Assembly: GCF_014524565.1 (NCBI RefSeq)
Contig: NZ_CP060139.1
Coordinates: 744,001-808,000, forward strand
Reading direction: 5' to 3'
Length of the DNA: 64,000 nucleotides
DNA from: Croceimicrobium hydrocarbonivorans
GTDB taxonomy: Bacteria > Bacteroidota > Bacteroidia > Flavobacteriales > Schleiferiaceae
Each line of letters starts with the position of its first letter. The first letter of the stretch is position 1. The translations under genes and the position numbers were made by a program. Below, in pieces: positions 1-64,000 of the stretch. The notes beneath the pieces are model-generated. The model did not search any database, was not told the origin of the DNA, and saw nothing but the letters and a program-made list of their open reading frames with translations.

Positions 1-21
1 GAGTTCCTGATCTGTTTTCAT
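1..21 (-). CDS. 5' end of a gene cut by the left edge, possibly arsenite methyltransferase
   Basis: On the minus strand an ATG at 21-19 opens a frame of seven codons (MKTDQEL) that runs off the window. It starts 11 nt after the stop of the ArsR gene, so it is probably in the same operon. Many Bacteroidota arsR genes are followed by an ArsM-type methyltransferase whose N-terminus resembles MKT..QL, so that is my guess. Seven residues cannot prove identity; another ars gene is equally possible in principle. Confidence 0.35.
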
Positions 22-32
22 GATAATAGGGT

Positions 33-365
33 TTAGCAGCAAGAAGGATCATTGCCGCAATAGGATTCGAATAATTCTAAAAATTCTGACTTGATACGTT
101 CCCAGCGCTCCGGGTTGATGCAATAGCTTACTGAAGTGCCTTCGATCGTACCTTGAATAAAGCCTGCGGCTTTTAACTCGCGTAAATGCTGACTAATAGT
201 GGCTTGCGCCAGACCTAATTCCTGCACTAAATCACCATTTATGCAAGCCCTGGCTGCAACCAGATATTGAAGGATGGCTATTCGTGCGGGATGCCCCAAT
301 GCTTTGGCACCGGCAGCCAGATCATTTTGTTCCGGACTAAAGAGATCTTTCTTAGTGATTCCCAT
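33..365 (-). CDS. arsR: ArsR/SmtB-family metalloregulator
   Basis: A 110-residue winged-helix repressor of usual ArsR length. Residues 20-45 fit the conserved alpha-1/alpha-2 region (ALGHPARIAIL), and 47-70 form the recognition helix region (ELGLAQATISQHLRELKAAG). Cysteines lie at 41, 82, 103, 109 and 110; the C-terminal CGNDPSCC cluster is a likely As(III)/thiophilic metal site, placed differently from the classical alpha-3 ELCVCDL motif, which is absent. A perfect 18-bp palindrome sits just upstream, which fits autorepression. The next gene on this strand begins 11 nt after its stop. Sure of the family; the inducer (arsenite) is inferred. Confidence 0.88.
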   Translation of the reverse strand: MGITKKDLFSPEQNDLAAGAKALGHPARIAILQYLVAARACINGDLVQELGLAQATISQHLRELKAAGFIQGTIEGTSVSYCINPERWERIKSEFLELFESYCGNDPSCC

Positions 366-374
366 AGCTTAAAA

Positions 375-392
375 GTAATATTGCAATATTAC
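375..392 (-). promoter_or_regulatory. Perfect palindromic operator of the ArsR gene
   Basis: GTAATATTGCAATATTAC is identical to its reverse complement and lies 10 nt upstream of the arsR start. It overlaps a -7-like element, TACTTTTA (minus strand, 370-377), one base from the Bacteroidota consensus TAnnTTTG. ArsR-family dimers bind such AT-rich 12-2-12-type palindromes, so bound repressor would cover the promoter. The spacing would put the transcription start at or next to the ATG, implying a leaderless message. Confidence 0.75.
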
Positions 393-412
393 GATGAAAG
401 GTTTAAAAAAAA

Positions 413-451
413 GGCCCCGCAGTTAAAAAATTCATTCTAATCCACGGGGCC
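413..451 (-). terminator. Rho-independent terminator after the slipin gene
   Basis: Read on the minus strand, GGCCCCG pairs with CGGGGCC across a 25-nt loop and is followed by a run of eight T. It lies 5 nt after the slipin stop and closes the slipin unit before arsR. Confidence 0.7.
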
Positions 452-455
452 CCTG

Positions 456-1562
456 CTAAGCAGACGAAAAGATTTCTCTTAATTTCGTACCAACTTCTCC
501 ACCATTAATATTGATGGTGTTTACCTTCTCTACTACCTTTTCGAGGTATTCCATTTCTTTCAATTTCCAGAGCATAGGATTATTTTCCATCAACTTAGCG
601 GTGTTCATCAAGCTCCGGGTAGAAGCTGTTTCTTCCCGACGGGTAATTAAATTAGCTTGAGCTTTCTTTTCAGCTACCAATACCTGATTCATAATCTCCC
701 GCATTTCACCGGGTAGAATAATATCTCGGATACCTACTTCCAGCAGCTCCAAACCAATGGCTTGAAACTTTGCTTGGGTAGAACCAGCTATTTGCTCTGC
801 CAATTCAATTTTCCGACTTAAGAGTTCGTCCAGACTTAATTCTGCCACATAAGAGCGTAAAGCCAATGCCAGTAAGTAGTAAGCCTGCTTTTCATAGTCA
901 CTGTTCGCCAATAAGGCCTCTTCCACATTTTGAACTCGCATTTCTGCCAGTAAATTGATACGTAAAGTGGCTTTATCTTTAGTGAGCAATTCCTGACCAT
1001 TCAATTCAATGGTCTGGCGTTTCACATTGGCTTTCAGAAGTTTCATACTCTGAGAATTGTTCCAGTAGAAGTATTCGCCAGGCTCCAATGCTTTAAACAA
1101 TGCCCCATTCAAGAGGACTAGGCCTTTTTCACCTTGCTCCACTTTAAACATTCGAACAAAACCACGAGTGCATAAAATCGCCCGTAAGTTCTCTTTGAGA
1201 TGGGCTGGCAATTCCAATTCGTCGGTTGAAAAACGCAGGACCTCAATTGCATTCACCCCCTTCCAATAGGCATAAATACCAGGGATAAGGATTTCACTAA
1301 ACACACCATTTAGCATCACAATGGCCAATTCACCTTGCTTAAGCTCCACTAGCTCGGCATAGTCCTTTAACTTTTCAGCATTAACCCGCAGGTCTATACC
1401 TTTGGGCAGATCTACTTTGCTTCCGAGATGGTAATTCTGCAATTGAGCATTTATCCATTTCCAACGCTTACCGGCAGTCCAAATATTTTGGATAATACCA
1501 TTCTTTGTGGCCACAGTAAGCTGCGCTTCAGGGGTAAAAATTAATTGTAACATGTTCATCAA
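456..1562 (-). CDS. Slipin-type SPFH/band-7 protein without a membrane anchor
   Basis: A 368-residue SPFH (band 7/prohibitin) protein. The band-7 core is about residues 135-310 (VEQGEKGLVLLNG, then KATLRINLLAEMRV, then GLELLEVGIRDIILPGEMREIMNQVLVAEKKAQANLITRREE split over 270-311) with a helical coiled segment to 345. No N-terminal transmembrane helix is visible, unlike stomatins. Residues 72-103 (ELKQGELAIVMLNG..PGIYAYWKG) and 139-170 (KVEQGEKGLVLLNG..PGEYFYWNN) are clearly repeats of one another, so the N-terminal half is a duplicated SPFH beta-strand module. Band-7 proteins form scaffolding oligomers. As I recall, this slipin subtype is linked in several bacteria to RtcB-type RNA-repair operons. 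Here it follows a Cys-rich protein (8-nt gap) and tRNA-like sequences. Function unknown; family sure. Confidence 0.85.
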   Translation of the reverse strand: MMNMLQLIFTPEAQLTVATKNGIIQNIWTAGKRWKWINAQLQNYHLGSKVDLPKGIDLRVNAEKLKDYAELVELKQGELAIVMLNGVFSEILIPGIYAYWKGVNAIEVLRFSTDELELPAHLKENLRAILCTRGFVRMFKVEQGEKGLVLLNGALFKALEPGEYFYWNNSQSMKLLKANVKRQTIELNGQELLTKDKATLRINLLAEMRVQNVEEALLANSDYEKQAYYLLALALRSYVAELSLDELLSRKIELAEQIAGSTQAKFQAIGLELLEVGIRDIILPGEMREIMNQVLVAEKKAQANLITRREETASTRSLMNTAKLMENNPMLWKLKEMEYLEKVVEKVNTININGGEVGTKLREIFSSA

Positions 1563-1570
1563 ATTGTGGG

Positions 1571-1804
1571 TTAAACCCGGTTAAAAAACAATATGCGCAG
1601 GGCAGCGGCAGTATGGACTTCAGGTTTCACACATTCCATCCTTAGAGGGCAAATAGCCGGCCTCTCTGCCCCAAATTCAGGACATGCTTCGCCATCGGTA
1701 CATATACCGCACACCGGTGCCAGAATTTTACATTTGTAAAAGCCTCGCACAATCCCATTCGCATATTGGTGATCCTTTTTAAAGCCGATCAAGCTTCTTT
1801 TCAT
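1571..1804 (-). CDS. Small cysteine-rich protein of unknown function
   Basis: A 77-residue protein with six cysteines at 25, 32, 35, 41, 52 and 58, in a C-x6-C-x2-C-x5-C-x10-C-x5-C pattern that could bind zinc or an Fe-S cluster. Prolines follow several of the cysteines (ACPEFG, ICPLRM). There is no signal peptide. It ends 8 nt before the slipin start and begins directly after the tRNA-like stretch, so it is probably co-transcribed with both. A hairpin (ATGGC-GAAG-GCCAT) sits just before its ATG. Codon use resembles that of the neighbours, which supports a real gene. I do not recognise the family. Confidence 0.65.
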   Translation of the reverse strand: MKRSLIGFKKDHQYANGIVRGFYKCKILAPVCGICTDGEACPEFGAERPAICPLRMECVKPEVHTAAALRILFFNRV

Positions 1805-1866
1805 GGTATGGCCTTCGCCATGGCTCCGTGAAAGGGAGGATTGATTTTCCTACAACCAGTAATTAT

Positions 1867-1930
1867 CCTACATAATAAGGGAATCGAACCCTCGGAAAAA
1901 ACCTGTGCTCTGCCATTGAGCTATTGAACC
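1867..1930 (-). ncRNA. tRNA-like element with canonical D- and T-arms but a collapsed anticodon arm
   Basis: Read on the minus strand, GCTC-AATGGCA-GAGC (1921-1907) is a textbook D-arm with the GG pair in its loop. AGGG-TTCGATT-CCCT (1892-1878) is a textbook T-arm with a TTCRANY loop. Between them are only 13 nt (ACAGGTTTTTTCC), where a normal tRNA needs about 23, so the anticodon arm is reduced to two or three possible pairs around a T6 loop. The acceptor strands (GGTTCAA and ATTATGT side) pair poorly. It cannot decode. It lies 4 nt from a second tRNA-like element and upstream of the Cys-rich and slipin genes. Either a decaying tRNA or a maintained tRNA mimic. Confidence 0.7.
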
Positions 1931-1934
1931 AAAA

Positions 1935-2016
1935 GGTCCAAATGGGAGTCGAACCCATAACCTCAGGAAATTGCGTTCTTTTAAGACGGTATACCGTATC
2001 CGGCACCATGGTGACC
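1935..2016 (-). ncRNA. Leu(UAA)-like class II tRNA mimic with a defective anticodon stem
   Basis: An 82-nt minus-strand sequence. The T-arm ATGGG-TTCGACT-CCCAT (1958-1942) is perfect. The D-region GGT...GGTAT-ACC has the class II layout seen in tRNA-Leu. A TCTTAAAA segment matches the Leu(UAA) anticodon loop, but the flanking 5-bp stem is broken: only CGT/ACG plus CT/AG with a bulge can form. A CCTGAGG segment could be a short variable arm. The acceptor pairs only at its outer four positions (GGTC/GACC). Elbow elements kept with the decoding end lost argues for a tRNA-like role rather than translation. Decay of a true tRNA is the alternative. Confidence 0.7.
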
Positions 2017-2046
2017 TACAGAGACACCCATCTAGATCTCCGGTAG
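2015..2046 (-). ncRNA. Two-part hairpin next to the tRNA-like elements
   Basis: Read on the minus strand, CTAC pairs with GTAG and, inside it, GAGA pairs with TCTC around a 12-nt loop containing GATGGG. The hairpin touches the 5' end of the Leu-like element. It may be a third, more degraded tRNA-like piece (D-arm-like) or a processing signal. No family recognised. Confidence 0.45.
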
Positions 2047-2117
2047 AACAAACCGTATTTTAAATAAGATAAAATGAATTTTCAGGCCTTAGAAGCCTTG
2101 GTCTTCAGCTTGGCTTT

Positions 2118-2594
2118 CTACTTCATTTTGAGTCGTTTAAGACTTAATTCAATCTCATTTTGTTGGGCCTCATTTTCCACATATTGCAAAAGCATTTTAC
2201 AATAATTAATAGCTATTTTTAAATAGCCTCTTAACTCCATTATCTTAAACATATACCAATAAACATATAAAGGTTTAAATAAAGATTTACTGGTAATATA
2301 ATTCAACAAATTTAGAGCTTCAGAATATAATTGAAGCGCAATCAAACTATCCATTAGCGCTGCTGCAGCACAAGCATTTTCAGGATCAATTGCCATCGCC
2401 TGTTCGGCTGCATCCTTAGCCTCTTTTGGCCAATTAAGCATGTGGAGATAGTATTGAGACTTTAAGCAAAGACTGGGTATATGCTCCGGATCATAAGCCA
2501 GGGCATAATTGAGCTGCTCCTCTGTTTCTGCCAGATCAAAAGGATAAGCGTCGTAAGCCTTTAAATAATAAGATGTTACTAATTGAGTTGACAT
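2118..2594 (-). CDS. Small TPR-repeat protein
   Basis: A 158-residue, all-helical protein with no signal peptide, so probably cytoplasmic. Tetratricopeptide-like repeats are visible at about 20-53 (ETEEQLNYALAYDPEHIPSL), 54-88 (AKDAAEQAMAIDPENACAAA) and 89-150 (YSEALNLLNYI, then LKIAINYCKMLLQY). It is the first gene of the minus-strand unit that continues through the tRNA-like sequences to slipin. An 8-bp inverted repeat (AAAATGAA/TTCATTTT) begins at its last codons and folds the spacer before the tRNA-like elements. TPRs mediate protein-protein contacts; the partner is unknown, and the slipin or Cys-rich protein is only a guess. Confidence 0.75.
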   Translation of the reverse strand: MSTQLVTSYYLKAYDAYPFDLAETEEQLNYALAYDPEHIPSLCLKSQYYLHMLNWPKEAKDAAEQAMAIDPENACAAAALMDSLIALQLYSEALNLLNYITSKSLFKPLYVYWYMFKIMELRGYLKIAINYCKMLLQYVENEAQQNEIELSLKRLKMK

Positions 2595-2646
2595 TTTCTT
2601 TTTGCTTTAAGGTTGGCAAATCCAGACCGGAACCACTCCTCAGAGC

Positions 2647-2679
2647 AAAAAAAATCCCGGTCCTAAAGAGGAACCGGGA
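2647..2679 (-). terminator. Strong terminator-like hairpin 53 nt before the TPR start
   Basis: On the minus strand TCCCGGT..CCT pairs with AGG..ACCGGGA around a CTTT loop, followed by eight T. The segment just beyond it (TTCCGGTC) can also pair with the hairpin's 3' arm (GACCGGGA). Its position inside a likely 5' leader suggests attenuation, or the 3' end of a small RNA. Confidence 0.7.
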
Positions 2680-2794
2680 GCGAATAGCTTTGCATAAAAA
2701 ACCTACTTCCCTCTCAGCCCCTGTTGGCTAAAATTTGGATCAATTCCGTATTTATGGTTTATACACTGCATATCGCTCGCTTTATTTTGTTTTG
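2647..2794 (-). ncRNA. Candidate structured leader or small RNA upstream of the TPR gene
   Basis: The gap 2595-2934 holds no gene. On the minus strand a -33-like TTG (2830-2828) and a TTCATTTG (2807-2800, one base from TAnnTTTG) are 20 nt apart, predicting a start near 2794. The transcript would contain an AGCC/GGCT hairpin (about 2722-2709) and would end at a strong terminator at 2679-2647. It is therefore either a roughly 150-nt small RNA or an attenuated leader of the TPR/tRNA-like/slipin unit that starts 53 nt further on. It matches no RNA family I know. Confidence 0.45.
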
Positions 2795-2934
2795 CGCTGC
2801 AAATGAATAAAACATTTTATTTACCCGCAAGCTTTTTTAAATAAAAATGAAACAATTGAGCAATTCACAGTTTTAAACGCGTAAAATAGATTGATTCCTG
2901 TTTTAATGAGAATGCTGTTTAGTAGCTTTAATCC

Positions 2935-5184
2935 ATGAAACCAAACAAAGCCCTCTACCTTTTCCTCTTCTTTTTAAGCTTCCATTTTCTCAAGGCCCAA
3001 AACTCGGCTTGCTTAGCGAATGACACGCTCACCATTGTAGTGATTGGCTCTTCCACCGCTGCAGGAGCAGGAGCCAGCACCCCTGATTCTTCCTGGGTAA
3101 ATCGCTACCGCCGCAGTATGCAGGCCCTAAACCCGGCCAATCAGGTAATCAATCTTGCTCAAGGTGGTTATAATACCTGGCGTTTAATGCCCGATTATTT
3201 CAGCCCACCTTCCGGCCGTCCTAGTCCGGATACCCTGCGTAATATCAGTCATGCCCTGCGCCAAAACCCCGATGCCATTATCATTAACCTACCTTCCAAT
3301 GATGCTGCTATCGGAACTGGGCTCAATGAGCAAATGACTAATTTTATTCATATTGATAGCCTGGCGGCCAGCTATAATGTACCGCTCTGGGTATGCACCA
3401 CCCAACCCCGAAACTTTAGTGCCAGCCAAATTCAAATTCAATTGGATGTCCGCGATTCCATTTTGAGCTATTTCGGCCCCCGAGCCATAGATTTCTGGAC
3501 GGGTTTAGCCAACAGTCAAAATACCATCCTGGCGCAGTATAATTCTGGCGACGGCACCCATGTTAATGATGCCGGCCATCGCCTTCTATGGCAGGAGGTT
3601 TTAACAGAGGCCCTGCCCGATAGCCTGGTTTCCAATGTTTCGGGTCTGGATTTACAAGTATCTCCTCCCCTTTGGACCAATCCTTCGCCCTGTGGTAGCC
3701 CCAACAGCATTATTGAAATCCAATTAGCCAATCTTCGCAGCGATAGCCTACAATCAGCGGCTACGGTAGAACTCATTCGATTAGACCTCAACAGTGGTAT
3801 TCGAGATACTTTGCGCCAAAGCCTCAATCAAATTTCAGGCTGTGCCTATGCTCAGGTGCAATTCAGCCTAAATACCAATCAACAGCAGCACTGGCAATTA
3901 CACAGCCGGATTATATGCAGTCAAGACAGCAATAGCTTTAATAATATTAGCAGCAGTATTGAGGTCCAAAGTGAAGCCGGTCCCCAAATTACCAGCACCG
4001 ATCCCTTTTACTGCGAGGGCGATAGCATGTGGATTAGCCCCAGCCATAGCGGCGATCAATTGACCTGGTTTAGCGATGCCGGATTAAGTCAGCCCATAAA
4101 TCAAGGGGACAGCCTGTATTGGAATCCTACTTTGGGCGACAGCCTGTTTTTACAAAGTTTACAGGGACCTTTTTACTATATCGAATCACTCAGCTCAGCG
4201 CAAAGCTCCAATATCAAATGGAATGGTTGCATGTTTAACCTTATTGCCGGACCGGATACTGTAAGCCTGGATAGTATTCAATTTGTGGCCGGAACTTCTG
4301 GTGATATGCAAGTGAACCTCCGCACCCGATTAGGGTCTTATCAAGGCCATGAAAACACGGCCGCTTCCTGGTCGGCTTCCATCTCAGACAGTATTTATGG
4401 GGCTCTGGAAGACAGTAGCTATGTCTTAAAATTCGGCAGTATAATTTTAAATCCTGGCGACACCCTGGGTTGCTACCTCTATTTGGAAAACAGCAATCAG
4501 AGATTGGCCTACCAAAGTGTGGGTAGCATGCAGCTGTATCAAGGAGCAGGATTAAGTGTGCAAGCGGGCAGTGGCATTCAGCATACCTTCGGAACCATCT
4601 ATCATCCCCGGGCTATCCGAGCCCAATTCTATTATCACTATGGCTTTAAAGCCGATGGGCAATGTCAGAGTACGGTAGATACCATTATTCCGAAACCTAG
4701 TCCAGCCATTTTAGATTTAGGTTTTGATTTCAACCATAGCCCTGGAATTGACCTAATCCTATATCTTCCTCCTGGATTTAGCAATCCCGTTTGGAACGAT
4801 GGCTCCACTGCAGATTCACTATTTATCCCTGCCCATAGATATGAAAACACTCTTAAGCAATTTATTTTAAGCGCTATTGATAGCTTAGGATGCATGCATT
4901 CGGATACTCTAGCGGTGCAATTTTTACCCTGGTTCGGATTAGAAGAAGCTAGCAGCTTAGGCTTCACCCTATACCCCAATCCAAATCAGGGGCAGTTCCA
5001 TATTTCCAATCCTGGTAAAGCAGCTTTTAGCTGGAAGCTGATGAACACTAATGGTAAGCTTTTATCGGAAGGCCAAGGCTTTGAAACAGATATCAGGATT
5101 AAAACATCCCTTGCCAAAGGATTGTACTATTTACGAATTGAACAGGAGGGTCAGGAGCAAATCCTCAAGTTGCTGATTCAGTGA
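2935..5184 (+). CDS. Secreted SGNH/GDSL-type hydrolase with T9SS sorting domain
   Basis: A 749-residue secreted protein. Signal peptide about 1-21 (ending KAQ). The SGNH hydrolase domain covers about 30-230: block I VIGSS with nucleophile Ser40, block II around QGG (76-78), block III PSND with Asn122, block V DGTH with Asp206 and His209. The middle (about 235-670) is made of adhesion-like beta modules. The tail from about 675 (LYPNPNQGQFHIS..KGLYYLRI) is a type A T9SS C-terminal domain, cleaved on export through the outer membrane. Probably an esterase acting on acylated polysaccharide at the cell surface; the substrate cannot be read. The following MFS gene starts inside its stop codon. Confidence 0.85.
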   Translation: MKPNKALYLFLFFLSFHFLKAQNSACLANDTLTIVVIGSSTAAGAGASTPDSSWVNRYRRSMQALNPANQVINLAQGGYNTWRLMPDYFSPPSGRPSPDTLRNISHALRQNPDAIIINLPSNDAAIGTGLNEQMTNFIHIDSLAASYNVPLWVCTTQPRNFSASQIQIQLDVRDSILSYFGPRAIDFWTGLANSQNTILAQYNSGDGTHVNDAGHRLLWQEVLTEALPDSLVSNVSGLDLQVSPPLWTNPSPCGSPNSIIEIQLANLRSDSLQSAATVELIRLDLNSGIRDTLRQSLNQISGCAYAQVQFSLNTNQQQHWQLHSRIICSQDSNSFNNISSSIEVQSEAGPQITSTDPFYCEGDSMWISPSHSGDQLTWFSDAGLSQPINQGDSLYWNPTLGDSLFLQSLQGPFYYIESLSSAQSSNIKWNGCMFNLIAGPDTVSLDSIQFVAGTSGDMQVNLRTRLGSYQGHENTAASWSASISDSIYGALEDSSYVLKFGSIILNPGDTLGCYLYLENSNQRLAYQSVGSMQLYQGAGLSVQAGSGIQHTFGTIYHPRAIRAQFYYHYGFKADGQCQSTVDTIIPKPSPAILDLGFDFNHSPGIDLILYLPPGFSNPVWNDGSTADSLFIPAHRYENTLKQFILSAIDSLGCMHSDTLAVQFLPWFGLEEASSLGFTLYPNPNQGQFHISNPGKAAFSWKLMNTNGKLLSEGQGFETDIRIKTSLAKGLYYLRIEQEGQEQILKLLIQ

Positions 5185-6440
5185 ATCGGCTAAAAACATT
5201 TTCACAGTACTTAGCACTTATCCTGGCAGGTGAGGCCATCTTCTTGCTGCCCTTTATGGCACCTCGGGTTTTTAGAACCACCTTATTAGAGGTGTATCAA
5301 ATCGATAATCTGGAATTAGGTTATTGCTTCTCCCTCTATGGCTTAGTAGCAGTGGTTTCCTATTTCCTTGGAGGGCCTTTGGCGGATTTATTTTCCGCTC
5401 GAAAATTAATGTCCATAGCCTTAGGCCTTACCGCCTTGGGAGGATTTATAATAAGCTGGTGGCCCAATTATACTGCCCTTTTGATAGCCTACACCTTTTG
5501 GGGCTTCTCTACTATCTTACTCTTTTGGGCCGCTTTAATGAAAAGCACCCGCATTTTGGTGGACCCCGAAAATGTGGGCAAAGCCTTTGGTTGGGTTGAA
5601 GGAGGTCGTGGACTAAGCGCTGCCATTTGGTCGAGCCTGGCCGTTGCGCTTTTTGCTTTCTACTTTCAAGATGAATCCAGTCAGGTGATTGAAAGCCGGC
5701 ATATTGCCTATCGCTATGTATTGCAAAGCGCCTCCTTTTACCTGATTCTGGTTGCCATCTATGTTTGGTTTATCCTACCGAAAAGAGAGGTTCAAATGGA
5801 CTTGAATCACTCCATGAAAGGATTAAAAAAATTGGTAGGCCTGAAACGTTTATGGCTGCAAGCCCTGATTCTTTTTTGCGCCTATTGTGGTTATAAAATA
5901 ACCGACGATGTTTCCCTCTTTGGTCATGAAGTTTGGGGACTCTCCGAAGAAGATGCCGTTTTATTAAGCAGCTATACTTTCTACCTGCGCCCCATCACCG
6001 CCATTACCGCTGGCTTTCTGGTGGATCGAATTTCCACCGCAAAAATCCTGAGTTTCAGCTTTGGGATCAGCGCTTTGGGCGCCCTGGCCCTGGCCTGGTT
6101 TCCTGGCCAGGAAATGACTGCTTTTGGACTGATCTTTTTAGGCTCCAGCCTCAGTGGCATTTATGCCTTACGTGGTATTTATTTCTCTCTGATGCGCGAA
6201 AACCAAATAGACCGTCGCCTCAGTGGCACGGCCATTGGAATTCTCTCCGTGCTTGGCTATTTGCCGGATGTTTTCATGAGTCCTTTTATGGGCTGGATTC
6301 TTGAATCGAACTCTGGGCCCATCGGACACCAAAACCTCTTCCTAAGTTTAGGTTTAATTATGATCCTCGGAATCATCCTTTCTCAAGCCTGGAAAAGGGA
6401 ATATCGCAAAGTGGCTAGGACTGAGCCTGCTTCAAGCTAA
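5181..6440 (+). CDS. MFS transporter, 12 predicted membrane helices
   Basis: A 419-residue polytopic membrane protein with alternating hydrophobic segments throughout, consistent with 12 helices. A helix 2-3 loop GGPLADLFSARKLM matches the MFS signature G-x3-D-x2-G/S-R-R/K, and the second half repeats it as GFLVDRISTAKIL. It starts at a GTG that overlaps the preceding stop (GTGA), so it is translationally coupled to the SGNH hydrolase gene. Its 3' end overlaps the convergent tex gene by 26 nt. The substrate is unknown; a sugar or degradation product released by the hydrolase is a context guess only. Confidence 0.8.
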   Translation: MNRLKTFSQYLALILAGEAIFLLPFMAPRVFRTTLLEVYQIDNLELGYCFSLYGLVAVVSYFLGGPLADLFSARKLMSIALGLTALGGFIISWWPNYTALLIAYTFWGFSTILLFWAALMKSTRILVDPENVGKAFGWVEGGRGLSAAIWSSLAVALFAFYFQDESSQVIESRHIAYRYVLQSASFYLILVAIYVWFILPKREVQMDLNHSMKGLKKLVGLKRLWLQALILFCAYCGYKITDDVSLFGHEVWGLSEEDAVLLSSYTFYLRPITAITAGFLVDRISTAKILSFSFGISALGALALAWFPGQEMTAFGLIFLGSSLSGIYALRGIYFSLMRENQIDRRLSGTAIGILSVLGYLPDVFMSPFMGWILESNSGPIGHQNLFLSLGLIMILGIILSQAWKREYRKVARTEPASS

Positions 6441-8544
6441 GCTGAACTCTTTTACGTGGCACATCCACCGAAAGGACTTTAACCTGAACCTGCTCTTGTA
6501 AGCGCACGACCTCATTGGGATCTCGAATAAATCGATCTGCCAACTCGCTAACATGCACCAATCCAACTTGCTTGGCCCCTACATCTACAAAAGCGCCAAA
6601 ATTGGTGATATTGCTAACGATGCCTGGCAATATCATCCCTTCCTGCAAATCGGATATGCTGCGGATGCGCGGATCAAACTGAAAGATCTTGGCTGCCCCT
6701 CTAGGATCCCTTCCTACTTTGGAGAGTTCGCTTTTAATATCCTCCAAGGTTGGGAGACCTACCTCCTCTGTACAATAAGGTTTGAGGTCAAGGTCCTTCA
6801 ATATTTCTTTTTGGCCGATTAAATCGTGAATCGGTTTTTTAAGATCCTTCGCTATTTGCTTCACGATCACATAAGACTCCGGGTGCACGCCAGAATTATC
6901 CAGGGGATTCTCCGCTTCCGGGATTCGTAAAAAGCCCGCTGCCTGTTCATAGGCTTTTGGCCCTAATTTGGGCACTTTTAATAAGGCTGCCCTGGACTTA
7001 AAGGCTCCATGCTCTTCGCGATAAGCCACAATATTTTCAGCTAGTTTGGGGCCCAAGCCCGATACGTATTCCAACAAGTGCTTACTGGCAGTATTGAGGT
7101 TTACCCCAACAGCATTTACTACCTGCTCCACCACCCGATCCAAAGCCGCTTTCAATTGATTTTGATCTACATCGTGTTGGTATTGCCCTACCCCAATGCT
7201 TTTAGGGTCGATTTTCACCAATTCCGCCAGAGGGTCCATCAATCGTCGACCGATACTCACAGCACCTCGAACGGTAACATCGTAATTGGGAAATTCCGCT
7301 CGAGCAATAGATGATGCCGAATAAATCGAGGCTCCTGCTTCATTCACCACAAAGGCTTGCACTGGATATTTAAAGCGCACCTTCTTACTTACAAACTCTT
7401 CGGTTTCCCGACCAGCGGTACCATTGCCAATGGCGATGGCATCAATTTTATAGGCTTCGGCCAGATGAGCAATTTTAGCAGCGGCCTTAGCTGTATCGCG
7501 CTGGGGCGGATGCGGGTAAATGGTGTCATTATGCAGAAGGCTGCCCTGCTCATCAATGCAAACCACCTTACAGCCGGTTCTAAATCCTGGATCGATAGCC
7601 AGAATTCGCTTAGGGCCCAATGGTGGACTCAATAATAACTGTCGCAGGTTTTCCGCAAAAACAGCAATGGCCTCCGTATCCGCTTTCAACTTAGAAGCTT
7701 GGGCAAATTCCGTTTCGATGGAAGGTTTCATCAGGCGTTTATAGCTGTCTTTCAAAGCCAATTCCACTTGTTCGCTGCAAGCATTACGACCTTTTACAAA
7801 TATGCGAGCGAGGCTATCCAATGCTCGCTCTTCTTCGGGAGCAATACTCACCCGTAAAAGCTTTTCATTCTCGGCCCTGCGAATAGCTAAAAGCCGATGA
7901 GCCGGAATACGACGCAAGGCTTCCGAAAAGTCGAAATAGTCGCGGTATTTCTCCGCTTCCGCTTCCTTCCCTTTAATCAGCTTAGCTTGAATTTGGGCCT
8001 CTCTTTCAAAAATGCGACGCAGGGTATTTCGGGCAGAAAGCCTTTCGTTCATCCATTCCGCCATTATATCTCGCGCGCCTGATAAGGCCTCATCAATATC
8101 CTGTACCTCCCCTTTCACAAAACTCAGAGCCAAGGATTCGGGGTCGCGAGCATCCTGCTTCATGATCATTCCCGCCAAGGGCTCCAAGCCTTTTTCCCTG
8201 GCTACTGAAGCCCGGGTTTTACGCTTTTGTTTGTAGGGCAGATATAAATCTTCGAGCTCATTTAAATCCCAGCAAGCTTCAATCTGAGCTTCGAGTTCTG
8301 CACTTAATTTTCCCTGCTCCTTTATGGATTCGAGAATGCTGGCTTTCCGGGCCGCCACCTTTTCGAAATAGGCTTGCTGCTCCTTTATTTCTTGGATTTG
8401 CACCTCATCCAAACTCCCTGTGCGCTCCTTACGGTAACGAGCAATAAATGGGATGGTAGCTCCTTCGGAGAGGAGGGCTAAGGTGTTGGCTACTTGCTTC
8501 TCAGTAAGTCTGAGCTTTTGAACGATGAAAGTATTGTAGTTCAA
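6415..8544 (-). CDS. tex: Tex-family RNA-binding transcription accessory protein
   Basis: A 709-residue protein with the full Tex layout: N-terminal helical Tex domain (about 1-200), YqgF/RNase H-like domain starting near 313 (RILAIDPGFRTGCK), helix-hairpin-helix motifs (about 480-560, LNTASKHLLEYVSGLGPKLA) and an S1 RNA-binding domain at about 640-705 (VSNITNFGAFVDVG..GLVHVSEL). Tex binds nucleic acid and is linked to transcription and stress survival in other bacteria. Length matches the family. The last 26 nt overlap the end of the convergent MFS gene, so the two transcripts are complementary at their 3' ends. Confidence 0.95.
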   Translation of the reverse strand: MNYNTFIVQKLRLTEKQVANTLALLSEGATIPFIARYRKERTGSLDEVQIQEIKEQQAYFEKVAARKASILESIKEQGKLSAELEAQIEACWDLNELEDLYLPYKQKRKTRASVAREKGLEPLAGMIMKQDARDPESLALSFVKGEVQDIDEALSGARDIMAEWMNERLSARNTLRRIFEREAQIQAKLIKGKEAEAEKYRDYFDFSEALRRIPAHRLLAIRRAENEKLLRVSIAPEEERALDSLARIFVKGRNACSEQVELALKDSYKRLMKPSIETEFAQASKLKADTEAIAVFAENLRQLLLSPPLGPKRILAIDPGFRTGCKVVCIDEQGSLLHNDTIYPHPPQRDTAKAAAKIAHLAEAYKIDAIAIGNGTAGRETEEFVSKKVRFKYPVQAFVVNEAGASIYSASSIARAEFPNYDVTVRGAVSIGRRLMDPLAELVKIDPKSIGVGQYQHDVDQNQLKAALDRVVEQVVNAVGVNLNTASKHLLEYVSGLGPKLAENIVAYREEHGAFKSRAALLKVPKLGPKAYEQAAGFLRIPEAENPLDNSGVHPESYVIVKQIAKDLKKPIHDLIGQKEILKDLDLKPYCTEEVGLPTLEDIKSELSKVGRDPRGAAKIFQFDPRIRSISDLQEGMILPGIVSNITNFGAFVDVGAKQVGLVHVSELADRFIRDPNEVVRLQEQVQVKVLSVDVPRKRVQLSLKQAQS

Positions 8545-8572
8545 ACTAAATAGTATTTAAATTTAGAAGAGC

Positions 8573-10135
8573 TTAATCCTTGATGCTAATGCTGATCAAT
8601 CCCGCTCTCTTGCGCCAATCGACTGGAAGCACAACTTGATCACGGTCCATTCTTACAGCATCCTGAAAAATGGGTCTGCGATCCCAATCATTTACATCAA
8701 AAATTACTTGGCTCCTTTCGGCTCCATCAACCTTAAACTCTTGATGCGTAATTAAGCATAAAGGCCATCTTAAGGTAAGGCCTCTACTATCATCAAAGGC
8801 CGCATAAAAAACATGTACGGCATTATGATTCGCCATTGCAAAGAATGAAGAATGCAAGGCTCGATCTGATTGAGTCTCTTGTTTTTTAAAAACAAACTTA
8901 GACCAGTCATCAAGTCCAGTAGAATCAAAATGGGATACAATTATCCCAAAGTACTTATAGCGATACTCATATTCTCCGAACATCTCATTTCCATTGTGGT
9001 CTTTCTTCACTCTACGAATTACCGTTTGTCTGTCGGTTAAACAAAAGACAGATCCATCATCCGCAAAACAAATTTGAGGTTCAGCAAAACCAGGCACATT
9101 CTCCACTCCTTGTTCAAGGTCTTTTTTAATGGCATTCATAGGAAGCTTCCCATATGAAGTATAAACTATGCTGGAATCCGCAGGCCTCAATCGTGAACAA
9201 AACATTTTAAGGGGCGCATCTGAAAGCATATCTACTGCTGTGGCCGCAATGACTAAATCGCCATTGGGCGCCATTTCCATTCTCAGATTATGGAGGAGGT
9301 AATCTTTAGGTTGTACATTTTGAACCAGAGGCTCTGATTCTCCATCTTTACAAGTTAGCAGCTTTAAGCTATAGTTGGGCTGCCCCTTCATATATTCCTC
9401 TTTTTTCTTTTTGTAGGACTTTAGAAGAATATGAACCTGACCATCATTGCTTAGCTTAACACTCTTTACTACTACTAAATCGGAAAGTAAAGGCAAGGTC
9501 TCCAGGCGAGTATAAAGCGGATTCCAGTTTCGATCGAAGACAAAGATTTTGAACTGATAGCTAGTGAAACTCTTAGGATAGAAATACACAAATACATTTT
9601 TGCTTTCATCCTCCGAACTACGGAAAACAAAATCTCCATTGCTATGCTCCTCAAAATTATCATCCTGAATGCTGATAAACTCCTCACAAACCTTTTTACT
9701 TATCCCCAGGCTAAAAGGGTCAATTTTTTGGCGGTACACCGAGTGAGTTTTAGGCTTAGACCCTTCGCCTCGGGTAAATAAATAGATATCGGAATCTGTA
9801 ATTCCCAAAGCCAAAAAGCGTCGGGGATAAAGCCAGCTTCCACCAAAATCACCACTGTTAAATGGATCCTTAGTTTCTCTTAGTAAATTGAAACTTCGGT
9901 CGTATTCTTCAATGCTATACTGTGTGCCTGTAAAATTGAATTTAGGCTTATTACGAACTCTAATTGCATAATGCTTTTCAGAATTTCGGCCCCAAAAATC
10001 TAAAAAGTCGGTATGACGCTTTACCTTAAAGACTGGCGCCATTTCAATTTTAAGACTTTCGGTAGAGATACTATCCTGACCTTTAAGCCCTAAGGCTAAG
10101 AACAAACAAATGAGCAGCAAATACAGGTTTTTCAT
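8573..10135 (-). CDS. Secreted protein of unknown function, paralogue of the next gene upstream
   Basis: I place the start at the ATG at 10135 (MKNLYLLLICLFLALGLKGQ), which opens a clean signal peptide; an in-frame ATG three codons upstream is possible. About 520 residues. It shares order and wording with its upstream neighbour along nearly the whole length: AIRV..KPKF, KIDPFSLG, YFYPKSF, GQPNYSLKLLT, APNGDLVIAATA, APLKMFCSRLRP, YYGIIVSHFD..DWS.FVFKKQET. The repeated, beta-rich segments suggest a propeller-like fold. No T9SS tail or lipobox was seen. Function unknown. Confidence 0.75.
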   Translation of the reverse strand: MKNLYLLLICLFLALGLKGQDSISTESLKIEMAPVFKVKRHTDFLDFWGRNSEKHYAIRVRNKPKFNFTGTQYSIEEYDRSFNLLRETKDPFNSGDFGGSWLYPRRFLALGITDSDIYLFTRGEGSKPKTHSVYRQKIDPFSLGISKKVCEEFISIQDDNFEEHSNGDFVFRSSEDESKNVFVYFYPKSFTSYQFKIFVFDRNWNPLYTRLETLPLLSDLVVVKSVKLSNDGQVHILLKSYKKKKEEYMKGQPNYSLKLLTCKDGESEPLVQNVQPKDYLLHNLRMEMAPNGDLVIAATAVDMLSDAPLKMFCSRLRPADSSIVYTSYGKLPMNAIKKDLEQGVENVPGFAEPQICFADDGSVFCLTDRQTVIRRVKKDHNGNEMFGEYEYRYKYFGIIVSHFDSTGLDDWSKFVFKKQETQSDRALHSSFFAMANHNAVHVFYAAFDDSRGLTLRWPLCLITHQEFKVDGAERSQVIFDVNDWDRRPIFQDAVRMDRDQVVLPVDWRKRAGLISISIKD

Positions 10136-10217
10136 AAAATGCAATTTTGAGAATCTGGCGAAATTAAGCTCTCTTCTTTTGTGCCGAGGAATTGAATACT
10201 CTATAGCGCTTGATTTC

Positions 10218-11774
10218 CTACTTAATTCTAAGTTCTATGTAAGCCGAACGACTTCTGTAATCAGCTGGGAATACAATATGCCCGGATCCCTTTGTTACAC
10301 CATAGATAAACTTTGGCACCCGCTTCTTTTCCTTAGCATTATACATGATCTCCCAATTCCTTTGGCCTTGCGCAGTATAGCTCACATTACTCAGGTACCA
10401 CATTGGTCTACCGGGAATGATCTTAGTATGGCGATCTGGTCCTGCAAAGAAAACATGCAGCTTTCCATTGTAAACGGTTGAGTAAAAAGAAGAATAGCGG
10501 ACCGCATCACCCGAGGTTTCTTGCTTCTTAAAAATGAAATCCGACCAATCAGAATTCCCGCTGGGATCAAAATGACTTACAATGATCCCATAATACCTAT
10601 GCTCATAGGAAATCTCATCGTACCTCATATGTGGGCGTTGAACATCTTTAGTCAACTTTATTCTGGTCTTTCGTTCCGATAAAACGAATACGGATCCATC
10701 AGGCCCAATCTCAATCTCAGGAGAATCATAGCCCGGAACTTCGCTCACTCCTACAGTCAAATCTTTTGCAATGGAATCCAAAGGAATTTCACCATAGCTA
10801 GCATAGAGTATGCTGTCTTTTGATGGTCTAATTCTGCTGCAAAACATCCGCAATGGTGCATTTGATATTTCATCCGTAGCAGTGGCCGCGATATACACAT
10901 CTCCGTTTGAGGCCAGCTTCATTTTGGTATGACTTAAAAAATAGGTATCGAACTCCAGCTCTTGAATCCTGGCCTCTGAACTATCGTTTTCCAAAGTCAC
11001 TAATTGCAAACTATAATTGGGTTTCCCCTGAAAATTCTCTTCTCGCTTTCGGTCGTATTCCTTGTAGAGAAAGTGAATGACTCCTTCCTGATTGATATTC
11101 CATTGAAGCAGATCGGTTAAATCTGCACGAAAAGGAAATACCTGCACTTTTTCATAAACCAAGTCCCAATTGCTGTCAAATAGAAAAACTTTAACCTGTT
11201 TGCTCACAAAGCCTTTGGGATAGGCATAAATCAAAGCACGGTATGCTCCATTGCTGGTATTTCTATATTTAAAAACTCCATGCCCTAAGTCCTCGAATTG
11301 TGCATCTTCAATTTGCACAAGTTTCACGAACTCCTCATTAGGCTCTAGGGTTTTGGGATCGATCTTTTGAATGAAAACAGCATCGCTATGGCTCCGCTTA
11401 TCTCGGGATTGACTTAAAACCGCCAAAGCATTTTCGTAATGGGCAATGGCAATCTCCTCATCACCTTCCAGGTCTTTTGTGGTGAAGTAATCTTCGGAAG
11501 ACTGCAACAGATTATAGTCCTTATCAAAAACCTCTATGGCATAGCGGAAACCTTGATTGTGAAAAATAGAGCTATAGTAATCTCGGATTGCCAAATTGTA
11601 CTCCGAGGCAGCTAAAAAGAGGCCAATGCCATTGGTTACCGATTTTCGCTTATGCAAAGGCCCCAGATGGATTTCTAATTGATCCGTCTCAATCAACTCC
11701 TGGGCAATCAAAAGATTGGGGGATAGCAGACTGAGGCTTAGCGAGAATAGAATCAGGTTTTTCACGGTGAACAT
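10218..11774 (-). CDS. Secreted protein of unknown function, tandem paralogue
   Basis: A 518-residue protein with signal peptide 1-25 (NLILFSLSLSLLSPNLLIAQ). It aligns end to end with the gene downstream: LEIHLGP, YAYPKGFVSKQ, QGKPNYSLQLVTLE, LASNGDVYIAATATD, APLRMFCSRIRP, YYGIIVSHFDPSGNSDWSDF, FIFKKQETSGDAVR. The two arose by tandem duplication and have since diverged well apart in sequence. The 82-nt gap between them has no terminator, so they are likely co-transcribed. I do not recognise the family; the repeated modules suggest a beta-propeller. Confidence 0.75.
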   Translation of the reverse strand: MFTVKNLILFSLSLSLLSPNLLIAQELIETDQLEIHLGPLHKRKSVTNGIGLFLAASEYNLAIRDYYSSIFHNQGFRYAIEVFDKDYNLLQSSEDYFTTKDLEGDEEIAIAHYENALAVLSQSRDKRSHSDAVFIQKIDPKTLEPNEEFVKLVQIEDAQFEDLGHGVFKYRNTSNGAYRALIYAYPKGFVSKQVKVFLFDSNWDLVYEKVQVFPFRADLTDLLQWNINQEGVIHFLYKEYDRKREENFQGKPNYSLQLVTLENDSSEARIQELEFDTYFLSHTKMKLASNGDVYIAATATDEISNAPLRMFCSRIRPSKDSILYASYGEIPLDSIAKDLTVGVSEVPGYDSPEIEIGPDGSVFVLSERKTRIKLTKDVQRPHMRYDEISYEHRYYGIIVSHFDPSGNSDWSDFIFKKQETSGDAVRYSSFYSTVYNGKLHVFFAGPDRHTKIIPGRPMWYLSNVSYTAQGQRNWEIMYNAKEKKRVPKFIYGVTKGSGHIVFPADYRSRSAYIELRIK

Positions 11775-11824
11775 TTACAGCGAAGATACCTGCTCTCCCT
11801 CCGCTCTACCAAAACATCCCGCAT

Positions 11825-11851
11825 AAAAAAACCCCGATCATCAGATCAGGG
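11825..11851 (-). terminator. Terminator of the YceI gene
   Basis: On the minus strand CCCTGATC-TGAT-GATCGGGG forms an 8-bp stem with one T-G pair, followed by seven T. It lies 32 nt after the yceI-like stop. Confidence 0.85.
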
Positions 11852-11883
11852 CTTTCAACAACCAATTGAGAGAAAAAACGGGC

Positions 11884-12432
11884 TTAGGCTTCCACTGCAG
11901 TTTCTACCGCAGCTAATTGCACTTCGCCCTCCATTTTGATTTCATCTGAAACCAAAAGATTTCCAGCTTCATTCACAACGTGAAATTTCAAGCCAAAGTC
12001 TTTGCGGTTGAGCTTTCCTTTGAAAGAAAAACCGGCTTTTAAATTGCCCCAGGGATCTTTGGCAACTCCACCTACTTCAATATTTAATACGATGGGTTTC
12101 GTTACATCGCGAATGGTCATTTCGCCATGTAATTCAAATTCATCGCCATCTACATTTTTCACTTCCTTACCTACAAAAGTCAATTTTGGAAATTGCTCAG
12201 CATTAAAGAAGTCATCGCTTTTTAAGTGACCGTCGCGCTCTTCGCTACCCGTACTAATAGAAGCGACATCCGCGCTAAAGCTGAATTTTCCGGTACTGAA
12301 ATCTTCACCTTCTGTTTCTACACTTCCATCGAAGGAACCGAAAGAACCGGTTACGGTGGTAATCATCAAGTGCTTGGCCTTGAAATGAATATTAGTGTGA
12401 GCAGGATCGAGGGACCATTTTTGAGTTGACAT
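11884..12432 (-). CDS. YceI-family lipid-binding-fold protein
   Basis: A 182-residue protein spanning a full YceI domain: WSLDPAHTNIHFKAKHLMITTVTGSF at the N-terminus (given here in the usual family order), FSTGKFSFSADVASISTGSEERDGHL in the middle, and LNRKDFGLKF at about 140. YceI proteins form an extended lipocalin-like barrel that binds polyisoprenoid-type lipids. This copy has no signal peptide, so it is probably cytoplasmic, unlike E. coli YceI. Two palindrome copies overlap its promoter, suggesting tight repression, and a terminator closes it as a single-gene transcript. Confidence 0.9.
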   Translation of the reverse strand: MSTQKWSLDPAHTNIHFKAKHLMITTVTGSFGSFDGSVETEGEDFSTGKFSFSADVASISTGSEERDGHLKSDDFFNAEQFPKLTFVGKEVKNVDGDEFELHGEMTIRDVTKPIVLNIEVGGVAKDPWGNLKAGFSFKGKLNRKDFGLKFHVVNEAGNLLVSDEIKMEGEVQLAAVETAVEA

Positions 12433-12449
12433 ATGCTTTGATTTTTTGT

Positions 12450-12503
12450 GTTAATGTTTAAACTTTGATAAGGCAAATATACAATTAATGTTTAAACATT
12501 AAT
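12450..12503 (-). promoter_or_regulatory. YceI promoter with a perfect 20-bp palindromic operator and a second half copy
   Basis: The minus-strand -7 box TATATTTG (12481-12474) matches TAnnTTTG exactly. Immediately upstream lies ATTAATGTTTAAACATTAAT (12484-12503), identical to its reverse complement. Downstream, between -7 and the start codon, GTTAATGTTTAAAC (12450-12463) repeats most of it. Two copies bracketing a promoter fit a repressor of the MarR or TetR type; no such gene is in the window. Confidence 0.75.
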
Positions 12504-12510
12504 ATAAATA

Positions 12511-12535
12511 AAAAGAAATCCACCACAGTGGATTT
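12511..12535 (-). terminator. Terminator of the DUF2911 gene
   Basis: On the minus strand AAATCCAC-TGTG-GTGGATTT forms a perfect 8-bp stem followed by CTTTT. It lies 8 nt after the DUF2911 gene stop and next to the yceI operator. Confidence 0.65.
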
Positions 12536-12543
12536 CGATGAGC

Positions 12544-13659
12544 TTAAGACCTATGTGGAGCCTTGGGATATTGGTAACTACCTGCTTCCATTTCCGCAAT
12601 TACCTGCTTTAGGCGATTCTGAAAGAAATCCGGAGCTTCTTTTTCCAGTTCCTTCATCAGCTTTAAAGCCTTTTTAGAATTGCCAGTGTGGTAATAGGCC
12701 ACGCCCCGATCGAGCTTCAGTACCCAATCATCGCTTAATTCCTTTTGCGCTGCATCCAAGTATTGAGCGGCTTCGGCATAAAGGCCATTGCGCAATAAAG
12801 CTGAGGCAAAAGTCAATTTAGCATTGCGATCACCACTTAGCTTCAAGGCCTCTTTTAGAAGTGCCTTTTGATCCTTGACACGATTCAAAGCTCCAAGTAT
12901 ATAAAGCTTAGTGCTGTAATTGTATAGATTCGGATTAGCGCCAAAGCCTCCATATCCGCCATTAATGGAATGATCTACCCAACTCAGCCCCTCTTCTAAA
13001 TGTTGTTGATGATCATAGCAAAACTGTGCGGCATCATTCCAGGCTTCCCAGCGATAGGTATCCTCTCCGCGCAACTCACTGCGTAAGGAGGTCATAACCG
13101 TTTTCACCAAATCCACCTTAATCTCGATGGGGATACGACGGTCGGCCCATTCCAGGCCTAAAACCAATGTACTATCGTTGATGTGATCGAATTCATAATC
13201 CAGTTTTTCACTATAAGCACAGGTTGTGTCTTGAACGCTTACGTCCAAACTTAGATCCTTTTCCAAATCCAAATAATAACTACCCCATAATTGATTGGCA
13301 TGGGCAAAGAGAACCCGATGCTGATGTCCGTCGGGAATAATATGCAAACCATAAGTTCCCGCTGCCAGGGCCTGGCCTTCAATATAAACATCGGTGCTAA
13401 AGCTAATGGTGGTATTCATATTAGCTCCAGCTCGCCAGGCGATTGGCTCCCCTTTTTGAGGAATGGTGCGGCCATCTTCCCAAACCTTTCGGCCACGGGC
13501 CATAGGACTGTGGTAATGCAAAGCAATCTTAGTGATGCCTAAACTTTGCTCTTCGCTTACCTCAGGACTGGCTGTGGGTAAGGCTAAATTGTGAAATTGG
13601 GCTTGGAGGGAAGCCGAAAGAAATAGGAGTAAGAGACTCCCGAAAATACTCGTGCGCAT
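12544..13659 (-). CDS. DUF2911 protein with C-terminal TPR repeats
   Basis: The start is placed at the ATG at 13659 because it opens a signal peptide (MRTSIFGSLLLLFLSASLQAQ); an ATG six codons upstream would spoil it. 371 residues. The DUF2911 domain covers about 25-180 (KIALHYHSPMARGRKVWEDG, GEPIAWRAGANMNTTISF, AGTYGLHIIPDG). Residues about 230-365 are TPR-like helices (LSWVDHSINGG, LYAEAAQYLDAAQKE, HTGNSKKALKLMKELEK). DUF2911 proteins are common secreted Bacteroidota proteins of unknown role. A single-gene unit with its own terminator. Confidence 0.88.
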   Translation of the reverse strand: MRTSIFGSLLLLFLSASLQAQFHNLALPTASPEVSEEQSLGITKIALHYHSPMARGRKVWEDGRTIPQKGEPIAWRAGANMNTTISFSTDVYIEGQALAAGTYGLHIIPDGHQHRVLFAHANQLWGSYYLDLEKDLSLDVSVQDTTCAYSEKLDYEFDHINDSTLVLGLEWADRRIPIEIKVDLVKTVMTSLRSELRGEDTYRWEAWNDAAQFCYDHQQHLEEGLSWVDHSINGGYGGFGANPNLYNYSTKLYILGALNRVKDQKALLKEALKLSGDRNAKLTFASALLRNGLYAEAAQYLDAAQKELSDDWVLKLDRGVAYYHTGNSKKALKLMKELEKEAPDFFQNRLKQVIAEMEAGSYQYPKAPHRS

Positions 13660-13843
13660 AGTATCAATTTTGCACAAGTAGCAGTAAAAAGGTTCTTAAT
13701 CGGGCTCTAAAGTTCTGAATTCTAGCGCTAGATATTGTGCTCAATCGATGAAATAATTCCATTGGCCGACAAAATCCCCTATTTTTAAATACAAATTTCG
13801 ATTATGTAGCTCCCATATTTTATTTACCCCCAATTAAAGAACC

Positions 13844-16183
13844 ATGAAAATAAGATTATTAATAGGCCTGCTCCTCACAGGCTCAGCCCTTTGGGCACAA
13901 AGTTTAAGTGCCCCAGTAGCAGAAGGGGTTTACGGCGGACAGGTAGGCGATTTTGAAAGTTGGGCCTTTAGTCCCGATTCCATTTATCTCGTTTGTAGTA
14001 CTCAGAGCCCCAATTCACTCTTTTATGCTAAAGCCAATCGCAATGGCCAAATAACAAATCTAGATTGGCAGGTAATTCCCTCTGCTGATGCAGATGACGG
14101 CTTTGGAGCTTCTATAATGAATGTTGAAATCCATCAGGCCAGCAACAGCATTTACTTCTTATCCCAAGGCAAAGTGTATCGCAGCAGTTTTGGCGCAACT
14201 GTCGCCAGCCAGGTTGATAGTATGGTAAAGGAATTTATCATTCAAGGTGATACTATGGCCTTGGTGAAGAACAATCCTATGGCCGGTGGTTTTGATGTTT
14301 TAGATTTTGGCCCAATCAATAGCACCGGTATTTACAGCAAAGCGGGCAGCAAAACTTTAATGAAAAACTATACCGAGCCCCCACAATTGCTAATCCACCC
14401 TATAAACCAATATCTCTACATTTTCGAAGCAGGTCCCAGTCCAACTTTATTTTTTCTGTCCAGTGCTTTTCATTCTTTAAGCAGCAGTACTTCCCTGGTT
14501 TCTGTTGGCACCATGGGATTTAGTGTCACTAATATCGAATGGAGAACCTTTGGCTTTGATCATTTAGGGTCCTGGTATTTAGCTGGGCAACCTCCCTTAG
14601 CTAATCCTACGATTAGAGATCGACATTTGGCTTGGAGTACGGATATGGGCTTCAACTGGTATGATGTTCCTATCAACACCCCTGGCCCAGTTGGCGGAGT
14701 AGTGGGCTCCAATATTCTGGTAACAGATTATTCAGGTCAGCAGAGTCTCTACATCGGTAATGCCGTAGAAAAAGATATCAGCAGCATTGGCACTTGGATA
14801 AACCCTGGTCATGCCTATATAGAAAACCTCAACCGTGCTAATGATGGCTTCACCAAACAAGACCCTCTAAACCCGGCTGTGGTTTATCACTCTACCAATA
14901 TTGGATTCGGCTATTCTACTGAAAGAGGTGATAGCATCTTTGGTTGGAATGAAGGTCTTACTGCAGTTCAAGTGAATGATATAGATATGACCACCGATTT
15001 TGCTACCGGATGGGTAGCCTCTAAATCTGGTATACGTAAAGTAGAGAATTACAATACTAGTAGCCCAAGATGGAGTGGGCCAAGCTTCCCCAATTTCGAC
15101 GGTGCACCTTATACCGCAATTGCCATGAGTGCCAGTCAGCCAGACACCATTTATGCCGGTAATCAAAGAATATATCGCAGTCAGAATGGCGGTCAACAAA
15201 TTAGCCCCAGCAACGATGGCTGGAGTCGTGTTTTTAGTCCCGAAGATCCTCCCCTGAATTTCAACCGTATTAATACCCATTGTACTGCCATTGCTGTGGC
15301 ACCGGATAGCGCAGATATTGTAATGGCTGGTTTCAGCATTGACTTTGGCGACAAAGGAGGCTGCTTCTATAGTTTAGATGGCGGCAATAACTGGCAACAA
15401 TTGCTAATACTTGCTTCCAGCCCTGGTCAGGATGCTGATATTACGGACATTGTGATTAGTCGCGAAGCCGGGAAATTAGTGGCCTATATTGGTTTAAGTG
15501 CCGATCCCCTTACTGCCGGTCATTATGGTGTTTATCGTGCCGAATTAGGTAGCAGTGGTTTTAGCCTAAGTGCTGATGGTAGCTTCGGAGCCACCGACCA
15601 TACGGTGGACCTGGAATTGAATAACAGCGGTGATAGCCTATTTGTACTTAACCGCGATCCAGGGCTATTACCGGTTAACAATGTATTCATTAAAGATTTG
15701 GCAAGTGGAGCCTGGTCCAATTTTGCAGGACCCTCAGCGAGTGGCGAAGCAACTGCCATTACTGATGGCGATGGCTATGTTTTTATTGCCATGGATGAAA
15801 GCATTTATATAAATAGTAGCGATGGTAGCTTGGGCTGGAGTTTAGGCTATGCTTATCCTGTGGGCACAGAAATAAATGTGCTTTTCTACGATGAATTATT
15901 GGTAGGCACCGGCACTGGTTTGTATGCTCATGATTTGATTCCAGACATTAGCATTTCGGAACTTGAAAAAGCTCAACCCTTTTATATCTACCCTAATCCC
16001 AGCCGTGGATTGGTGAGATGGGATAAGCCCATGAATCTGGAGGTCTTCAACTTACAAGGGCAACGCATTTACCGCAGTAATCAAGCTATCCAAGAAATGA
16101 ATTGCAAAAACTGGCCGCAAGGCATCTATCTTTTTAAATTTGAGAACGGCGCTGAAGCCAAAGTTCTAATCCAAGCTTTGTGA
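13844..16183 (+). CDS. Secreted BNR/WD-like repeat protein with T9SS sorting domain
   Basis: A 779-residue protein. Signal peptide 1-19 (MKIRLLIGLLLTGSALWAQ). Residues about 25-690 contain repeated beta-propeller blades of the VPS10/BNR type (HLAWSTDMGFNWYDV, CFYSLDGGNNWQQL, TIYAGNQRIYRSQNGG). The last 75 residues (FYIYPNPSRGLVRWDKPMNLEVFNLQGQ..WPQGIYLFKF in parts) are a T9SS type A sorting domain. Exported to the cell surface; ligand unknown. The next gene starts in its stop codon (GTGA). Confidence 0.85.
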   Translation: MKIRLLIGLLLTGSALWAQSLSAPVAEGVYGGQVGDFESWAFSPDSIYLVCSTQSPNSLFYAKANRNGQITNLDWQVIPSADADDGFGASIMNVEIHQASNSIYFLSQGKVYRSSFGATVASQVDSMVKEFIIQGDTMALVKNNPMAGGFDVLDFGPINSTGIYSKAGSKTLMKNYTEPPQLLIHPINQYLYIFEAGPSPTLFFLSSAFHSLSSSTSLVSVGTMGFSVTNIEWRTFGFDHLGSWYLAGQPPLANPTIRDRHLAWSTDMGFNWYDVPINTPGPVGGVVGSNILVTDYSGQQSLYIGNAVEKDISSIGTWINPGHAYIENLNRANDGFTKQDPLNPAVVYHSTNIGFGYSTERGDSIFGWNEGLTAVQVNDIDMTTDFATGWVASKSGIRKVENYNTSSPRWSGPSFPNFDGAPYTAIAMSASQPDTIYAGNQRIYRSQNGGQQISPSNDGWSRVFSPEDPPLNFNRINTHCTAIAVAPDSADIVMAGFSIDFGDKGGCFYSLDGGNNWQQLLILASSPGQDADITDIVISREAGKLVAYIGLSADPLTAGHYGVYRAELGSSGFSLSADGSFGATDHTVDLELNNSGDSLFVLNRDPGLLPVNNVFIKDLASGAWSNFAGPSASGEATAITDGDGYVFIAMDESIYINSSDGSLGWSLGYAYPVGTEINVLFYDELLVGTGTGLYAHDLIPDISISELEKAQPFYIYPNPSRGLVRWDKPMNLEVFNLQGQRIYRSNQAIQEMNCKNWPQGIYLFKFENGAEAKVLIQAL

Positions 16184-16524
16184 ACCCTGTCGAAAATTTT
16201 ATTCTAAAGCATAAAGGAGCTCAACAGGAGCTCCTTGCTTTTTTACATGATCATTTAAAGCGAGCAGGTTTAAAACCCAAGATCGCCTATGGCATCCCCA
16301 TGTACTATGGTAAGAAATGGATTTGCTACCTAAAGCCCAATAAGGATCAAAGTCTGGATTTATCCTTTACCCGGGCGAATCAATTTGAAGATCCTACCGG
16401 TTTACTAGAGGCTCGAGGTCGAAGGCAAATTTCCAGTATTGTGCTTCGGGATTTGGAGACCATCCCCTTGGAAGCGATTGATCAAATTCTGGATGCGGCT
16501 CTGGCTTTAGACGCCAAATCCTGA
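16180..16524 (+). CDS. DUF1801 domain protein
   Basis: A 114-residue cytoplasmic protein with the DUF1801/YdhG-like pattern: helical N-terminus (ENFILKHKGAQQELLAFLHDHL), then PKIAYGIPMYYGKKWICYLKP and a C-terminal segment on iron-chaperone-like family lines (LLEARGRRQISSIVLRD). The start is GTG, sharing nucleotides with the stop of the T9SS gene, so translation is likely coupled although the products go to different compartments. The biochemical role of the family is not established. Confidence 0.8.
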   Translation: MNPVENFILKHKGAQQELLAFLHDHLKRAGLKPKIAYGIPMYYGKKWICYLKPNKDQSLDLSFTRANQFEDPTGLLEARGRRQISSIVLRDLETIPLEAIDQILDAALALDAKS

Positions 16525-16568
16525 TCTTCAAACTGATAAATATCATTTTTACTCCTTACTGACTCTTC

Positions 16569-16712
16569 TACATTTGAATTGTCATTAGAGTAGTTCTTAA
16601 CAAAATTTCAGTTCATGACTGAAGGGGGCCCTAAACCAGAAGTTCGAGCCTGAGCTTCTGATTAGAGAGCTTGTTTTGTTTTTCCGTATCCGCATAGGCG
16701 GATGCTTTTTTT
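16569..16712 (+). ncRNA. Candidate structured small RNA with its own promoter and terminator
   Basis: A perfect Bacteroidota -7 box TACATTTG (16569-16576) predicts a start near 16583. The transcript would fold into CAGT-TCATG-ACTG, then CAGAAG...CTTCTG around a 12-nt loop (about 16637-16660), and ends in the terminator ATCCGC-ATAG-GCGGAT with a T7 tail. No reading frame fits. About 130 nt. No clear -33 TTG was seen, only a T-rich stretch. I do not recognise the RNA family. Confidence 0.5.
16688..16712 (+). terminator. Plus-strand terminator of the candidate small RNA
   Basis: ATCCGC-ATAG-GCGGAT, a perfect 6-bp stem, followed by GC and seven T. It would also end any read-through from the DUF1801 gene. 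Confidence 0.8.
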
Positions 16713-16729
16713 GGTGTTTTTTTGGAATG

Positions 16730-16755
16730 AAAAAGCCGCGTCCCCGCGGCTTTTT
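16730..16755. terminator. Bidirectional terminator after typA
   Basis: AAAAAGCCGCG-TCCC-CGCGGCTTTTT is a perfect inverted repeat with A/T runs on both sides, 7 nt after the minus-strand typA stop. It can work on both strands. Confidence 0.9.
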
Positions 16756-16761
16756 CTTTGC

Positions 16762-18564
16762 TTAAAAATTGATCTTTTCACCTCTGCGACGTTCTGCTTC
16801 GCGAAGCAAAATTTTACGCAAACGAATGCTCTGAGGTGTTACTTCCACATATTCATCACCCTGAATGTATTCGAGGGCTTCTTCTAATGAGAATTCAATA
16901 TGAGGAGCAATACGCATTTTATCATCGGCTCCAGCCGAACGCATATTGCTAAGCTTTTTAGTCTTAGTAATATTCACTGTTAAATCACCAGGACGGTTGT
17001 TTTCTCCCACTACCTGACCTTCGTATACTTCGGCATTAGGTGGAATGAAGAAACGACCGCGATCCTGCAAGTTGTTCAGTGAATAAGGGATGGCTTTTCC
17101 GGTTTCCAAAGCGATCAAAGAACCATTCTGGCGACCAGGAATTTCTCCTTTATAAGGTTGGTACTCAATATAGCGATGCGACATTACCGCTTCACCAGCA
17201 GTGGCCGTCATCAAATAGTTACGCAATCCGATAATACCACGAGAAGGAATTAAGAAATCCAAGTGCATACGATCCCCTTTAGGAACCATCTGAGTTAACT
17301 CTCCTTTACGAAGGGTTACCGCCTCAATCGCTTTACCGTGGATTGATTCTGGAAGGTCGATATTCAACTCTTCCATCGGCTCACACTTCACACCATCAAT
17401 CTGACGGAAGATAACCTGTGGCTGACCAATCTGTAATTCGTAACCTTCACGACGCATGGTTTCGATTAATACCGAAAGGTGTAATACACCACGACCATAA
17501 ACGCGGAAAGAATCAGCAGAATCAGTTTCTTCAACCCGCAAAGCCAGGTTCTTCTCCAATTCCTTATCCAAACGATCCTTTACGTGACGAGAAGTTACAA
17601 ACTTACCTTCCTTACCAAAGAAAGGTGAATCGTTAATGGTGAAGAACATACTCATGGTAGGCTCATCAATACGAATGGTAGGCATTGCCTCTGGGTTCTC
17701 GGCATCAGCGATGGTATCGCCAATATCAAAACCTTCAATACCGGTAATAGCACAAATCTCCCCACTGGAAACGGACTCTACCTTGCGCTTTTCAAATCCT
17801 TCAAAAACAAAAAGCTCCTTTACCCGAGATTTCACCTTTTGGCCATCTCGTTTTACTAGGGTTACAGGGGTATTCGGTTTTAAGGTTCCGCGGTGTACAC
17901 GACCAATGGCGATACGACCGATATAAGCGGAATAGTCTAAGCTGGTAATCAGCATTTGTGGAGTCCCCTCACGCTCTACCGGAGCAGGAATATGCTCAAC
18001 GATGGCATCTAAAAGGGCATTAATATTATCGGTAGGCTTGTTCCAATCTTCACTCATCCAACCTTGTTTGGCACTACCATAAATAGCTGGGAAGTCCAAT
18101 TGGTCTTCAGTAGCTTCGAGGCTAAACATCAAGTCGAATACCATTTCATGTACTTCGTCTGGAGTACAGTTTGGCTTATCCACCTTATTAATAACAACAA
18201 TAGGTTTCAGACCTAATTCTAAGGCCTTGGCTAATACAAAGCGGGTTTGTGGCATCGGCCCTTCAAAGGCATCTACCAATAAAACCACACCATCAGCCAT
18301 GTTTAATACACGCTCTACTTCACCACCGAAATCGCTGTGACCTGGGGTATCGAGGATATTAATTTTGTAATCGCCATACTGAACAGATACGTTTTTGGCG
18401 AGAATGGTAATGCCCCTCTCCTTTTCGAGGTCATTATTATCCATGATAAGTTCTCCCGGACTTTCGTGATCTTCGAAGATCTTACAGGATAGTAACATCT
18501 TGTCTACCAGGGTAGTTTTACCGTGGTCAACGTGGGCGATAATTGCAATGTTTCGCAGCTTCAT
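16762..18564 (-). CDS. typA: Translational GTPase TypA/BipA
   Basis: A 600-residue ribosome-associated GTPase of the EF-G-like family. G1 AHVDHGKTTLVD (10-21), G2 region ERGITI, G3 DTPGHSDFGGEVER, G4 NKVD, G5 SAK in the first 200 residues, then EF-Tu-like domain 2, EF-G-like domains III and V and the BipA-specific C-terminal domain (NMRSAGADDKMRIAPHIEFS in part). Needed in other bacteria for ribosome assembly at low temperature and stress. Single gene with a perfect -7 box upstream and a terminator downstream. Confidence 0.97.
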   Translation of the reverse strand: MKLRNIAIIAHVDHGKTTLVDKMLLSCKIFEDHESPGELIMDNNDLEKERGITILAKNVSVQYGDYKINILDTPGHSDFGGEVERVLNMADGVVLLVDAFEGPMPQTRFVLAKALELGLKPIVVINKVDKPNCTPDEVHEMVFDLMFSLEATEDQLDFPAIYGSAKQGWMSEDWNKPTDNINALLDAIVEHIPAPVEREGTPQMLITSLDYSAYIGRIAIGRVHRGTLKPNTPVTLVKRDGQKVKSRVKELFVFEGFEKRKVESVSSGEICAITGIEGFDIGDTIADAENPEAMPTIRIDEPTMSMFFTINDSPFFGKEGKFVTSRHVKDRLDKELEKNLALRVEETDSADSFRVYGRGVLHLSVLIETMRREGYELQIGQPQVIFRQIDGVKCEPMEELNIDLPESIHGKAIEAVTLRKGELTQMVPKGDRMHLDFLIPSRGIIGLRNYLMTATAGEAVMSHRYIEYQPYKGEIPGRQNGSLIALETGKAIPYSLNNLQDRGRFFIPPNAEVYEGQVVGENNRPGDLTVNITKTKKLSNMRSAGADDKMRIAPHIEFSLEEALEYIQGDEYVEVTPQSIRLRKILLREAERRRGEKINF

Positions 18565-18585
18565 ATGGGGCTTCTAATAAGCCGG

Positions 18586-18593
18586 CAAAGCTA
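18586..18593 (-). promoter_or_regulatory. -7 box of the typA promoter
   Basis: Minus-strand TAGCTTTG matches TAnnTTTG exactly, 21 nt before the typA ATG. The -33 region is T-rich without a clear TTG. Confidence 0.55.
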
Positions 18594-18620
18594 CGCTATT
18601 GAAACGGTATAAATACCTAA

Positions 18621-19334
18621 TTAGGAAACGACAATTTTACGAGTTATCGCAGATTGCTCATTGGTCATTCTCATGAGGTAAATTCCCTTGGGTAAATCAC
18701 TTAGGGGATAATCTCTGCGATCCTTACGCAGCGTGAAGGTGCGCTCTTTTTTACCGGCCAAATTATAGATCTCAACCAGGGTATTTCCAGCCGGTACTTT
18801 ACGGAAGCTTAACAGTCCATTCTGATAGAAATACTGCATAGTTTCCAAACTATTCTCCTTTATCGTTACCGAAGCAGCAGCATTTAAAGCCGCATTTCTT
18901 GCTTGCGACTCGCTTCCGCCGGTGTAAATCAGAGAGCTATCCACCGGACTGTAAACCAAATAACGAGGTGTGCCAGCTTCGAAGAAATATTCGGATGAAT
19001 CGATAAAAGTGTAAATATCGGACCAGCCATGGCTGTTTACCCAGTTAAGCGCCTGACTGCAAGTTGGAATAGCATTGCTATAGGTGAGGGTCATTGCTCC
19101 CCAAACATTTACAGAAGCCTTGTTGGCAGTGGCCCAATTGCCCCAACTTCCGGCTTTGCTTACGCAGATGCTGCAATCAAAACCATTGGAAGTAACAATT
19201 AAAGCTTTGCCGGTACCCAATGCCTGGTAGATAGAATTGGAATTACCCATGCAATCGCGCACCGCATGATTGGATACCTGAGCGGATAAGCTCAAGCTAA
19301 AAACTAAGATGAATGCTAGGTATAAGTGTTTCAT
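18621..19334 (-). CDS. Small secreted T9SS protein with a CxxC motif
   Basis: A 237-residue protein. Signal peptide 1-19 (ending SLSAQ). Residues 40-160 look like a thioredoxin-like region: ALIVTSNGFDCSICVSKAG has a CxxC at 54-57, and GTPRYLVYSPVDSSL could be the cis-Pro strand (GTP). The C-terminal 70 residues (LLSFRKVPAGNTLVEIYNLAGK, then LPKGIYLMRM) are a T9SS type A sorting domain. Possibly an extracellular thiol-disulfide protein, but a structural rather than redox role cannot be excluded. It follows hemH by 27 nt and may be read from the same transcript. Confidence 0.75.
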   Translation of the reverse strand: MKHLYLAFILVFSLSLSAQVSNHAVRDCMGNSNSIYQALGTGKALIVTSNGFDCSICVSKAGSWGNWATANKASVNVWGAMTLTYSNAIPTCSQALNWVNSHGWSDIYTFIDSSEYFFEAGTPRYLVYSPVDSSLIYTGGSESQARNAALNAAASVTIKENSLETMQYFYQNGLLSFRKVPAGNTLVEIYNLAGKKERTFTLRKDRRDYPLSDLPKGIYLMRMTNEQSAITRKIVVS

Positions 19335-19361
19335 GCTGCAATTGCTTAAATGTATAAAAAT

Positions 19362-20402
19362 TTAGGCAGTAGTCTCTATCTTCTTTGCATACAATTCCGT
19401 GCCAAAATCTGCCAAAAGTTTGGCCCAGTCACTTTGATCATTTAAACAGGGAATCAAAGTAAAGTCTTCGCCCCCATTTTCCATGAAAATTTCGCGTGCC
19501 TCAACACCAATTTCCTCAATCGTTTCCAAGCAATCCGAAACAAAGGCCGGGCAAACCACCGCCAATTTCTTTACTCCTTTCTGCGCCAATTCGGCAATGG
19601 TTTTATCGGTATAAGGATCTAACCATTTAATCGGGCCCAGGCGACTTTGAAAACTGGTACTATAGGTTCCGGCTTTCAGGTCTAATTGACGCGCCACCAT
19701 CTCGGTGGTTGCCAAAGTTTGATGACGATAACAAAATGCCTGTGCGGGACTATCCTTGGCACAACAATTATCCAGACGAAGGCAATGTGCTTTGCTTACA
19801 TCAGAATGACGAATTTGTCGCTCGGGTACTCCATGGTAACTAAAGAGCAAATAATCATAATCCTCAGGTAAAGCGGCCTTAATAGAATTGGCCAAAATAT
19901 TCAGGTAGCGCTCATCATCATAAAAAGGTCCCTTCACCAAAAGCTCCAAATCCGGGAAATGAGCTTCCACTACTTCGCGAGCCTTTACCACTACCGTTTC
20001 ATAACTGCTCATCGCATAATGCGGATAAAGAGGTATTAAATGCAGGGTCTCCAAATCCGGATGAGCTTCCTTCAATTTTTGGATGGCCGAATGAATGGAA
20101 GGATTACCATATCGCATCCCCAAGCCAACTGGCATATCACTATGGGCCTGAACCTGTTCCTTTAATCTTTCCGACAGCACCATTAAAGGTGAACCTTCTT
20201 CCCACCATATTCCTTTATAAGCTTCCGCTGATTTAGGTGGACGGGTATTCAGGATTATTCCCTTAACGAGGAAGGTGCGGAACCATTTAGAGAAATCCAC
20301 TACCCTTTCATCCATTAAAAATTCACCTAAATAGCGACGCACATCCGCCACAGCATAAGAATCGGGCGAACCCAGATTTACGATCAATAAAGCTTGCTTC
20401 AT
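19362..20402 (-). CDS. hemH: Ferrochelatase
   Basis: A 346-residue enzyme that inserts Fe2+ into protoporphyrin IX, the last step of haem synthesis. The N-terminal signature is MKQALLIVNLGSPDS. The catalytic His190 is in FSYHGVPERQI and the acidic ETIEE (293-297) is the second metal-site element. Cysteines at 207, 213, 214 and 224 (HC..NCCA..FC) are of interest but do not match the C-terminal Fe-S cluster pattern of animal enzymes. It lies 6 nt after the AraC regulator gene and is transcribed away from the hemA operon, so the divergent regulator probably controls both. Confidence 0.96.
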   Translation of the reverse strand: MKQALLIVNLGSPDSYAVADVRRYLGEFLMDERVVDFSKWFRTFLVKGIILNTRPPKSAEAYKGIWWEEGSPLMVLSERLKEQVQAHSDMPVGLGMRYGNPSIHSAIQKLKEAHPDLETLHLIPLYPHYAMSSYETVVVKAREVVEAHFPDLELLVKGPFYDDERYLNILANSIKAALPEDYDYLLFSYHGVPERQIRHSDVSKAHCLRLDNCCAKDSPAQAFCYRHQTLATTEMVARQLDLKAGTYSTSFQSRLGPIKWLDPYTDKTIAELAQKGVKKLAVVCPAFVSDCLETIEEIGVEAREIFMENGGEDFTLIPCLNDQSDWAKLLADFGTELYAKKIETTA

Positions 20403-20408
20403 CTACAA

Positions 20409-21314
20409 TCAGCGATTCATTAAATATTTCTTGGGGGTTACCCCGAATTTCTTGCGGAAGGCCGCGATAAAATGACTGGGATTGGTATAGCCAATATGGT
20501 ATGCCACTTCATTTACCTTCACTTTTCCTTCGTCTAAAACCTGGCGAGCCACATCCAAACGATAATCATTAAGGTATTTAAATACCGTAGTGGCATAAAT
20601 GTTCTTGAATCCTTCTTTTAATCGATATTCATTTAACCCCACTTCCAATGCCAACTCAGGAATAGTGGGCGGATCAGTCATTCTTTCAATCAGAATTTTC
20701 TTGGCCAGGCGGATCTTTTGCACATTATCTTCATTCTCCAAAAAAGGACAGGCCTCTACATCGGTGCCTTCCCGGCGATTGAAATACCAAGCCAGGATTT
20801 CAAAAACCTTAGACTCTTCAAAAATGCGCTGCGCTGGTCCATGCACAGGCACCTGAAACATCTGGCTCAAAGCCACCATGGTGGAAGGCTCCAATTTACC
20901 GTCGGAGTAAAATTTCTTGTTTACATTATCAGGATTAATGAAAGCCAATTCTTCACTGGCTTCTACAAACATGCGATGCAGGCGTTCTACCGTAACATAG
21001 AGGAAGAGTAATTTACTTTTCGGCTCCACGGTAATTTCCATCGGCAAAGCCTGAAGGGGATTATAGAAAAGTAAATTCTTTTCAGCTTCCAGTTTCAATT
21101 TATAGGAACCTCCGTGAAAAGCGAATTCTGCTCCACCTTCATAGGCAAAGTAGATTTGAATTAAGCTTTGATCAATCTCGCGGCGCATCTTTAAGGCCTC
21201 ATCTTCTGAGTGTTCCACCTTAATCATCGCCATATCAGGACCTAAAGCCGTATGTTTTACCCGACTTTTTCGGGTATTTATTTCCGGACCGAGTATTTCA
21301 AAATTCAATTCCAT
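20409..21314 (-). CDS. AraC-family regulator of the haem cluster
   Basis: A 301-residue protein with the C-terminal AraC/XylS DNA-binding domain at about 200-300: two helix-turn-helix motifs (TIPELALEVGLNEYRLKEGF, and VNEVAYHIGYTNPSHFIAAF with KKFGVTPKKY after it). The N-terminal 190 residues carry a cupin-like sensor region (FAYEGGAEFAFHGG). It heads an operon with hemH and is divergent from hemA. The regulatory link to haem genes is inferred from position. An inverted repeat overlaps its own promoter. Confidence 0.9.
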   Translation of the reverse strand: MELNFEILGPEINTRKSRVKHTALGPDMAMIKVEHSEDEALKMRREIDQSLIQIYFAYEGGAEFAFHGGSYKLKLEAEKNLLFYNPLQALPMEITVEPKSKLLFLYVTVERLHRMFVEASEELAFINPDNVNKKFYSDGKLEPSTMVALSQMFQVPVHGPAQRIFEESKVFEILAWYFNRREGTDVEACPFLENEDNVQKIRLAKKILIERMTDPPTIPELALEVGLNEYRLKEGFKNIYATTVFKYLNDYRLDVARQVLDEGKVKVNEVAYHIGYTNPSHFIAAFRKKFGVTPKKYLMNR

Positions 21315-21318
21315 GGGG

Positions 21319-21344
21319 CAAAATTAGGACATGATAAAAATCAT
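21319..21344 (-). promoter_or_regulatory. AraC-gene promoter with inverted repeat
   Basis: Minus-strand TAATTTTG (21326-21319) matches TAnnTTTG exactly and lies 4 nt before the ATG, predicting a leaderless or near-leaderless message. Just upstream, ATGAT-AAAA-ATCAT (21331-21344) is a perfect 5-bp inverted repeat where a repressor or the AraC protein could bind. Confidence 0.55.
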
Positions 21345-21496
21345 TGGCCCTATTTGTACGTTTAATTTATCCTTGCAAGCGCAATCCTATCAAGGAAATG
21401 CTGAAAATTACCGAGAATGATTCTAAATAAGCACCACTCAACCTATCGGGTTATTTTTCCTACTTATCAAGGTAATTTATGTGGTGCCGATTGGGA

Positions 21497-21504
21497 TATT
21501 TTTG
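21497..21504 (+). promoter_or_regulatory. -7 box of the hemA promoter
   Basis: TATTTTTG matches TAnnTTTG exactly and ends 10 nt before the ATG at 21515. It lies inside the 12-codon upstream extension of the hemA frame and therefore argues for the downstream start. The -33 region has no clear TTG. Confidence 0.45.
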
Positions 21505-21514
21505 CCAACACAAT

Positions 21515-22753
21515 ATGAAAGAGTTCGAAGTAAGTCGTTTTGCCAATTTCTTTTTGATAGGAATTGACCATCAGAAGGCGGATGTTTCTACCCGGGAAAA
21601 GTTCTCCCTTAGTGAGGAGCAAGCACAGCATCTGATTCACGATTACCAAAGTGCTGGTGGGGATGGAATCCTGGTTCTCTCTACTTGCAATCGCACAGAA
21701 TTATATGGCTTTGCTAATTGCCCCAGAGATCTTATTGCTCTGTTTTGCAAGCACAGCGGCAATAGCAAGCAGGATTTCGAACCTTATCAAAACATCAAGC
21801 AAAATCGTGAGGCCATTGAACACCTGTATCGGGTGGGTTCCGGTTTAGAATCAAAAATCTTAGGAGATTTCGAAATTATTGGTCAGGTGAAAAAAGCCTA
21901 CCAACGCTCCAAAGAGCAAAGCGCTCATAATGCCTTTCTTGATCGCCTCGTAAATATCGGTGTTCAATGTAGCAAGCGCGTAAAGAACGAAACTCAATTA
22001 AGTACCGGTGCCGCCTCTGTTGCCTTCGCCGCCGTACTGCAAGTGAAAGAATATTTAAAGGTAAATCCCAAACCATCAGTGCTTCTTTATGGCATGGGGA
22101 AAATGGGACGTACCACCTGCGAAAATTTGGTCAACCAAACCGGGGTTGAAGATATTACCTTAATCAACCGAACCGAAGAAAAAGCGGTTCGCCTGGCCGA
22201 TCGATTCGGATTGAAACATGCAGACCTTGAGCATTTACAAGATGCTTTAAATCGTGCAGACATCGCCATTGTTGCTACTGGTGCTTCGGCTCCTACCGTG
22301 CATCTTAAGGATTTCAGCGCGCAAAAGCCCCGTTTATTATTAGACTTAAGCATGCCTCGTAATATCGAGTCATCTGTTTACCAAGATTCCAATTTCCGGG
22401 TAATTGATGTTGATCATCTTTCGGAAATCGCCGAGGAGAGCATTCGCAATCGCCAGTCGCAAATCCCAATGGCGGAACAAATTATAGATGAGAAGATTGA
22501 GGAATTTTACGAATGGCTGGAAAGTCGTCGCGTAGCCCCAACCTTAAATGCGCTGCGCTCCAAAATGGACGATTGGAAGGAAAAGGAATTGAAAAGCCTT
22601 CAAAAGAAATTTCCGGAACTCTCTTTGGAGCAAGCAGAATATTTCGCTTCCCAAATGCTAAATCGCATTACCGGGCAATTTGCCCGTCAGTTAAAGAATG
22701 GCAGCAATCTCAATAATGATTTGCGCACCATTCACCATATTTTTGAGCTCTGA
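21515..22753 (+). CDS. hemA: Glutamyl-tRNA reductase
   Basis: The first committed step of C5 haem synthesis: reduces glutamyl-tRNA to glutamate-1-semialdehyde with NADPH. I use the ATG at 21515 (MKEFEVSRFANFFLIGIDHQ) because a -7 box overlaps the upstream ATG at 21479 and the family begins near this point; 412 residues. Catalytic Cys58 is in LSTCNRTELYG. The NADPH-binding Rossmann domain carries VLLYGMGKMGR (about 192-202). The C-terminal helical dimerisation domain is complete. First gene of hemACDEFB, with 5 nt to hemC. Confidence 0.96.
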   Translation: MKEFEVSRFANFFLIGIDHQKADVSTREKFSLSEEQAQHLIHDYQSAGGDGILVLSTCNRTELYGFANCPRDLIALFCKHSGNSKQDFEPYQNIKQNREAIEHLYRVGSGLESKILGDFEIIGQVKKAYQRSKEQSAHNAFLDRLVNIGVQCSKRVKNETQLSTGAASVAFAAVLQVKEYLKVNPKPSVLLYGMGKMGRTTCENLVNQTGVEDITLINRTEEKAVRLADRFGLKHADLEHLQDALNRADIAIVATGASAPTVHLKDFSAQKPRLLLDLSMPRNIESSVYQDSNFRVIDVDHLSEIAEESIRNRQSQIPMAEQIIDEKIEEFYEWLESRRVAPTLNALRSKMDDWKEKELKSLQKKFPELSLEQAEYFASQMLNRITGQFARQLKNGSNLNNDLRTIHHIFEL

Positions 22754-22758
22754 GCCCC

Positions 22759-23667
22759 ATGAAAACATTGAGAATCGGCACCAGAGATTCTGCTCTGGCC
22801 GTTTGGCAAGCTGCCACCGTGGCCCGCGCCTTGGAAGCCAAAGGTTATAAAACCGAATTAGTAGAAGTTAAATCTGCTGGTGACTTAGACCTTAGTACGC
22901 CCCTCAGTCAGTTTGGAAGCACCGGAGTATTCACTAAAATTTTAGATGAAGCCCTATATCAGGATAAAGCAGATATCGCGGTTCATTCCTTAAAAGACTA
23001 TCCTACTCAAGCGCCGGAAGGCATTGTAATGGCTGCTGTTTTAGAGCGCGGTCCCGTAGAAGATATCCTGGTTCATAAAGGCAATTTAGATTTCTTAGAT
23101 CACGCTGCGGGAAAGGTTGCCACCGGTAGCATCCGTCGGATCGCCCAATGGAAAGCCCGCTATCCTGAGCATGACAACCCCGGTTTGCGTGGCAATGTGC
23201 AAACTCGCTTACAAAAGCTTGCCGATAATGATTGGCATGGCGCCATCTTCGCCAAGGCAGGATTAGAGCGACTCAACTTATTACCAGAACACTATGAAAT
23301 TTTAGACTGGATGATTCCGGCTCCCGCCCAGGGTATTGTTGGCATCACTTGTTTAGAATCTAAAGGTGAATTTCAAGAAATACTGCACGAAATCAATCAT
23401 GCAAACACTGCTTTACGAGCTAAAGTGGAGCGTGATTTCCTTCGTACCGTAGAAGGTGGATGCTCGGCTCCGGTTGGGGCTTACGCCGAAATCGAAGAAA
23501 ACCAAATTCGACTGCAAGCTGGAGTATTTAGTTTAGACGGTAAAGAAAAGGTAAGACTCGAAAATGCAGTACCTTTGAGCGCGGCTTCCGAACTGGGAAT
23601 CAGTATGGCTCAAGAGGCATTAAAACGTGGAGCCGCAGCGATTTTGGAAAAAATCAAGCATGATTAG
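22759..23667 (+). CDS. hemC: Hydroxymethylbilane synthase
   Basis: A 302-residue porphobilinogen deaminase. The N-terminus LRIGTRDSALAVWQA and catalytic Asp80 (VHSLKD) are present. Cys235 in EGGCSAPVGA binds the dipyrromethane cofactor. It links four porphobilinogens into hydroxymethylbilane. Its last codons overlap the hemD start by 8 nt. Confidence 0.97.
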   Translation: MKTLRIGTRDSALAVWQAATVARALEAKGYKTELVEVKSAGDLDLSTPLSQFGSTGVFTKILDEALYQDKADIAVHSLKDYPTQAPEGIVMAAVLERGPVEDILVHKGNLDFLDHAAGKVATGSIRRIAQWKARYPEHDNPGLRGNVQTRLQKLADNDWHGAIFAKAGLERLNLLPEHYEILDWMIPAPAQGIVGITCLESKGEFQEILHEINHANTALRAKVERDFLRTVEGGCSAPVGAYAEIEENQIRLQAGVFSLDGKEKVRLENAVPLSAASELGISMAQEALKRGAAAILEKIKHD

Positions 23668-24394
23668 CGAAACGAAGCGCCCTCTAATATTCTCTACTCG
23701 TAGAATTCCCGAAGACTTACAAAACCAATTGGAGTCGGCCGGGCTGGAATTACAGTCCCTGGATTTCATTAAGGTTGAACAGTCCTTCGATGCCAGTAGC
23801 TTTCGTTCTCGACTATTAAATTCCGACAGCTCCGCCCGGGTATTTACCAGTAAAAATGCGGTACGTAGCCTAAAGGCACTATTAGCCTCGGAAAATCAAA
23901 TGCAAATTCCGGCCAAGAAGACTTTTACCGTGGGCATTCGCGCTACTGAAATGCTGGCCGACTTGGGAATTAAATCTAATGTTCGCGCCGAAAACGCCTT
24001 AATCTTAGCTCAAATCATTGCCCGAAATTCAGATGTAAAATCAGTAGATTTTTTCTGTGGTGATAAGGCCTTGGATGATTTACCTGAGTACCTCGAAAGT
24101 AAAAATGTGAGGGTTCATAAGGAGATCGTTTACCATACTGATTTGGTGCATGAGGAAGTAGATAGTACAGACTTTAATGGAGTGATATTCCTGAGTCCGA
24201 CTGCCGCTTATAGCTTCTTTAAGAAAAACCGTTTACCTGCCGGGGTTCCCGCATTTTGCATTGGCGCCACTACCGCCGAAGCAGTACGAATGCGTTGCGA
24301 AAACCCTCGAATTTGCGCTAAAGAACCTACCCTGAAAGGGGTGATCCAACGAATCATAGAACATTTCGCCGCAAGGCCCAATTCCAATTCATGA
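23660..24394 (+). CDS. hemD: Uroporphyrinogen-III synthase
   Basis: A 244-residue enzyme closing hydroxymethylbilane to uroporphyrinogen III. The start is taken at ATG 23660 ([15 protein letters not shown]), which overlaps hemC by 8 nt; an ATG 11 codons earlier lies deep in hemC. The family is poorly conserved, but [12 protein letters not shown], the linker [13 protein letters not shown] and [17 protein letters not shown] are characteristic, and the operon position supports it. The stop overlaps the hemE ATG (ATGA). Confidence 0.92.
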
Positions 24395-25419
24395 CAACAC
24401 CTAAAAACGACCTTTTCCTCAAAGCCCTTAGAGGCGAAAAAGTCGAAAGACCACCCGTTTGGATGATGCGTCAAGCTGGCCGCTACCTGCCAGACTTCAT
24501 GAAACTTAAAGAGAAATACAGCTTCTTCGAAAGAGCCGAAAACCCTGAGCTGGCTACCGAAATTACGGTAATGCCTATTCATCAGGTAGGTCCGGATGCT
24601 GCTATTTTATTCAGCGATATTTTAGTAATTCCTCAGGCCTTAGATGTTGAGGTGCAAATGGTACCCGGCAAAGGTCCATATCTGCCCCAGCCTATTCGCA
24701 CTCCTGAGCAAGTTGATGCCTTGCCCGAAATCGACGTGAAGGATCGCTTGCATTACGTTTATTCGGCCATCGACCTCACTTTAGAGGCTTTGGAAAATGA
24801 AGTTCCTTTAATCGGTTTTGCCGGTTCTCCCTGGACGATCCTTTGCTATATGGTGGAAGGCCAAGGAAGTAAGACCTTTGATAAGGCCAAGGAATTTTGC
24901 TTCGCCCATCCTGAAGCAGCCCATAAACTCCTGCAAAAAATTACCGACGTAACCATCGCTTACCTTCGTCATAAGCAAGAAAGAGGGGTACATGCCATTC
25001 AAGTTTTCGATAGCTGGGGTGGCTTATTATCGCCCGAAGACTATCGTACCTTCTCCCTACCCTACATTCAACAGATTACTGAGGCCCTGCATGAGCATAC
25101 TCCGGTAATTGCCTTTGCCAAGGGATGTTGGTTTGCTTTGGAAGAAATGAGTCAAATGCCCGTAAGTGCTTTGGGAGTTGATTGGACGATTAGCCCTCAA
25201 ATGGCACGTGAGTTCACCAGCTTCCACACCACCTTACAAGGTAATTTTGATCCGGCCCGACTCCTCTCTCCTATTCCCGAAATTGAAAGACTCACCAAGC
25301 AGATGATTGATGAGTTTGGTACCTATAAATACATTGCCAATTTAGGTCATGGTATTCTACCTAATATCCCGGTAGATCACGCCAAGGCCTTTATAAATGC
25401 AGTAAAAAATTATGGCTAA
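24391..25419 (+). CDS. hemE: Uroporphyrinogen decarboxylase
   Basis: A 342-residue enzyme that removes four acetate carboxyls from uroporphyrinogen III to give coproporphyrinogen III. Signature [15 protein letters not shown] near residue 20, the catalytic Asp in [10 protein letters not shown] (about 73), [17 protein letters not shown] and the C-terminal [14 protein letters not shown] are all present. Full length. Overlaps hemD by 4 nt and hemF by 8 nt. Confidence 0.97.
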
Positions 25420-26329
25420 TCTCAAGGATCGCTTCGTAAGCTTTATCCATGCTCTGCAGGATGAAATTTGCGCAGCTCTGGAAGAAAGTGATGGCAAGGC
25501 CCGTTTTGTTGAAGATCACTGGGAACGCCCTGGTGGTGGTGGCGGAAGATCGCGGGTTTTGAGTAATGGTAAGGTTTTCGAAAAAGCTGGCGTAAGTACC
25601 TCCATCGTTCATGGTGAGATGCCCGAAGGCCTGAAGAAAAACATGAAAACTGAAGGTGCTCAATTTTTTGCCTGCGGTATTTCATTGGTGATTCATCCTG
25701 AAAGCCCCTTGGTGCCAACAACCCACGCCAACTTCCGCTTTTTTGAGATGTATGATGATAAAGGGGAAGCCATCGACGCCTGGTTTGGCGGTGGTAGCGA
25801 CCTAACTCCTTATTATCTGGATGAAGAAGATGCTCAGCATTTTCACAAGGTTCAAAAAAACGCAGCCGACCCGCATGGAGCAGAGCTCTACCCTCGCTTT
25901 AAAAAGGCCTGTGATGAATATTTCCGCAATCATCATCGTCAAGAAGGCCGCGGTATTGGTGGTACTTTCTTCGACTATCTGAAAGCGGATCAGGAACGCA
26001 GCCTGGAAGATTGGTTTGCCTTTACCACTGATGTGGGACGTAGCTTCTTACCTTCCTATCTGCCAATTGTTGAAAAACACAAAGCCAGTCCCTGGACCGA
26101 TGAGCAACGCTATTGGCAAGAACTTCGCAGAGGACGCTATGTAGAATTCAATTTGGTGCACGACCGCGGAACCTTATTTGGATTGCGCACCAATGGCCGT
26201 ACCGAAAGTATTTTAATGAGCTTACCTCCCAGAGTTCGCTGGGATTATAATGTAGAACCTCAGTCGGGAAGTCCGGAGGCCCAATTAGTGGCTGTGCTCC
26301 GAGAGCCAATCGACTGGATCAAATCATAA
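25412..26329 (+). CDS. hemF: Oxygen-dependent coproporphyrinogen III oxidase
   Basis: A 305-residue enzyme for the oxidative decarboxylation of coproporphyrinogen III. It has [59 protein letters not shown] and [10 protein letters not shown]. The presence of HemF rather than the radical-SAM HemN here points to aerobic haem synthesis. Starts within the last codons of hemE. Confidence 0.97.
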
Positions 26330-26331
26330 GC

Positions 26332-27321
26332 ATGTTACAAAGACCTCGAAGATTGCGTCAATCGGCTGCCATTCGCGGCATTGCCCAGGAAACGCATTTA
26401 CATCCATCGGACTTTATTGCTCCCCTATTTGCAGTGGAAGGTGAAGGCATTAAGAGTGAAATCAGCTCTATGCCCGGCTATTTCCGCTACAGCCTGGACC
26501 TACTTCAACAGGAAGTTCTCGACCTCCAGGCCTTAGGATGCACTGCCCTGCTCCTTTTTGTTAAGGTACCTGATCACCTGAAAGATAATGAAGGTGAAGA
26601 AGCGGTTAACCCGGATGGACTGATGCAACAAGCCATTCGCATGATTAAGGAAACTGCGCCTGATATGCTTCTTATGACTGATGTAGCCCTGGATCCTTAT
26701 TCCAGCCTCGGTCATGACGGTATTGTGGAGGATGGAGAAATCCTCAATGATGAATCTGTTGGTGCCCTGGCTGAAATGGCAGTTAGCCATGCCCAGGCTG
26801 GTGCCGATTTTGTAGCCCCCAGCGACATGATGGATGGCCGGATTGAAGCGATGCGCATTGCCCTTGATACCAGCGGATTTCAGAATGTGGGTATCATGAG
26901 CTACAGCGCTAAATACGCCTCTTGTTTTTATGGTCCTTTCCGTGATGCCCTGGACTCCGCTCCGGTAGATATGGAGAATGTGCCCCGCGATAAAAAGACC
27001 TACCAGATGAACCCCGCCAATGCCATTGAGGCCAAGCGCGAGGTAGAACTGGATTTACTGGAAGGCGCCGACATGGTAATGGTGAAACCCGCCATGGCCT
27101 ATTTGGATATCATTCGCCAAACCAAAGAAATCAGCACCGTACCGGTTAGCGCCTATCATGTTAGTGGTGAATACGCCATGATTAAAGCCGCTGCTGCCAA
27201 TGGCTGGCTCAATGAAGAAGAAGCCATGGTGGAAAGCTTAACGGCTATTAAACGTGCCGGCGCAGACCTCATCGCGACTTACTTCGTGAGGGATATCTTG
27301 AAGTATTTGAGAAATGCTTAA
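26332..27321 (+). CDS. hemB: Delta-aminolevulinic acid dehydratase, Mg-type
   Basis: A 329-residue porphobilinogen synthase. Schiff-base lysines are Lys194 (YSAKYAS) and Lys252 (VMVKPAMAYLD). The metal-switch region reads MTDVALDPYSSLGHDG (115-130), with alanine and aspartate where zinc enzymes have three cysteines, so it belongs to the zinc-independent (Mg2+/K+) class. Starts 2 nt after hemF. It is followed not by hemL but by an inserted GxxExxY gene. Confidence 0.96.
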   Translation: MLQRPRRLRQSAAIRGIAQETHLHPSDFIAPLFAVEGEGIKSEISSMPGYFRYSLDLLQQEVLDLQALGCTALLLFVKVPDHLKDNEGEEAVNPDGLMQQAIRMIKETAPDMLLMTDVALDPYSSLGHDGIVEDGEILNDESVGALAEMAVSHAQAGADFVAPSDMMDGRIEAMRIALDTSGFQNVGIMSYSAKYASCFYGPFRDALDSAPVDMENVPRDKKTYQMNPANAIEAKREVELDLLEGADMVMVKPAMAYLDIIRQTKEISTVPVSAYHVSGEYAMIKAAAANGWLNEEEAMVESLTAIKRAGADLIATYFVRDILKYLRNA

Positions 27322-27351
27322 TTCCTAACTCCTAAGATTATCTATTCTTTC

Positions 27352-27391
27352 TTTACCGCAAAGAGGCAAAGAAGCAAAGCTGCGCAAAGAA
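27352..27391. repeat. Left inverted repeat of the GxxExxY element
   Basis: A G/C-A-A-A rich repeat (ACCGCAAAGAGGCAAAGAAG and onward) that recurs inverted at 27787-27826. The 14-bp core GCAAAGAAGCAAAG (27366-27379) is matched exactly by its complement at 27798-27811; the rest matches with a few mismatches and 1-2 nt gaps. A second, local inverted repeat CTATTCTTT/AAAGAATAG (27342-27350, 27386-27394) encloses it. Confidence 0.8.
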
Positions 27392-27398
27392 TAGAAAA

Positions 27399-27785
27399 AT
27401 GGACAAAAAAGAATTAAATCAGCTAAGTAGGAAAGTTATTGGAGCAGCCATAGAGGTACATCGAAATTTAGGCCCGGGACTTTTAGAGTCGGTTTACGAA
27501 CATTGCCTTTGCAATGAGCTAAGCTTAAGGTCCATTCGATTTGAAAGGCAGAAACCAGTAGAAATCAATTATAAAGGTCATGCAGTTGGCAAAACATTTT
27601 TAATTGATATTCTGATAGAGAAAGAACTGGTTCTCGAATTGAAATCTATAGAAGCATTGCTACCTGTCCATGAAACGCAATTATTAACGTACTTAAAGCT
27701 AACCCATTGCAAGTTGGGTCTTATCTTAAACTTTAATGTAGAACAAATGCAGAAGGGTATAAAAAGGATGGTTTTGGGCTTTTAA
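27399..27785 (+). CDS. GxxExxY protein, PD-(D/E)XK nuclease fold
   Basis: A 128-residue protein of the GxxExxY family: the name-giving motif is GLLESVY (27-33). The putative nuclease centre is Asp70 (FLIDILI), Glu80-x-Lys82 (VLELKS), then a conserved Q-LLTYLK (94-100), as in PD-(D/E)XK enzymes. It separates hemB from hemL, is bounded by long inverted repeats and has no link to haem chemistry, so it looks like a small inserted element. The biochemical function of the family is unproven. Confidence 0.88.
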   Translation: MDKKELNQLSRKVIGAAIEVHRNLGPGLLESVYEHCLCNELSLRSIRFERQKPVEINYKGHAVGKTFLIDILIEKELVLELKSIEALLPVHETQLLTYLKLTHCKLGLILNFNVEQMQKGIKRMVLGF

Positions 27786-27786
27786 G

Positions 27787-27826
27787 CCTCTGCGAAACTT
27801 TGCTTCTTTGCACCTCTGCGGTTAAA
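27787..27826. repeat. Right inverted repeat of the GxxExxY element
   Basis: Inverted counterpart of 27352-27391. It starts just after the GxxExxY stop and ends 8 nt before the hemL ATG, so hemL translation starts right beside the repeat. Confidence 0.8.
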
Positions 27827-27834
27827 CACAAAAT

Positions 27835-29121
27835 ATGAATACCTCCCAAAGCAAATCCCTTTTCCAAGAAGCATCTCGCTATATCCCTGGCGGAGTGAAT
27901 TCTCCCGTGCGGGCATTTAAATCCGTGGGTGGCGATCCAATCTTTATGGATCACGCCAAGGGAGCCTACCTCTATGATGCCGATGGCAATCGCTATATCG
28001 ACTACATCGCCTCTTGGGGCCCGATGATCATGGGGCATGCCTGGGCACCGGTGATTGAAGCTGTGCAAAAGGCAGCTGAGCGCTCTACCTCCTTCGGAGC
28101 GCCAACTGAGATGGAAATTGAATTAGCACGTTTGATTGTGGAGAGTATTCCCAATGTTGAACGTATCCGCATGGTGAACTCCGGAACCGAAGCAACCATG
28201 AGTGCTATTCGCTTAGCCCGTGGCTTTACCGGTAAAAACAAGTTCATCAAATTCGCTGGTAATTACCATGGTCATGGCGACAGTTTCCTCATTAAAGCCG
28301 GAAGTGGAGCGGTAACCTTAGGTCATCCTAGTAGTCCGGGTGTAACCCCGGGAACAGCACAGGACACCCTCCTAGCCGAATACAACGATTTAGAAGGCGT
28401 AAAAGCATTAGTGCAAGCCAATCCCAATGAAATAGCCGCGATTATTCTGGAGCCTATTCCCGGTAATATGGGTTGTATTCTGCCTGAAGCTGGATTTATC
28501 GAAGGCCTCCGCGAACTCTGCACTCAAGAAAACATCCTCCTCATTTTTGATGAGGTAATGACTGGATTCCGCATGGGATTTGGTGGCGCCCAAGAAGCCT
28601 TGGGAATTGAAGCTGATCTGGTGACCTACGGAAAGGTGATTGGTGCCGGTTTGCCCGTAGGCGCTTATGGTGGTAGAGAAGATATTATGGAATATGTGGC
28701 GCCTAATGGTCCAGTATACCAGGCTGGAACCCTTTCCGGCAACCCTATTGCCATGACCGCTGGTTATACCTTGCTAAAATATTTAAAAGAGCATCCCGAG
28801 GTTTATCAAGATTTGGAAAGTAAATGTGCAAGTATTGAAGAAGGCTTGCATCCGCTATTAAAAGCCAAAGGCCTGCCTTATCAGATCAACCGCAAGGGAT
28901 CTATGATTAGCTTGCACTTTAGCGATCAAGCCATCCGTGATTTTGAGAGTGCCAAAAGCGGAGATAATGACTACTTCAAAAAGTTCTTTCACGGCATGCT
29001 TCAAAATGGAGTTTACCTTCCGCCCAGCGCTTATGAAAGCTGGTTCTTGAATGCCGCTTTAAGTGATCAAGATATTGAGCAAAGCCTTGAGGCTGCTCAG
29101 AAAAGTTTAGAGTTACTCTAA
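27835..29121 (+). CDS. hemL: Glutamate-1-semialdehyde 2,1-aminomutase
   Basis: A 428-residue PLP enzyme that isomerises glutamate-1-semialdehyde to 5-aminolevulinate, the second C5 step. Signatures: [49 protein letters not shown], and PLP-lysine Lys267 in [19 protein letters not shown]. It belongs with the hem operon but is cut off from hemB by the GxxExxY element. Confidence 0.97.
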
Positions 29122-29128
29122 AATGCCA

Positions 29129-29151
29129 GAGCCCCGTGTTAAGCGGGGCTC
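29129..29151 (+). terminator. Hairpin after hemL
   Basis: GAGCCCCG-TGTTAAG-CGGGGCTC, a perfect 8-bp stem 7 nt after the hemL stop, but without a T-run. Probably a transcript-end stabiliser or weak terminator. Two more short hairpins follow (GGCTGT-CTCAA-ACAGCC at 29173-29189; GGCTG/CAGCC near 29228-29248). The rest of the 29122-29313 gap shows nothing I can name. Confidence 0.5.
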
Positions 29152-29313
29152 CGGTCCTCATCAACCAACATAGGCTGTCTCAAACAGCCCTCCTTAGCTT
29201 CTTGAATATTCTCTTTCTGATTGGCAGGCTGCGTTAACTAAACAGCCAATATCCCTGCTTGTTCAAGGTCCTGGCATTGCGCAATAATTCCGTTCTTTGG
29301 TAAAAATTTTGCC

Positions 29314-31095
29314 ATGCGCCAATTTGTTACTCTGTTAAGCCTGATTCTTGTAGGCTTCGGGCTTCAAGCTCAAAACCTTCCCATCTTTAAAATCTACACC
29401 TACCAGAGTGGGCAATTCGATAATGGCGGAGCCGAGGTACATGCCTATGAACCCTTATCTAAACGATTGTTTTCCACCAATTCAGGAAGTTCTCAAGTTG
29501 ACATTATTCGTTTGGGTGATCTTTCCAAACCTGGAAAAATTGGCAGCATCGATCTTAGTAATTACGGTGGTACGGTAAACTCACTAGCGGTGCAGGGCAA
29601 CACCTTGGCCGTAGCCATTCAAAACAACTTCCCTCAGAGTGACGGTAAAGTGGTATTCTTCGACACCAATGGCACCTACCTCAATCAATTGATCGTTGGC
29701 CCCATGCCAGACATGATCACCTTTAGTCCCTCCCTGCAACATATTTTGGTCGCCAATGAAGGAGAACCTACAGACGATTATACCATCGATCCGGCTGGTT
29801 CTGTTTCCATTATCGACATTAGTGGAGGAACGGTTAGCAGTTTAAGTCAGGCTAATGTGCAAACTGTAGGCTTTACGCGCTATGATACTACCGCATACGA
29901 CCCTTTAATTAATATCTACGGCAACAACGGCCTTTCCAGCTTTTCGCAGGATGTGGAACCCGAGTACATCTGTATTAATCCTGCTGGTACCAAAGCCTAT
30001 GTGAGCCTGCAAGAAAACAATGCTTTGGCGATTATTGATATCTATACCGCCACTCTGGACACCGTGGTAGGCCTAGGCTACAAAAGCTGGAATAACCCCA
30101 GCTATAAATTGGATGCTTCCGATCAAAGCAGCGGCATCAAGTTTGAAAATTACTTCAACCTCTTTGGCATGTATCAACCGGATGCCATAAGCTATTACAG
30201 CGATGCCAATGGCGACTATATTTTAAGCGCTAATGAAGGCGACAGCCGAGATTATTCTGCCTATAGCGAGGAAGAACGCATCAACAATGTAAACCTCAGC
30301 CCCATCACCTTCAATAATCCCAGCTATTTACAACGCGATTCGGTTTTAGGTCGATTGAAAGTGACCACCACCTTGGGGAATTACAACAATGTGTTTATCC
30401 ACGATTCCCTCTTCACCTTTGGGGCTCGAAGCTTTAGTGTTTGGAATACCGCTGGCAATTTGGTTTGGGATAGTGGTGATGAGTTCGAACAAACTCTGGC
30501 TGCATTGCATGCTCAGAATTTCAATTCAGATAACGACGACAACAGCAGTTTTAAAAGTCGCAGCGACGACAAAGGCCCAGAGCCCGAAGCCATTTGCACC
30601 GGATCCTATAATGGCAGTCATTACGCCTTTATCGCTTTAGAGCGGATGGGCGGTATTATGATTTACAATATTGATGATCCTACTCAACCGACTTTTGACT
30701 CCTATATCTTAGATCGTGATTTCAGCAAAGCAGCCTCCGATCCTGATGCTGGTGACTTGGGTCCGGAATACCTCAGCTTTGTAAGCGAAACTCAAAGCCC
30801 AAGTGGCTATCCTCTGCTTATTGTTTCCAATGAAATTAGTGGCACCGTAAGCGTTTATCAATTAGGGTCAGACATCGGCATTAAAGAGCTAAGTGCTGAG
30901 ACCTTAAAAGCCTATCCTAATCCAGGGCAGAGTATTATTAAATTGAGCCAGGAAGTAGAATATGACCTTTACAATACCGAAGGTAAATTCTATGGACATT
31001 ATAAAAACAACAGCCTCGATTTAAGCAGCTATCCCAAAGGTTATTACATCCTACGCACCACAGATGGCAGTGGATTGCGCATCTTGAAAAACTAA
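29314..31095 (+). CDS. Choice-of-anchor I domain protein with T9SS sorting tail
   Basis: A 593-residue secreted protein. Signal peptide 1-20 (LSLILVGFGLQAQ). The main domain (about 25-515) resembles choice-of-anchor I proteins, a beta-propeller family: VDIIRLGDLSKPGKIGSIDLS, ILVANEGEPTDDY, EPEYICINPAGTKAYVSLQENNAL (in parts), DGDDNS-like acidic stretch, KGPEPEAICTG, PLLIVSNEISGTVSVY. The C-terminal 75 residues (LKAYPNPGQSIIKLS..YPKGYYILRT) are a T9SS type A domain. Some family members are annotated as alkaline-phosphatase-like; the role is unknown. Confidence 0.85.
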   Translation: MRQFVTLLSLILVGFGLQAQNLPIFKIYTYQSGQFDNGGAEVHAYEPLSKRLFSTNSGSSQVDIIRLGDLSKPGKIGSIDLSNYGGTVNSLAVQGNTLAVAIQNNFPQSDGKVVFFDTNGTYLNQLIVGPMPDMITFSPSLQHILVANEGEPTDDYTIDPAGSVSIIDISGGTVSSLSQANVQTVGFTRYDTTAYDPLINIYGNNGLSSFSQDVEPEYICINPAGTKAYVSLQENNALAIIDIYTATLDTVVGLGYKSWNNPSYKLDASDQSSGIKFENYFNLFGMYQPDAISYYSDANGDYILSANEGDSRDYSAYSEEERINNVNLSPITFNNPSYLQRDSVLGRLKVTTTLGNYNNVFIHDSLFTFGARSFSVWNTAGNLVWDSGDEFEQTLAALHAQNFNSDNDDNSSFKSRSDDKGPEPEAICTGSYNGSHYAFIALERMGGIMIYNIDDPTQPTFDSYILDRDFSKAASDPDAGDLGPEYLSFVSETQSPSGYPLLIVSNEISGTVSVYQLGSDIGIKELSAETLKAYPNPGQSIIKLSQEVEYDLYNTEGKFYGHYKNNSLDLSSYPKGYYILRTTDGSGLRILKN

Positions 31096-31100
31096 TAAGC

Positions 31101-31787
31101 ATGCTTAAGGACCAGATCCTAGAGTTTTACCATAAGCTTCATCTTGATGAAAAACTCTTGCCCGAAAAGGTTAGAGTGATGAATCCCTATCAGGAAGAAA
31201 ATCCGGAAGTAGAGCGTCTCCTCAAGGAATATTATGCTCAGTTTTATTCGGATAATAATCCCCGAGGTCTAATCTTGGGCATCAACCCTGGTCGATTGGG
31301 TGCAGGGCAAACCGGAATTCCATTTACTGACACTCCAGCCCTGCGAGAACATTGCCAGATTGAAACTGAAATTGAAACTCGGGAAACTTCCTCTGAGTTC
31401 GTTTATAAAGTGGTAGAATCTTATGGTGGCGCTCAAGCCTTTTTTGGCGATTGGTTTATCGGTGCCGCCTGTCCTTTAGGATTTCTCCATTTCAATGAAA
31501 AGGGCAATTGGATTAATTGGAACTATTACGATCAGGAAGATTTATATCAGGCAGTAAAAGGCTTCATGATCGAGCAATTGCGCATTCAAGCTGAACTCTG
31601 CGGATCACCCGCCAAGGCGGTAGTTTGGGGCACCGGGAAAAATTTTAAATACCTAAAAGCCCTAAATAAAGAAGCCCAGATATTCGAAGAACTCATCCCT
31701 CTGGAGCATCCACGCTATGTGATGCAGTATAAGAGGAAACAATTAGACGAATACCTGAGCAAATTTTTAGCGGTTCTTAAACCCTAA
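31101..31787 (+). CDS. SMUG2-like uracil-DNA glycosylase family protein (DUF4918)
   Basis: A 228-residue cytoplasmic protein. GLILGINPGRLGAGQTGIPF (about 57-76) matches motif A of UDG-superfamily SMUG2 enzymes. HPRYVMQYKR near residue 208 matches the HP-containing motif B. Expected to excise uracil and related bases from DNA in base-excision repair. Six nt after the T9SS gene; its stop overlaps that of the convergent lipoprotein gene by 4 nt. Confidence 0.82.
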   Translation: MLKDQILEFYHKLHLDEKLLPEKVRVMNPYQEENPEVERLLKEYYAQFYSDNNPRGLILGINPGRLGAGQTGIPFTDTPALREHCQIETEIETRETSSEFVYKVVESYGGAQAFFGDWFIGAACPLGFLHFNEKGNWINWNYYDQEDLYQAVKGFMIEQLRIQAELCGSPAKAVVWGTGKNFKYLKALNKEAQIFEELIPLEHPRYVMQYKRKQLDEYLSKFLAVLKP

Positions 31788-32194
31788 TTCTGGGGTGGTG
31801 CAGATGGCATAAAAATCTGCTCCCGCAAAGGAACCGAATCCAGTCCCCAGTGCATTTCTGTATTGCCTCCTTTCAGGTGACCAAACAATTCAACTTTATT
31901 GTAATCACTAAAGATGTAATCGTCTTTGGACAGCATTTTAGTTGTGGCCCAAAACAGGCCATCTTCCTTCAGCTCCAGCTCCAAAACCTGATCTCTCACT
32001 TTCAGTTGATCCAGGATTATTTTGGGATTCGAAACTCTGAAATAATAGCTTTCATTAATGCCCGCTGCTTGGGTTCCTCCCATCTGTCGATCGAAATAAT
32101 ATTCCTGAAAACTCAAATCCAGGTCAAGCTGTTTTTGCTTTGATCCGCAGGCCACAAGGACAAGCAGCATCAAAAGAAATGTGATTTTTCGCAT
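31784..32194 (-). CDS. Small lipoprotein of unknown function
   Basis: The start is set at ATG 32194 (MRKITFLLMLLVLVACGSK), which gives a lipoprotein signal with Cys16 in the lipobox LVAC and lies 2 nt after the stop of the large T9SS gene; upstream codons belong to that gene. 136 residues. The mature part is polar and beta-rich (LDLSFQEYYFD, ISNPK, LELELKEDGLFWATTK), with nothing recognisable. Probably in the periplasm or outer membrane and co-transcribed with the T9SS gene. Confidence 0.7.
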   Translation of the reverse strand: MRKITFLLMLLVLVACGSKQKQLDLDLSFQEYYFDRQMGGTQAAGINESYYFRVSNPKIILDQLKVRDQVLELELKEDGLFWATTKMLSKDDYIFSDYNKVELFGHLKGGNTEMHWGLDSVPLREQIFMPSAPPQN

Positions 32195-32196
32195 TA

Positions 32197-35100
32197 TTAT
32201 TCTTTGATAAAGGAGGCATGCCAATGACGGCCTTCCTCATTGCTTAATTCTAAATAGTAAGAACCGGCTTTTAAATTCTGTAGGGAGATAGGTTCTTTAT
32301 AATTCCCCAAATTTCCCGATTGCAAAATCTGCCCCGCCGTGTTGAGAATACGATAGCTTTCAAAATTAGTTCCTTCTAAGTTAGCTATGTATAATAATCC
32401 TTTACTGGGATTGGGATAGAGATAAGGAATGGGGCCATTCCATTCTTCTTGGCTCAAGCCATTACCTACCAGGATTACCGAATAATCTTCCGCTTCTCCA
32501 TTAAAGTAATTACAAGGGTCTGGATATAAACCTCCATCCTGAATTCGAATCCGCATCCGAACCGTATCCGTGGAACTAAATTGCCCCAAGTTTATCGTGC
32601 CATAGGAATAGTCTTGTGGATCTATTGCCGACATCTGAATCCGCTCATCCTCGGTAAAGACCGTATCATTATTATAATCAATCCAGGCATATACACTATC
32701 CTCAGGAATAAAGGAATTAACCTTTACCGACATGGTATAACTTTGATTGGTATTGAGGCTGGCCTGGTACTGTGTGAAATTGCTGTAACCGGTTCTGCCA
32801 CTATTGTTCTGCAGATTGGACACAATCACTTCCTCAATATAACTGGGTGGGAAGGCTCCGGCATTACCGGATTTACAGAAACCGGTATCCTGCACTCGAT
32901 AATGGAAACGATAAGTACTGCTGGTATCATTTTGAGTACCTACTGCAATTACTTTAAAATACATATCGGTACCCAGTGGATAAGCCGGAATAGGCTCCAG
33001 GCTTTTATAAGTACTATCCTGCACTCGTACCAAGCCCCTCACACTATCCAATGCGATAGAACCTGCCGACCATTGCACATATACAGTATCTGGCAAAGAG
33101 GCATAGCCCACCACCGCATGAACATGTTGCGCCATTGCATCGGTTGGAACTAAAAAGCTGGGACGTGAGTCTAAATCTACATTCAAAATACGTGGATAAC
33201 TCAATCGATCCTTCAAGCTAATTTGCCACATTCCTCTTCCCCAGGTGGCAGCTCGCAAGAGGTTGGCTCCATACATGATTTCCAAATCAGTAACCGTAAC
33301 ATTAGGTAAATCTGCATTGTACAAGAACCAGTTATTGGCTTGCAAGGCTTTTACATAAACGCCTATTTCGGCACCCAGATAAATATTGTGATCCGGACTA
33401 TGGTCAATCACCACCGAACGAATAGGCATATCTCCCAGATTACCGGTGATATTAGACCAGCTATTCCCCTGATCATAACTAATAAAGACTTTCTGACCAT
33501 CATTTTGATAGCTACCATAAGTCACTACAATTATGGAATCTGAATGAGGCGCAAAAGTGATATCCGTAATGGTTGAATTAGGTAAGCCGGTGCTCTTGCG
33601 ACGGAAGGTTTGCCCACCATCGGTAGAAATTTCAAAATCATCACTGCGTGCAACAGCCAGGATTTGACCATTATTAGGCGCTACGGCAGCGCGATCAATT
33701 TCTCCCGTAAACAAAGGGCTACCCAGAGTATTCCAGTTTTGACCAAAATCATTGCTTTCATAAACCTGGTCGCCAAAATGGTAAAGGGTAAAATGATCCA
33801 GGCTATTGCGATCCAGAGGGGCTTCCCAAGCACCGGACTGTCCATTGGGAGTGGCTCCGATTTGGCTTTTACCGCCATCAAAAGTGAGGCGGCGCGTTCC
33901 GTACTGCACACTGCCCATCATCCAATCATGGTTTAAAGGATGCACCAAACCTTCCATTCCATCCGCACCATAAAACTCTACCCAGCCTTCTTTGCGGTAG
34001 ATACTGGTTCCATTATCCTGAGAGCCAGCAATGGTAGTATAGGGCTCGTTCTGAGCAATTCCTATAGAGTAATTCTCACGAATCCCCGTGCCCGAGGATA
34101 GCCTCTGCCAACTTAAACCCTGACTGCTACTCTTAGCTAAAAAGCCATCCGTCCCGATATAGAATTCACCATTATGGGCTTCAATCTCCCGTAAATCGGC
34201 ATGCACATAAATGGAACTATTAAAAGGGCGGCTATTGTTTATGGACCACCAGGTAATCTGATTGAAGTTTTGCCCGCCATCAGTACTCCGGAAAATATCC
34301 AACATCCCATAAATCATTATCGATGTATCCTGATCGCTTACCGCGAAACCATCACAGGTTCCCGAAGGATTGGTCATAAAGCTGAAGTTCAGTCCTTCAT
34401 CGGTACTCTTCCACACCCCATTACCTGAAGCTGCATACAAACAATCCGGACATGCTGGGCTTACCGCGATTTCGACATTCGCGCCATTATTACCACTCAA
34501 GGTAGCAGAGGCGCTAAAAGTCTGTCCGCCATCATGAGATACTAAAATCACATCCCCATTATTACCCCAGTAATAATCATCATAAACATAGATTGTAGCC
34601 GTGTCGGTAGGATGAAACTTAATATGCGTGATATCGGTATTGCTTAAAACCTGAGTCCAGCTTTGCAAGTCGTCATTTGAAATATAAAGTCCATTATTGG
34701 TACCTACATACACCCTATTGGGGATATCCGGATGGTAAAGTAATTGATAAACCTGGCCATTTTTCCCTAGACCGGTCCAAGCGATATTGCTGGGATTAAA
34801 TGGAGTTTGCGTCCAGGTTTGGCCACCATCTACCGAGCGGTAAATACCATGACTGGTACCATTGCGCGCATTGCGGAGGTTAATCAAAACCGAATCCCGA
34901 TGATTGGGATTTACCGCCATGGTATTAACACCAGTTGCCGGTAAAAACTCGGTACTGCTACGGGCCCAATTCTGTCCACCATTGGTGCTTTTCCAAAAAC
35001 CGCCGCTTCGGGAACCCAGATACAAAAAGTCTGGATCCGAAGGATCGAAATAAAAACACTCTACCCTGCCGAGGCCTGGTGAATAATGCCCGGTAATACT

Positions 35101-35442
35101 GTCAATGGAATAAGGTCCCATATCCACCCATCCAGCAGAACTGGTTTTCTCCATAGTGGATTGAATGCGCGCCCATTCTTTAGACACGAAGTAAGGATCG
35201 ACATCACTGCGCTTACCCTCCTCATTATACTTGTATTCATTGGCCCAGAGCCAGCGCTGAAAACCTTTGTAGCCAGAACCTTCCTCGGTTCCGTGTTCAG
35301 CAAACCAAGCATTGGCCGCTGCTTTGACTTCCGCAATCGAATATTGGGGGTCATTCATCATGGCTTTGTATTCTTGCGCAGAGAGTGGAGACAAGAATAA
35401 GCCCAAAGCCGAAACAAAAAATAATCGAATAGAAATAGGCAT
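32197..35442 (-). CDS. Large secreted BNR/sortilin-like propeller protein with GEVED domain and T9SS tail
   Basis: The start is set at ATG 35442, opening a signal peptide (MPISIRLFFVSALGLFLSPL, then SAQ); 20 codons upstream are unlikely to be used. About 1081 residues. Many Asp-box/BNR blades with the S-x-D-x-G-x-x-W pattern run from about 130 to 730 (SVDGGQTWTQ, SHDGGQTFSA, STDEGLNFSF, SYDQGNSWSN). A GEVED domain lies near 880-1000 (AWIDYNNDTVFTEDERI, FNGEAEDYSV). The last 75 residues are a T9SS type A domain (YLYPNPSKGLLYIAN..LKAGSYYLEL). Glycan or protein binding at the cell surface is likely; the ligand is unknown. Confidence 0.85.
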   Translation of the reverse strand: MPISIRLFFVSALGLFLSPLSAQEYKAMMNDPQYSIAEVKAAANAWFAEHGTEEGSGYKGFQRWLWANEYKYNEEGKRSDVDPYFVSKEWARIQSTMEKTSSAGWVDMGPYSIDSITGHYSPGLGRVECFYFDPSDPDFLYLGSRSGGFWKSTNGGQNWARSSTEFLPATGVNTMAVNPNHRDSVLINLRNARNGTSHGIYRSVDGGQTWTQTPFNPSNIAWTGLGKNGQVYQLLYHPDIPNRVYVGTNNGLYISNDDLQSWTQVLSNTDITHIKFHPTDTATIYVYDDYYWGNNGDVILVSHDGGQTFSASATLSGNNGANVEIAVSPACPDCLYAASGNGVWKSTDEGLNFSFMTNPSGTCDGFAVSDQDTSIMIYGMLDIFRSTDGGQNFNQITWWSINNSRPFNSSIYVHADLREIEAHNGEFYIGTDGFLAKSSSQGLSWQRLSSGTGIRENYSIGIAQNEPYTTIAGSQDNGTSIYRKEGWVEFYGADGMEGLVHPLNHDWMMGSVQYGTRRLTFDGGKSQIGATPNGQSGAWEAPLDRNSLDHFTLYHFGDQVYESNDFGQNWNTLGSPLFTGEIDRAAVAPNNGQILAVARSDDFEISTDGGQTFRRKSTGLPNSTITDITFAPHSDSIIVVTYGSYQNDGQKVFISYDQGNSWSNITGNLGDMPIRSVVIDHSPDHNIYLGAEIGVYVKALQANNWFLYNADLPNVTVTDLEIMYGANLLRAATWGRGMWQISLKDRLSYPRILNVDLDSRPSFLVPTDAMAQHVHAVVGYASLPDTVYVQWSAGSIALDSVRGLVRVQDSTYKSLEPIPAYPLGTDMYFKVIAVGTQNDTSSTYRFHYRVQDTGFCKSGNAGAFPPSYIEEVIVSNLQNNSGRTGYSNFTQYQASLNTNQSYTMSVKVNSFIPEDSVYAWIDYNNDTVFTEDERIQMSAIDPQDYSYGTINLGQFSSTDTVRMRIRIQDGGLYPDPCNYFNGEAEDYSVILVGNGLSQEEWNGPIPYLYPNPSKGLLYIANLEGTNFESYRILNTAGQILQSGNLGNYKEPISLQNLKAGSYYLELSNEEGRHWHASFIKE

Positions 35443-35491
35443 AGTATCTGTGTGAATTCCTGCTAATTTAGAGCATATTTTTTCTCTCCTC

Positions 35492-36577
35492 GTGAATCCC
35501 ATTCCTGAAGACTATATCAAAAAGATTATCCATGTAGATATGGATGCTTTTTATGCCTCTGTTGAACAGAGAGATCGTCCGGAATTGCGCGGAAAGCCTA
35601 TTGCCGTTGGAGGTTCAAAAGAAAGAGGTGTGGTAGCGGCGGCCAGTTATGAAGCCCGTAAATATGGAGTTCGATCTGCCATGCCCTCCGCCATTGCCTG
35701 GCGACGTTGTCCAGATATTATTTTCCTGAAACCTGATTTCAAAAAATACCGCGCCGTTTCGCAACAGATTCGAAGCATATTCCATCGCTATACTGATTTA
35801 GTTGAACCGCTTTCGCTGGATGAGGCCTATCTCGATGTAAGTCAGAATAAGGCCGGTATTAGCAGTGCCAGCAAAATTGCCCGGAAAATCCGTGAAGAGA
35901 TCAAGGCAGAAACGGAGCTCAATGCTTCGGCTGGTATTTCCATCAATAAATTCTTGGCCAAAGTGGCCTCCGACATCAATAAGCCAAACGGGCAAAAAAC
36001 CATTATGCCCGATGAGGTAATTTCATTTTTGGAGGAACTACCCATTCAGAAGTTTTTTGGCGTAGGTGCCAAAACTGCCGAGAAAATGAAAAGGTTGGGA
36101 ATTCACAATGGCAAAGACTTAAAAGCCTGGGACATTGCCCTGCTAAAACAGGAATTTGGCAAGGCAGGCGAACACTATTTTAACATTGTTCGCGGATTGC
36201 AAAAATCGGAGGTAAAGCCCTCCCGTGCTCGCAAATCTTTAGGCGCTGAACGCACTTTTGATCATGATTTAAAAAGTAGCCAAGAAGTAGAAGATGCGCT
36301 GAAGTCTATCTTCGAAATTTGGTATCAACGCATTGAAGAATCGGGTCTTAAAGGACGTACGATAAGTTTAAAACTGAAGAGTCAGAACTTCGAAACCCTC
36401 ACGCGCAGTAAGAGTTTGGAGCAGGCTAGCAATTCCCGAGCCTTACTATTTAAAGAGTCCATGGAACTGCTTCAAAAACAATATCGTGGGGAAGCCATTC
36501 GCTTGCTCGGATTAAGTCTTTCGAATTTTGGCAGTGATTTTGAGACTAAAGCGCAACAACTAACGCTCGATTTTTAG
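35492..36577 (+). CDS. dinB: DNA polymerase IV
   Basis: A 361-residue Y-family translesion polymerase. Catalytic acidic residues Asp16 (HVDMDAFYASVEQRD) and Asp110-Glu111 (LSLDEAYLD). HhH motif FFGVGAKTAEKMKRLGI and a little-finger domain follow. The start is GTG at 35492; the product extends to DLDF-like LTLDF at the end, reminiscent of a beta-clamp binding tail (QQLTLDF). Divergent from the large T9SS gene, with about 50 nt between the starts. Confidence 0.95.
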   Translation: MNPIPEDYIKKIIHVDMDAFYASVEQRDRPELRGKPIAVGGSKERGVVAAASYEARKYGVRSAMPSAIAWRRCPDIIFLKPDFKKYRAVSQQIRSIFHRYTDLVEPLSLDEAYLDVSQNKAGISSASKIARKIREEIKAETELNASAGISINKFLAKVASDINKPNGQKTIMPDEVISFLEELPIQKFFGVGAKTAEKMKRLGIHNGKDLKAWDIALLKQEFGKAGEHYFNIVRGLQKSEVKPSRARKSLGAERTFDHDLKSSQEVEDALKSIFEIWYQRIEESGLKGRTISLKLKSQNFETLTRSKSLEQASNSRALLFKESMELLQKQYRGEAIRLLGLSLSNFGSDFETKAQQLTLDF

Positions 36578-36597
36578 ATTTGCATAAAGATTCCCTC

Positions 36598-37437
36598 ATG
36601 AAGAAATTACTTTGGATTTTCGCCTTTAGCCCATTGCTTTTCATTGCTTGCGAAAAAGACACCATCACAGACGTATTAAGTGGTAATGTTTCTACCTCAC
36701 AAATGATCGATGGTTTAAAGATGGCCTTGAACGTAAGTTCCGACACCTCCATTACCAAGCTCTCAAAGTTCGACGGCTATTTTGGCGACCCCGAAGTAAA
36801 ACTGGATCTTCCTCTGGCTACTCAAGCGGCCATTACGGCTTTGCAATCCAAAAGCATCAATTTAGGTTTAACCACTATTAGTGGAGCCGACCTCTACAAT
36901 GGCACAACTGTATTAGGAATTACCATTCCCGGAATTAAAGGCCAGGAAGATGCGGTGGTAGAAGGTATTAACCGTGCGGCTGAAAGTGCTGCTAATACTG
37001 CCAAGCCCATTTTTGCAGATGCCATAACCGGTATGAGTATTATCGATGCCAGTACCATTTTACTAAGCGGAAGCGATACTGCAGCTACGGCTTATCTCCG
37101 CAGCAGTACCGGACCAGATTTATATATGGCCTATGAGCCAAAAGTGGACAGCACCTTGAAGTCCATCAAAGTGGGTAATGTGAGTGTAGCTCAATCCTAT
37201 GAAGATTTGGTAAGCGATTACAATGATTTGCTAGCGATCGGCATTCCTGGATTTGGCAATGTAGGCAGCCTCACTAATTTGAATCCCATCTTAGTCGAAG
37301 ACCTTTCAGACTATACTACCAATAAAGCTTTGGATGGACTTTATGACAAAATGGGTGAAGAGGAAACTGCCATCCGCACCGATCCTAAAGCGCGCGTAAA
37401 TGACCTTCTTTCTCTGGTATTTGGATTGCTCGACTAA
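36598..37437 (+). CDS. DUF4197 lipoprotein
   Basis: Start at ATG 36598 (MKKLLWIFAFSPLLFIACEKD), giving a lipobox with Cys18; an ATG six codons earlier would displace the signal. 279 residues. The DUF4197 pattern is seen in IDGLKMALNVSSDTSITKLS, GYFGDPEVKLDLP, INRAAESAANTAKPIFADAI and ILSGSDTAATAYLR-like text. Envelope-anchored, function unknown. Its stop overlaps the next start by 1 nt (TAATG). Confidence 0.85.
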   Translation: MKKLLWIFAFSPLLFIACEKDTITDVLSGNVSTSQMIDGLKMALNVSSDTSITKLSKFDGYFGDPEVKLDLPLATQAAITALQSKSINLGLTTISGADLYNGTTVLGITIPGIKGQEDAVVEGINRAAESAANTAKPIFADAITGMSIIDASTILLSGSDTAATAYLRSSTGPDLYMAYEPKVDSTLKSIKVGNVSVAQSYEDLVSDYNDLLAIGIPGFGNVGSLTNLNPILVEDLSDYTTNKALDGLYDKMGEEETAIRTDPKARVNDLLSLVFGLLD

Positions 37438-37892
37438 TGCGAAATTTCCTTCTACTACTTTTTGTACTTCCTTTTTGGGCTCAAGCTCAGAATAGCGAAG
37501 CCTATTCAGATAAAGATCTTCAGAATTATTTGGCGCTCAGCAAAGCCATTAATGAGGCACGCAGAGAAGCGGCAGACTATGCCCATCGCATGCAAGCCGA
37601 ATTGCAAATAAGCGATGAGCAAATGGGGCAAACCATGGCAGCTCTAAAAGAGCGGGGATCCTGGGAGGCACTTCGCCCCGACCTCGATTCTAATTTTGCG
37701 GAGCGCTTTAATGAGCTCATGACCTATCGGGCCACCTTAAAAGAAAGATTGAAGGAAAATCTGCAAAAAGAATTAAGTGCCTTGGGCTGGAGCGACGACT
37801 TTTATCAGCACCTTGTATTAACAATTCAGGCTGATCCTAAATTACAGGAGAGGCTAATTCAAGTTAGTAAAACAGAAGAGCAAAGCGAATGA
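37437..37892 (+). CDS. Secreted helical protein, DUF4168-like
   Basis: A 151-residue protein. Signal peptide 1-18 (MRNFLLLLFVLPFWAQAQ). The mature part is helical and charged. Start YSDKDLQNYLALSKAINEAR and end YQHLVLTIQADPKLQERLIQ resemble DUF4168 (F-S/D-x-E-L near the start, I-x-x-D-P-x-L near the end). Role unknown. Overlaps ddl by 4 nt, so translation is coupled to a peptidoglycan gene. Confidence 0.7.
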   Translation: MRNFLLLLFVLPFWAQAQNSEAYSDKDLQNYLALSKAINEARREAADYAHRMQAELQISDEQMGQTMAALKERGSWEALRPDLDSNFAERFNELMTYRATLKERLKENLQKELSALGWSDDFYQHLVLTIQADPKLQERLIQVSKTEEQSE

Positions 37893-38863
37893 AAACCATT
37901 GGCGTATTGATGGGTGGCTACTCGGGCGAATACGATGTTTCGATGGCCTCCGGTAATGTGGTATACCAAAATCTGCAAAATCAAGGTTTTGAGTTATTCC
38001 GCGTTGAACTGAAGAAAAACCAATGGGAAGCTTTGGATGATGAGGGAAATCGCTATCCAATAATCACGGATGATTTCAGCTTTATGCTTCAGGATCGCCG
38101 CGTGAGCTTTGATGCTGTTTTTAATGCCATTCATGGTCACCCTGGTGAAGATGGACCATTAGCTGGCTATTTTGATATGTTGGGATTAGCCTATACCAGC
38201 TCAGGACAGTTTGCCAGTGCCCTAACTTTTAATAAGGCGGAATGTAATATTCTCCTCGATCGCTATGGCTTTAAGGTGGCGAAGAGCGTTTTTTTGCACG
38301 CCGAACCCAATATTAGCGAAGCTGAAATTATTGACAGACTGGGACTCCCCTGCTTTGTAAAGCCCTGCCGTAGTGGTTCCTCCATCGGCGTAAGCAAGGT
38401 AAAAACGGCCGCAGAATTAGGTCCGGCCATTGCCAAAGCTAAATCCATCGACACTAAGGTTTTAATTGAAGCCATGGTACCAGGACTAGAATTGGCCTGC
38501 GGTGTTAGCGATCATTCCGGTGAAGCTCAAGCCCTGGCGGTAACTCATATTAAACCTGCTGGTGAATTCTTTGATTACGAATCTAAATACAGCGGACAGT
38601 CTGAAGAAACCACTCCCGCTCAAATTCCGGCGGAGGTCTACGAAAAAGTAATGCGACAATCAGAGGCGGCCTACCGACTTTTAGAATTAAAAGGTTTGTC
38701 GCGGGTAGACTATATCCTAGATGCCAACAATGAGCCCGTACTTATCGAAGTAAATACCGTTCCTGGTTTTAGTGCAGAAAGCCTATTACCGAAGCAAGCC
38801 TTATATGCGGGTATTTCCTTGCCAGAGCTCTTCCGCGCCTGCGTAGAAAAAACCCTATCTTAG
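37889..38863 (+). CDS. ddl: D-alanine--D-alanine ligase
   Basis: A 324-residue ATP-grasp ligase making D-Ala-D-Ala for peptidoglycan. N-terminal IGVLMGGYSGEYDVSMASG, the loop FNAIHGHPGEDGPLAGYFD, the ATP-grasp strand CFVKPCRSGSSIGVSKV and the C-terminal metal site VDYILDANNEPVLIEVNTVPG are complete. In an operon with the DUF4168-like gene before it and coaD after it (5 nt). Confidence 0.96.
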   Translation: MKTIGVLMGGYSGEYDVSMASGNVVYQNLQNQGFELFRVELKKNQWEALDDEGNRYPIITDDFSFMLQDRRVSFDAVFNAIHGHPGEDGPLAGYFDMLGLAYTSSGQFASALTFNKAECNILLDRYGFKVAKSVFLHAEPNISEAEIIDRLGLPCFVKPCRSGSSIGVSKVKTAAELGPAIAKAKSIDTKVLIEAMVPGLELACGVSDHSGEAQALAVTHIKPAGEFFDYESKYSGQSEETTPAQIPAEVYEKVMRQSEAAYRLLELKGLSRVDYILDANNEPVLIEVNTVPGFSAESLLPKQALYAGISLPELFRACVEKTLS

Positions 38864-38868
38864 GATTT

Positions 38869-39330
38869 ATGAAGATTGCAGTATTCCCCGGTTCTTTTGA
38901 TCCCATCACCCTTGGGCATGTGGATATCGTAAAACGAGCCCTTCCTCTATTTGACAAGATTATTGTGGCGGTTGGCCGAAATGCCAATAAGGCTTATATG
39001 TTCCCTGAAGAACAGCGTATCGCTTGGATAAAAGACACCTTTAAGGATGAGTCCAAAATTGAAGTGGGACAATACAGCGGTTTAACAACTCGCTATTGTA
39101 CCGAAGTTGGCGCGCAATTTATTCTGAGGGGACTGCGCAATCCAGCTGACTTTGAATTCGAAAAGGCAATCGCCCAAACCAATCGAAAATTAAAGAATGA
39201 CCTGGATACAGTTTTCCTTTTAACGGCCAGCGGATTGTCATCGATTAGCAGCAGCATTGTAAGGGATGTAATTCGTAATCAGGGCGATTACAGCCAATTT
39301 GTTCCAGCAGCGGTAAGAGTTCCTAATTAG
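38869..39330 (+). CDS. coaD: Phosphopantetheine adenylyltransferase
   Basis: A 153-residue nucleotidyltransferase for the penultimate step of coenzyme A synthesis. The nucleotidylyl motif FPGSFDPITLGHVDIVKRA (with TxGH), the pantetheine-site RGLRNPADFEFE and the C-terminal ISSSIVRD are present. Full length. The stop overlaps the stop of the convergent Nudix gene by 4 nt. Confidence 0.97.
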   Translation: MKIAVFPGSFDPITLGHVDIVKRALPLFDKIIVAVGRNANKAYMFPEEQRIAWIKDTFKDESKIEVGQYSGLTTRYCTEVGAQFILRGLRNPADFEFEKAIAQTNRKLKNDLDTVFLLTASGLSSISSSIVRDVIRNQGDYSQFVPAAVRVPN

Positions 39331-39935
39331 GAAATATCTTCCTGTAAAGCATCCAGCACCAAGCCTATATTACCGTAGGTGTTTTTACGGTTTTCTAAAA
39401 TTTGTTGGGGATCACACCAGCTGGCATCCAAAATATCCTCTTCCAATTGGGGTACTAAGAAATCGAAGCCCTTGGCAATGCGCATAGCAAACCAATAGGT
39501 GCGCTTCAAGATCAATCGATCATCTAGAGGATAAATATGATAGGTGGTGGGTAAAATGCCGGTGATCTCCGGACGTGGCACCCCTGTTTCTTCTTCAACT
39601 TCGCGTAAAGCCGCTAATTCTTTGGGCTCTCCAAACTCGATTTTACCTTTGGGTAAATCCCATTTCCCCAGACGATAGATCATTAATAGATCTTGATCCG
39701 GGTTTAAAACCGCGCCTCCGGCAGCTTCAATAATTTTAAAATTCTTTTTAAAACTAGCCCATACCTCCTTTAGGTTTCGAGCAAAGACATAAACTGGTTC
39801 TGCGGGGCTTTCGAGCCTTGTGCGTACCAGGTTCATCAGTTGGGCCTCTCCCAGGTAGTCGATTGCCTTTTCGCGGCTTTGATCACCGATAATTAGAAGG
39901 GAATCCTTGATGAAAACTTTATACATTTGAGCCAT
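39327..39935 (-). CDS. Nudix hydrolase
   Basis: About 203 residues from the ATG at 39935 (MAQMYKVFIKD); the ATG at 39926 is also possible. The Nudix box GKIEFGEPKELAALREVEEETGV-type pattern is exact (G-x5-E-x7-R-E-V-x-E-E-x-G-V) at about residues 112-134, split here for brevity. The N-terminal 90 residues form an extra domain (YLGEAQLMNLVRTRLES) not seen in minimal Nudix enzymes. The substrate is not readable; nucleoside diphosphate derivatives are usual. Its start codon overlaps that of the divergent pyrE. Confidence 0.9.
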   Translation of the reverse strand: MAQMYKVFIKDSLLIIGDQSREKAIDYLGEAQLMNLVRTRLESPAEPVYVFARNLKEVWASFKKNFKIIEAAGGAVLNPDQDLLMIYRLGKWDLPKGKIEFGEPKELAALREVEEETGVPRPEITGILPTTYHIYPLDDRLILKRTYWFAMRIAKGFDFLVPQLEEDILDASWCDPQQILENRKNTYGNIGLVLDALQEDIS

Positions 39936-40575
39936 GATTTTAGACCCTCGTACCGCGCATGAGACGGCCGAAAAGCTCATGCAAATTAAGGCAATTAAAC
40001 TGCAACCCAAAGCCCCTTTTACCTGGGCTAGTGGATGGAAATCTCCTATCTATTGTGATAATCGTATCACCCTGAGTTATCCCGACTTACGGAATTTCTT
40101 AAAGACCGCTTTGGCGGATGCTCTTAAGAAATTGTATCCCGATGCCGAGGTAATTGCCGGTGTGGCAACCGGTGCAATCGCCATGGGCGCCTTAGTGGCA
40201 GATGAATTAGGACTTCCCTTCGTATATGTTCGCCCGGAGCCTAAAAAGCACGGCCGTCAAAATCAAATTGAAGGAGAATTACCGGCCAATTCCAAAGTGG
40301 TGGTAGTTGAGGATTTAATTTCTACCGGCGGCAGTAGCTTAAAAGTGGTGGATGTGTTACGCGAGTCTGGAGCAGAAGTAATGGGTATGTTGGCCTTGTT
40401 TACCTATGCCTTCCGTTTGGCGGAAGAGAACTTTGATAAGGCCCAATTAGCTTTACACACCTTAAGCGACTACCCGCACCTTTTGGAAGCCCTGCAACAA
40501 AGTGGCGACCTCGATAAAGAAACATTTGAAACCCTCATCAGCTGGCGTGAAGATCCCAGCTCTTGGCAAGCATAA
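39934..40575 (+). CDS. pyrE: Orotate phosphoribosyltransferase
   Basis: A 213-residue enzyme joining orotate and PRPP to OMP in pyrimidine synthesis. The PRPP motif is VVVVEDLISTGGSSLKVVD (about 123-141). FTWASGWKSPIYCDNR and PFVYVRPEPKKHGRQNQIEG are also typical. The start ATG lies in a CATG shared with the Nudix start on the other strand, so no separate intergenic promoter is possible. Followed 4 nt later by the SRPBCC gene. Confidence 0.97.
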   Translation: MILDPRTAHETAEKLMQIKAIKLQPKAPFTWASGWKSPIYCDNRITLSYPDLRNFLKTALADALKKLYPDAEVIAGVATGAIAMGALVADELGLPFVYVRPEPKKHGRQNQIEGELPANSKVVVVEDLISTGGSSLKVVDVLRESGAEVMGMLALFTYAFRLAEENFDKAQLALHTLSDYPHLLEALQQSGDLDKETFETLISWREDPSSWQA

Positions 40576-40579
40576 TACC

Positions 40580-40966
40580 ATGAGAATAGAATCTAAAGAA
40601 GTTCAGATTTCGAAAAGTCCCGCAGAATTTTTCGAACTGATGTCGGATTTAAAGAATATGAAATTAGTAATGCCTGCTTCGGTAGAGCGTTTCGAATCGG
40701 ATGCCGAAACCTTTGTTTTTGGTTTAAAAGGTATGCCAGACGTTCGTTTGTTGATCGATGAGGTTAATCCTCCAGGATTACTGAAATTTAAAGCAGCAAG
40801 CTCTAAATTAGACTTTACTCTAAGTACCATCCTCGAAGAAAACGAAGCTGGCGCCAAGGTGAAATATCTTTTTGAAGGCAATTTTAATCCGATGATGAAA
40901 ATGATGGTGGAGCGTCCATTAACTCGTTTCATCGAAGATTTAAGTGCCAGTACCGCTGAGCTTTAG
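40580..40966 (+). CDS. SRPBCC (START-like) family protein
   Basis: Start at ATG 40580, 4 nt after the pyrE stop; a longer frame would overlap pyrE. 128 residues with the Bet v1/START-like pattern: VQISKSPAEFFELMSDLKNM at the N-terminus, central strands (FVFGLKGMPDVRLLI, LKFKAASSKLDFTLSTIL) and a long C-terminal helix (LTRFIEDLSASTAEL). Such proteins bind lipids or other hydrophobic ligands; ligand unknown. Co-transcribed with pyrE. Confidence 0.8.
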   Translation: MRIESKEVQISKSPAEFFELMSDLKNMKLVMPASVERFESDAETFVFGLKGMPDVRLLIDEVNPPGLLKFKAASSKLDFTLSTILEENEAGAKVKYLFEGNFNPMMKMMVERPLTRFIEDLSASTAEL

Positions 40967-41710
40967 TTAAAAGACGAAGCGAACACTTTGATGCTGTAAG
41001 GTTTCCTGGCGACCATCTTGCCAGCTAACCTTTAGCTCGCCTCCGGGATTTACTCCTTCACAACGCAAGTGTAATTTTTGGCCATCGCGAAGCACCGGAA
41101 CCCATTGATCTCTGCCATAGAGAATGGATTCAAATTCGCGATGCTGACCTTGGTATTGCCCAAATCGCAATTGCTGATAGCGATTATCCAGGTGAACAGC
41201 CAATTTTTCAAATACATCCTGAACCTCTAATTCTTGCCCGATAATCGTACTGAGGCTGGTGGCCAGAGGATGTGGAAACTTCTTTTGTCGCACATTAATG
41301 CCAATTCCCACAATGCAGTTTTCCATCCGGGATCCCCGCAGTGAAGATTCGGCTAAGACTCCAGCTATTTTCTGTTCTCCATAGAACCAATCATTTGGCC
41401 ATTTGATATAAGAATCAAAGCCAAGCTCCAATCCCAGATCATGCAAGGCAAGACAAACTGACATAGTTAAGCGATAAGATTCGGAGGCTGACAGAAAAAC
41501 CGGACGTAGCAACAGGCTCATTAACAAGTTTTGACCGGGCTCAGAATCCCATTGCTTGCCATATTGTCCCCGGCCCGAAGTTTGGTAATCGCTAAGGAGG
41601 CAAAAACCCTCAGGTAGCTCTTGCTCTTGATTTAGTTCTTTGACTGCGGTATTGGTGCTAGTCACTTCAGGGAGAATTTTATAATCTCTGCCCACCAATT
41701 CTGTATTCAT
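40967..41710 (-). CDS. birA: Biotin--[acetyl-CoA-carboxylase] ligase
   Basis: A 247-residue monofunctional BirA without the N-terminal DNA-binding domain of E. coli BirA. The adenylate-binding SGRGQYGKQWDSEPGQNLLMS and catalytic KWPNDWFYGEQKIAGVLAES are present, plus IVGIGINVRQ. Attaches biotin to the carboxyl-carrier protein of acetyl-CoA carboxylase. Stop is directly adjacent to that of the convergent SRPBCC gene. Confidence 0.95.
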   Translation of the reverse strand: MNTELVGRDYKILPEVTSTNTAVKELNQEQELPEGFCLLSDYQTSGRGQYGKQWDSEPGQNLLMSLLLRPVFLSASESYRLTMSVCLALHDLGLELGFDSYIKWPNDWFYGEQKIAGVLAESSLRGSRMENCIVGIGINVRQKKFPHPLATSLSTIIGQELEVQDVFEKLAVHLDNRYQQLRFGQYQGQHREFESILYGRDQWVPVLRDGQKLHLRCEGVNPGGELKVSWQDGRQETLQHQSVRFVF

Positions 41711-41754
41711 AAGGCTAATTTCGATAATAGCTAAGGCACCTTAACGACAATGCT

Positions 41755-41762
41755 TAATTTTG
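41755..41762 (+). promoter_or_regulatory. -7 box of the rsfS-ftsH promoter
   Basis: TAATTTTG matches TAnnTTTG exactly, 13 nt before the first ATG of rsfS. A small palindrome TAAGG-CA-CCTTA lies about 12 nt upstream. Confidence 0.5.
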
Positions 41763-41775
41763 CCCTTCAAATTAA

Positions 41776-42150
41776 ATGGATTTAATGTCGCAAACGAACT
41801 TTTCGAATCTGGTTGACGAAATTGTAGAAGGAATGGATGATCTGAAAGCATCCAACATTACCATTCTCGATCTTCGAAATATTGAAAACTCTATCTGCTC
41901 CTTTTTCGTTATTGGAGAAGGAAACTCAAATACTCAAGTCAAAGCAATCAGTAATTCGGTTGAAAAAAGAGTGCGCGAGAATCTGAAGGATAAACCCTGG
42001 CATGTTGAAGGATTAGAAAACGCGGAGTGGGTATTAATGGATTACGTTGACACAGTAGTTCATATCTTCCAGCCCGAGACTCGCAAATTTTATGATTTAG
42101 AGAGCCTCTGGGGTGATGCTGAGCTTCATCATTTTGAAGCGAAGAAATAA
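41776..42150 (+). CDS. rsfS: Ribosome silencing factor
   Basis: A 124-residue RsfS/Iojap protein that binds ribosomal protein uL14 and blocks subunit joining under poor conditions. DLRNIENSICSFFVIGEGNS, WHVEGLENAEWVLMDYVDTVVHIF (in parts) and the terminal RKFYDLESLWGDAEL are characteristic. A second in-frame ATG three codons later is possible. Leads into ftsH after 14 nt. Confidence 0.94.
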   Translation: MDLMSQTNFSNLVDEIVEGMDDLKASNITILDLRNIENSICSFFVIGEGNSNTQVKAISNSVEKRVRENLKDKPWHVEGLENAEWVLMDYVDTVVHIFQPETRKFYDLESLWGDAELHHFEAKK

Positions 42151-42164
42151 GACTTAAGACAGAA

Positions 42165-44267
42165 ATGGAAAACGAAAAAGATAACAAGGAACAACTGCGG
42201 AAACTGAAAGAACAGTTCTCGCGTAATTCCGGAGAAAAACCCAATGGCAATAATAAAGGCGGCCCCGGTGGGGATCCTCGTCGCCGGTTCAATATTTATT
42301 GGATCTATGCTATTATCGCCCTTTTCCTAATCGCCCTGCAACTCTTACACTCTGTAGGAAGCGATCAAAAGCAAATCAATTTTGATGATTTCACCGCCAT
42401 GATCGAACGCGGTGATGTGAATAAGGTGAAAATCATCAATGAAAAGATTGTTCAGGTATACCTAACTAAGGATGCACTGGATTCTGGCCTGGAAGAATAC
42501 AAAGGCCTGAAGGACAACCCTATGGGTCCTGGTGTAGATGGTCCTCATTTTAGCTTTGAGATGCCTTATGAGGCTTACAAAGAAAATATGAGCTACTTCT
42601 ATGAGCAGCATCCTGAACTAAAAGGCAAACGTATCACTCCTCATTTCGAGGAAGTGAAAGACTATTTCGGTGGTACCTTATCCTATCTAATTCCCTTTAT
42701 TCTCTTAATCGGAATCTGGATCTTCATTATGCGCCGTATGAGCGGTGGTGGCGGTGGCCCCGGAGCGCAAATCTTCAACATCGGTAAATCCAAAGCTCAG
42801 CTCTTTGATCAAAACACCAATGTTAAGATCACCTTTAAAAATGTGGCTGGTTTGGAAGGCGCCAAAGAAGAGGTACAAGAAATTGTAAGCTTCTTGAAAG
42901 ATCCCGATCGTTATACTTCCTTAGGAGGTAAAATCCCCAAAGGTGCTTTATTAGTAGGCCCTCCTGGAACTGGTAAAACCTTATTAGCCAAAGCGGTTGC
43001 AGGCGAAGCTAAGGTTCCTTTCTTCTCCCTTTCAGGATCCGACTTCGTGGAGATGTTTGTGGGTGTTGGAGCTTCTCGGGTTCGTGACCTCTTTAAGCAA
43101 GCCAAGGAAAAATCTCCTTCCATCATTTTCATTGATGAGATTGATGCCATTGGTAGAGCCCGTGGTAAAAATGCCCTTTCGGGCGGAAACGACGAAAGAG
43201 AAAATACCCTTAACCAGCTTTTAACTGAGATGGACGGTTTCGGCACCAATGAACATGTTATTGTTTTAGCCGCTACCAACCGTGCTGATATTTTGGATAA
43301 AGCCCTATTAAGAGCCGGTCGCTTTGATCGTCAGATTTTCGTGGATCTTCCCGAATTGAACGAGCGCAAAGAAATCTTTAAGGTACACCTGGCTCCTTTG
43401 AAATTAGCTCCCAAAGTGGATTCTGATTTCTTGGCCCGTCAAACTCCAGGGTTTAGCGGCGCTGATATTGCCAATGTTTGTAATGAAGCCGCCCTTATCG
43501 CCGCTCGTAAAGACAAAAAAGCGATTGATCAGCAAGACTTCCTGGATGCGGTTGACCGTATCATTGGTGGCTTGGAGAAGAAAAGCAAAATCATTTCTCA
43601 TGAAGAGAAAAAGATCATCGCCCATCATGAAGCAGGTCACGCTACCGTAAGTTGGTTATTGGAACATGCCCATCCTCTGGTAAAGGTTACCATTGTTCCC
43701 CGTGGTCGCTCCTTAGGCGCAGCTTGGTATTTACCAGAAGAAAGACAGCTTACCAATACCGATCAGATTTTGGATGAGATGTGTGCAGCCCTTGGAGGAA
43801 GAGCCGCTGAAGAAATCATTTTCGGAAAAATCTCTACTGGTGCTCTTAGCGATTTGGAGAAAGTAACCAAGCAAGCTAGAGCGATGGTTACCATTTACGG
43901 ATTGAATGCCAAGCTTGGAAACATCACGTATTACGATTCTCAGAATGGTAATGAAATGGGATTCACCAAGCCTTATAGCGAGCGTACTGCTCAAATTATT
44001 GATGAAGAAATCAGTAAGATTATTGAAAATCAATATTTAAGAGCAAAAGAGCTATTAACAGACAATCAGGAAAAACTTATCGAGTTAGCTGAATTGTTAC
44101 TCGAAAAAGAAGTTATTTTTAAGGAAAATTTAGAGGAGATCTTTGGCAAACGGAGATGGAAGAGCAGAGATGAAGTGCTGCATGAAGAAAACCATCCTGA
44201 AGAAGAATTAAACAAAGACCCTGAAGCTTCTACCGAAGAAGCGGAAAGTACTGATCTCCCGGCTTAA
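42165..44267 (+). CDS. ftsH: ATP-dependent zinc metalloprotease FtsH
   Basis: A 700-residue inner-membrane AAA protease. Membrane helices at about 43-63 and 172-189 bracket a periplasmic domain. Walker A GPPGTGKT (265-272), Walker B IIFIDEID, and the second-region-of-homology arginines in LLRAGRFDR. The zinc site is HEAGH (488-492) with Asp further on. It degrades membrane and short-lived proteins; in other bacteria it also tunes lipid synthesis, of interest because cdsA and psd follow. 7 nt to the LUD gene. Confidence 0.97.
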
Positions 44268-44274
44268 AAATTAT

Positions 44275-44919
44275 ATGGCGGAGCAAAAATCAAAAAAAGG
44301 CTTGCTCGGTCGTTTCATGGATATCTTATCCGGAAGACCAACAGAAAATTCCCAGACTGAAGAGCTGGACAAGCCTGTTATTGAATTCTCCGCCGAAGAG
44401 TCGGATCCCACAGATTTAGGATTTGTAAAGAAATTTACCGCTTCGGGCGGTAAGTTTCTTTATTGTGAAGATGAAGGGGAAGCCTTTCATTTTTTACGTC
44501 AGATAATGGATGAATCCGGATTGGGTCAGGTCTATTGCACCGACCCCAATTTGATATCCATCCTGCGCAAAGCAGAGGTTAATGTTCATGAGAATGACTG
44601 GACCAATAGCGATGCTTTTTGCACCTCTTGCGAATATTTAGTGAGCTTTAATGGTGGGATAATGATCTCAGCCAATCAGCTTCACGGCAAGAAATTAGAA
44701 GACCTGCCCGAAACCTTTATTACCATCGGACGTACCAGTCAGATCACAGATAATCTTCGTTCTGCCCTGGCAGGCATTAGAGTTCGTTATAAGAACAATT
44801 TACCCTCACAGATTACTACGATAAAAGGACCCAAAAAGGTCGAGAACCTGGAAGAAAACGACCAGGGGAAAATTTGTAATAAGGAGATTTACCTGCTACT
44901 CCTGGAAGATCAGCTTTAA
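44275..44919 (+). CDS. LUD-domain protein (LutC-like)
   Basis: A 214-residue cytoplasmic protein. The C-terminal two-thirds (about 45-212) match the LUD/LutC fold: GKFLYCEDEGEAFHFLRQIM, CTSCEYLVSFNGGIMISANQ, and NNLPSQITTIKGPKK. LutC proteins take part in lactate oxidation with LutA and LutB, but those are absent here and the gene sits between ftsH and cdsA. A different, unknown role is likely. The stop abuts the cdsA start. Confidence 0.82.
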   Translation: MAEQKSKKGLLGRFMDILSGRPTENSQTEELDKPVIEFSAEESDPTDLGFVKKFTASGGKFLYCEDEGEAFHFLRQIMDESGLGQVYCTDPNLISILRKAEVNVHENDWTNSDAFCTSCEYLVSFNGGIMISANQLHGKKLEDLPETFITIGRTSQITDNLRSALAGIRVRYKNNLPSQITTIKGPKKVENLEENDQGKICNKEIYLLLLEDQL

Positions 44920-45735
44920 ATGAACAACCTTATTACCCGAAGCTTAAGTGGGATTGTCTACGTTCTGCTCATTTTGATGAGTACCTTCTACATTCCTCAA
45001 GGTTCCTTTTTATTAGCAGGTATTCTGGGTAGCCTCGCCTTAATCGAATGGCACAATTTTAAACCGGAAGCCCATAAGCGTGGACATTCCGTTTTCTCGG
45101 TCCTTATCCTCTTAATGAGCCTAGCTTATTTCAGCCCCGAAATAAGTGCTATTTCCAAAGCAGCCATGGCCTTAATAAGCTTGGTTTTGATTCTGATGAT
45201 GGTCTTGCAAAACATTTTTGTAGAGAACTCTCAAAAGGCTCTGGATAGCTTGTTCCGTAATGTATTTGGCCTTTTCTATATAGTACCTGCCCTTTTGAGC
45301 TTGGCCTTCCTTGGGGAGCATAGCTGGGTGTTGGCCGGCGTATTCATTATGATTTGGTGCTTCGACTCCTTTGCCTATTTGGTGGGTAAATATTTAGGCT
45401 CTCATAAATTAATGCCGCGTATCTCTCCCAATAAAACCTGGGAAGGTTTCATTGGTGGCTCCCTCTTTTCAGCTTTGGCAGCGGCGCTACTTTGGAACTA
45501 TTCCGGTGTAGAATTCCTAAAACTTTGGCATTGGCTCAGCTTGTCCTTTCTGGTGGTATTGAGTGCTACCTTTGGTGATCTTTTTGAATCAGCGCTGAAA
45601 CGCAAGCATAATCTGAAAGACAGCGGAAAAATGATGCCTGGCCATGGAGGAATTTTAGATCGAATTGACAGTTTGCTCTTTGCCATGCCCGTGACCTTCT
45701 TATTTTTGAATTTAATAGCCACCAACAAACTATGA
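44920..45735 (+). CDS. cdsA: Phosphatidate cytidylyltransferase
   Basis: A 271-residue polytopic membrane enzyme making CDP-diacylglycerol from phosphatidate and CTP. The signature is S-x-x-K-R-K-x(4)-D-x-G..PGHGG-x-x-D-R-x-D; here SALKRKHNLKDSGKMMPGHG followed by GILDRIDS (about 224-251). IMIWCFDSFAYLVGKYLG and RISPNKTWEGFIGG are also typical. Overlaps psd by 4 nt. Confidence 0.96.
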   Translation: MNNLITRSLSGIVYVLLILMSTFYIPQGSFLLAGILGSLALIEWHNFKPEAHKRGHSVFSVLILLMSLAYFSPEISAISKAAMALISLVLILMMVLQNIFVENSQKALDSLFRNVFGLFYIVPALLSLAFLGEHSWVLAGVFIMIWCFDSFAYLVGKYLGSHKLMPRISPNKTWEGFIGGSLFSALAAALLWNYSGVEFLKLWHWLSLSFLVVLSATFGDLFESALKRKHNLKDSGKMMPGHGGILDRIDSLLFAMPVTFLFLNLIATNKL

Positions 45736-46391
45736 TACGCATCCACCACGAAGGATTTCGAATCCTCCTCCAAACTCTGGTCATTTTAGGTCTGATCAAC
45801 TTTTTGGTGATCTGGTTAAGTGATATGGAGTGGTTGGAAAATAGCGTACTCTTTTTAAGCCTGGTGGTATATATCCTGGTACTGCAATTCTTCCGCAATC
45901 CGAAGCGCTTTCCTCCTCAAGGTGATGATATTGTTATTGCTCCTGCCGATGGAAAGATTGTAGCCATCGAGGAAATCGAAGAACCTGAATACTTCAAAAA
46001 GAAAATGCTGCAGATCAGCATTTTCATGTCGCCCTTAAACGTTCATGTGAATCGCTATCCGGTTCCAGGAACGGTTAAATACTCTCAATACCATGCCGGA
46101 GCCTATTTGGTGGCTTGGCACCCAAAATCCAGTACCTTAAATGAGCGTACAGCAGTGGTGGTAGAAAACCCTTCCGGTGTTGAGGTAATGCACAAACAAA
46201 TTGCCGGAGCGGTAGCCCGACGAATTATTAATTATGCCAAAGTGGGTTCCAAGGCCATTCAAGGGGCCGACTGTGGTTTTATTCGCTTTGGATCAAGGGT
46301 AGATATCGTTCTGCCATTGGATGCCAACATTTTAGTTAAAGTTGGTGATAAAGCCCGCGGCGGAGAACAAATTTTAGCTGAATTAAAGTGA
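45732..46391 (+). CDS. psd: Phosphatidylserine decarboxylase family protein
   Basis: A 219-residue short-form Psd that converts phosphatidylserine to phosphatidylethanolamine. A membrane-anchoring N-terminus (about 10-55), then DIVIAPADGKIVAIEEI, ISIFMSPLNVHVNRYPVPG, and the self-cleavage site in GFIRFGSRVDIVLP, where Ser of FGS becomes the pyruvoyl group. Coupled to cdsA upstream (ATGA) and to the ACBP gene downstream. Confidence 0.94.
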   Translation: MIRIHHEGFRILLQTLVILGLINFLVIWLSDMEWLENSVLFLSLVVYILVLQFFRNPKRFPPQGDDIVIAPADGKIVAIEEIEEPEYFKKKMLQISIFMSPLNVHVNRYPVPGTVKYSQYHAGAYLVAWHPKSSTLNERTAVVVENPSGVEVMHKQIAGAVARRIINYAKVGSKAIQGADCGFIRFGSRVDIVLPLDANILVKVGDKARGGEQILAELK

Positions 46392-46681
46392 TGATAGTCA
46401 TGCACAGCGATCTGGACATAGAATTTGAGAAGTATGTGAAAATTGGCAATGATATGCCGCCTCAGGCTGCAGACGATATGCTAATAGCATATGCTTTTTA
46501 CAAACAGGCTACTGTAGGAGATGTGCAAGGAGATCGACCAACTGAATCCAGTAATGTGGTGCAAACCTTTAAATTCGATGCTTGGCGTCGATTGGAAGGC
46601 ATGCCCATGGAAGAAGCCAAGAAGCGCTACATCCAAACCATTATTGAACTAGAAGCTCGACTTAAAAAACCAAAGGCTTAG
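46388..46681 (+). CDS. Acyl-CoA-binding protein
   Basis: A 97-residue four-helix ACBP: DIEFEKYVKIGNDMPPQAAD, then MLIAYAFYKQATVGDVQGDRP with the conserved Y-x-F-Y-K-Q-A-T ligand motif, FKFDAWRRLEGMPMEEAKKRYI and the C-terminal helix. Binds medium and long acyl-CoA esters in the cytoplasm. The frame opens with GTG inside the psd stop (GTGA), with ATGs at 46391 and 46400 as alternatives. A lipid-gene context supports the call. The stop overlaps the convergent cmk by 4 nt. Confidence 0.92.
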   Translation: MMIVMHSDLDIEFEKYVKIGNDMPPQAADDMLIAYAFYKQATVGDVQGDRPTESSNVVQTFKFDAWRRLEGMPMEEAKKRYIQTIIELEARLKKPKA

Positions 46682-47364
46682 GCCTGTCGTTCTTTAGCCC
46701 AGCCCAGGGCCAGATTCAATTGCTCCTCCATGCCGAGGTTTGTATTGTCTAAAACCAAGGCATCTTCGGTTTGGATAAGAGGCGAATCTTCTCGATGCGT
46801 ATCCAGATAATCCCGCTCTTCCAGGTTTTTAGCTACTTCCTCTAAAGTCATTTCCATGCCTTTGCTCTGCAGTTCAGCAAAGCGCCTTTGAGCTCTTACC
46901 TTAGGATCGGCCGTCATAAAGATCTTTAACTCCGCATCTGGCATTACCACCGATGCAATATCCCGACCATCCATCACTACAGATCCTGCCTCAGCAATAG
47001 CTTGCTGTTGCTTTACCAAAAAGCGACGAACCTCTGAAATCTGAGCCACTATACTCACCTTGGAAGCTACTTCTGCTCCGCGAATTTCCCTTTCAACTGC
47101 CCTTCCATTTACATGGATCACCGGCTTGCCTTCGCTTTCGCTGAATTGGAAATCCAGATTCAATCGCGATAATGAGGTAATAAGCTTTGCCTTATCCAAG
47201 CTTCCAGATTGGAAATAGCCCTGCTCCAATGCCCAATATGTTACGGCTCGGTACATGGCTCCGGTATCGATATAGCGAAAATTTAAGGCTGCGGCCAATT
47301 GACGGGCCATGGTACTTTTACCGGTAGACGAATAACCGTCTACTGCAATTCTAATCCCCTTCAT
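46678..47364 (-). CDS. cmk: Cytidylate kinase
   Basis: A 228-residue kinase phosphorylating CMP and dCMP. P-loop AVDGYSSTGKSTMARQLA (about 7-24), FRYIDTGAMYRAVTYWAL, VVMDGRDIASVVMPDAELKI-type motif and the lid RAQRRFAELQSKG. Starts inside the last codons of porQ (14-nt overlap). Confidence 0.96.
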   Translation of the reverse strand: MKGIRIAVDGYSSTGKSTMARQLAAALNFRYIDTGAMYRAVTYWALEQGYFQSGSLDKAKLITSLSRLNLDFQFSESEGKPVIHVNGRAVEREIRGAEVASKVSIVAQISEVRRFLVKQQQAIAEAGSVVMDGRDIASVVMPDAELKIFMTADPKVRAQRRFAELQSKGMEMTLEEVAKNLEERDYLDTHREDSPLIQTEDALVLDNTNLGMEEQLNLALGWAKERQA

Positions 47365-48391
47365 TTTTCTTTTTTCGGAACTCGTCTAAACTAGTTCGGA
47401 GGGTAAGTTGATTGGCACCACCAGCGATGTGGTACATATTACGACTGTAATGCAGATAGAATTTGGAGATTCGGATCCCGCCCCCAACTGAAAATCCGGC
47501 TACCGTTCTGCGGCTATCCAAATTCAGTTCTTGTCGACGACGGAAACTATATCCAAATTGGAGGTTAAAAGATTCTGAAGGAGCAAATTCTGCCCCAATC
47601 ACCACATGGCGTAAGAGGTTATTCCAAATCGATGGGAAATTCTCTTCCACCTCCCCAGTAAATTGATTTACCGTAAATGCAGTAGGATCGGTATAGCGTA
47701 AATCAAAAGATTCTAAATGCTCCAGGGTAATCTGCCAGCGCAAGGGCATATGTTCAAAACGATTGGAAAAACCTAATTGCAATTCGAAGGGTAAGTCCTC
47801 TTTTACGTCGGCATAGGGATTTAGCTGAAAACCGGCATTTTTCATCACCAAAGCCACGGCAATTCTACGTTTTGGAATTTGGTAGGTTACCCCGGCATCC
47901 CAAGCCAAACCCCAAGAACTCCAAGTATCATACACAGAGTTAATCACCTTCATGGTAGCCCCAAATGACCAGGTAGAATCCAAGCGATAGGAATATCCAA
48001 TATTCACCGCCATATCGTTACCAGTGAAGGTTCCTTGGCGAATCCCAATTACATTGGCGCGATCGAATTCGCCATAATCGAAATACTGTAATTGCAGAAA
48101 AAATGTACCTACACTATCAAAATTCTGAGCATAGGCAATATCTGCAAAACGAATATCTGCTACATAATCAACAAAGGAACTGGTGATCTGACCACTCATC
48201 TCCTTGCGTAAGAGGGATGGATTATAGAGGGCAAAGTTGAGATCCTCCACCGTATTGGCGATGGCATTACTCCCCTGACCAGCAACTCTGGCAGAGGCGA
48301 TATTATTTAAAAACTGATAAGTAGTACGGCCTCCCAACTGAGCTTGGGCAAAAAGGGGTACCAGGCAGAGGAATATGAACAGTTTTCTCAT
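47351..48391 (-). CDS. porQ: Type IX secretion protein PorQ
   Basis: A 346-residue outer-membrane beta-barrel protein. Signal peptide 1-17 (MRKLFIFLCLVPLFAQA), then QLGGRTTYQFLNNIASARVA and AFxF-like aromatic-ended strands throughout. PorQ is a component of the T9SS in Porphyromonas and relatives and is often next to cmk, as here. It fits the T9SS cargo proteins in this window. Promoter probably upstream at 48392-48415, no clean -7 box. Confidence 0.88.
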   Translation of the reverse strand: MRKLFIFLCLVPLFAQAQLGGRTTYQFLNNIASARVAGQGSNAIANTVEDLNFALYNPSLLRKEMSGQITSSFVDYVADIRFADIAYAQNFDSVGTFFLQLQYFDYGEFDRANVIGIRQGTFTGNDMAVNIGYSYRLDSTWSFGATMKVINSVYDTWSSWGLAWDAGVTYQIPKRRIAVALVMKNAGFQLNPYADVKEDLPFELQLGFSNRFEHMPLRWQITLEHLESFDLRYTDPTAFTVNQFTGEVEENFPSIWNNLLRHVVIGAEFAPSESFNLQFGYSFRRRQELNLDSRRTVAGFSVGGGIRISKFYLHYSRNMYHIAGGANQLTLRTSLDEFRKKKNEGD

Positions 48392-48445
48392 AAAGGGCGA
48401 AAGTTATGAAAAGAACGTCGATGGCGGAGCTTTATTTGCTGCAAT

Positions 48446-48471
48446 AAAAAAACCCGAAGCTAAGCTCCGGG
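48446..48471 (-). terminator. Terminator of lon
   Basis: On the minus strand CCCGGAGC-TTA-GCTTCGGG (one G-T pair) followed by seven T, about 20 nt after the lon stop. Confidence 0.85.
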
Positions 48472-48492
48472 TTCCAATCTATATTAAAATGC

Positions 48493-50985
48493 TTAAGACT
48501 TGGTTCCAAAACCAATAGCCTTGTTTTCCGCTTTCAGATTTTTAGCGTTCTCCACCAATTTATCCGAAAGGGCAATGTCTATTACTTCCATCATTCGCTC
48601 AACATAGTGGAAAGTTAATCCTTCCAGATAGTCTTCACGAATTTCTTTGATATCCTTCTCATTGCGCTTGGACAAAATGATCTCCTTGATATCCGCCCGT
48701 TTTGCAGCGAGGATTTTCTCTTTAATTCCGCCAACCGGTAACACTTCCCCACGAAGGGTAATTTCACCAGTCATGGCCAATCGAGGTTTCACTTCCCTTT
48801 GAGAAAAGAGTGAGGCCAATGAAGTTAGGATGCTAATCCCCGCCGAAGGTCCATCTTTTGGAACGGCACCTTCCGGGAAGTGGATATGCACATCGTATTG
48901 ATCAAAGAGTCGATAATCTACCCCAAATTCATCGGAATGCGCTTTTAAATAAGCCATCGCAATAGAGGCCGATTCTTTCATCACATCCCCCAGATTACCG
49001 GTAATACTCAATCTTCCACGACCTCTGGCAATGGAGGATTCGATATAAAGAATATCACCGCCAACGGGAGTCCAGGCTAAGCCTGTAACCAATCCGGCAA
49101 TCGATCGATCTTCATAGCGATCCTTGGAAAAACGCTCTGAGCCTAATATCTCGGGCACATCTTTAAGGGCTGGTTTAATGTGGTACTCTTGCTCCATGGC
49201 GATGCTCTTGGCTGCATATCGAACCATTTTAGCAATCACCTTATCTAAACCACGCACCCCCGATTCACGGGTATAGTGTTCAATTACATACTCAAGAACT
49301 TTTTTGCTCAAGCTCAAATGCGTCTTATCTAAACCATGCTCTTTAAGCTGCTTAGGCAGAAGGTGTTTAGCGGCAATTTGTACTTTCTCCTCTACAGTGT
49401 AGCCGTTAATTTCAATGATCTCCATCCGGTCCCTTAAGGCTGGGTGAATGGCGCCTAAATTATTGGCTGTGGCGATAAAGAGGACCTTGCTCAGATCATA
49501 TCCTACCTCCAGGTAATTATCGTAAAAGCTGCTATTTTGCTCAGGATCTAAAACCTCTAACATGGCAGAAGCTGGATCACCATGACCCCTTCCGCTAGAA
49601 AGCTTATCAATCTCATCCAGCACAAATACCGGATTACTGGCTTCAGCTTTCTTAATATTTTGCATCAAACGCCCGGGCATGGCGCCGATATAGGTTTTAC
49701 GGTGACCTCGAATTTCCGCCTCATCACCTAAACCACCTAAAGACATGCGGATATAAGATCGGCCTAAAGCCTCCGCTACACTTTTACCTAAGCTGGTTTT
49801 ACCCACTCCGGGAGGTCCATATAAACAAAGGATAGGCGCTTTCATATCGCCCTTCAATTTCAATACGGCTAGGTATTCTAGTAAGCGCTCTTTTACCTTT
49901 TCCAAACCATAATGATCTCGGTTTAGGATGCGCTCTGCACGTTTGAGGTTGAAGTTATCCTTGGAAGTTTCATTCCAGGGAAGATCCAGCATAAACTCCA
50001 AATAGTTCCGCTGAATACTGAATTCAGGTACCTGAGGATTTACCCTTTGAAGCTTGCCAAGTTCTTTTTCGAAAAGCTCCTTAATTTTTTCAGGCCAATC
50101 TTTCTTGCGGCCTTTAGCTCGCATTTCTTCAATTTCCGTCTCAGTGCTGCTACCGCCTAATTCTTCCTGAATCTGACGCAATTGCTGTTGCAGGAAATAC
50201 TCCCTTTGTTGCTTATCAAAATCCAAACGAACCTTGTCCTGAATCTCGTTCTTCATTTCCAGCATCTGAGCTTCCAGATTCAGCAATTTCAGCACTTCCG
50301 TGGCGCGATCCCCAAGGTCATCAACTTCCAAAAGGTGTTGCTTCTTATCCACTTCCGCATTCATATTATTACTCACGAAATTGAGTAAGAAGGTATCGCT
50401 ATCGATACTGCGAATGGTTAGAGCTGCCTCATTCGGGATTTCTTGAGACTTATCAATGATATCAAGTGCCACATCTTTAATGGACTCCATCATCAATTTA
50501 AACTGACCATCATCCGGGGCCGGCATGCGCTCATCAGACTTGTGCACCCGAGCGTAAATATGAGGCTCCGTGCGATTAAAGTCTTCTATGACAAATCGTC
50601 TTAAGCCTTGTAAAATAACCGCGGTATGTCCATTGGGTAATTTGAACTGGCGAATAACTTTAGCCACCGTTCCTACCCGGTACAAATCTTCGGTTCCTGG
50701 CTCCTCAGTATCGCCATTCTTCTGGCTTACTACCCCTAAGAGGCCCTGATTTTTACTTACCTGATTTAGGAGGCTAATCGATTTATCGCGGCCGGCAGTA
50801 ATTGGGATTACCACCCCTGGAAAAAGAACGGTATTTCGAAGGGGTAAAATGGGCAGTTCCTCTGGTAAATCTTGATTCTTAAGAGACTCTTCGTCTTCTT
50901 TGCTCATCAAAGGGATATACTCCCCTTCTTCGCGCATCACACCAAAATGAAACTGGTCAATATCTTTAAAGTCGGTAAAACTCAT
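48493..50985 (-). CDS. lon: ATP-dependent protease Lon
   Basis: An 830-residue LonA. N-terminal substrate domain (about 40-240, [19 protein letters not shown]), coiled coil, AAA module with Walker [21 protein letters not shown], Walker [10 protein letters not shown], and the C-terminal protease with the Ser-Lys dyad: Ser in [11 protein letters not shown] and Lys about 43 residues later in [13 protein letters not shown]. Cytosolic quality-control protease. A single gene with its own terminator. Confidence 0.97.
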
Positions 50986-51053
50986 TCAATAGCAAATTTG
51001 ATCGCCTCGATGGAGGCAACATCTAAAAAGTCAATCCTTATGCCAAAGGAAGA

Positions 51054-52229
51054 TTAGCCGCGGGAAGTAGCCGTTTTGTCAAAAACTACCTGCAAAATGT
51101 CACGCTCCACCGAATCTAATTCTATCGATCGACGCTCCATTACTAGGGCAGCGGTTTTCATGGCTTTATCAAAGCGGTATTCCATAAAACCACCGGAACC
51201 ACCCCAGCTGTAAGAAGGAATAAAATTACGAGGGAATCCACCACCATAGATATTGGCACTAACGCCCACCACGGTACCGGTATTAAACATGGTATTGATA
51301 CCACATTTAGAATGATCACCCATGATAAGGCCGCAAAACTGCAAGCCTGTGGGCGCGAATCTACCGGCCACATAATCCCAAATTTTCACCTCCTCGTAAT
51401 TATTCTTGAGGTTCGAATTATTGCTGTCGGCACCAATATTACACCACTCTCCTAAAACGGAATTCCCCAAAAAGCCATCATGACCCTTGTTTGAATATCC
51501 GATGATCACCGAGTTATTTACCTCGCCTCCAACTTTACTATGTGGGCCAACCGTAGTTGCACCGTAAATCTTAGTCGCCAATTTCAAAGTAGCGTGCTCA
51601 CAGAGGGCCAGTCCACCGCGAATTACCGAGCCTTCCATTATTTCGGAATCTTTCCCCAAATAGATTGGACCGCTGGTACTATTTAAAACTGCTGCTTCCA
51701 CCTTGGCTCCTTCTTCTAAAAAAATCCGTTCACCAATTAAGGTATTGGTTTTCGAAATAGGGGCAGATTGACGACCGGCTGTAATCAATGCAAAGTCCTT
51801 TTCTAATTCCGCTGCATTATTGGAAAATAGGTGATAAGGACGGGAGATATAGTTGAAGCTGCCTTCATAATCCAATACCTCAGTGTCTTGCTCAGCTTCC
51901 TCCATCAAGGCTTCACGGGTACGAGTAGCGATGAGAATATCCCCTTGCATTAGACTTTCATTTTCTTCGAGAGCTAATACTGCTTCCACCAAATCTGCAT
52001 CTGGGCAAACGGCAGGATTAATAAATAGATCCTCACCTTCCTCCCGCAAGGGAAACTTGGTACTCAAATAATCTTCGGTGAGGTAAGAATAAGTATTCGA
52101 CTCATCCAAACGCTTTAACCACTTTTCTTCTAAGGTCAATATTCCACAACGCAGTTTTGCAGTGGGACGAGTAAAAGTGAGGGGTAATAAATGATCGCGT
52201 TGGCTATCGTCGAAGAAGATGATATTCAT
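51054..52229 (-). CDS. GlmU-like sugar nucleotidyltransferase with left-handed beta-helix
   Basis: Start at ATG 52229 (MNIIFFDDSQRDHLLPLTFT); the longer frame would run into the rpmE terminator. 391 residues. The N-terminal region (about 1-150) is a GlmU_N-like domain (FTRPTAKLRCGILTLEEKW). From about 170 a hexapeptide left-handed beta-helix (ILNSTSGPIYLG, VNNSVIIGYSNKGHDGF, LGEWCNIGADSNNSN). This Bacteroidota family is annotated GlmU-like but lacks the standard LAAGxGTRM-type loop, so the reaction is uncertain. Probably nucleotide-sugar or cell-wall related. Confidence 0.85.
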   Translation of the reverse strand: MNIIFFDDSQRDHLLPLTFTRPTAKLRCGILTLEEKWLKRLDESNTYSYLTEDYLSTKFPLREEGEDLFINPAVCPDADLVEAVLALEENESLMQGDILIATRTREALMEEAEQDTEVLDYEGSFNYISRPYHLFSNNAAELEKDFALITAGRQSAPISKTNTLIGERIFLEEGAKVEAAVLNSTSGPIYLGKDSEIMEGSVIRGGLALCEHATLKLATKIYGATTVGPHSKVGGEVNNSVIIGYSNKGHDGFLGNSVLGEWCNIGADSNNSNLKNNYEEVKIWDYVAGRFAPTGLQFCGLIMGDHSKCGINTMFNTGTVVGVSANIYGGGFPRNFIPSYSWGGSGGFMEYRFDKAMKTAALVMERRSIELDSVERDILQVVFDKTATSRG

Positions 52230-52267
52230 GGTTGGAAAATTAGAGCTGCAAGATAATTGAGGTCCAC

Positions 52268-52298
52268 AAAAAAACCCCTTCTCCAAGCGGAAAAGGGG
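52268..52298 (-). terminator. Terminator of rpmE2
   Basis: On the minus strand CCCCTT..TCC-GCTT-GGA..AAGGGG forms a hairpin followed by seven T, 25 nt after the rpmE2 stop and just before the GlmU-like gene. Confidence 0.8.
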
Positions 52299-52322
52299 TT
52301 TAAAATATGATTAAGAAAAATC

Positions 52323-52577
52323 TTATTTCTTGTTGCGGTTGGCGTAACGGTTGCGGAATTTATCCACACGTCCAGCGGTATCAACCAATTTCACTTTACC
52401 AGTGTAGAATGGGTGAGAAGCCGCAGAAATTTCCATTTTGATTAATGGATACTCAACACCATCTACTTCGATAGTATCGCGGGTATCTGCACAAGAGCGG
52501 GTAATAAAGTAATCTTCGGTACCCATGTCCTTAAATACACAAGGACGGTAGTTTTCGGGATGAATTTCTTTTTGCAT
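52323..52577 (-). CDS. rpmE2: Ribosomal protein bL31, type B
   Basis: Start at ATG 52577 ([20 protein letters not shown]), the usual N-terminus; 84 residues. The zinc-binding CxxC of type A L31 is absent, so this is the zinc-independent type B paralogue. C-terminus [20 protein letters not shown] is typical. It has a well-formed promoter upstream and a terminator downstream. Confidence 0.96.
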
Positions 52578-52625
52578 AACTAATTTTATAGTGGTTAGGA
52601 TTTTGCCCAAGCCAAAAAAGGACTG

Positions 52626-52656
52626 CAAAGCTAGTTAAAGTTCAAGAAGTGAACAA
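52626..52656 (-). promoter_or_regulatory. Promoter of rpmE2
   Basis: Minus-strand TTG (52656-52654), 20-nt spacer, then TAGCTTTG (52633-52626), an exact match to the Bacteroidota -33/-7 consensus and spacing. The best promoter in the window; the expected leader is about 45 nt. Confidence 0.75.
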
Positions 52657-52714
52657 GCCTTTTATTTGGAAAAAATTGAAGATCAGTCCCTCAAGCGATT
52701 TCAAAGATAGGAAG

Positions 52715-52722
52715 TACTTTTG
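52715..52722 (+). promoter_or_regulatory. -7 box of the beta-helix lipoprotein gene
   Basis: TACTTTTG matches TAnnTTTG exactly, 24 nt before the ATG. Confidence 0.5.
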
Positions 52723-52746
52723 AAGCCTTCGAATCGTTACTAGCAC

Positions 52747-54240
52747 ATGCTAAAGAAAATTTTACTCTTCTTAGGTTTAGTCTTGATATTCTTCGCCTCC
52801 TGTCGCAAGGAAGACGCGATTGTCACTGCATCTACCGAGCTGCGTTTTTCTACCGACACCGTTTATTTAGATACGGTTTTTGAGACCATCGGCTCCAGCA
52901 CCTACGAACTGAAGGTGTATAATGACAGCAAGGAATCTATTTCCATTCCCCGCATTCGCCTGGCAGATCCGGCCAGCCCCTATCGCTTAAACATTAATGG
53001 CACAGCCACTAATCAGCTGGATAATGTGGAAATTTTACCAGAAGACAGTATTTACATTTTTGTCGAAGTCAATGCCGGTGAAGTTCAAAATCAACCAGAC
53101 ATTGTGGTTGAAGATCAAATTCTCTTTGAGTTAAAAGGACTCTCTCAATCGGTTGAGCTGGTCACCCTGGCAAAGCAAGCCATATTCCATTTCCCCAATC
53201 GTTTTATCGTGATTGGCAGTGGACCGGGCGCGGTAGTGATCCCCTATTCGGTTATTAATTGCAATGAAAGCTGGGACGCGAGCTTACCTCATGTGGTGTA
53301 TGGATATGCCGTTGTGGACAGTGGCTGCACCCTTACTATGGACCCGGGACTCGATGTTCACTTCCACAATAACAGCGGCCTTTGGGTATTTAATGAAGGT
53401 CAATTGATAGTTGCCCCCGGCAGTCAGCCTGGCCAGGGCGATTCAGTAACCTTTAGCAGTGATCGACTCGAGCCTTTCTACGAAGATGTTCCCGGCCAAT
53501 GGGGTGGCGCATTGGGAGGTCTTTACATCGGTCAAGGCGGAAAAGCCAATATTAATAATCTGGTACTCAAGAACGCGGTAAATGGTCTACGAACCGATAG
53601 TGCTGTTTATTCTGATCAGCTTATCATCCGCAATTCCTATATTTTAAATTCTTCGCGAACAGCATTTTATGCTGGATATAGCAGTGTTGATGCTCAAAAT
53701 TTGGTGATCGCCAATCAAGGTTTGTATGGCTTTTATGCCTTTGGAGGGAATTATGAATTCCGCCATTGCACCTTTGCGAATTTCTGGAATCAATCTACCC
53801 GACAAGAAGCCTGTGTGCAGCTTACTAATTTCCTGGAATATCAAGATGAAACGGGAGCGATTCGCCGGGTAGTGCGTGATTTAGGTAATGCCTATTTCGG
53901 GAATTGTGTGATTGACGGGAACAATGAACAAGAGCTTACTTTAGCTCAAGATGAAGCTGCGCTTTTTAATTTCAGCTTTAATGATGTAATGCTGAAGCTG
54001 GATAATGATCCTGAAGATCGAGGCTTCTCCATTAATGATCCTGGCTTTAATTCCGTTTATGTTAACCTGGTAAGTGATTTTGTGAACCGCCAGGAAAACA
54101 TATACCAGTTAGACAGCCTGTCGCAATTAATTGACCAAGGCAATACCAATGATGGTTTTGTGGTTCCCACTGATATTCTGGGTGAAATTCGAAATTTCAA
54201 TGGCCTACCCGATCTGGGTGCCTTCGAAAGACAGTACTAG
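52747..54240 (+). CDS. Right-handed beta-helix lipoprotein
   Basis: A 497-residue protein. Lipoprotein signal 1-19 with Cys19 (LVLIFFASCRK). Residues about 25-150 form an immunoglobulin-like domain (FSTDTVYLDTVFETIGSSTY). From about 200 a parallel beta-helix with repeated turns (GGLYIGQGGKANINNLVLKN, then NSRTAFYAGYSSVDAQNLVI). The end DILGEIRNFNGLPDLGAFER is the usual terminal motif of such pectate-lyase-like Bacteroidota proteins. Surface or periplasmic; function unknown. Confidence 0.82.
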   Translation: MLKKILLFLGLVLIFFASCRKEDAIVTASTELRFSTDTVYLDTVFETIGSSTYELKVYNDSKESISIPRIRLADPASPYRLNINGTATNQLDNVEILPEDSIYIFVEVNAGEVQNQPDIVVEDQILFELKGLSQSVELVTLAKQAIFHFPNRFIVIGSGPGAVVIPYSVINCNESWDASLPHVVYGYAVVDSGCTLTMDPGLDVHFHNNSGLWVFNEGQLIVAPGSQPGQGDSVTFSSDRLEPFYEDVPGQWGGALGGLYIGQGGKANINNLVLKNAVNGLRTDSAVYSDQLIIRNSYILNSSRTAFYAGYSSVDAQNLVIANQGLYGFYAFGGNYEFRHCTFANFWNQSTRQEACVQLTNFLEYQDETGAIRRVVRDLGNAYFGNCVIDGNNEQELTLAQDEAALFNFSFNDVMLKLDNDPEDRGFSINDPGFNSVYVNLVSDFVNRQENIYQLDSLSQLIDQGNTNDGFVVPTDILGEIRNFNGLPDLGAFERQY

Positions 54241-54917
54241 AAAATAGCGTAGGAATACGAAAAGAGCATGCCCCAATAGGTATCATTGGTGCTGATTACG
54301 CCTTCCTTGGTTTCCAAGAAACCATCCATGGTATCACCACCGCTATTGGAAAAACGCAGCTCAAAAGTGAGGATACTTTGATAAGCCAAACGATACTTGG
54401 CTCCTAAGCCATAGAAATAACTAAAGCCCGAATAGGCATTGGTTTCCACATCAATATCCTCGGGAATTAACTTATTAAAACTAAGCTCAGGATTCCAACC
54501 GGTAACCCCTACTCCACCTTTAATAAAAACCGTCCACTTATCTTCCAAGTGGTATTTGCCAAAGCGGATGAAGTGAATCTCAGTAAAGGCATTGCTATTT
54601 AATAAGCTGGTGCGAACGGATAAACCACGATTGAAGTTATTATGGTTTTGATCAGCAGCCTTAAGGTTGGCATAATTTACATCAAAGCCAATTCCGAACC
54701 AATCATTCACATGGTACTTAGCAAACACTGAAATGGAAGGAGCCATTTCAGCCAGAACCGCATTTACATTGGAGGAATTCGCAATTTCATTGCTCATATT
54801 CATGGTTCCCAATCCACCACCAAATTCATAGTATTTGGTACGCTTGGTTTGAGCATTGGAGTTAAAGCTTAAACCGAGGGCTAAGCAGAGAATTCCGAAT
54901 CGAATGCAGTTCTTCAT
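54237..54917 (-). CDS. Outer-membrane beta-barrel protein
   Basis: A 226-residue protein. Signal peptide 1-22 (FGILCLALGLSFNSNA). Alternating amphipathic strands (YYEFGGGLGTMNMSNE, DWFGIGFDVNYANLKA, WTVFIKGGVGVTGWNPEL) and a final strand ending in an aromatic residue (YSYAIF) fit a PorT/OmpA-like small barrel. Starts inside the end of yaaA (ATGA). Stop overlaps the convergent beta-helix gene by 4 nt. Confidence 0.8.
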   Translation of the reverse strand: MKNCIRFGILCLALGLSFNSNAQTKRTKYYEFGGGLGTMNMSNEIANSSNVNAVLAEMAPSISVFAKYHVNDWFGIGFDVNYANLKAADQNHNNFNRGLSVRTSLLNSNAFTEIHFIRFGKYHLEDKWTVFIKGGVGVTGWNPELSFNKLIPEDIDVETNAYSGFSYFYGLGAKYRLAYQSILTFELRFSNSGGDTMDGFLETKEGVISTNDTYWGMLFSYSYAIF

Positions 54918-55678
54918 TTTTGATCTCTTAAAAACACCAGTTTTTGTGGCTCAGAGCGGCTGGCGTCGAAATAGTATCCCGCTAAGTTAAAATCTTTTAG
55001 GTCTCGCCAATCACTGATGCGATGTTGCACGATAAAATTTGCCATTAAGCCCCTAGCTTTTTTCGCAAAAAAGGATAACACTTTATACTCTCCTTTCGAA
55101 TAATCGAGGAAGTCTACATCAATCATGGGGTTCTTCAGTTCCAATTGTTTAACTACCTGAGCATACTCCTTACTGGCCAGATTTACAATGGTTTCATCCT
55201 CCGCTAAATTCTGCGCAAAAAAATCTTTCAACACAGGCTCCCAATGGGCGTATAAATTTGGCTTACGCCCGATGGGTAATGCCGTCCCCATTTCTAATCG
55301 GTAAGGTTGAATTAGGGTATCAGGCCGCAATATGCCGTACCAGCCTGACAAAATCCAGAGGACTTCCCGGGCAAAATCCATATCAGGTTCCGACCAATTC
55401 CAGGCTTCCAATCCCAAGTACACATCACCTTTAAAGGCTAGTACCGCCTGACGAGCTTGCGCATTACTTTCAATCGTCCAATCCAAATTCCTTTGACGAT
55501 TCACTTTTGCCAGGTCTTTGCTGATTTTTTGCAGAGCCATCAATTTAGGAACGCTGAGTTTGGCCATTTTATTCCCAACTTTTTGGGAGGCATCCGGAAA
55601 ATAGGGTTCCACACCGGAGCCAATTTTCTGCTCAGAATTAAAGTCTAAGGTCTTGGCGGGAGAAAGCAATGTTTTCAT
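54914..55678 (-). CDS. yaaA: Peroxide stress protein YaaA
   Basis: A 254-residue protein of the YaaA/DUF328 family. MKTLLSPAKTLDF at the N-terminus, AQARQAVLAFKGDVYLGLEA and LSGWYGILRPDTLIQPYRLEMG in the middle. In E. coli it limits free iron and DNA damage under H2O2 stress. Its -7 box lies only 4 nt before the ATG. Followed with a 4-nt overlap by the outer-membrane protein gene. Confidence 0.95.
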   Translation of the reverse strand: MKTLLSPAKTLDFNSEQKIGSGVEPYFPDASQKVGNKMAKLSVPKLMALQKISKDLAKVNRQRNLDWTIESNAQARQAVLAFKGDVYLGLEAWNWSEPDMDFAREVLWILSGWYGILRPDTLIQPYRLEMGTALPIGRKPNLYAHWEPVLKDFFAQNLAEDETIVNLASKEYAQVVKQLELKNPMIDVDFLDYSKGEYKVLSFFAKKARGLMANFIVQHRISDWRDLKDFNLAGYYFDASRSEPQKLVFLRDQK

Positions 55679-55682
55679 GGCT

Positions 55683-55690
55683 CAAATATA
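55683..55690 (-). promoter_or_regulatory. -7 box of yaaA
   Basis: Minus-strand TATATTTG matches TAnnTTTG exactly and ends 4 nt before the ATG, so the transcript would be leaderless. A second TATTTTTG (minus strand) lies about 15 nt upstream and would give a short leader instead. Confidence 0.45.
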
Positions 55691-55739
55691 ATTCGGCAAA
55701 AATATTTGCTTGGTGATTTCAGTGGGAATGGCACAAAAA

Positions 55740-55767
55740 AAGGCGTGATGTTTAAACATCACGCCTT
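55740..55767. terminator. Bidirectional terminator downstream of the MORN-like gene
   Basis: AAGGCGTGATG-TTTAAA-CATCACGCCTT is a perfect 28-nt inverted repeat with A-rich sequence on the plus side, 21 nt after the minus-strand gene stop. Confidence 0.85.
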
Positions 55768-55787
55768 CTTGTGTTTTGTCTTTATTC

Positions 55788-56150
55788 TTAGCGTTCTACA
55801 TGCAAGTTACGCTCGTCTACTGACCAAGAGCGAATATTGCTTACTCGGTTATCAAGGTAATTCACCTCATACAATGTATTGCGATCTTGAGACCACACAA
55901 ACCAAACGCCTTCTTTCTTGCCATCTACATAAGTAGCTTCAATCCGAACTTGTCCATCACGTGTATATTCGGTCCATTGACCATGTGATTTACCATCTTT
56001 AAAGAAGCCCACTTCTTTCACTATATCAGTCCCATCAAAGTACTTTGTTACTTTGACTTGCTTTCCAACGCGCTCGTAAGTGGGGCTCTGAGCATATGCT
56101 GTAGCCGCCATCATAAAGCCTATCACCAAAATTCCGATTAACTTTTTCAT
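55788..56150 (-). CDS. Secreted MORN/YwqK-like repeat protein
   Basis: A 120-residue protein. Signal peptide 1-20 (MKKLIGILVIGFMMAATAYA). Three repeats of the YwqK/MORN kind: EVGFFKDGKSHGQWTEYTRD, IEATYVDGKKEGVWFVWSQD, and VNYLDNRVSNIRSW. Such proteins are called toxin-antitoxin YwqK antitoxins in some databases, but there is no toxin partner here and the protein is exported. Own promoter and terminator. Function unknown. Confidence 0.8.
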   Translation of the reverse strand: MKKLIGILVIGFMMAATAYAQSPTYERVGKQVKVTKYFDGTDIVKEVGFFKDGKSHGQWTEYTRDGQVRIEATYVDGKKEGVWFVWSQDRNTLYEVNYLDNRVSNIRSWSVDERNLHVER

Positions 56151-56180
56151 GACTACAGTTTTTTTAAGGTTTCAACCCTA

Positions 56181-56226
56181 CAAAGATACAAAATATATTT
56201 ACACTGAGTTAACATTGGGTTAACAT
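56181..56226 (-). promoter_or_regulatory. Promoter of the MORN-like gene with 11-bp-spaced direct repeats
   Basis: Minus-strand TATCTTTG (56188-56181) is an exact -7 box. Upstream, GTTAACAT occurs twice on the plus strand (56208-56215 and 56219-56226), one helical turn apart. This is the layout of OmpR/PhoB-type response-regulator sites. The regulator is unknown. Confidence 0.5.
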
Positions 56227-56330
56227 AAAACATCGCAAATAGTCATTTGCAGCTGATTTTCAGTCACTTAAATTGTTAAGCTCAGGTAAATTTAATGTTA
56301 ACCAAGGCCGGCAAGAGGTCCTAAAACAAA

Positions 56331-56358
56331 AAAAGGCCGGCATAAAAGCCGACCTTTT
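56331..56358 (-). terminator. Terminator of the P5C dehydrogenase gene
   Basis: On the minus strand GGTCGGC-TTTTAT-GCCGGCC (one T-G pair) followed by seven T, 20 nt after the stop. Confidence 0.8.
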
Positions 56359-56378
56359 TAATTCTATATAAGACTAAA

Positions 56379-58016
56379 CTAGTCCTTTGCCAGGAAAGGA
56401 TAGCCATAGTGCTCAGGTGTAAGCAAGGTTTCCTTAATCAATCGAGGGCTTACCCAACGATATAAGTTTTGCTTAGAACCTGCCTTATCATTAGTACCAG
56501 AAGCTCGAGCACCACCAAAAGGTTGCTGTCCTACTACGGCTCCTGTAGGCTTATCATTAATATAGAAGTTACCTGCCGCATTTCTCAGAGCACGCTCTCC
56601 TACTTCCAGAGCATAGCGATCTTCTGAGAATAAAGCACCGGTAAGGGCATAGGGAGAAGTTTCGTCAACCAATTTCAGGGTTTCCTCGTACTGATCTTCC
56701 GGGTATACATAAATTGTAAGTACCGGTCCGAATAACTCCTCTTCCATAGTAACATACTTCGGATCACTAGCTACGATAACCGTAGGCTCAATGAAATAAC
56801 CTTTCGATTTATCGTAATTACCACCGGCTATAATTTCAGCGTTAGAATCAGCTTTCGCCTGATCGATATACTTGGCCAACTTATCAAAGGCTCCCTCATG
56901 AATAACCGCAGTAATGAAGTTTTCAAAATCACGAGGACTCCCCATATTAAGTTCAGCCATGGTATTCACCAAGCCTGTTTTAACCGCTTGCCAAAGATTA
57001 GAAGGAATATAGGCCCGTGAAGCGGCACTACATTTTTGCCCTTGGAATTCAAAAGCACCACGAATCAAAGCAGTAACTACCTGCTGAACTTTAGCGGTGC
57101 GGTGCACCATCACAAAGTCCTTACCACCGGTTTCCCCAACGATACGAGGATAGGTGCGGTACTTAGTGATATTATTCCCGATAGTTTTCCAAATGTTCTG
57201 GAATACGGTAGTAGATCCAGTATAATGCAATCCGGCAAAATCAGGATGGCCAAATACGATATCAGCCGTTTCCTGAGGATCGGTAATAATCATATTAATC
57301 ACTCCAGGAGGAATACCTGCTTCCTCAAATATCTCCATTAAGAGATGAGCGGAATAAAGCTGACTTAAAGAGGGTTTCCAAACTACAGTATTCCCCATCA
57401 TCGCCATGCTGGTAGGCAAATTACCGGCAATTGCGGTAAAGTTGAACGGAGTAATGGCGAAGGTGAATCCCTCCAATGGACGGTAATCCACACGGTTCCA
57501 TAATCCCGAATGTGAGTGGGTATAAGGTTGCTCTGCATAAATCTCAGTCGCATACTGCACATTGAAACGCAGGAAGTCTGCCAACTCACAAGCGGAATCA
57601 ATCTCGGCCTGGAAAATGGTTTTCGACTGCTGAATCATGGTAGCAGCATTAATTCGGGCGCGGTAAGGACCGGCTACCAAATCAGCGGCTTTTAAGAAAA
57701 TGGCGGAGCGATTGGCCCAAGACATATTTTCCCAAGCTTCTTTAGCATCCAAGGAAGCCTGAATAGCTTCGTGCACATGCTTAGCTTCTCCGAAATGAAA
57801 AGAACCTACATTATGTTGATGATCATGTGGAGGTAAAACCCGCATGGTTTTGCCGGTTTCGATACGCTTACCATTAATAACCATAGGGATATTAAGGGTT
57901 TCATTCCACATTTTATCGTAAGCTGCTTGTACTTCTGCACGCTCAGCAGAGCCGGGGGCATATCCTTGAATCGGCTCGTTGATGGCCTGAGGCACGTGAT
58001 AAAAGCCTTTTTCCAT
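56379..58016 (-). CDS. pruA: L-glutamate gamma-semialdehyde (1-pyrroline-5-carboxylate) dehydrogenase
   Basis: A 545-residue aldehyde dehydrogenase of the stand-alone P5CDH type. Catalytic Cys329 (FEFQGQKCSAASRAYIPS), Glu295 (RIVGETGGKDFVMVH), and NAD-site ITPFNFTAIAGNLP and VVWKPS. It oxidises glutamate semialdehyde to glutamate in proline breakdown. No proline dehydrogenase is in this window. Own promoter (-7 TACCTTTG) and terminator. Confidence 0.95.
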   Translation of the reverse strand: MEKGFYHVPQAINEPIQGYAPGSAERAEVQAAYDKMWNETLNIPMVINGKRIETGKTMRVLPPHDHQHNVGSFHFGEAKHVHEAIQASLDAKEAWENMSWANRSAIFLKAADLVAGPYRARINAATMIQQSKTIFQAEIDSACELADFLRFNVQYATEIYAEQPYTHSHSGLWNRVDYRPLEGFTFAITPFNFTAIAGNLPTSMAMMGNTVVWKPSLSQLYSAHLLMEIFEEAGIPPGVINMIITDPQETADIVFGHPDFAGLHYTGSTTVFQNIWKTIGNNITKYRTYPRIVGETGGKDFVMVHRTAKVQQVVTALIRGAFEFQGQKCSAASRAYIPSNLWQAVKTGLVNTMAELNMGSPRDFENFITAVIHEGAFDKLAKYIDQAKADSNAEIIAGGNYDKSKGYFIEPTVIVASDPKYVTMEEELFGPVLTIYVYPEDQYEETLKLVDETSPYALTGALFSEDRYALEVGERALRNAAGNFYINDKPTGAVVGQQPFGGARASGTNDKAGSKQNLYRWVSPRLIKETLLTPEHYGYPFLAKD

Positions 58017-58048
58017 TTTACTGTTTTTAAGAGGTTAAAAAAGGTTCC

Positions 58049-58056
58049 CAAAGGTA
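58049..58056 (-). promoter_or_regulatory. -7 box of pruA
   Basis: Minus-strand TACCTTTG matches TAnnTTTG exactly, 32 nt before the pruA ATG; a T-rich stretch sits at the -33 distance. Confidence 0.55.
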
Positions 58057-58111
58057 CACCTTATGCTTGGGCTAAAAAAAGAGAAGGGTCACCTAAAGCG
58101 CTCGCTGCTAT

Positions 58112-58672
58112 TTACATGAATGGCAGCTCATGTCGACCTAAATTGATAGTCAATCCAACATTTACAAAACTGATCCCATAGCCGATCTCTCCAAAGACAC
58201 CAAACTTATTATCAAAGAGATAACGACCGCCAACAAATCCGGCCAAACGGCTTTCATTAACTCCAAATGCAGTGATATTTCCAAATACAGGCAGGGTACC
58301 TTCTATAATTCTGGATGAAGTAAAAGTGTAGCCGAAAAAAGCCCCTCCATAAACATCAAAATTATCCGTCAACTCCAAATTATAGGAACCGCGTACTCCG
58401 AGGATTACCAGGTTATTATTCCAGATCAGCCCCCAAGCAGGGTCCTCCACTCTGGCGCTGGTATATCCAGCATAAATACCGCCTAATATATTTTCGGTAA
58501 TAGCGTACTCGCCCATTATACTTACCGGAGGAATTAAGGAAGTTCCCGTTACTTGGGCTCCAATTCCAAATCCTGCTGAACCCAGCATTTCGCCGGTTTT
58601 GAATTGAGCTTTTGCAAAGCTTCCGCAAAGCATCATGGCTATAAAGGCTAGCCAAATTTGTTTTTTATACAT
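58112..58672 (-). CDS. Small outer-membrane beta-barrel protein
   Basis: A 186-residue protein. Signal peptide 1-22 (IWLAFIAMMLCGSFAKAQ). Short amphipathic strands with glycine turns (LGSAGFGIGAQVTG, ILGGIYAGYTSARVED, FDVYGGAFFGYTF, FGEIGYGISFVNVGLTINLG) fit an 8-stranded OmpW/OmpX-like barrel. Function unknown; no operon partner is clear. Confidence 0.8.
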   Translation of the reverse strand: MYKKQIWLAFIAMMLCGSFAKAQFKTGEMLGSAGFGIGAQVTGTSLIPPVSIMGEYAITENILGGIYAGYTSARVEDPAWGLIWNNNLVILGVRGSYNLELTDNFDVYGGAFFGYTFTSSRIIEGTLPVFGNITAFGVNESRLAGFVGGRYLFDNKFGVFGEIGYGISFVNVGLTINLGRHELPFM

Positions 58673-58704
58673 GGTTGATTTTTAAATGAGAGCCCGAATT
58701 TATT

Positions 58705-59364
58705 TCATTTAACTGAAACAGGCAGCTCATCTTTAGGCTTGCGGGCCATTTGATACACCTTAGGAATGGAAGAGCCTTCACTAAAATAGAGCGCACTTAA
58801 AAATTGATTGCACCAAGCTCCGGTATCGATATACCAGGCATTCTCATTAGGCTTAAACATGGGCTTGCCCGCACTAATGATATTATGCCCTATCACCTGC
58901 AACTTTGCTAATCGTTTTAAGGTCTTGCGATTTTTCAATAATCCATTTAGGTCGGATGGATCAAAGGGATCTAAAGCTGTTTCTGATAATCCGGCATGAC
59001 TCACAAACAATTGCTCCGACTCCCAATGCAGGGGTAATCGACTGATTTCACGAGCCACCTCACGCGGACTTAATCCAGCCTCCACAAATGCCGTACATAG
59101 ATTTTGAAAACTGCGAGTTCGAGCATTATGGCGGTAGTTCTCTAAAAACCATTGCTCATGGTTACCGCGAATCAAGATCACCTTTTGGGGATGCAGGGCT
59201 TTTAATTTAAGCCAGTATTTAAAAGCCTTAACCGAATGAGGACCTTTATTAATAAGATCTCCCACCAGCACCAAGTTATCCTCCTCCGGTTGCCAGCGCT
59301 CCCGGATTAAGGCTTTTAAAGTGTGGTAACAACCATGCACATCACCAAGGATGAGCACTCCCAT
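58705..59364 (-). CDS. Metallophosphoesterase, serine/threonine phosphatase-like
   Basis: A 219-residue calcineurin-like enzyme. Metal-binding blocks: LILGDVHGCYHTL (near 5-17), VLVGDLINKGPHS (33-45), LIRGNHEQWFL (about 80-90), and later histidines in LFVSHAGLS and QVIGHN. Closest in layout to PrpA/ApaH-like phosphatases. The substrate may be phosphoproteins or dinucleoside polyphosphates. Lies 10 nt after dnaN and is probably co-transcribed. Confidence 0.88.
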   Translation of the reverse strand: MGVLILGDVHGCYHTLKALIRERWQPEEDNLVLVGDLINKGPHSVKAFKYWLKLKALHPQKVILIRGNHEQWFLENYRHNARTRSFQNLCTAFVEAGLSPREVAREISRLPLHWESEQLFVSHAGLSETALDPFDPSDLNGLLKNRKTLKRLAKLQVIGHNIISAGKPMFKPNENAWYIDTGAWCNQFLSALYFSEGSSIPKVYQMARKPKDELPVSVK

Positions 59365-59374
59365 GGATGAAATT

Positions 59375-60496
59375 TTAGGAATTCAGCATCACTGGCATCA
59401 CCAGCATCAGAATATTCTCTCCATCTTCCAAAGCATCTGCCGGAAGGATAATACCGGCACGGTTAGGAGCCGACATTTCGAGGTGAATATTATCCGACTC
59501 AAGATTGGTAAGCATCTCTGTAAGGAAACGAGAATTGAAACCAATTTCCATGTCCTCACCTTGATAGTTACAGCTTAAGCGCTCGTGGGCCTTATTTGAA
59601 AAATCCACATCTTCCGCCATGATCTGAAGCTCGCTTCCGGCCATTTTAAGGCGTACTTGATGGGTAGTTTTATTAGAGAAAATGGCTACCCTTTTGGCTG
59701 AGCTTAAGAACTTACTACGCTCAATCTCCAATACATTGGGGTTTTCCTTAGGAATTACCGCCTCGTAGTTAGGGTATTTACCATCAATTAAGCGGCTGCT
59801 TAAAACGATGTTTTCAAACTCAAAGCGAGCATTGGTTTCGTTGTAGTGGATTTTCACCTCATCACCAACACTGGCCAAAGTAGATTTTAAAATGGTAAGC
59901 GGTTTACGTGGCATGATAAACTCAGCTGTATGATCAGCTTGAATATCAGTACGACGGTAACGCACTAATTTATGGGCATCAGTGGCTACGAAAGTTAGAT
60001 TCTCAGAGCTAAACTGGAAGAATACTCCCGACATCACCGGACGTAAATCATCGTTACCCGCAGCAAAGAGAGTCTTATTAATGGCCGTTGCCAAAATTTC
60101 GGAAGGAATAGTAGTAGTACTCACATCCTCCATTTCAGGAAGCTGTGGAAATTCATCTCCTTCTACAAAGGCCAAGCTATAACGACCGTAGTCAGAAGAG
60201 ATCTCAACTGTCATACTAGACTCGTCGGTGGTAAAAGTTACCGGCTGCTCTGGTAAGGCTTTCAAACCATCCAGCAATAAACGAGCTGGCACTGCTGCAA
60301 CACCGTCTTCATCTCCTTGAACTTCCAAGGTAGACTTAATGGTAGATTCCAAATCAGAAGCCGAGATACTCAATTGAGAACCTTCGAGCTGCAATAAGAA
60401 GTTATCGAGGATGGGGAGTGTATTGTTGTTATTGAGCACTCCACCCACAATTTGCAGTTGTTTTAAAAGCGCTCCGCTGGATACGATGAATTTCAT
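59375..60496 (-). CDS. dnaN: DNA polymerase III beta subunit (sliding clamp)
   Basis: A 373-residue three-domain clamp. N-terminus MKFIVSSGALLKQLQIVGGV, YSLAFVEGDEFPQLP, LTFVATDAHKLVRYR, and the C-terminal P-M-x-L-like end reading LMLVMPVMLNS. Holds the replicative polymerase on DNA. An exact -7 box lies upstream. It is not near dnaA here. Confidence 0.97.
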   Translation of the reverse strand: MKFIVSSGALLKQLQIVGGVLNNNNTLPILDNFLLQLEGSQLSISASDLESTIKSTLEVQGDEDGVAAVPARLLLDGLKALPEQPVTFTTDESSMTVEISSDYGRYSLAFVEGDEFPQLPEMEDVSTTTIPSEILATAINKTLFAAGNDDLRPVMSGVFFQFSSENLTFVATDAHKLVRYRRTDIQADHTAEFIMPRKPLTILKSTLASVGDEVKIHYNETNARFEFENIVLSSRLIDGKYPNYEAVIPKENPNVLEIERSKFLSSAKRVAIFSNKTTHQVRLKMAGSELQIMAEDVDFSNKAHERLSCNYQGEDMEIGFNSRFLTEMLTNLESDNIHLEMSAPNRAGIILPADALEDGENILMLVMPVMLNS

Positions 60497-60524
60497 AAAT
60501 CCGCTTTTGTAAAATTTTAAGCCA

Positions 60525-60532
60525 CAAATATA
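60525..60532 (-). promoter_or_regulatory. -7 box of dnaN
   Basis: Minus-strand TATATTTG matches TAnnTTTG exactly, 28 nt before the dnaN ATG. Confidence 0.55.
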
Positions 60533-60581
60533 GCCACTTAATGGCCTCTAATCCATGGCTGAAAAATTTTTAGTAATCCCT

Positions 60582-61595
60582 TTAATCCTGCTCCAGTTCT
60601 TCTTTGCTCTTAAGAACATTACGCAGACCATAGTATTGTAAAAGGATCATTCGATTATCATTGATAAAACCGTGTAGGCGATCGGGGTCATAAAAAGACC
60701 TAGGATCATCGTAATCAATGGTTTCGGGGGCCGCCTTAATCTTATATCCACTTACCTTATTCACTTTTCCATTGGTGCTGGTAACGGTTAGCCTAAACAC
60801 TGGCGTAGAGGCCAAGAGGGAGTCACGTCGAGCAAAAATGGGATCGGAAGGAATAATCTCTCCCTCATATTTTAGCTGTGCGCAAGCTGCTAGATACAAT
60901 TTCCCTTTCAAGGTGGAGAATTTACGATCCACTTCCTGATTTTCCAGCGAAACCATGTAGATACTATCCGGCGAGAACACCCGAATTTTAAAACTAGCCT
61001 CTAGGGAATCCGGATAAATCATTTCTACCTCTTTAATATTAGCGGCATTTATGCGTACGGCATTTCGAGCCCGCCACAAATAAGGTTCGGTGATAAAGCG
61101 GGTATTTAAAAAGCCATTGAAGCCGGGGATATGCACTGCATAAGGTAAATCACCATCCTCCAGCTTCATATAAGTAGCCATATCATTGGAGGTTTGGAGG
61201 CCTACATAAATAACCTTCGCTAATTGATCGCCTTTGTAAATCTCTACGCGCTTACCATATACAGCGATATGCTTTTCAACTTCCGGAACCATGCGTTGTG
61301 GAACGAAATTTTTCAACTCCATTCGATACAAGGTTTCCATTAATACTTCAATGGCATCACGACGTACCGGATACTCATTATCTAAAATCCAGCCCTCACT
61401 GGTACGCTGGATCGTAGATTTATTCGGCGTTTTATCACTGAGTACAATCTTGGTGATAGCAGCCGTATCCTTAATTGCAAAGTCGTAATTCTGGGGGCCC
61501 TCCAAACTACTATTGCCCTTATCTTCACTTAAGAGATATCCGGCTACAGCCAGAAGTACAATAAATACAATAAGGTAGAGTAGATTCTTTTTCAT
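60582..61595 (-). CDS. DUF4340 protein of the gld operon
   Basis: A 337-residue protein with one N-terminal membrane helix (about 4-22, LLYLIVFIVLLAVAGYLL) and a large periplasmic-side domain. The DUF4340 pattern is visible in FAIKDTAAITKIVLSDKTPN, GWILDNEYPVRRDAIEVLME and TYMKLEDGDLPYAVHIPGF. DUF4340 genes commonly follow gldG-type ABC auxiliary genes; here the start is 1 nt after the gldG stop. A likely partner of the GldFG transporter; exact role unknown. Confidence 0.85.
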   Translation of the reverse strand: MKKNLLYLIVFIVLLAVAGYLLSEDKGNSSLEGPQNYDFAIKDTAAITKIVLSDKTPNKSTIQRTSEGWILDNEYPVRRDAIEVLMETLYRMELKNFVPQRMVPEVEKHIAVYGKRVEIYKGDQLAKVIYVGLQTSNDMATYMKLEDGDLPYAVHIPGFNGFLNTRFITEPYLWRARNAVRINAANIKEVEMIYPDSLEASFKIRVFSPDSIYMVSLENQEVDRKFSTLKGKLYLAACAQLKYEGEIIPSDPIFARRDSLLASTPVFRLTVTSTNGKVNKVSGYKIKAAPETIDYDDPRSFYDPDRLHGFINDNRMILLQYYGLRNVLKSKEELEQD

Positions 61596-61596
61596 T

Positions 61597-63306
61597 CTAT
61601 TTCAAATATTTACGTCGACGCCAGTAATAATTAAGGATTCCCAGTAAAATGATCGACAGGGAAGGAATCAGGGTATTGACCAATTGCCAGCTAAGGCGTT
61701 GCTTCTTAACCCGATTTAAATCCAACAAACGAATCTTTAATTCCCGTGAACGGATATCGATCAATCCGCTATCATCCAACATATAGTCGATCGCATTCAC
61801 CAGAAAATCTTTATTCCCATATTGGGTACCGGTATATTGATCGTAGCCCAATGGCAGAGGCGCCCCTTTTGGCATATCGCTATTCACCACATTCATCTGA
61901 TTGCGGATAATATCGCCATCCCCAACTACCAGCATTTGGTTTCCCACGCTTTCAGCCTTGAGCTTTAAGGGCTCCCCTCCTTCTTTGGGACGAACCCGAT
62001 TTTGATACAGCGATTGAAACTTTCCTTCTAATAAAATAGCCAAAGGAATACCACTTTCACGGAAACGCTCACGGGGAGGTGGTTGATATAAATCGGCCAG
62101 ACTAACAATGGCCGGGCTGGCTCTGCGCACACTATAGGGTGAGGAACGTAAAAGAATGGTCTTCTTTACTCCTTCGGCAATTACCGTATCCAAACTTGAG
62201 GCAAACTGCAACCAAATGGCATTGAGGTCCTTGGCTATAGGATGCTTACTCTGCGGCATTACCATTGGGAAGTAAATCCAGGGGCGGATCTGACGTTGAT
62301 CATTCACCCCCGCAGCCACCATATCTCCTACTATATCCGTATTTACCCGAACACCATATTTAAAGAGCAGATCATTCAACTGCAAACGATCGAAAAGTGG
62401 CAAACTCATAAACTGCGATTTCTCGCTCAAGCTGTCCATAGATGCTTCAATCCCATCCAATAACCAGATGGTACGACCACCATTCATTACATATTGGTCG
62501 AGCAAATATTTATCCAGATCATTGAAGGCTTTACGGGGCTTCGCAATCACCATGGCATCGAAGCGATTTAAACGTCGCTGCTGACCGGCAATGCTAATAT
62601 CTTCATTGGTAGAATCACTCTTAAACTCGCGAATATTAAAGAGGTTAACCTGATAGTTATTGCTCAACTCCCGAGCAAAGTCGGCTACCTCACGGGGTCC
62701 TAATTCATCATGCCCCTGCAGGAATCCCACCAAGGGCTTATCCGATTGTGTTAAGGCCCGAATGGTATTGGCTAGGCTAAACTCCAAATTTTCAATGCTA
62801 CTATTGATCTGCGATTCGGGAGATGCTCCTAATTGATCCTGAAGTAATAAGGCCGGAGCTTCCGATTCACCATAGTTCAATAAGGCGCCAGGGAATATGG
62901 TTTTCACCGATGAGCCCCCATCCTTGTTCATCGATAACTGATAGGGTTTTAAGCCCTTAAACTGCAGTTGTTGGAATACATCATTGGTTTCTTCCTCACT
63001 CGCGTTTTCAGTAGGATCAATAAAGCTGTATTGCAAATTGGGATTATAGGCCCGGAACTCATCCAACATTTGACGGGTCTCCAATTGCAAGCGTTGGAAG
63101 CCGGCTGGGAAATCACCATCCAGGTACACCTTAACCAGCATTACATCGTCAAAGCTTTCCAATAATTGAATGGTAGCGTCGGATAGGCTGTAGCGCTTTT
63201 CGGCGGTTAAATCGAGGCGGAAAAATTTAAGGCTGCCAATAAAGTTCACGAGGAAAACGATCCCGATGAATAAAAGGAAGCGGACTATATCTCTTCTTTT
63301 CTTCAT
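61597..63306 (-). CDS. gldG: Gliding motility ABC transporter auxiliary protein GldG
   Basis: Start taken at ATG 63306 (MKKRRDIVRFLLFIGIVFLV), which shares its A with the gldF stop (TAATG); an ATG two codons upstream is possible. 569 residues. One N-terminal membrane helix (about 9-28), a large extracytoplasmic ABC_transp_aux domain (RYSLSDATIQLLESFDD, GFLQGHDELGPREVADFA, VIAKPRKAFNDLDKYLLDQY) and a C-terminal membrane helix (TLIPSLSIILLGILNYYW). With GldA and GldF it forms the ABC complex needed for gliding in Flavobacterium johnsoniae. Confidence 0.92.
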   Translation of the reverse strand: MKKRRDIVRFLLFIGIVFLVNFIGSLKFFRLDLTAEKRYSLSDATIQLLESFDDVMLVKVYLDGDFPAGFQRLQLETRQMLDEFRAYNPNLQYSFIDPTENASEEETNDVFQQLQFKGLKPYQLSMNKDGGSSVKTIFPGALLNYGESEAPALLLQDQLGASPESQINSSIENLEFSLANTIRALTQSDKPLVGFLQGHDELGPREVADFARELSNNYQVNLFNIREFKSDSTNEDISIAGQQRRLNRFDAMVIAKPRKAFNDLDKYLLDQYVMNGGRTIWLLDGIEASMDSLSEKSQFMSLPLFDRLQLNDLLFKYGVRVNTDIVGDMVAAGVNDQRQIRPWIYFPMVMPQSKHPIAKDLNAIWLQFASSLDTVIAEGVKKTILLRSSPYSVRRASPAIVSLADLYQPPPRERFRESGIPLAILLEGKFQSLYQNRVRPKEGGEPLKLKAESVGNQMLVVGDGDIIRNQMNVVNSDMPKGAPLPLGYDQYTGTQYGNKDFLVNAIDYMLDDSGLIDIRSRELKIRLLDLNRVKKQRLSWQLVNTLIPSLSIILLGILNYYWRRRKYLK

Positions 63307-64000
63307 TACCATTTCCGACTTTGAATTACCACTCGAGTTGCCCCAATAAAGAGGGCTATCACGCTTACAAAATAGAGGAGATCTCGGCTATCCAGAACCC
63401 CACGACTCATGGAAACATAGTGCTCATTAATTCCCAATTTCAGGATTATTAAATCTGCACTGCCAAAGAGGTCGAAGCCTGCTATTTGATCAAATCCATA
63501 AAAGACGAAAAAGCAGAGGAACATAGCCAACAAGAAGGCTACAATCTGATTATCAGTTAAGGATGAAGCGAATAAGCCAATACTCAAAAAGGCCCCTCCT
63601 AAAAAGAGTAAGCCAATATAGGATCCAAAAGTTCCGCCACTATCTAAATTACCGGCTGGGTTGCCTAATTGGTAAACCGAATAATAGTAGAGTAAAGTTG
63701 GTAATAGAGCCAAGAGCAAAAGGAATAATCCCGCCACATATTTAGCGAGGATAATCTGTAAATCCGATAAGGGCTTGGTAAGTAAAATCTCGAGGGTCCC
63801 CGCCTTTTTTTCATCGGCGAAAAGCCGCATGCTCAGGGCTGGAATCAAGAACAAAAATACCCAGGGTGAAATGGTAAATAAATTCCCCAAAGAGGCATAA
63901 CCACCATCTAGGATATTAAAGTTACCAGGGAAGAGCCAGAGGAAGACTCCATTAATTAATAGGTATACCAGGATTACCAGGTAACCAATTATACTTCCGA
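63306..64000 (-). CDS. gldF: Gliding motility ABC transporter permease GldF (5' end beyond the window)
   Basis: The frame is open to the right edge: bases 63891-63998 encode GSIIGYLVILVYLLINGVFL and on to GGYASLGNLF, which matches the N-terminal part of GldF (family length about 240). The internal ATG at 63890 is therefore not the start; roughly ten residues are missing. ISPWVFLFLIPALSMRLFAD and the EILLTKPLSDLQIILAKY coupling region are typical ABC-2 permease features. Six membrane helices expected. Forms an operon with gldG and the DUF4340 gene. Confidence 0.92.
   Translation of the reverse strand, partial: GSIIGYLVILVYLLINGVFLWLFPGNFNILDGGYASLGNLFTISPWVFLFLIPALSMRLFADEKKAGTLEILLTKPLSDLQIILAKYVAGLFLLLLALLPTLLYYYSVYQLGNPAGNLDSGGTFGSYIGLLFLGGAFLSIGLFASSLTDNQIVAFLLAMFLCFFVFYGFDQIAGFDLFGSADLIILKLGINEHYVSMSRGVLDSRDLLYFVSVIALFIGATRVVIQSRKW

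What the first reader, a model, noticed from the sequence alone, without database searches (positions are those of the whole stretch)
1571..2594. Tandem tRNA mimics embedded in a TPR / Cys-rich / slipin unit
Seen: two adjacent minus-strand elements (1935-2016 and 1867-1930) with textbook T-arms (TTCGACT and TTCGATT loops) and D-loops with GG, but broken or collapsed anticodon arms and weak acceptors. They lie between a TPR gene and a Cys-rich gene followed by slipin, all on one strand and without a terminator between. Elbow features kept while the decoding end is lost suggests selection for a tRNA-shaped RNA, not simple decay. Known: slipins of this kind have been linked to RtcB RNA-repair operons; I also recall reports of odd tRNAs beside band-7 genes, so novelty must be checked. 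Inference: a tRNA-damage sensing or decoy system in which mimic RNA and proteins act together.
Basis: partly seen in the sequence, partly recalled or inferred. Interest (0 to 1): 0.85.

Follow-up and report, generated by a model that had tools for sequence, protein, structure and literature searches.

The report
Permuted tRNA-like RNA beside slipin gene
Next to a bacterial gene for a slipin (SPFH-family) protein lies a conserved non-coding RNA element shaped like a tRNA that has been opened at its anticodon; the same kind of element accompanies the Ro protein in other bacteria, and in some relatives it sits beside RNA-repair genes, which hints at a role in mending damaged tRNA.

Summary
The tRNA-like sequence is real, but it is neither decayed nor two tandem tRNAs. 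All four helices covary across 31 loci; acceptor strands pair across units, not within them, in 35 of 37 cases. The module precedes slipin in 25 of 25 slipin genomes of the order sample (22 in training). Bacterial Y RNA has this architecture: the model, trained on slipin loci only, finds a module within 3 kb of Ro/TROVE in 12 of 12 TROVE genomes. RtcB occurs in 21 of 25 slipin genomes against 26 of 171 others. The 'Cys-rich gene' is probably not a gene. Best reading: RNA partner of an SPFH scaffold in tRNA-damage repair; transcription and binding unproven. From recall, a 2016 paper reported Band-7 genes with a tRNA-like RNA; I could not read it. New variant of a known kind.

The parts
2118..2594 (-). 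TPR protein gene upstream of the RNA, same strand
   Evidence: Pfam TPR_19 E 3e-5, 24.6 bits against a cut-off of 25; homologues in 8 of the other 30 locus records examined, 7 distinct genomes (L036/L003 are one; L004, L037, L038, L039, L040, L042); terminator-like site 2679-2655 just upstream
1987..2028 (-). 5' domain of the RNA: hairpin GGUG-UCUCUGUAGGU-CACC (2028-2010) and a second hairpin UGGUGCCGGAUACGGUAUACCG (2008-1987)
   Evidence: First hairpin found in 27 of 43 loci by a pattern that itself fixes part of the loop and asks for a stem, so loop identity and % paired are partly by construction; stem changes on both sides: 9 cells against 3.9 in shuffles, score 0.368 against 0.110. Second hairpin: alignment within groups only
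1895..1972 (-). circularly permuted tRNA-like module (Y RNA type): anticodon stem 5' strand CCUG (1967-1964), T-arm (1958-1942), capped acceptor hairpin (1941-1924), D-arm (1921-1907), anticodon stem 3' strand CAGG (1905-1902)
   Evidence: Covariation over 31 loci; covariance model 68.7 bits, E 8.7e-19, but this locus is in the training set; Rfam YrlA 38.5 bits; coordinates
1862..1893 (-). reduced second module: T-arm (1893-1877) and capped hairpin (1876-1862); no D-arm or anticodon arm here
   Evidence: by eye a capped hairpin of other sequence also follows the second T-arm in L036 and L004; weak model hit at window 1837-1907, 27.8 bits
1770..1791 (-). 3' domain hairpin UGAUC-GGCUUUAAAAAG-GAUCA, inside the supposed Cys-rich ORF
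   Evidence: Similar hairpins with other stems in many relatives, from a permissive search; group alignment; coordinates
1571..1804 (-). supposed Cys-rich ORF (77 aa), judged not to be a gene
   Evidence: No Pfam/NCBIfam match; L036 has a TTG start, in-frame TGA and a non-triplet indel; among 35 loci searched, tblastn finds it only in the window's own copy and in L003/L012, one sister genome; aligned region lacks it in L004, L037, L038
456..1562 (-). slipin: SPFH/Band-7 protein with two N-terminal beta-repeats
   Evidence: Pfam Band_7 E 4e-28; AF2 model pLDDT 81.3, pTM 0.58; Foldseek stomatin E 8e-15, MVP E 3e-10. Highest 19-residue hydropathy 1.73 here but 1.14 and 1.13 in two homologues, and the model has beta-strands there, so a membrane helix is unlikely, not excluded

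Best explanation
The region encodes a structured non-coding RNA element, on the strand of a TPR gene and slipin, whose core is a circularly permuted tRNA: opened at the anticodon loop and sealed at the acceptor end by a short cap, so it should be unable to be charged or to decode. Inference: it is the RNA partner of an oligomeric slipin (SPFH) scaffold, as Y RNA is of the Ro/TROVE ring. The tRNA-shaped part would present an elbow that binds tRNA-handling enzymes or damaged tRNAs and bring them to slipin, in a response to tRNA cleavage that uses RtcB (encoded elsewhere in this genome) or, in relatives, RNA ligase, PNKP and RlaP. Shown here: the structure and conservation of the element, its linkage to slipin, the same module at TROVE loci, and the association with repair genes. 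Inferred: transcription, binding to slipin, oligomeric state, the damage signal and the scaffold role.
For: Covariation in all four helices: 5 of 5 acceptor pairs and 5 of 5 closing-stem pairs have changes on both sides; score 0.737 against 0.237 shuffled and 0.09-0.16 slid. Without any hand-picking, the first module of 38 loci pairs all four closing-stem bases at fixed tRNA spacing in 25, against 9.2 in shuffles, 0 of 5000 shuffles as good on mean pairing. Cross pairing of acceptors beats own pairing in 35 of 37. 25 of 25 slipin genomes of the order sample have the module just upstream of slipin (22 of them in training). Outside training it is found at slipin loci L045, L046, L052, L063, L069, L074 (37.6-66.0 bits), and within 3 kb of TROVE in 12 of 12 TROVE genomes, with no tRNA gene called at the hit in any of the 12. 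RtcB in 21 of 25 slipin genomes against 26 of 171 others and in 12 of 12 TROVE genomes; among 47 RtcB genomes 1 has slipin and TROVE, 20 slipin only, 11 TROVE only, 15 neither, Fisher p 0.006, phylogeny ignored. Repair genes beside slipin in some relatives and RlaP in E. coli. Homologues of the WYL regulator that is divergent from rtcB here lie at 7 of 31 slipin records and at 2 TROVE loci.
Against: No transcript, binding or phenotype data. Here rtcB lies about 0.5 Mb away; 4 of 25 slipin genomes, two of them in this genus, show no RtcB at E 1e-10. Over the whole 196-genome sample slipin and TROVE are not significantly exclusive (1 of 25 against 11 of 171, p 1.0). The structured stretch runs almost to the slipin start, as a cis leader would. 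The closing stem is absent from later modules of the chains (all four pairs in 1 of 30). The second module is degenerate in this genus. Model R1 has matches in 142 of 196 genomes at E 1e-8, and those I looked at away from slipin and TROVE were ordinary tRNA arrays, so its score alone does not prove kinship with Y RNA. Five of 43 slipin loci gave no module to the finder.
Confidence: 0.5

Rival explanations
1. Cis-acting leader: the tRNA-like RNA is the 5' UTR of the slipin mRNA and senses tRNA damage, tRNA-binding proteins or repair enzymes to switch slipin expression.
For: Where found at slipin loci it lies upstream and on the same strand, 224-830 nt from the start in 41 loci, weak hits included; group alignments show structure almost up to the start codon.
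Against: At TROVE loci L081 and L084 the same module lies 3' of the TROVE gene, so it is not inherently a leader. No switch was looked for beyond the terminator scan.
Confidence: 0.25
2. Decoy or sacrificial substrate: the RNA titrates anticodon nucleases or is cut by them as an alarm.
For: Many relatives have a canonical anticodon stem-loop (5 bp, U33, purine 37) late in the chain, with varied anticodons such as GAA, GTA, TTT, CAA, GTT, TAT. Hughes et al. suggest such competition for YrlA (passage of PMC7790460).
Against: The window's copy has no such loop late in the chain. The same passages say that fragments of YrlA were not detected, so it was not a substrate there.
Confidence: 0.12
3. 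Remnant of an ordinary tandem tRNA array (decayed tRNA genes).
For: Real tRNA arrays lie upstream of slipin in several relatives, and tandem tRNAs can score with the model.
Against: Acceptor strands pair with the neighbouring unit (mean 5.8 of 7) and not within the unit (2.9 of 7); compensatory changes; caps are mostly 3-6 nt, leaving no room for CCA or end processing (inference).
Confidence: 0.03

Closest known systems
Bacterial Y RNA (YrlA, Rfam RF02553) of Ro/Rsr (TROVE) RNPs
   Same: Circularly permuted tRNA-like module of T, acceptor and D arms closed by a stem; linked to rtcB operons. Passages seen in PMC11472068, PMC8394870, PMC7790460.
   Different: Partner gene is an SPFH protein and this genome has no TROVE; additional 5' and 3' conserved stretches; YrlA gathering score not reached. 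Several modules per locus occur at both slipin and TROVE loci.
SPFH/Band-7 module with a 'novel tRNA-like molecule' in RNA-repair systems (Burroughs and Aravind 2016, doi 10.1093/nar/gkw722; abstract recalled, paper not held)
   Same: Band-7 gene with adjacent tRNA-like RNA, in the setting of RtcB, RNA ligases and TROVE (recalled); RlaP is attributed to that paper in passages of PMC7824862 and PMC6514570.
   Different: Whether it describes the permuted architecture, chains, extra domains or the likeness to Y RNA is unknown to me; it could not be read.
Vault particle (major vault protein and vault RNA)
   Same: Among the listed fold matches only MVP spans both the N-terminal repeats and the SPFH part (model 6-327, Z 12.3, rmsd 5.5, 226 aligned; 7-348, Z 10.8, rmsd 8.7, 245 aligned).
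   Different: The repeats alone match MVP weakly (Z 3.2) and SPFH first domains slightly better (Z up to 4.9); no evidence for a shell.

Membership tests
Bacterial Y RNA (YrlA) | Circularly permuted tRNA module: T-arm, capped acceptor, D-arm, closing stem | tested here: met
Bacterial Y RNA (YrlA) | Reaches the Rfam gathering score | tested here: not met
   38.5 bits against 69. TROVE-linked modules in L081, L083, L084, L086 also stay below it (best 44.6), so the threshold misses these Bacteroidota Y RNA candidates too
Bacterial Y RNA (YrlA) | Ro/TROVE protein encoded in the genome | tested here: not met
   No PF05731 match in G000 at E 0.001; Deinobacterium control rings
Bacterial Y RNA (YrlA) | Binds the Ro ring and PNPase | not testable with these tools
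   Needs biochemistry
SPFH/Band-7 RNA-repair module with tRNA-like RNA | SPFH/Band-7 protein gene | tested here: met
   PF01145 E 4e-28
SPFH/Band-7 RNA-repair module with tRNA-like RNA | Adjacent tRNA-like RNA | tested here: met
SPFH/Band-7 RNA-repair module with tRNA-like RNA | RNA ligase or other repair gene in the same locus | tested here: inconclusive
   None among the six ORFs scanned at this locus, RtcB about 0.5 Mb away; present beside slipin in L007, L040, L042, L046, L057 and, as RlaP, in E. coli
tRNA gene or pseudo-tRNA | 5' and 3' acceptor strands of one unit pair with each other | tested here: not met
   Own pairing 3 of 7 against cross pairing 7 of 7 in the window's locus; no tRNA called
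Vault (MVP) architecture | Tandem beta-repeats before an SPFH-like shoulder and cap helix | tested here: inconclusive
   Whole model Z 10.8-12.3, N-terminal part alone Z 3.2

The most novel reading that the evidence does not exclude
Bacteria have two interchangeable RNP platforms for tRNA-damage response, a Ro/TROVE ring and an SPFH (slipin) ring or cage, both using the same permuted-tRNA RNA module. The slipin version has grown in many lineages into a large multi-domain RNA in which permuted modules share acceptor stems in a chain that ends in a canonical anticodon loop: a bacterial analogue of Ro/Y-RNA and vault/vault-RNA particles.
Probability: 0.3. Interest if true: 0.85.

Novelty: new variant of a known kind. 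Interest (0 to 1): 0.6.

Why it matters
It gives slipin-linked tRNA-like RNAs an exact architecture, ties them to Ro/Y RNA through a shared module, and makes a role of SPFH proteins in RNA repair testable. A slipin-RlaP locus is at hand in E. coli: 1650 of 5426 complete genomes match it and 1617 hold at least 80% of it, although its RNA keeps only part of the module. If slipin and Ro are alternative partners of one kind of RNA, the open question of what Y RNAs do can be approached from both sides.

Tried and rejected
Ordinary or decayed tandem tRNAs: rejected by acceptor pairing and covariation. Cys-rich protein as a partner: rejected. Single-sequence folding: uninformative (z -0.93). Slipin in phages: no match at E 1e-10 in 50,697 phage records. 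Vault identity from the N-terminal repeats alone: not supported (Foldseek no match at E 0.001). Model R1 as a stand-alone detector: it also hits ordinary tRNA arrays, so counts were tied to position. Three R1 hits away from slipin and TROVE (L097-L099) were tRNA arrays. E. coli keeps a T-arm with a capped hairpin by eye (L071) and scores weakly (L075, 16.2 bits); L066, L072, L073 and the Bryobacterales L009 and L010 are also weak (14.7-24.7 bits), the last two with an element in ordinary tRNA order by ARAGORN and by eye.

Selection and dropped rows: A3 holds 31 loci, one module each, hand-picked from 38 loci with a finder hit, of 43 examined. The finder already asked for T, acceptor and D pairing, so '% paired' for those helices is biased; the closing stem was no criterion of the finder, but I had seen its pairing when I picked, hence the unpicked test. 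L003 is the same genome as L036/L012; it is counted in the 31 records and left out. One search also left out L071 and L072. 22 of the 25 slipin genomes are in R1's training set. The 27 loci of A6 were chosen by a pattern.

Full report
WHAT IS THERE. On the minus strand, in reading order, lie a terminator-like site (2679-2655), a TPR gene (2594-2118), a structured stretch (from about 2028 to 1770, possibly on to slipin) and slipin (1562-456, Pfam Band_7). ARAGORN finds no tRNA in the window. Rfam at a relaxed threshold (E up to 10, 11 matches) gives one convincing hit there: YrlA, the bacterial Y RNA-like family, at 1983-1892 (38.5 bits, E 6e-6; gathering score 69).

THE CORRECT PARSE. The sequence shows one circularly permuted tRNA. 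Reading 5' to 3': CCUG, five nt, T-arm AUGGG-UUCGACU-CCCAU, acceptor hairpin UUGGACC-UUUU-GGUUCAA, UA, D-arm GCUC-AAUGGCA-GAGC, A, CAGG. The spacings (2 nt between acceptor and D, 1 nt between D and anticodon stem, 5 nt between anticodon stem and T) are those of a tRNA; the chain is open in the anticodon loop and closed at the acceptor end. The second T-arm (1893-1877) is followed by another capped hairpin (1876-1862) but no D-arm.

EVIDENCE THAT IT IS MAINTAINED. Slipin relatives came from genome contigs (8 loci), a sample of the order (25 of 196 genomes at E 1e-40), a sample of the phylum (20 of 395, overlapping) and plasmid records (9 with a match, four fetched). In the first 31 locus records, the window's own and one genome twice included, a GGTTCGA word lies upstream of slipin on its strand in all 31. 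A mechanical finder gives at least one T-acceptor-D module in 38 of 43 loci. On 31 hand-picked modules, 19 pairs in four helices show 158 cells with changes on both sides against 45 in shuffles; the covariation score is 0.737 against 0.237 shuffled and 0.09-0.16 for slid partners. Because the finder asks for T, acceptor and D pairing, the closing anticodon stem is the fairer test: without hand-picking and at fixed tRNA spacing all four pairs form in 25 of 38 first modules against 9.2 in shuffles (mean pairing as high in 0 of 5000 shuffles), while later modules of the chains lack it (1 of 30). Permuted against ordinary tandem tRNA was tested by comparing the 5' acceptor strand of each unit with the preceding and with its own 3' strand: 5.8 of 7 against 2.9 of 7 pairs on average, cross better in 35 of 37, worse in 2 (L052, L074). 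Single-sequence folding says nothing (z -0.93).

A LARGER RNA. A 5' hairpin precedes the module in 27 of 43 loci found with a pattern for its loop; its stem has 9 cells with changes on both sides against 3.9 in shuffles. A 3' hairpin with an A-rich loop and changing stems appears in many loci in a permissive search (indicative only). Group alignments show structure over much of the interval up to slipin (output partly cut). Many relatives carry two or more modules, and many have a canonical anticodon stem-loop late in the chain with different anticodons (GAA, GTA, TTT, CAA, GTT, TAT). The window's copy lacks that end.

THE CYS-RICH ORF IS PROBABLY NOT A GENE. No family match; in L036 (slipin 94.6% identical, as L012/L003) the start is TTG, the frame has a TGA and an indel is not a triplet; among 35 loci tblastn finds it nowhere else; it overlaps the 3' hairpin.

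LINK TO Y RNA AND RO. A covariance model of slipin-linked modules only (R1) was run over the 196 genomes. It hits just upstream of slipin in 25 of 25 slipin genomes (22 in training). It has some match in 142 of 196 genomes at E 1e-8; those I looked at away from slipin and TROVE were ordinary tRNA arrays (L087, L088, L094/L095, L097-L099). But five of its highest hits not at slipin (64.7-69.4 bits, in G080, G110, G031, G103, G096) lie beside a TROVE/Ro60 gene (Pfam confirmed in two), and 12 of 12 TROVE genomes have a hit within 3 kb of the TROVE match, with no tRNA gene called at the hit in any. None was in training. That bacterial Y RNA superposes on tRNA with a circular permutation is published (passages of PMC11472068, citing Wang et al. 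2018; see also PMC8394870). So slipin and TROVE are accompanied by the same type of RNA module.

LINK TO RNA REPAIR. RtcB is found in 21 of 25 slipin genomes against 26 of 171 others, and in 12 of 12 TROVE genomes; among the 47 RtcB genomes 1 has both slipin and TROVE, 20 slipin only, 11 TROVE only, 15 neither (p 0.006), but over all 196 genomes slipin and TROVE are not significantly exclusive (p 1.0). Phylogeny is ignored in these tests. Beside slipin, relatives encode RtcB (L042, L046), RtcB and RlaP (L040), T4-type RNA ligase and PNKP (L007, L057; L007 also RlaP), and E. coli RlaP; RtcB is within reach at 3 of 31 records. The WYL regulator divergent from rtcB in this genome has homologues at 7 of 31 slipin records and at two TROVE loci. 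Ordinary tRNA arrays lie upstream of slipin in several Flavobacteriales. In Anabaena the slipin gene alr0740 and rtcB are both up in a trcR mutant (passage of PMC10272220); whether that slipin is of this type was not tested. In the window's genome rtcB is about 0.5 Mb away and TROVE is absent.

THE PROTEIN. AlphaFold2 gives two N-terminal beta-repeats, an SPFH domain and a long helix (pLDDT 81.3, pTM 0.58). Stomatin matches the SPFH part (Foldseek E 8e-15; aligned model 118-348), major vault protein nearly the whole (E 3e-10; Z 10.8-12.3). The repeats alone (pLDDT 90.6) match SPFH first domains (Z up to 4.9) and MVP (Z 3.2) only weakly. A vault-like particle is a suggestion, not a finding.

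HOW IT MOST LIKELY WORKS. The module resembles a tRNA cut in its anticodon loop, the usual product of anticodon nucleases and substrate of RtcB or of PNKP plus RNA ligase (established knowledge), but its acceptor is sealed. Y RNA is described as holding Rsr by its stem and PNPase by its tRNA-like domain (passage of PMC8394870). By analogy the most economical reading is an RNA scaffold on a slipin oligomer that recruits tRNA-handling enzymes or damaged tRNAs. This is inference; a cis leader and a decoy stay open.

NOVELTY. The abstract of Burroughs and Aravind (2016), recalled and not read here, speaks of TROVE and SPFH/Band-7 modules with Y RNAs and 'a novel tRNA-like molecule'. That the paper exists and is the source for RlaP is seen in passages of PMC7824862 and PMC6514570. 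In ten full-text searches none of the rows listed joins slipin, SPFH or Band-7 with a tRNA-like or Y RNA, as far as titles, abstract starts and term counts show; several lists were capped below the number of matches, the library holds open-licence papers only, and I saw listings, not full texts. I rate it a new variant of a known kind: permuted and chained architecture, extra domains, and a module shared with Y RNA.

Noticed in passing
L081 (1738-1815), L084 (2935-3022): Rfam Flavo-1 RNA (RF01705) lies just beyond the 3' end of the TROVE gene on the opposite strand in both loci.
   Followed up: no
L097, L098, L099; also L043, L051, L053, L054, L056: Arrays of ordinary tRNA genes: 15-16 in L097-L099, taken from TROVE genomes, and 5-14 upstream of slipin in the others; proteins of 161 and 180 aa that look alike by eye lie near the arrays of L043 and L097. 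Perhaps stress-induced spare tRNAs.
   Followed up: partly
L075 (E. coli strain WAT, 4502-7388): Slipin-RlaP locus between yjbD and lysC, in this strain followed by a zeta-toxin family gene; 1617 of 5426 complete E. coli genomes hold at least 80% of the locus.
   Followed up: partly
L009, L010 (Bryobacterales): A tRNA-like element in ordinary, unpermuted order precedes slipin (ARAGORN calls Val and Arg); possibly an ancestral or alternative state.
   Followed up: no
L061 5933-8417: rtcB divergent from a WYL/WCX-domain regulator in the window's genome.
   Followed up: partly
L103, L102, L084, L086, L101: TROVE loci too have two or more module hits each, so multi-module clusters are not special to slipin.
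   Followed up: no
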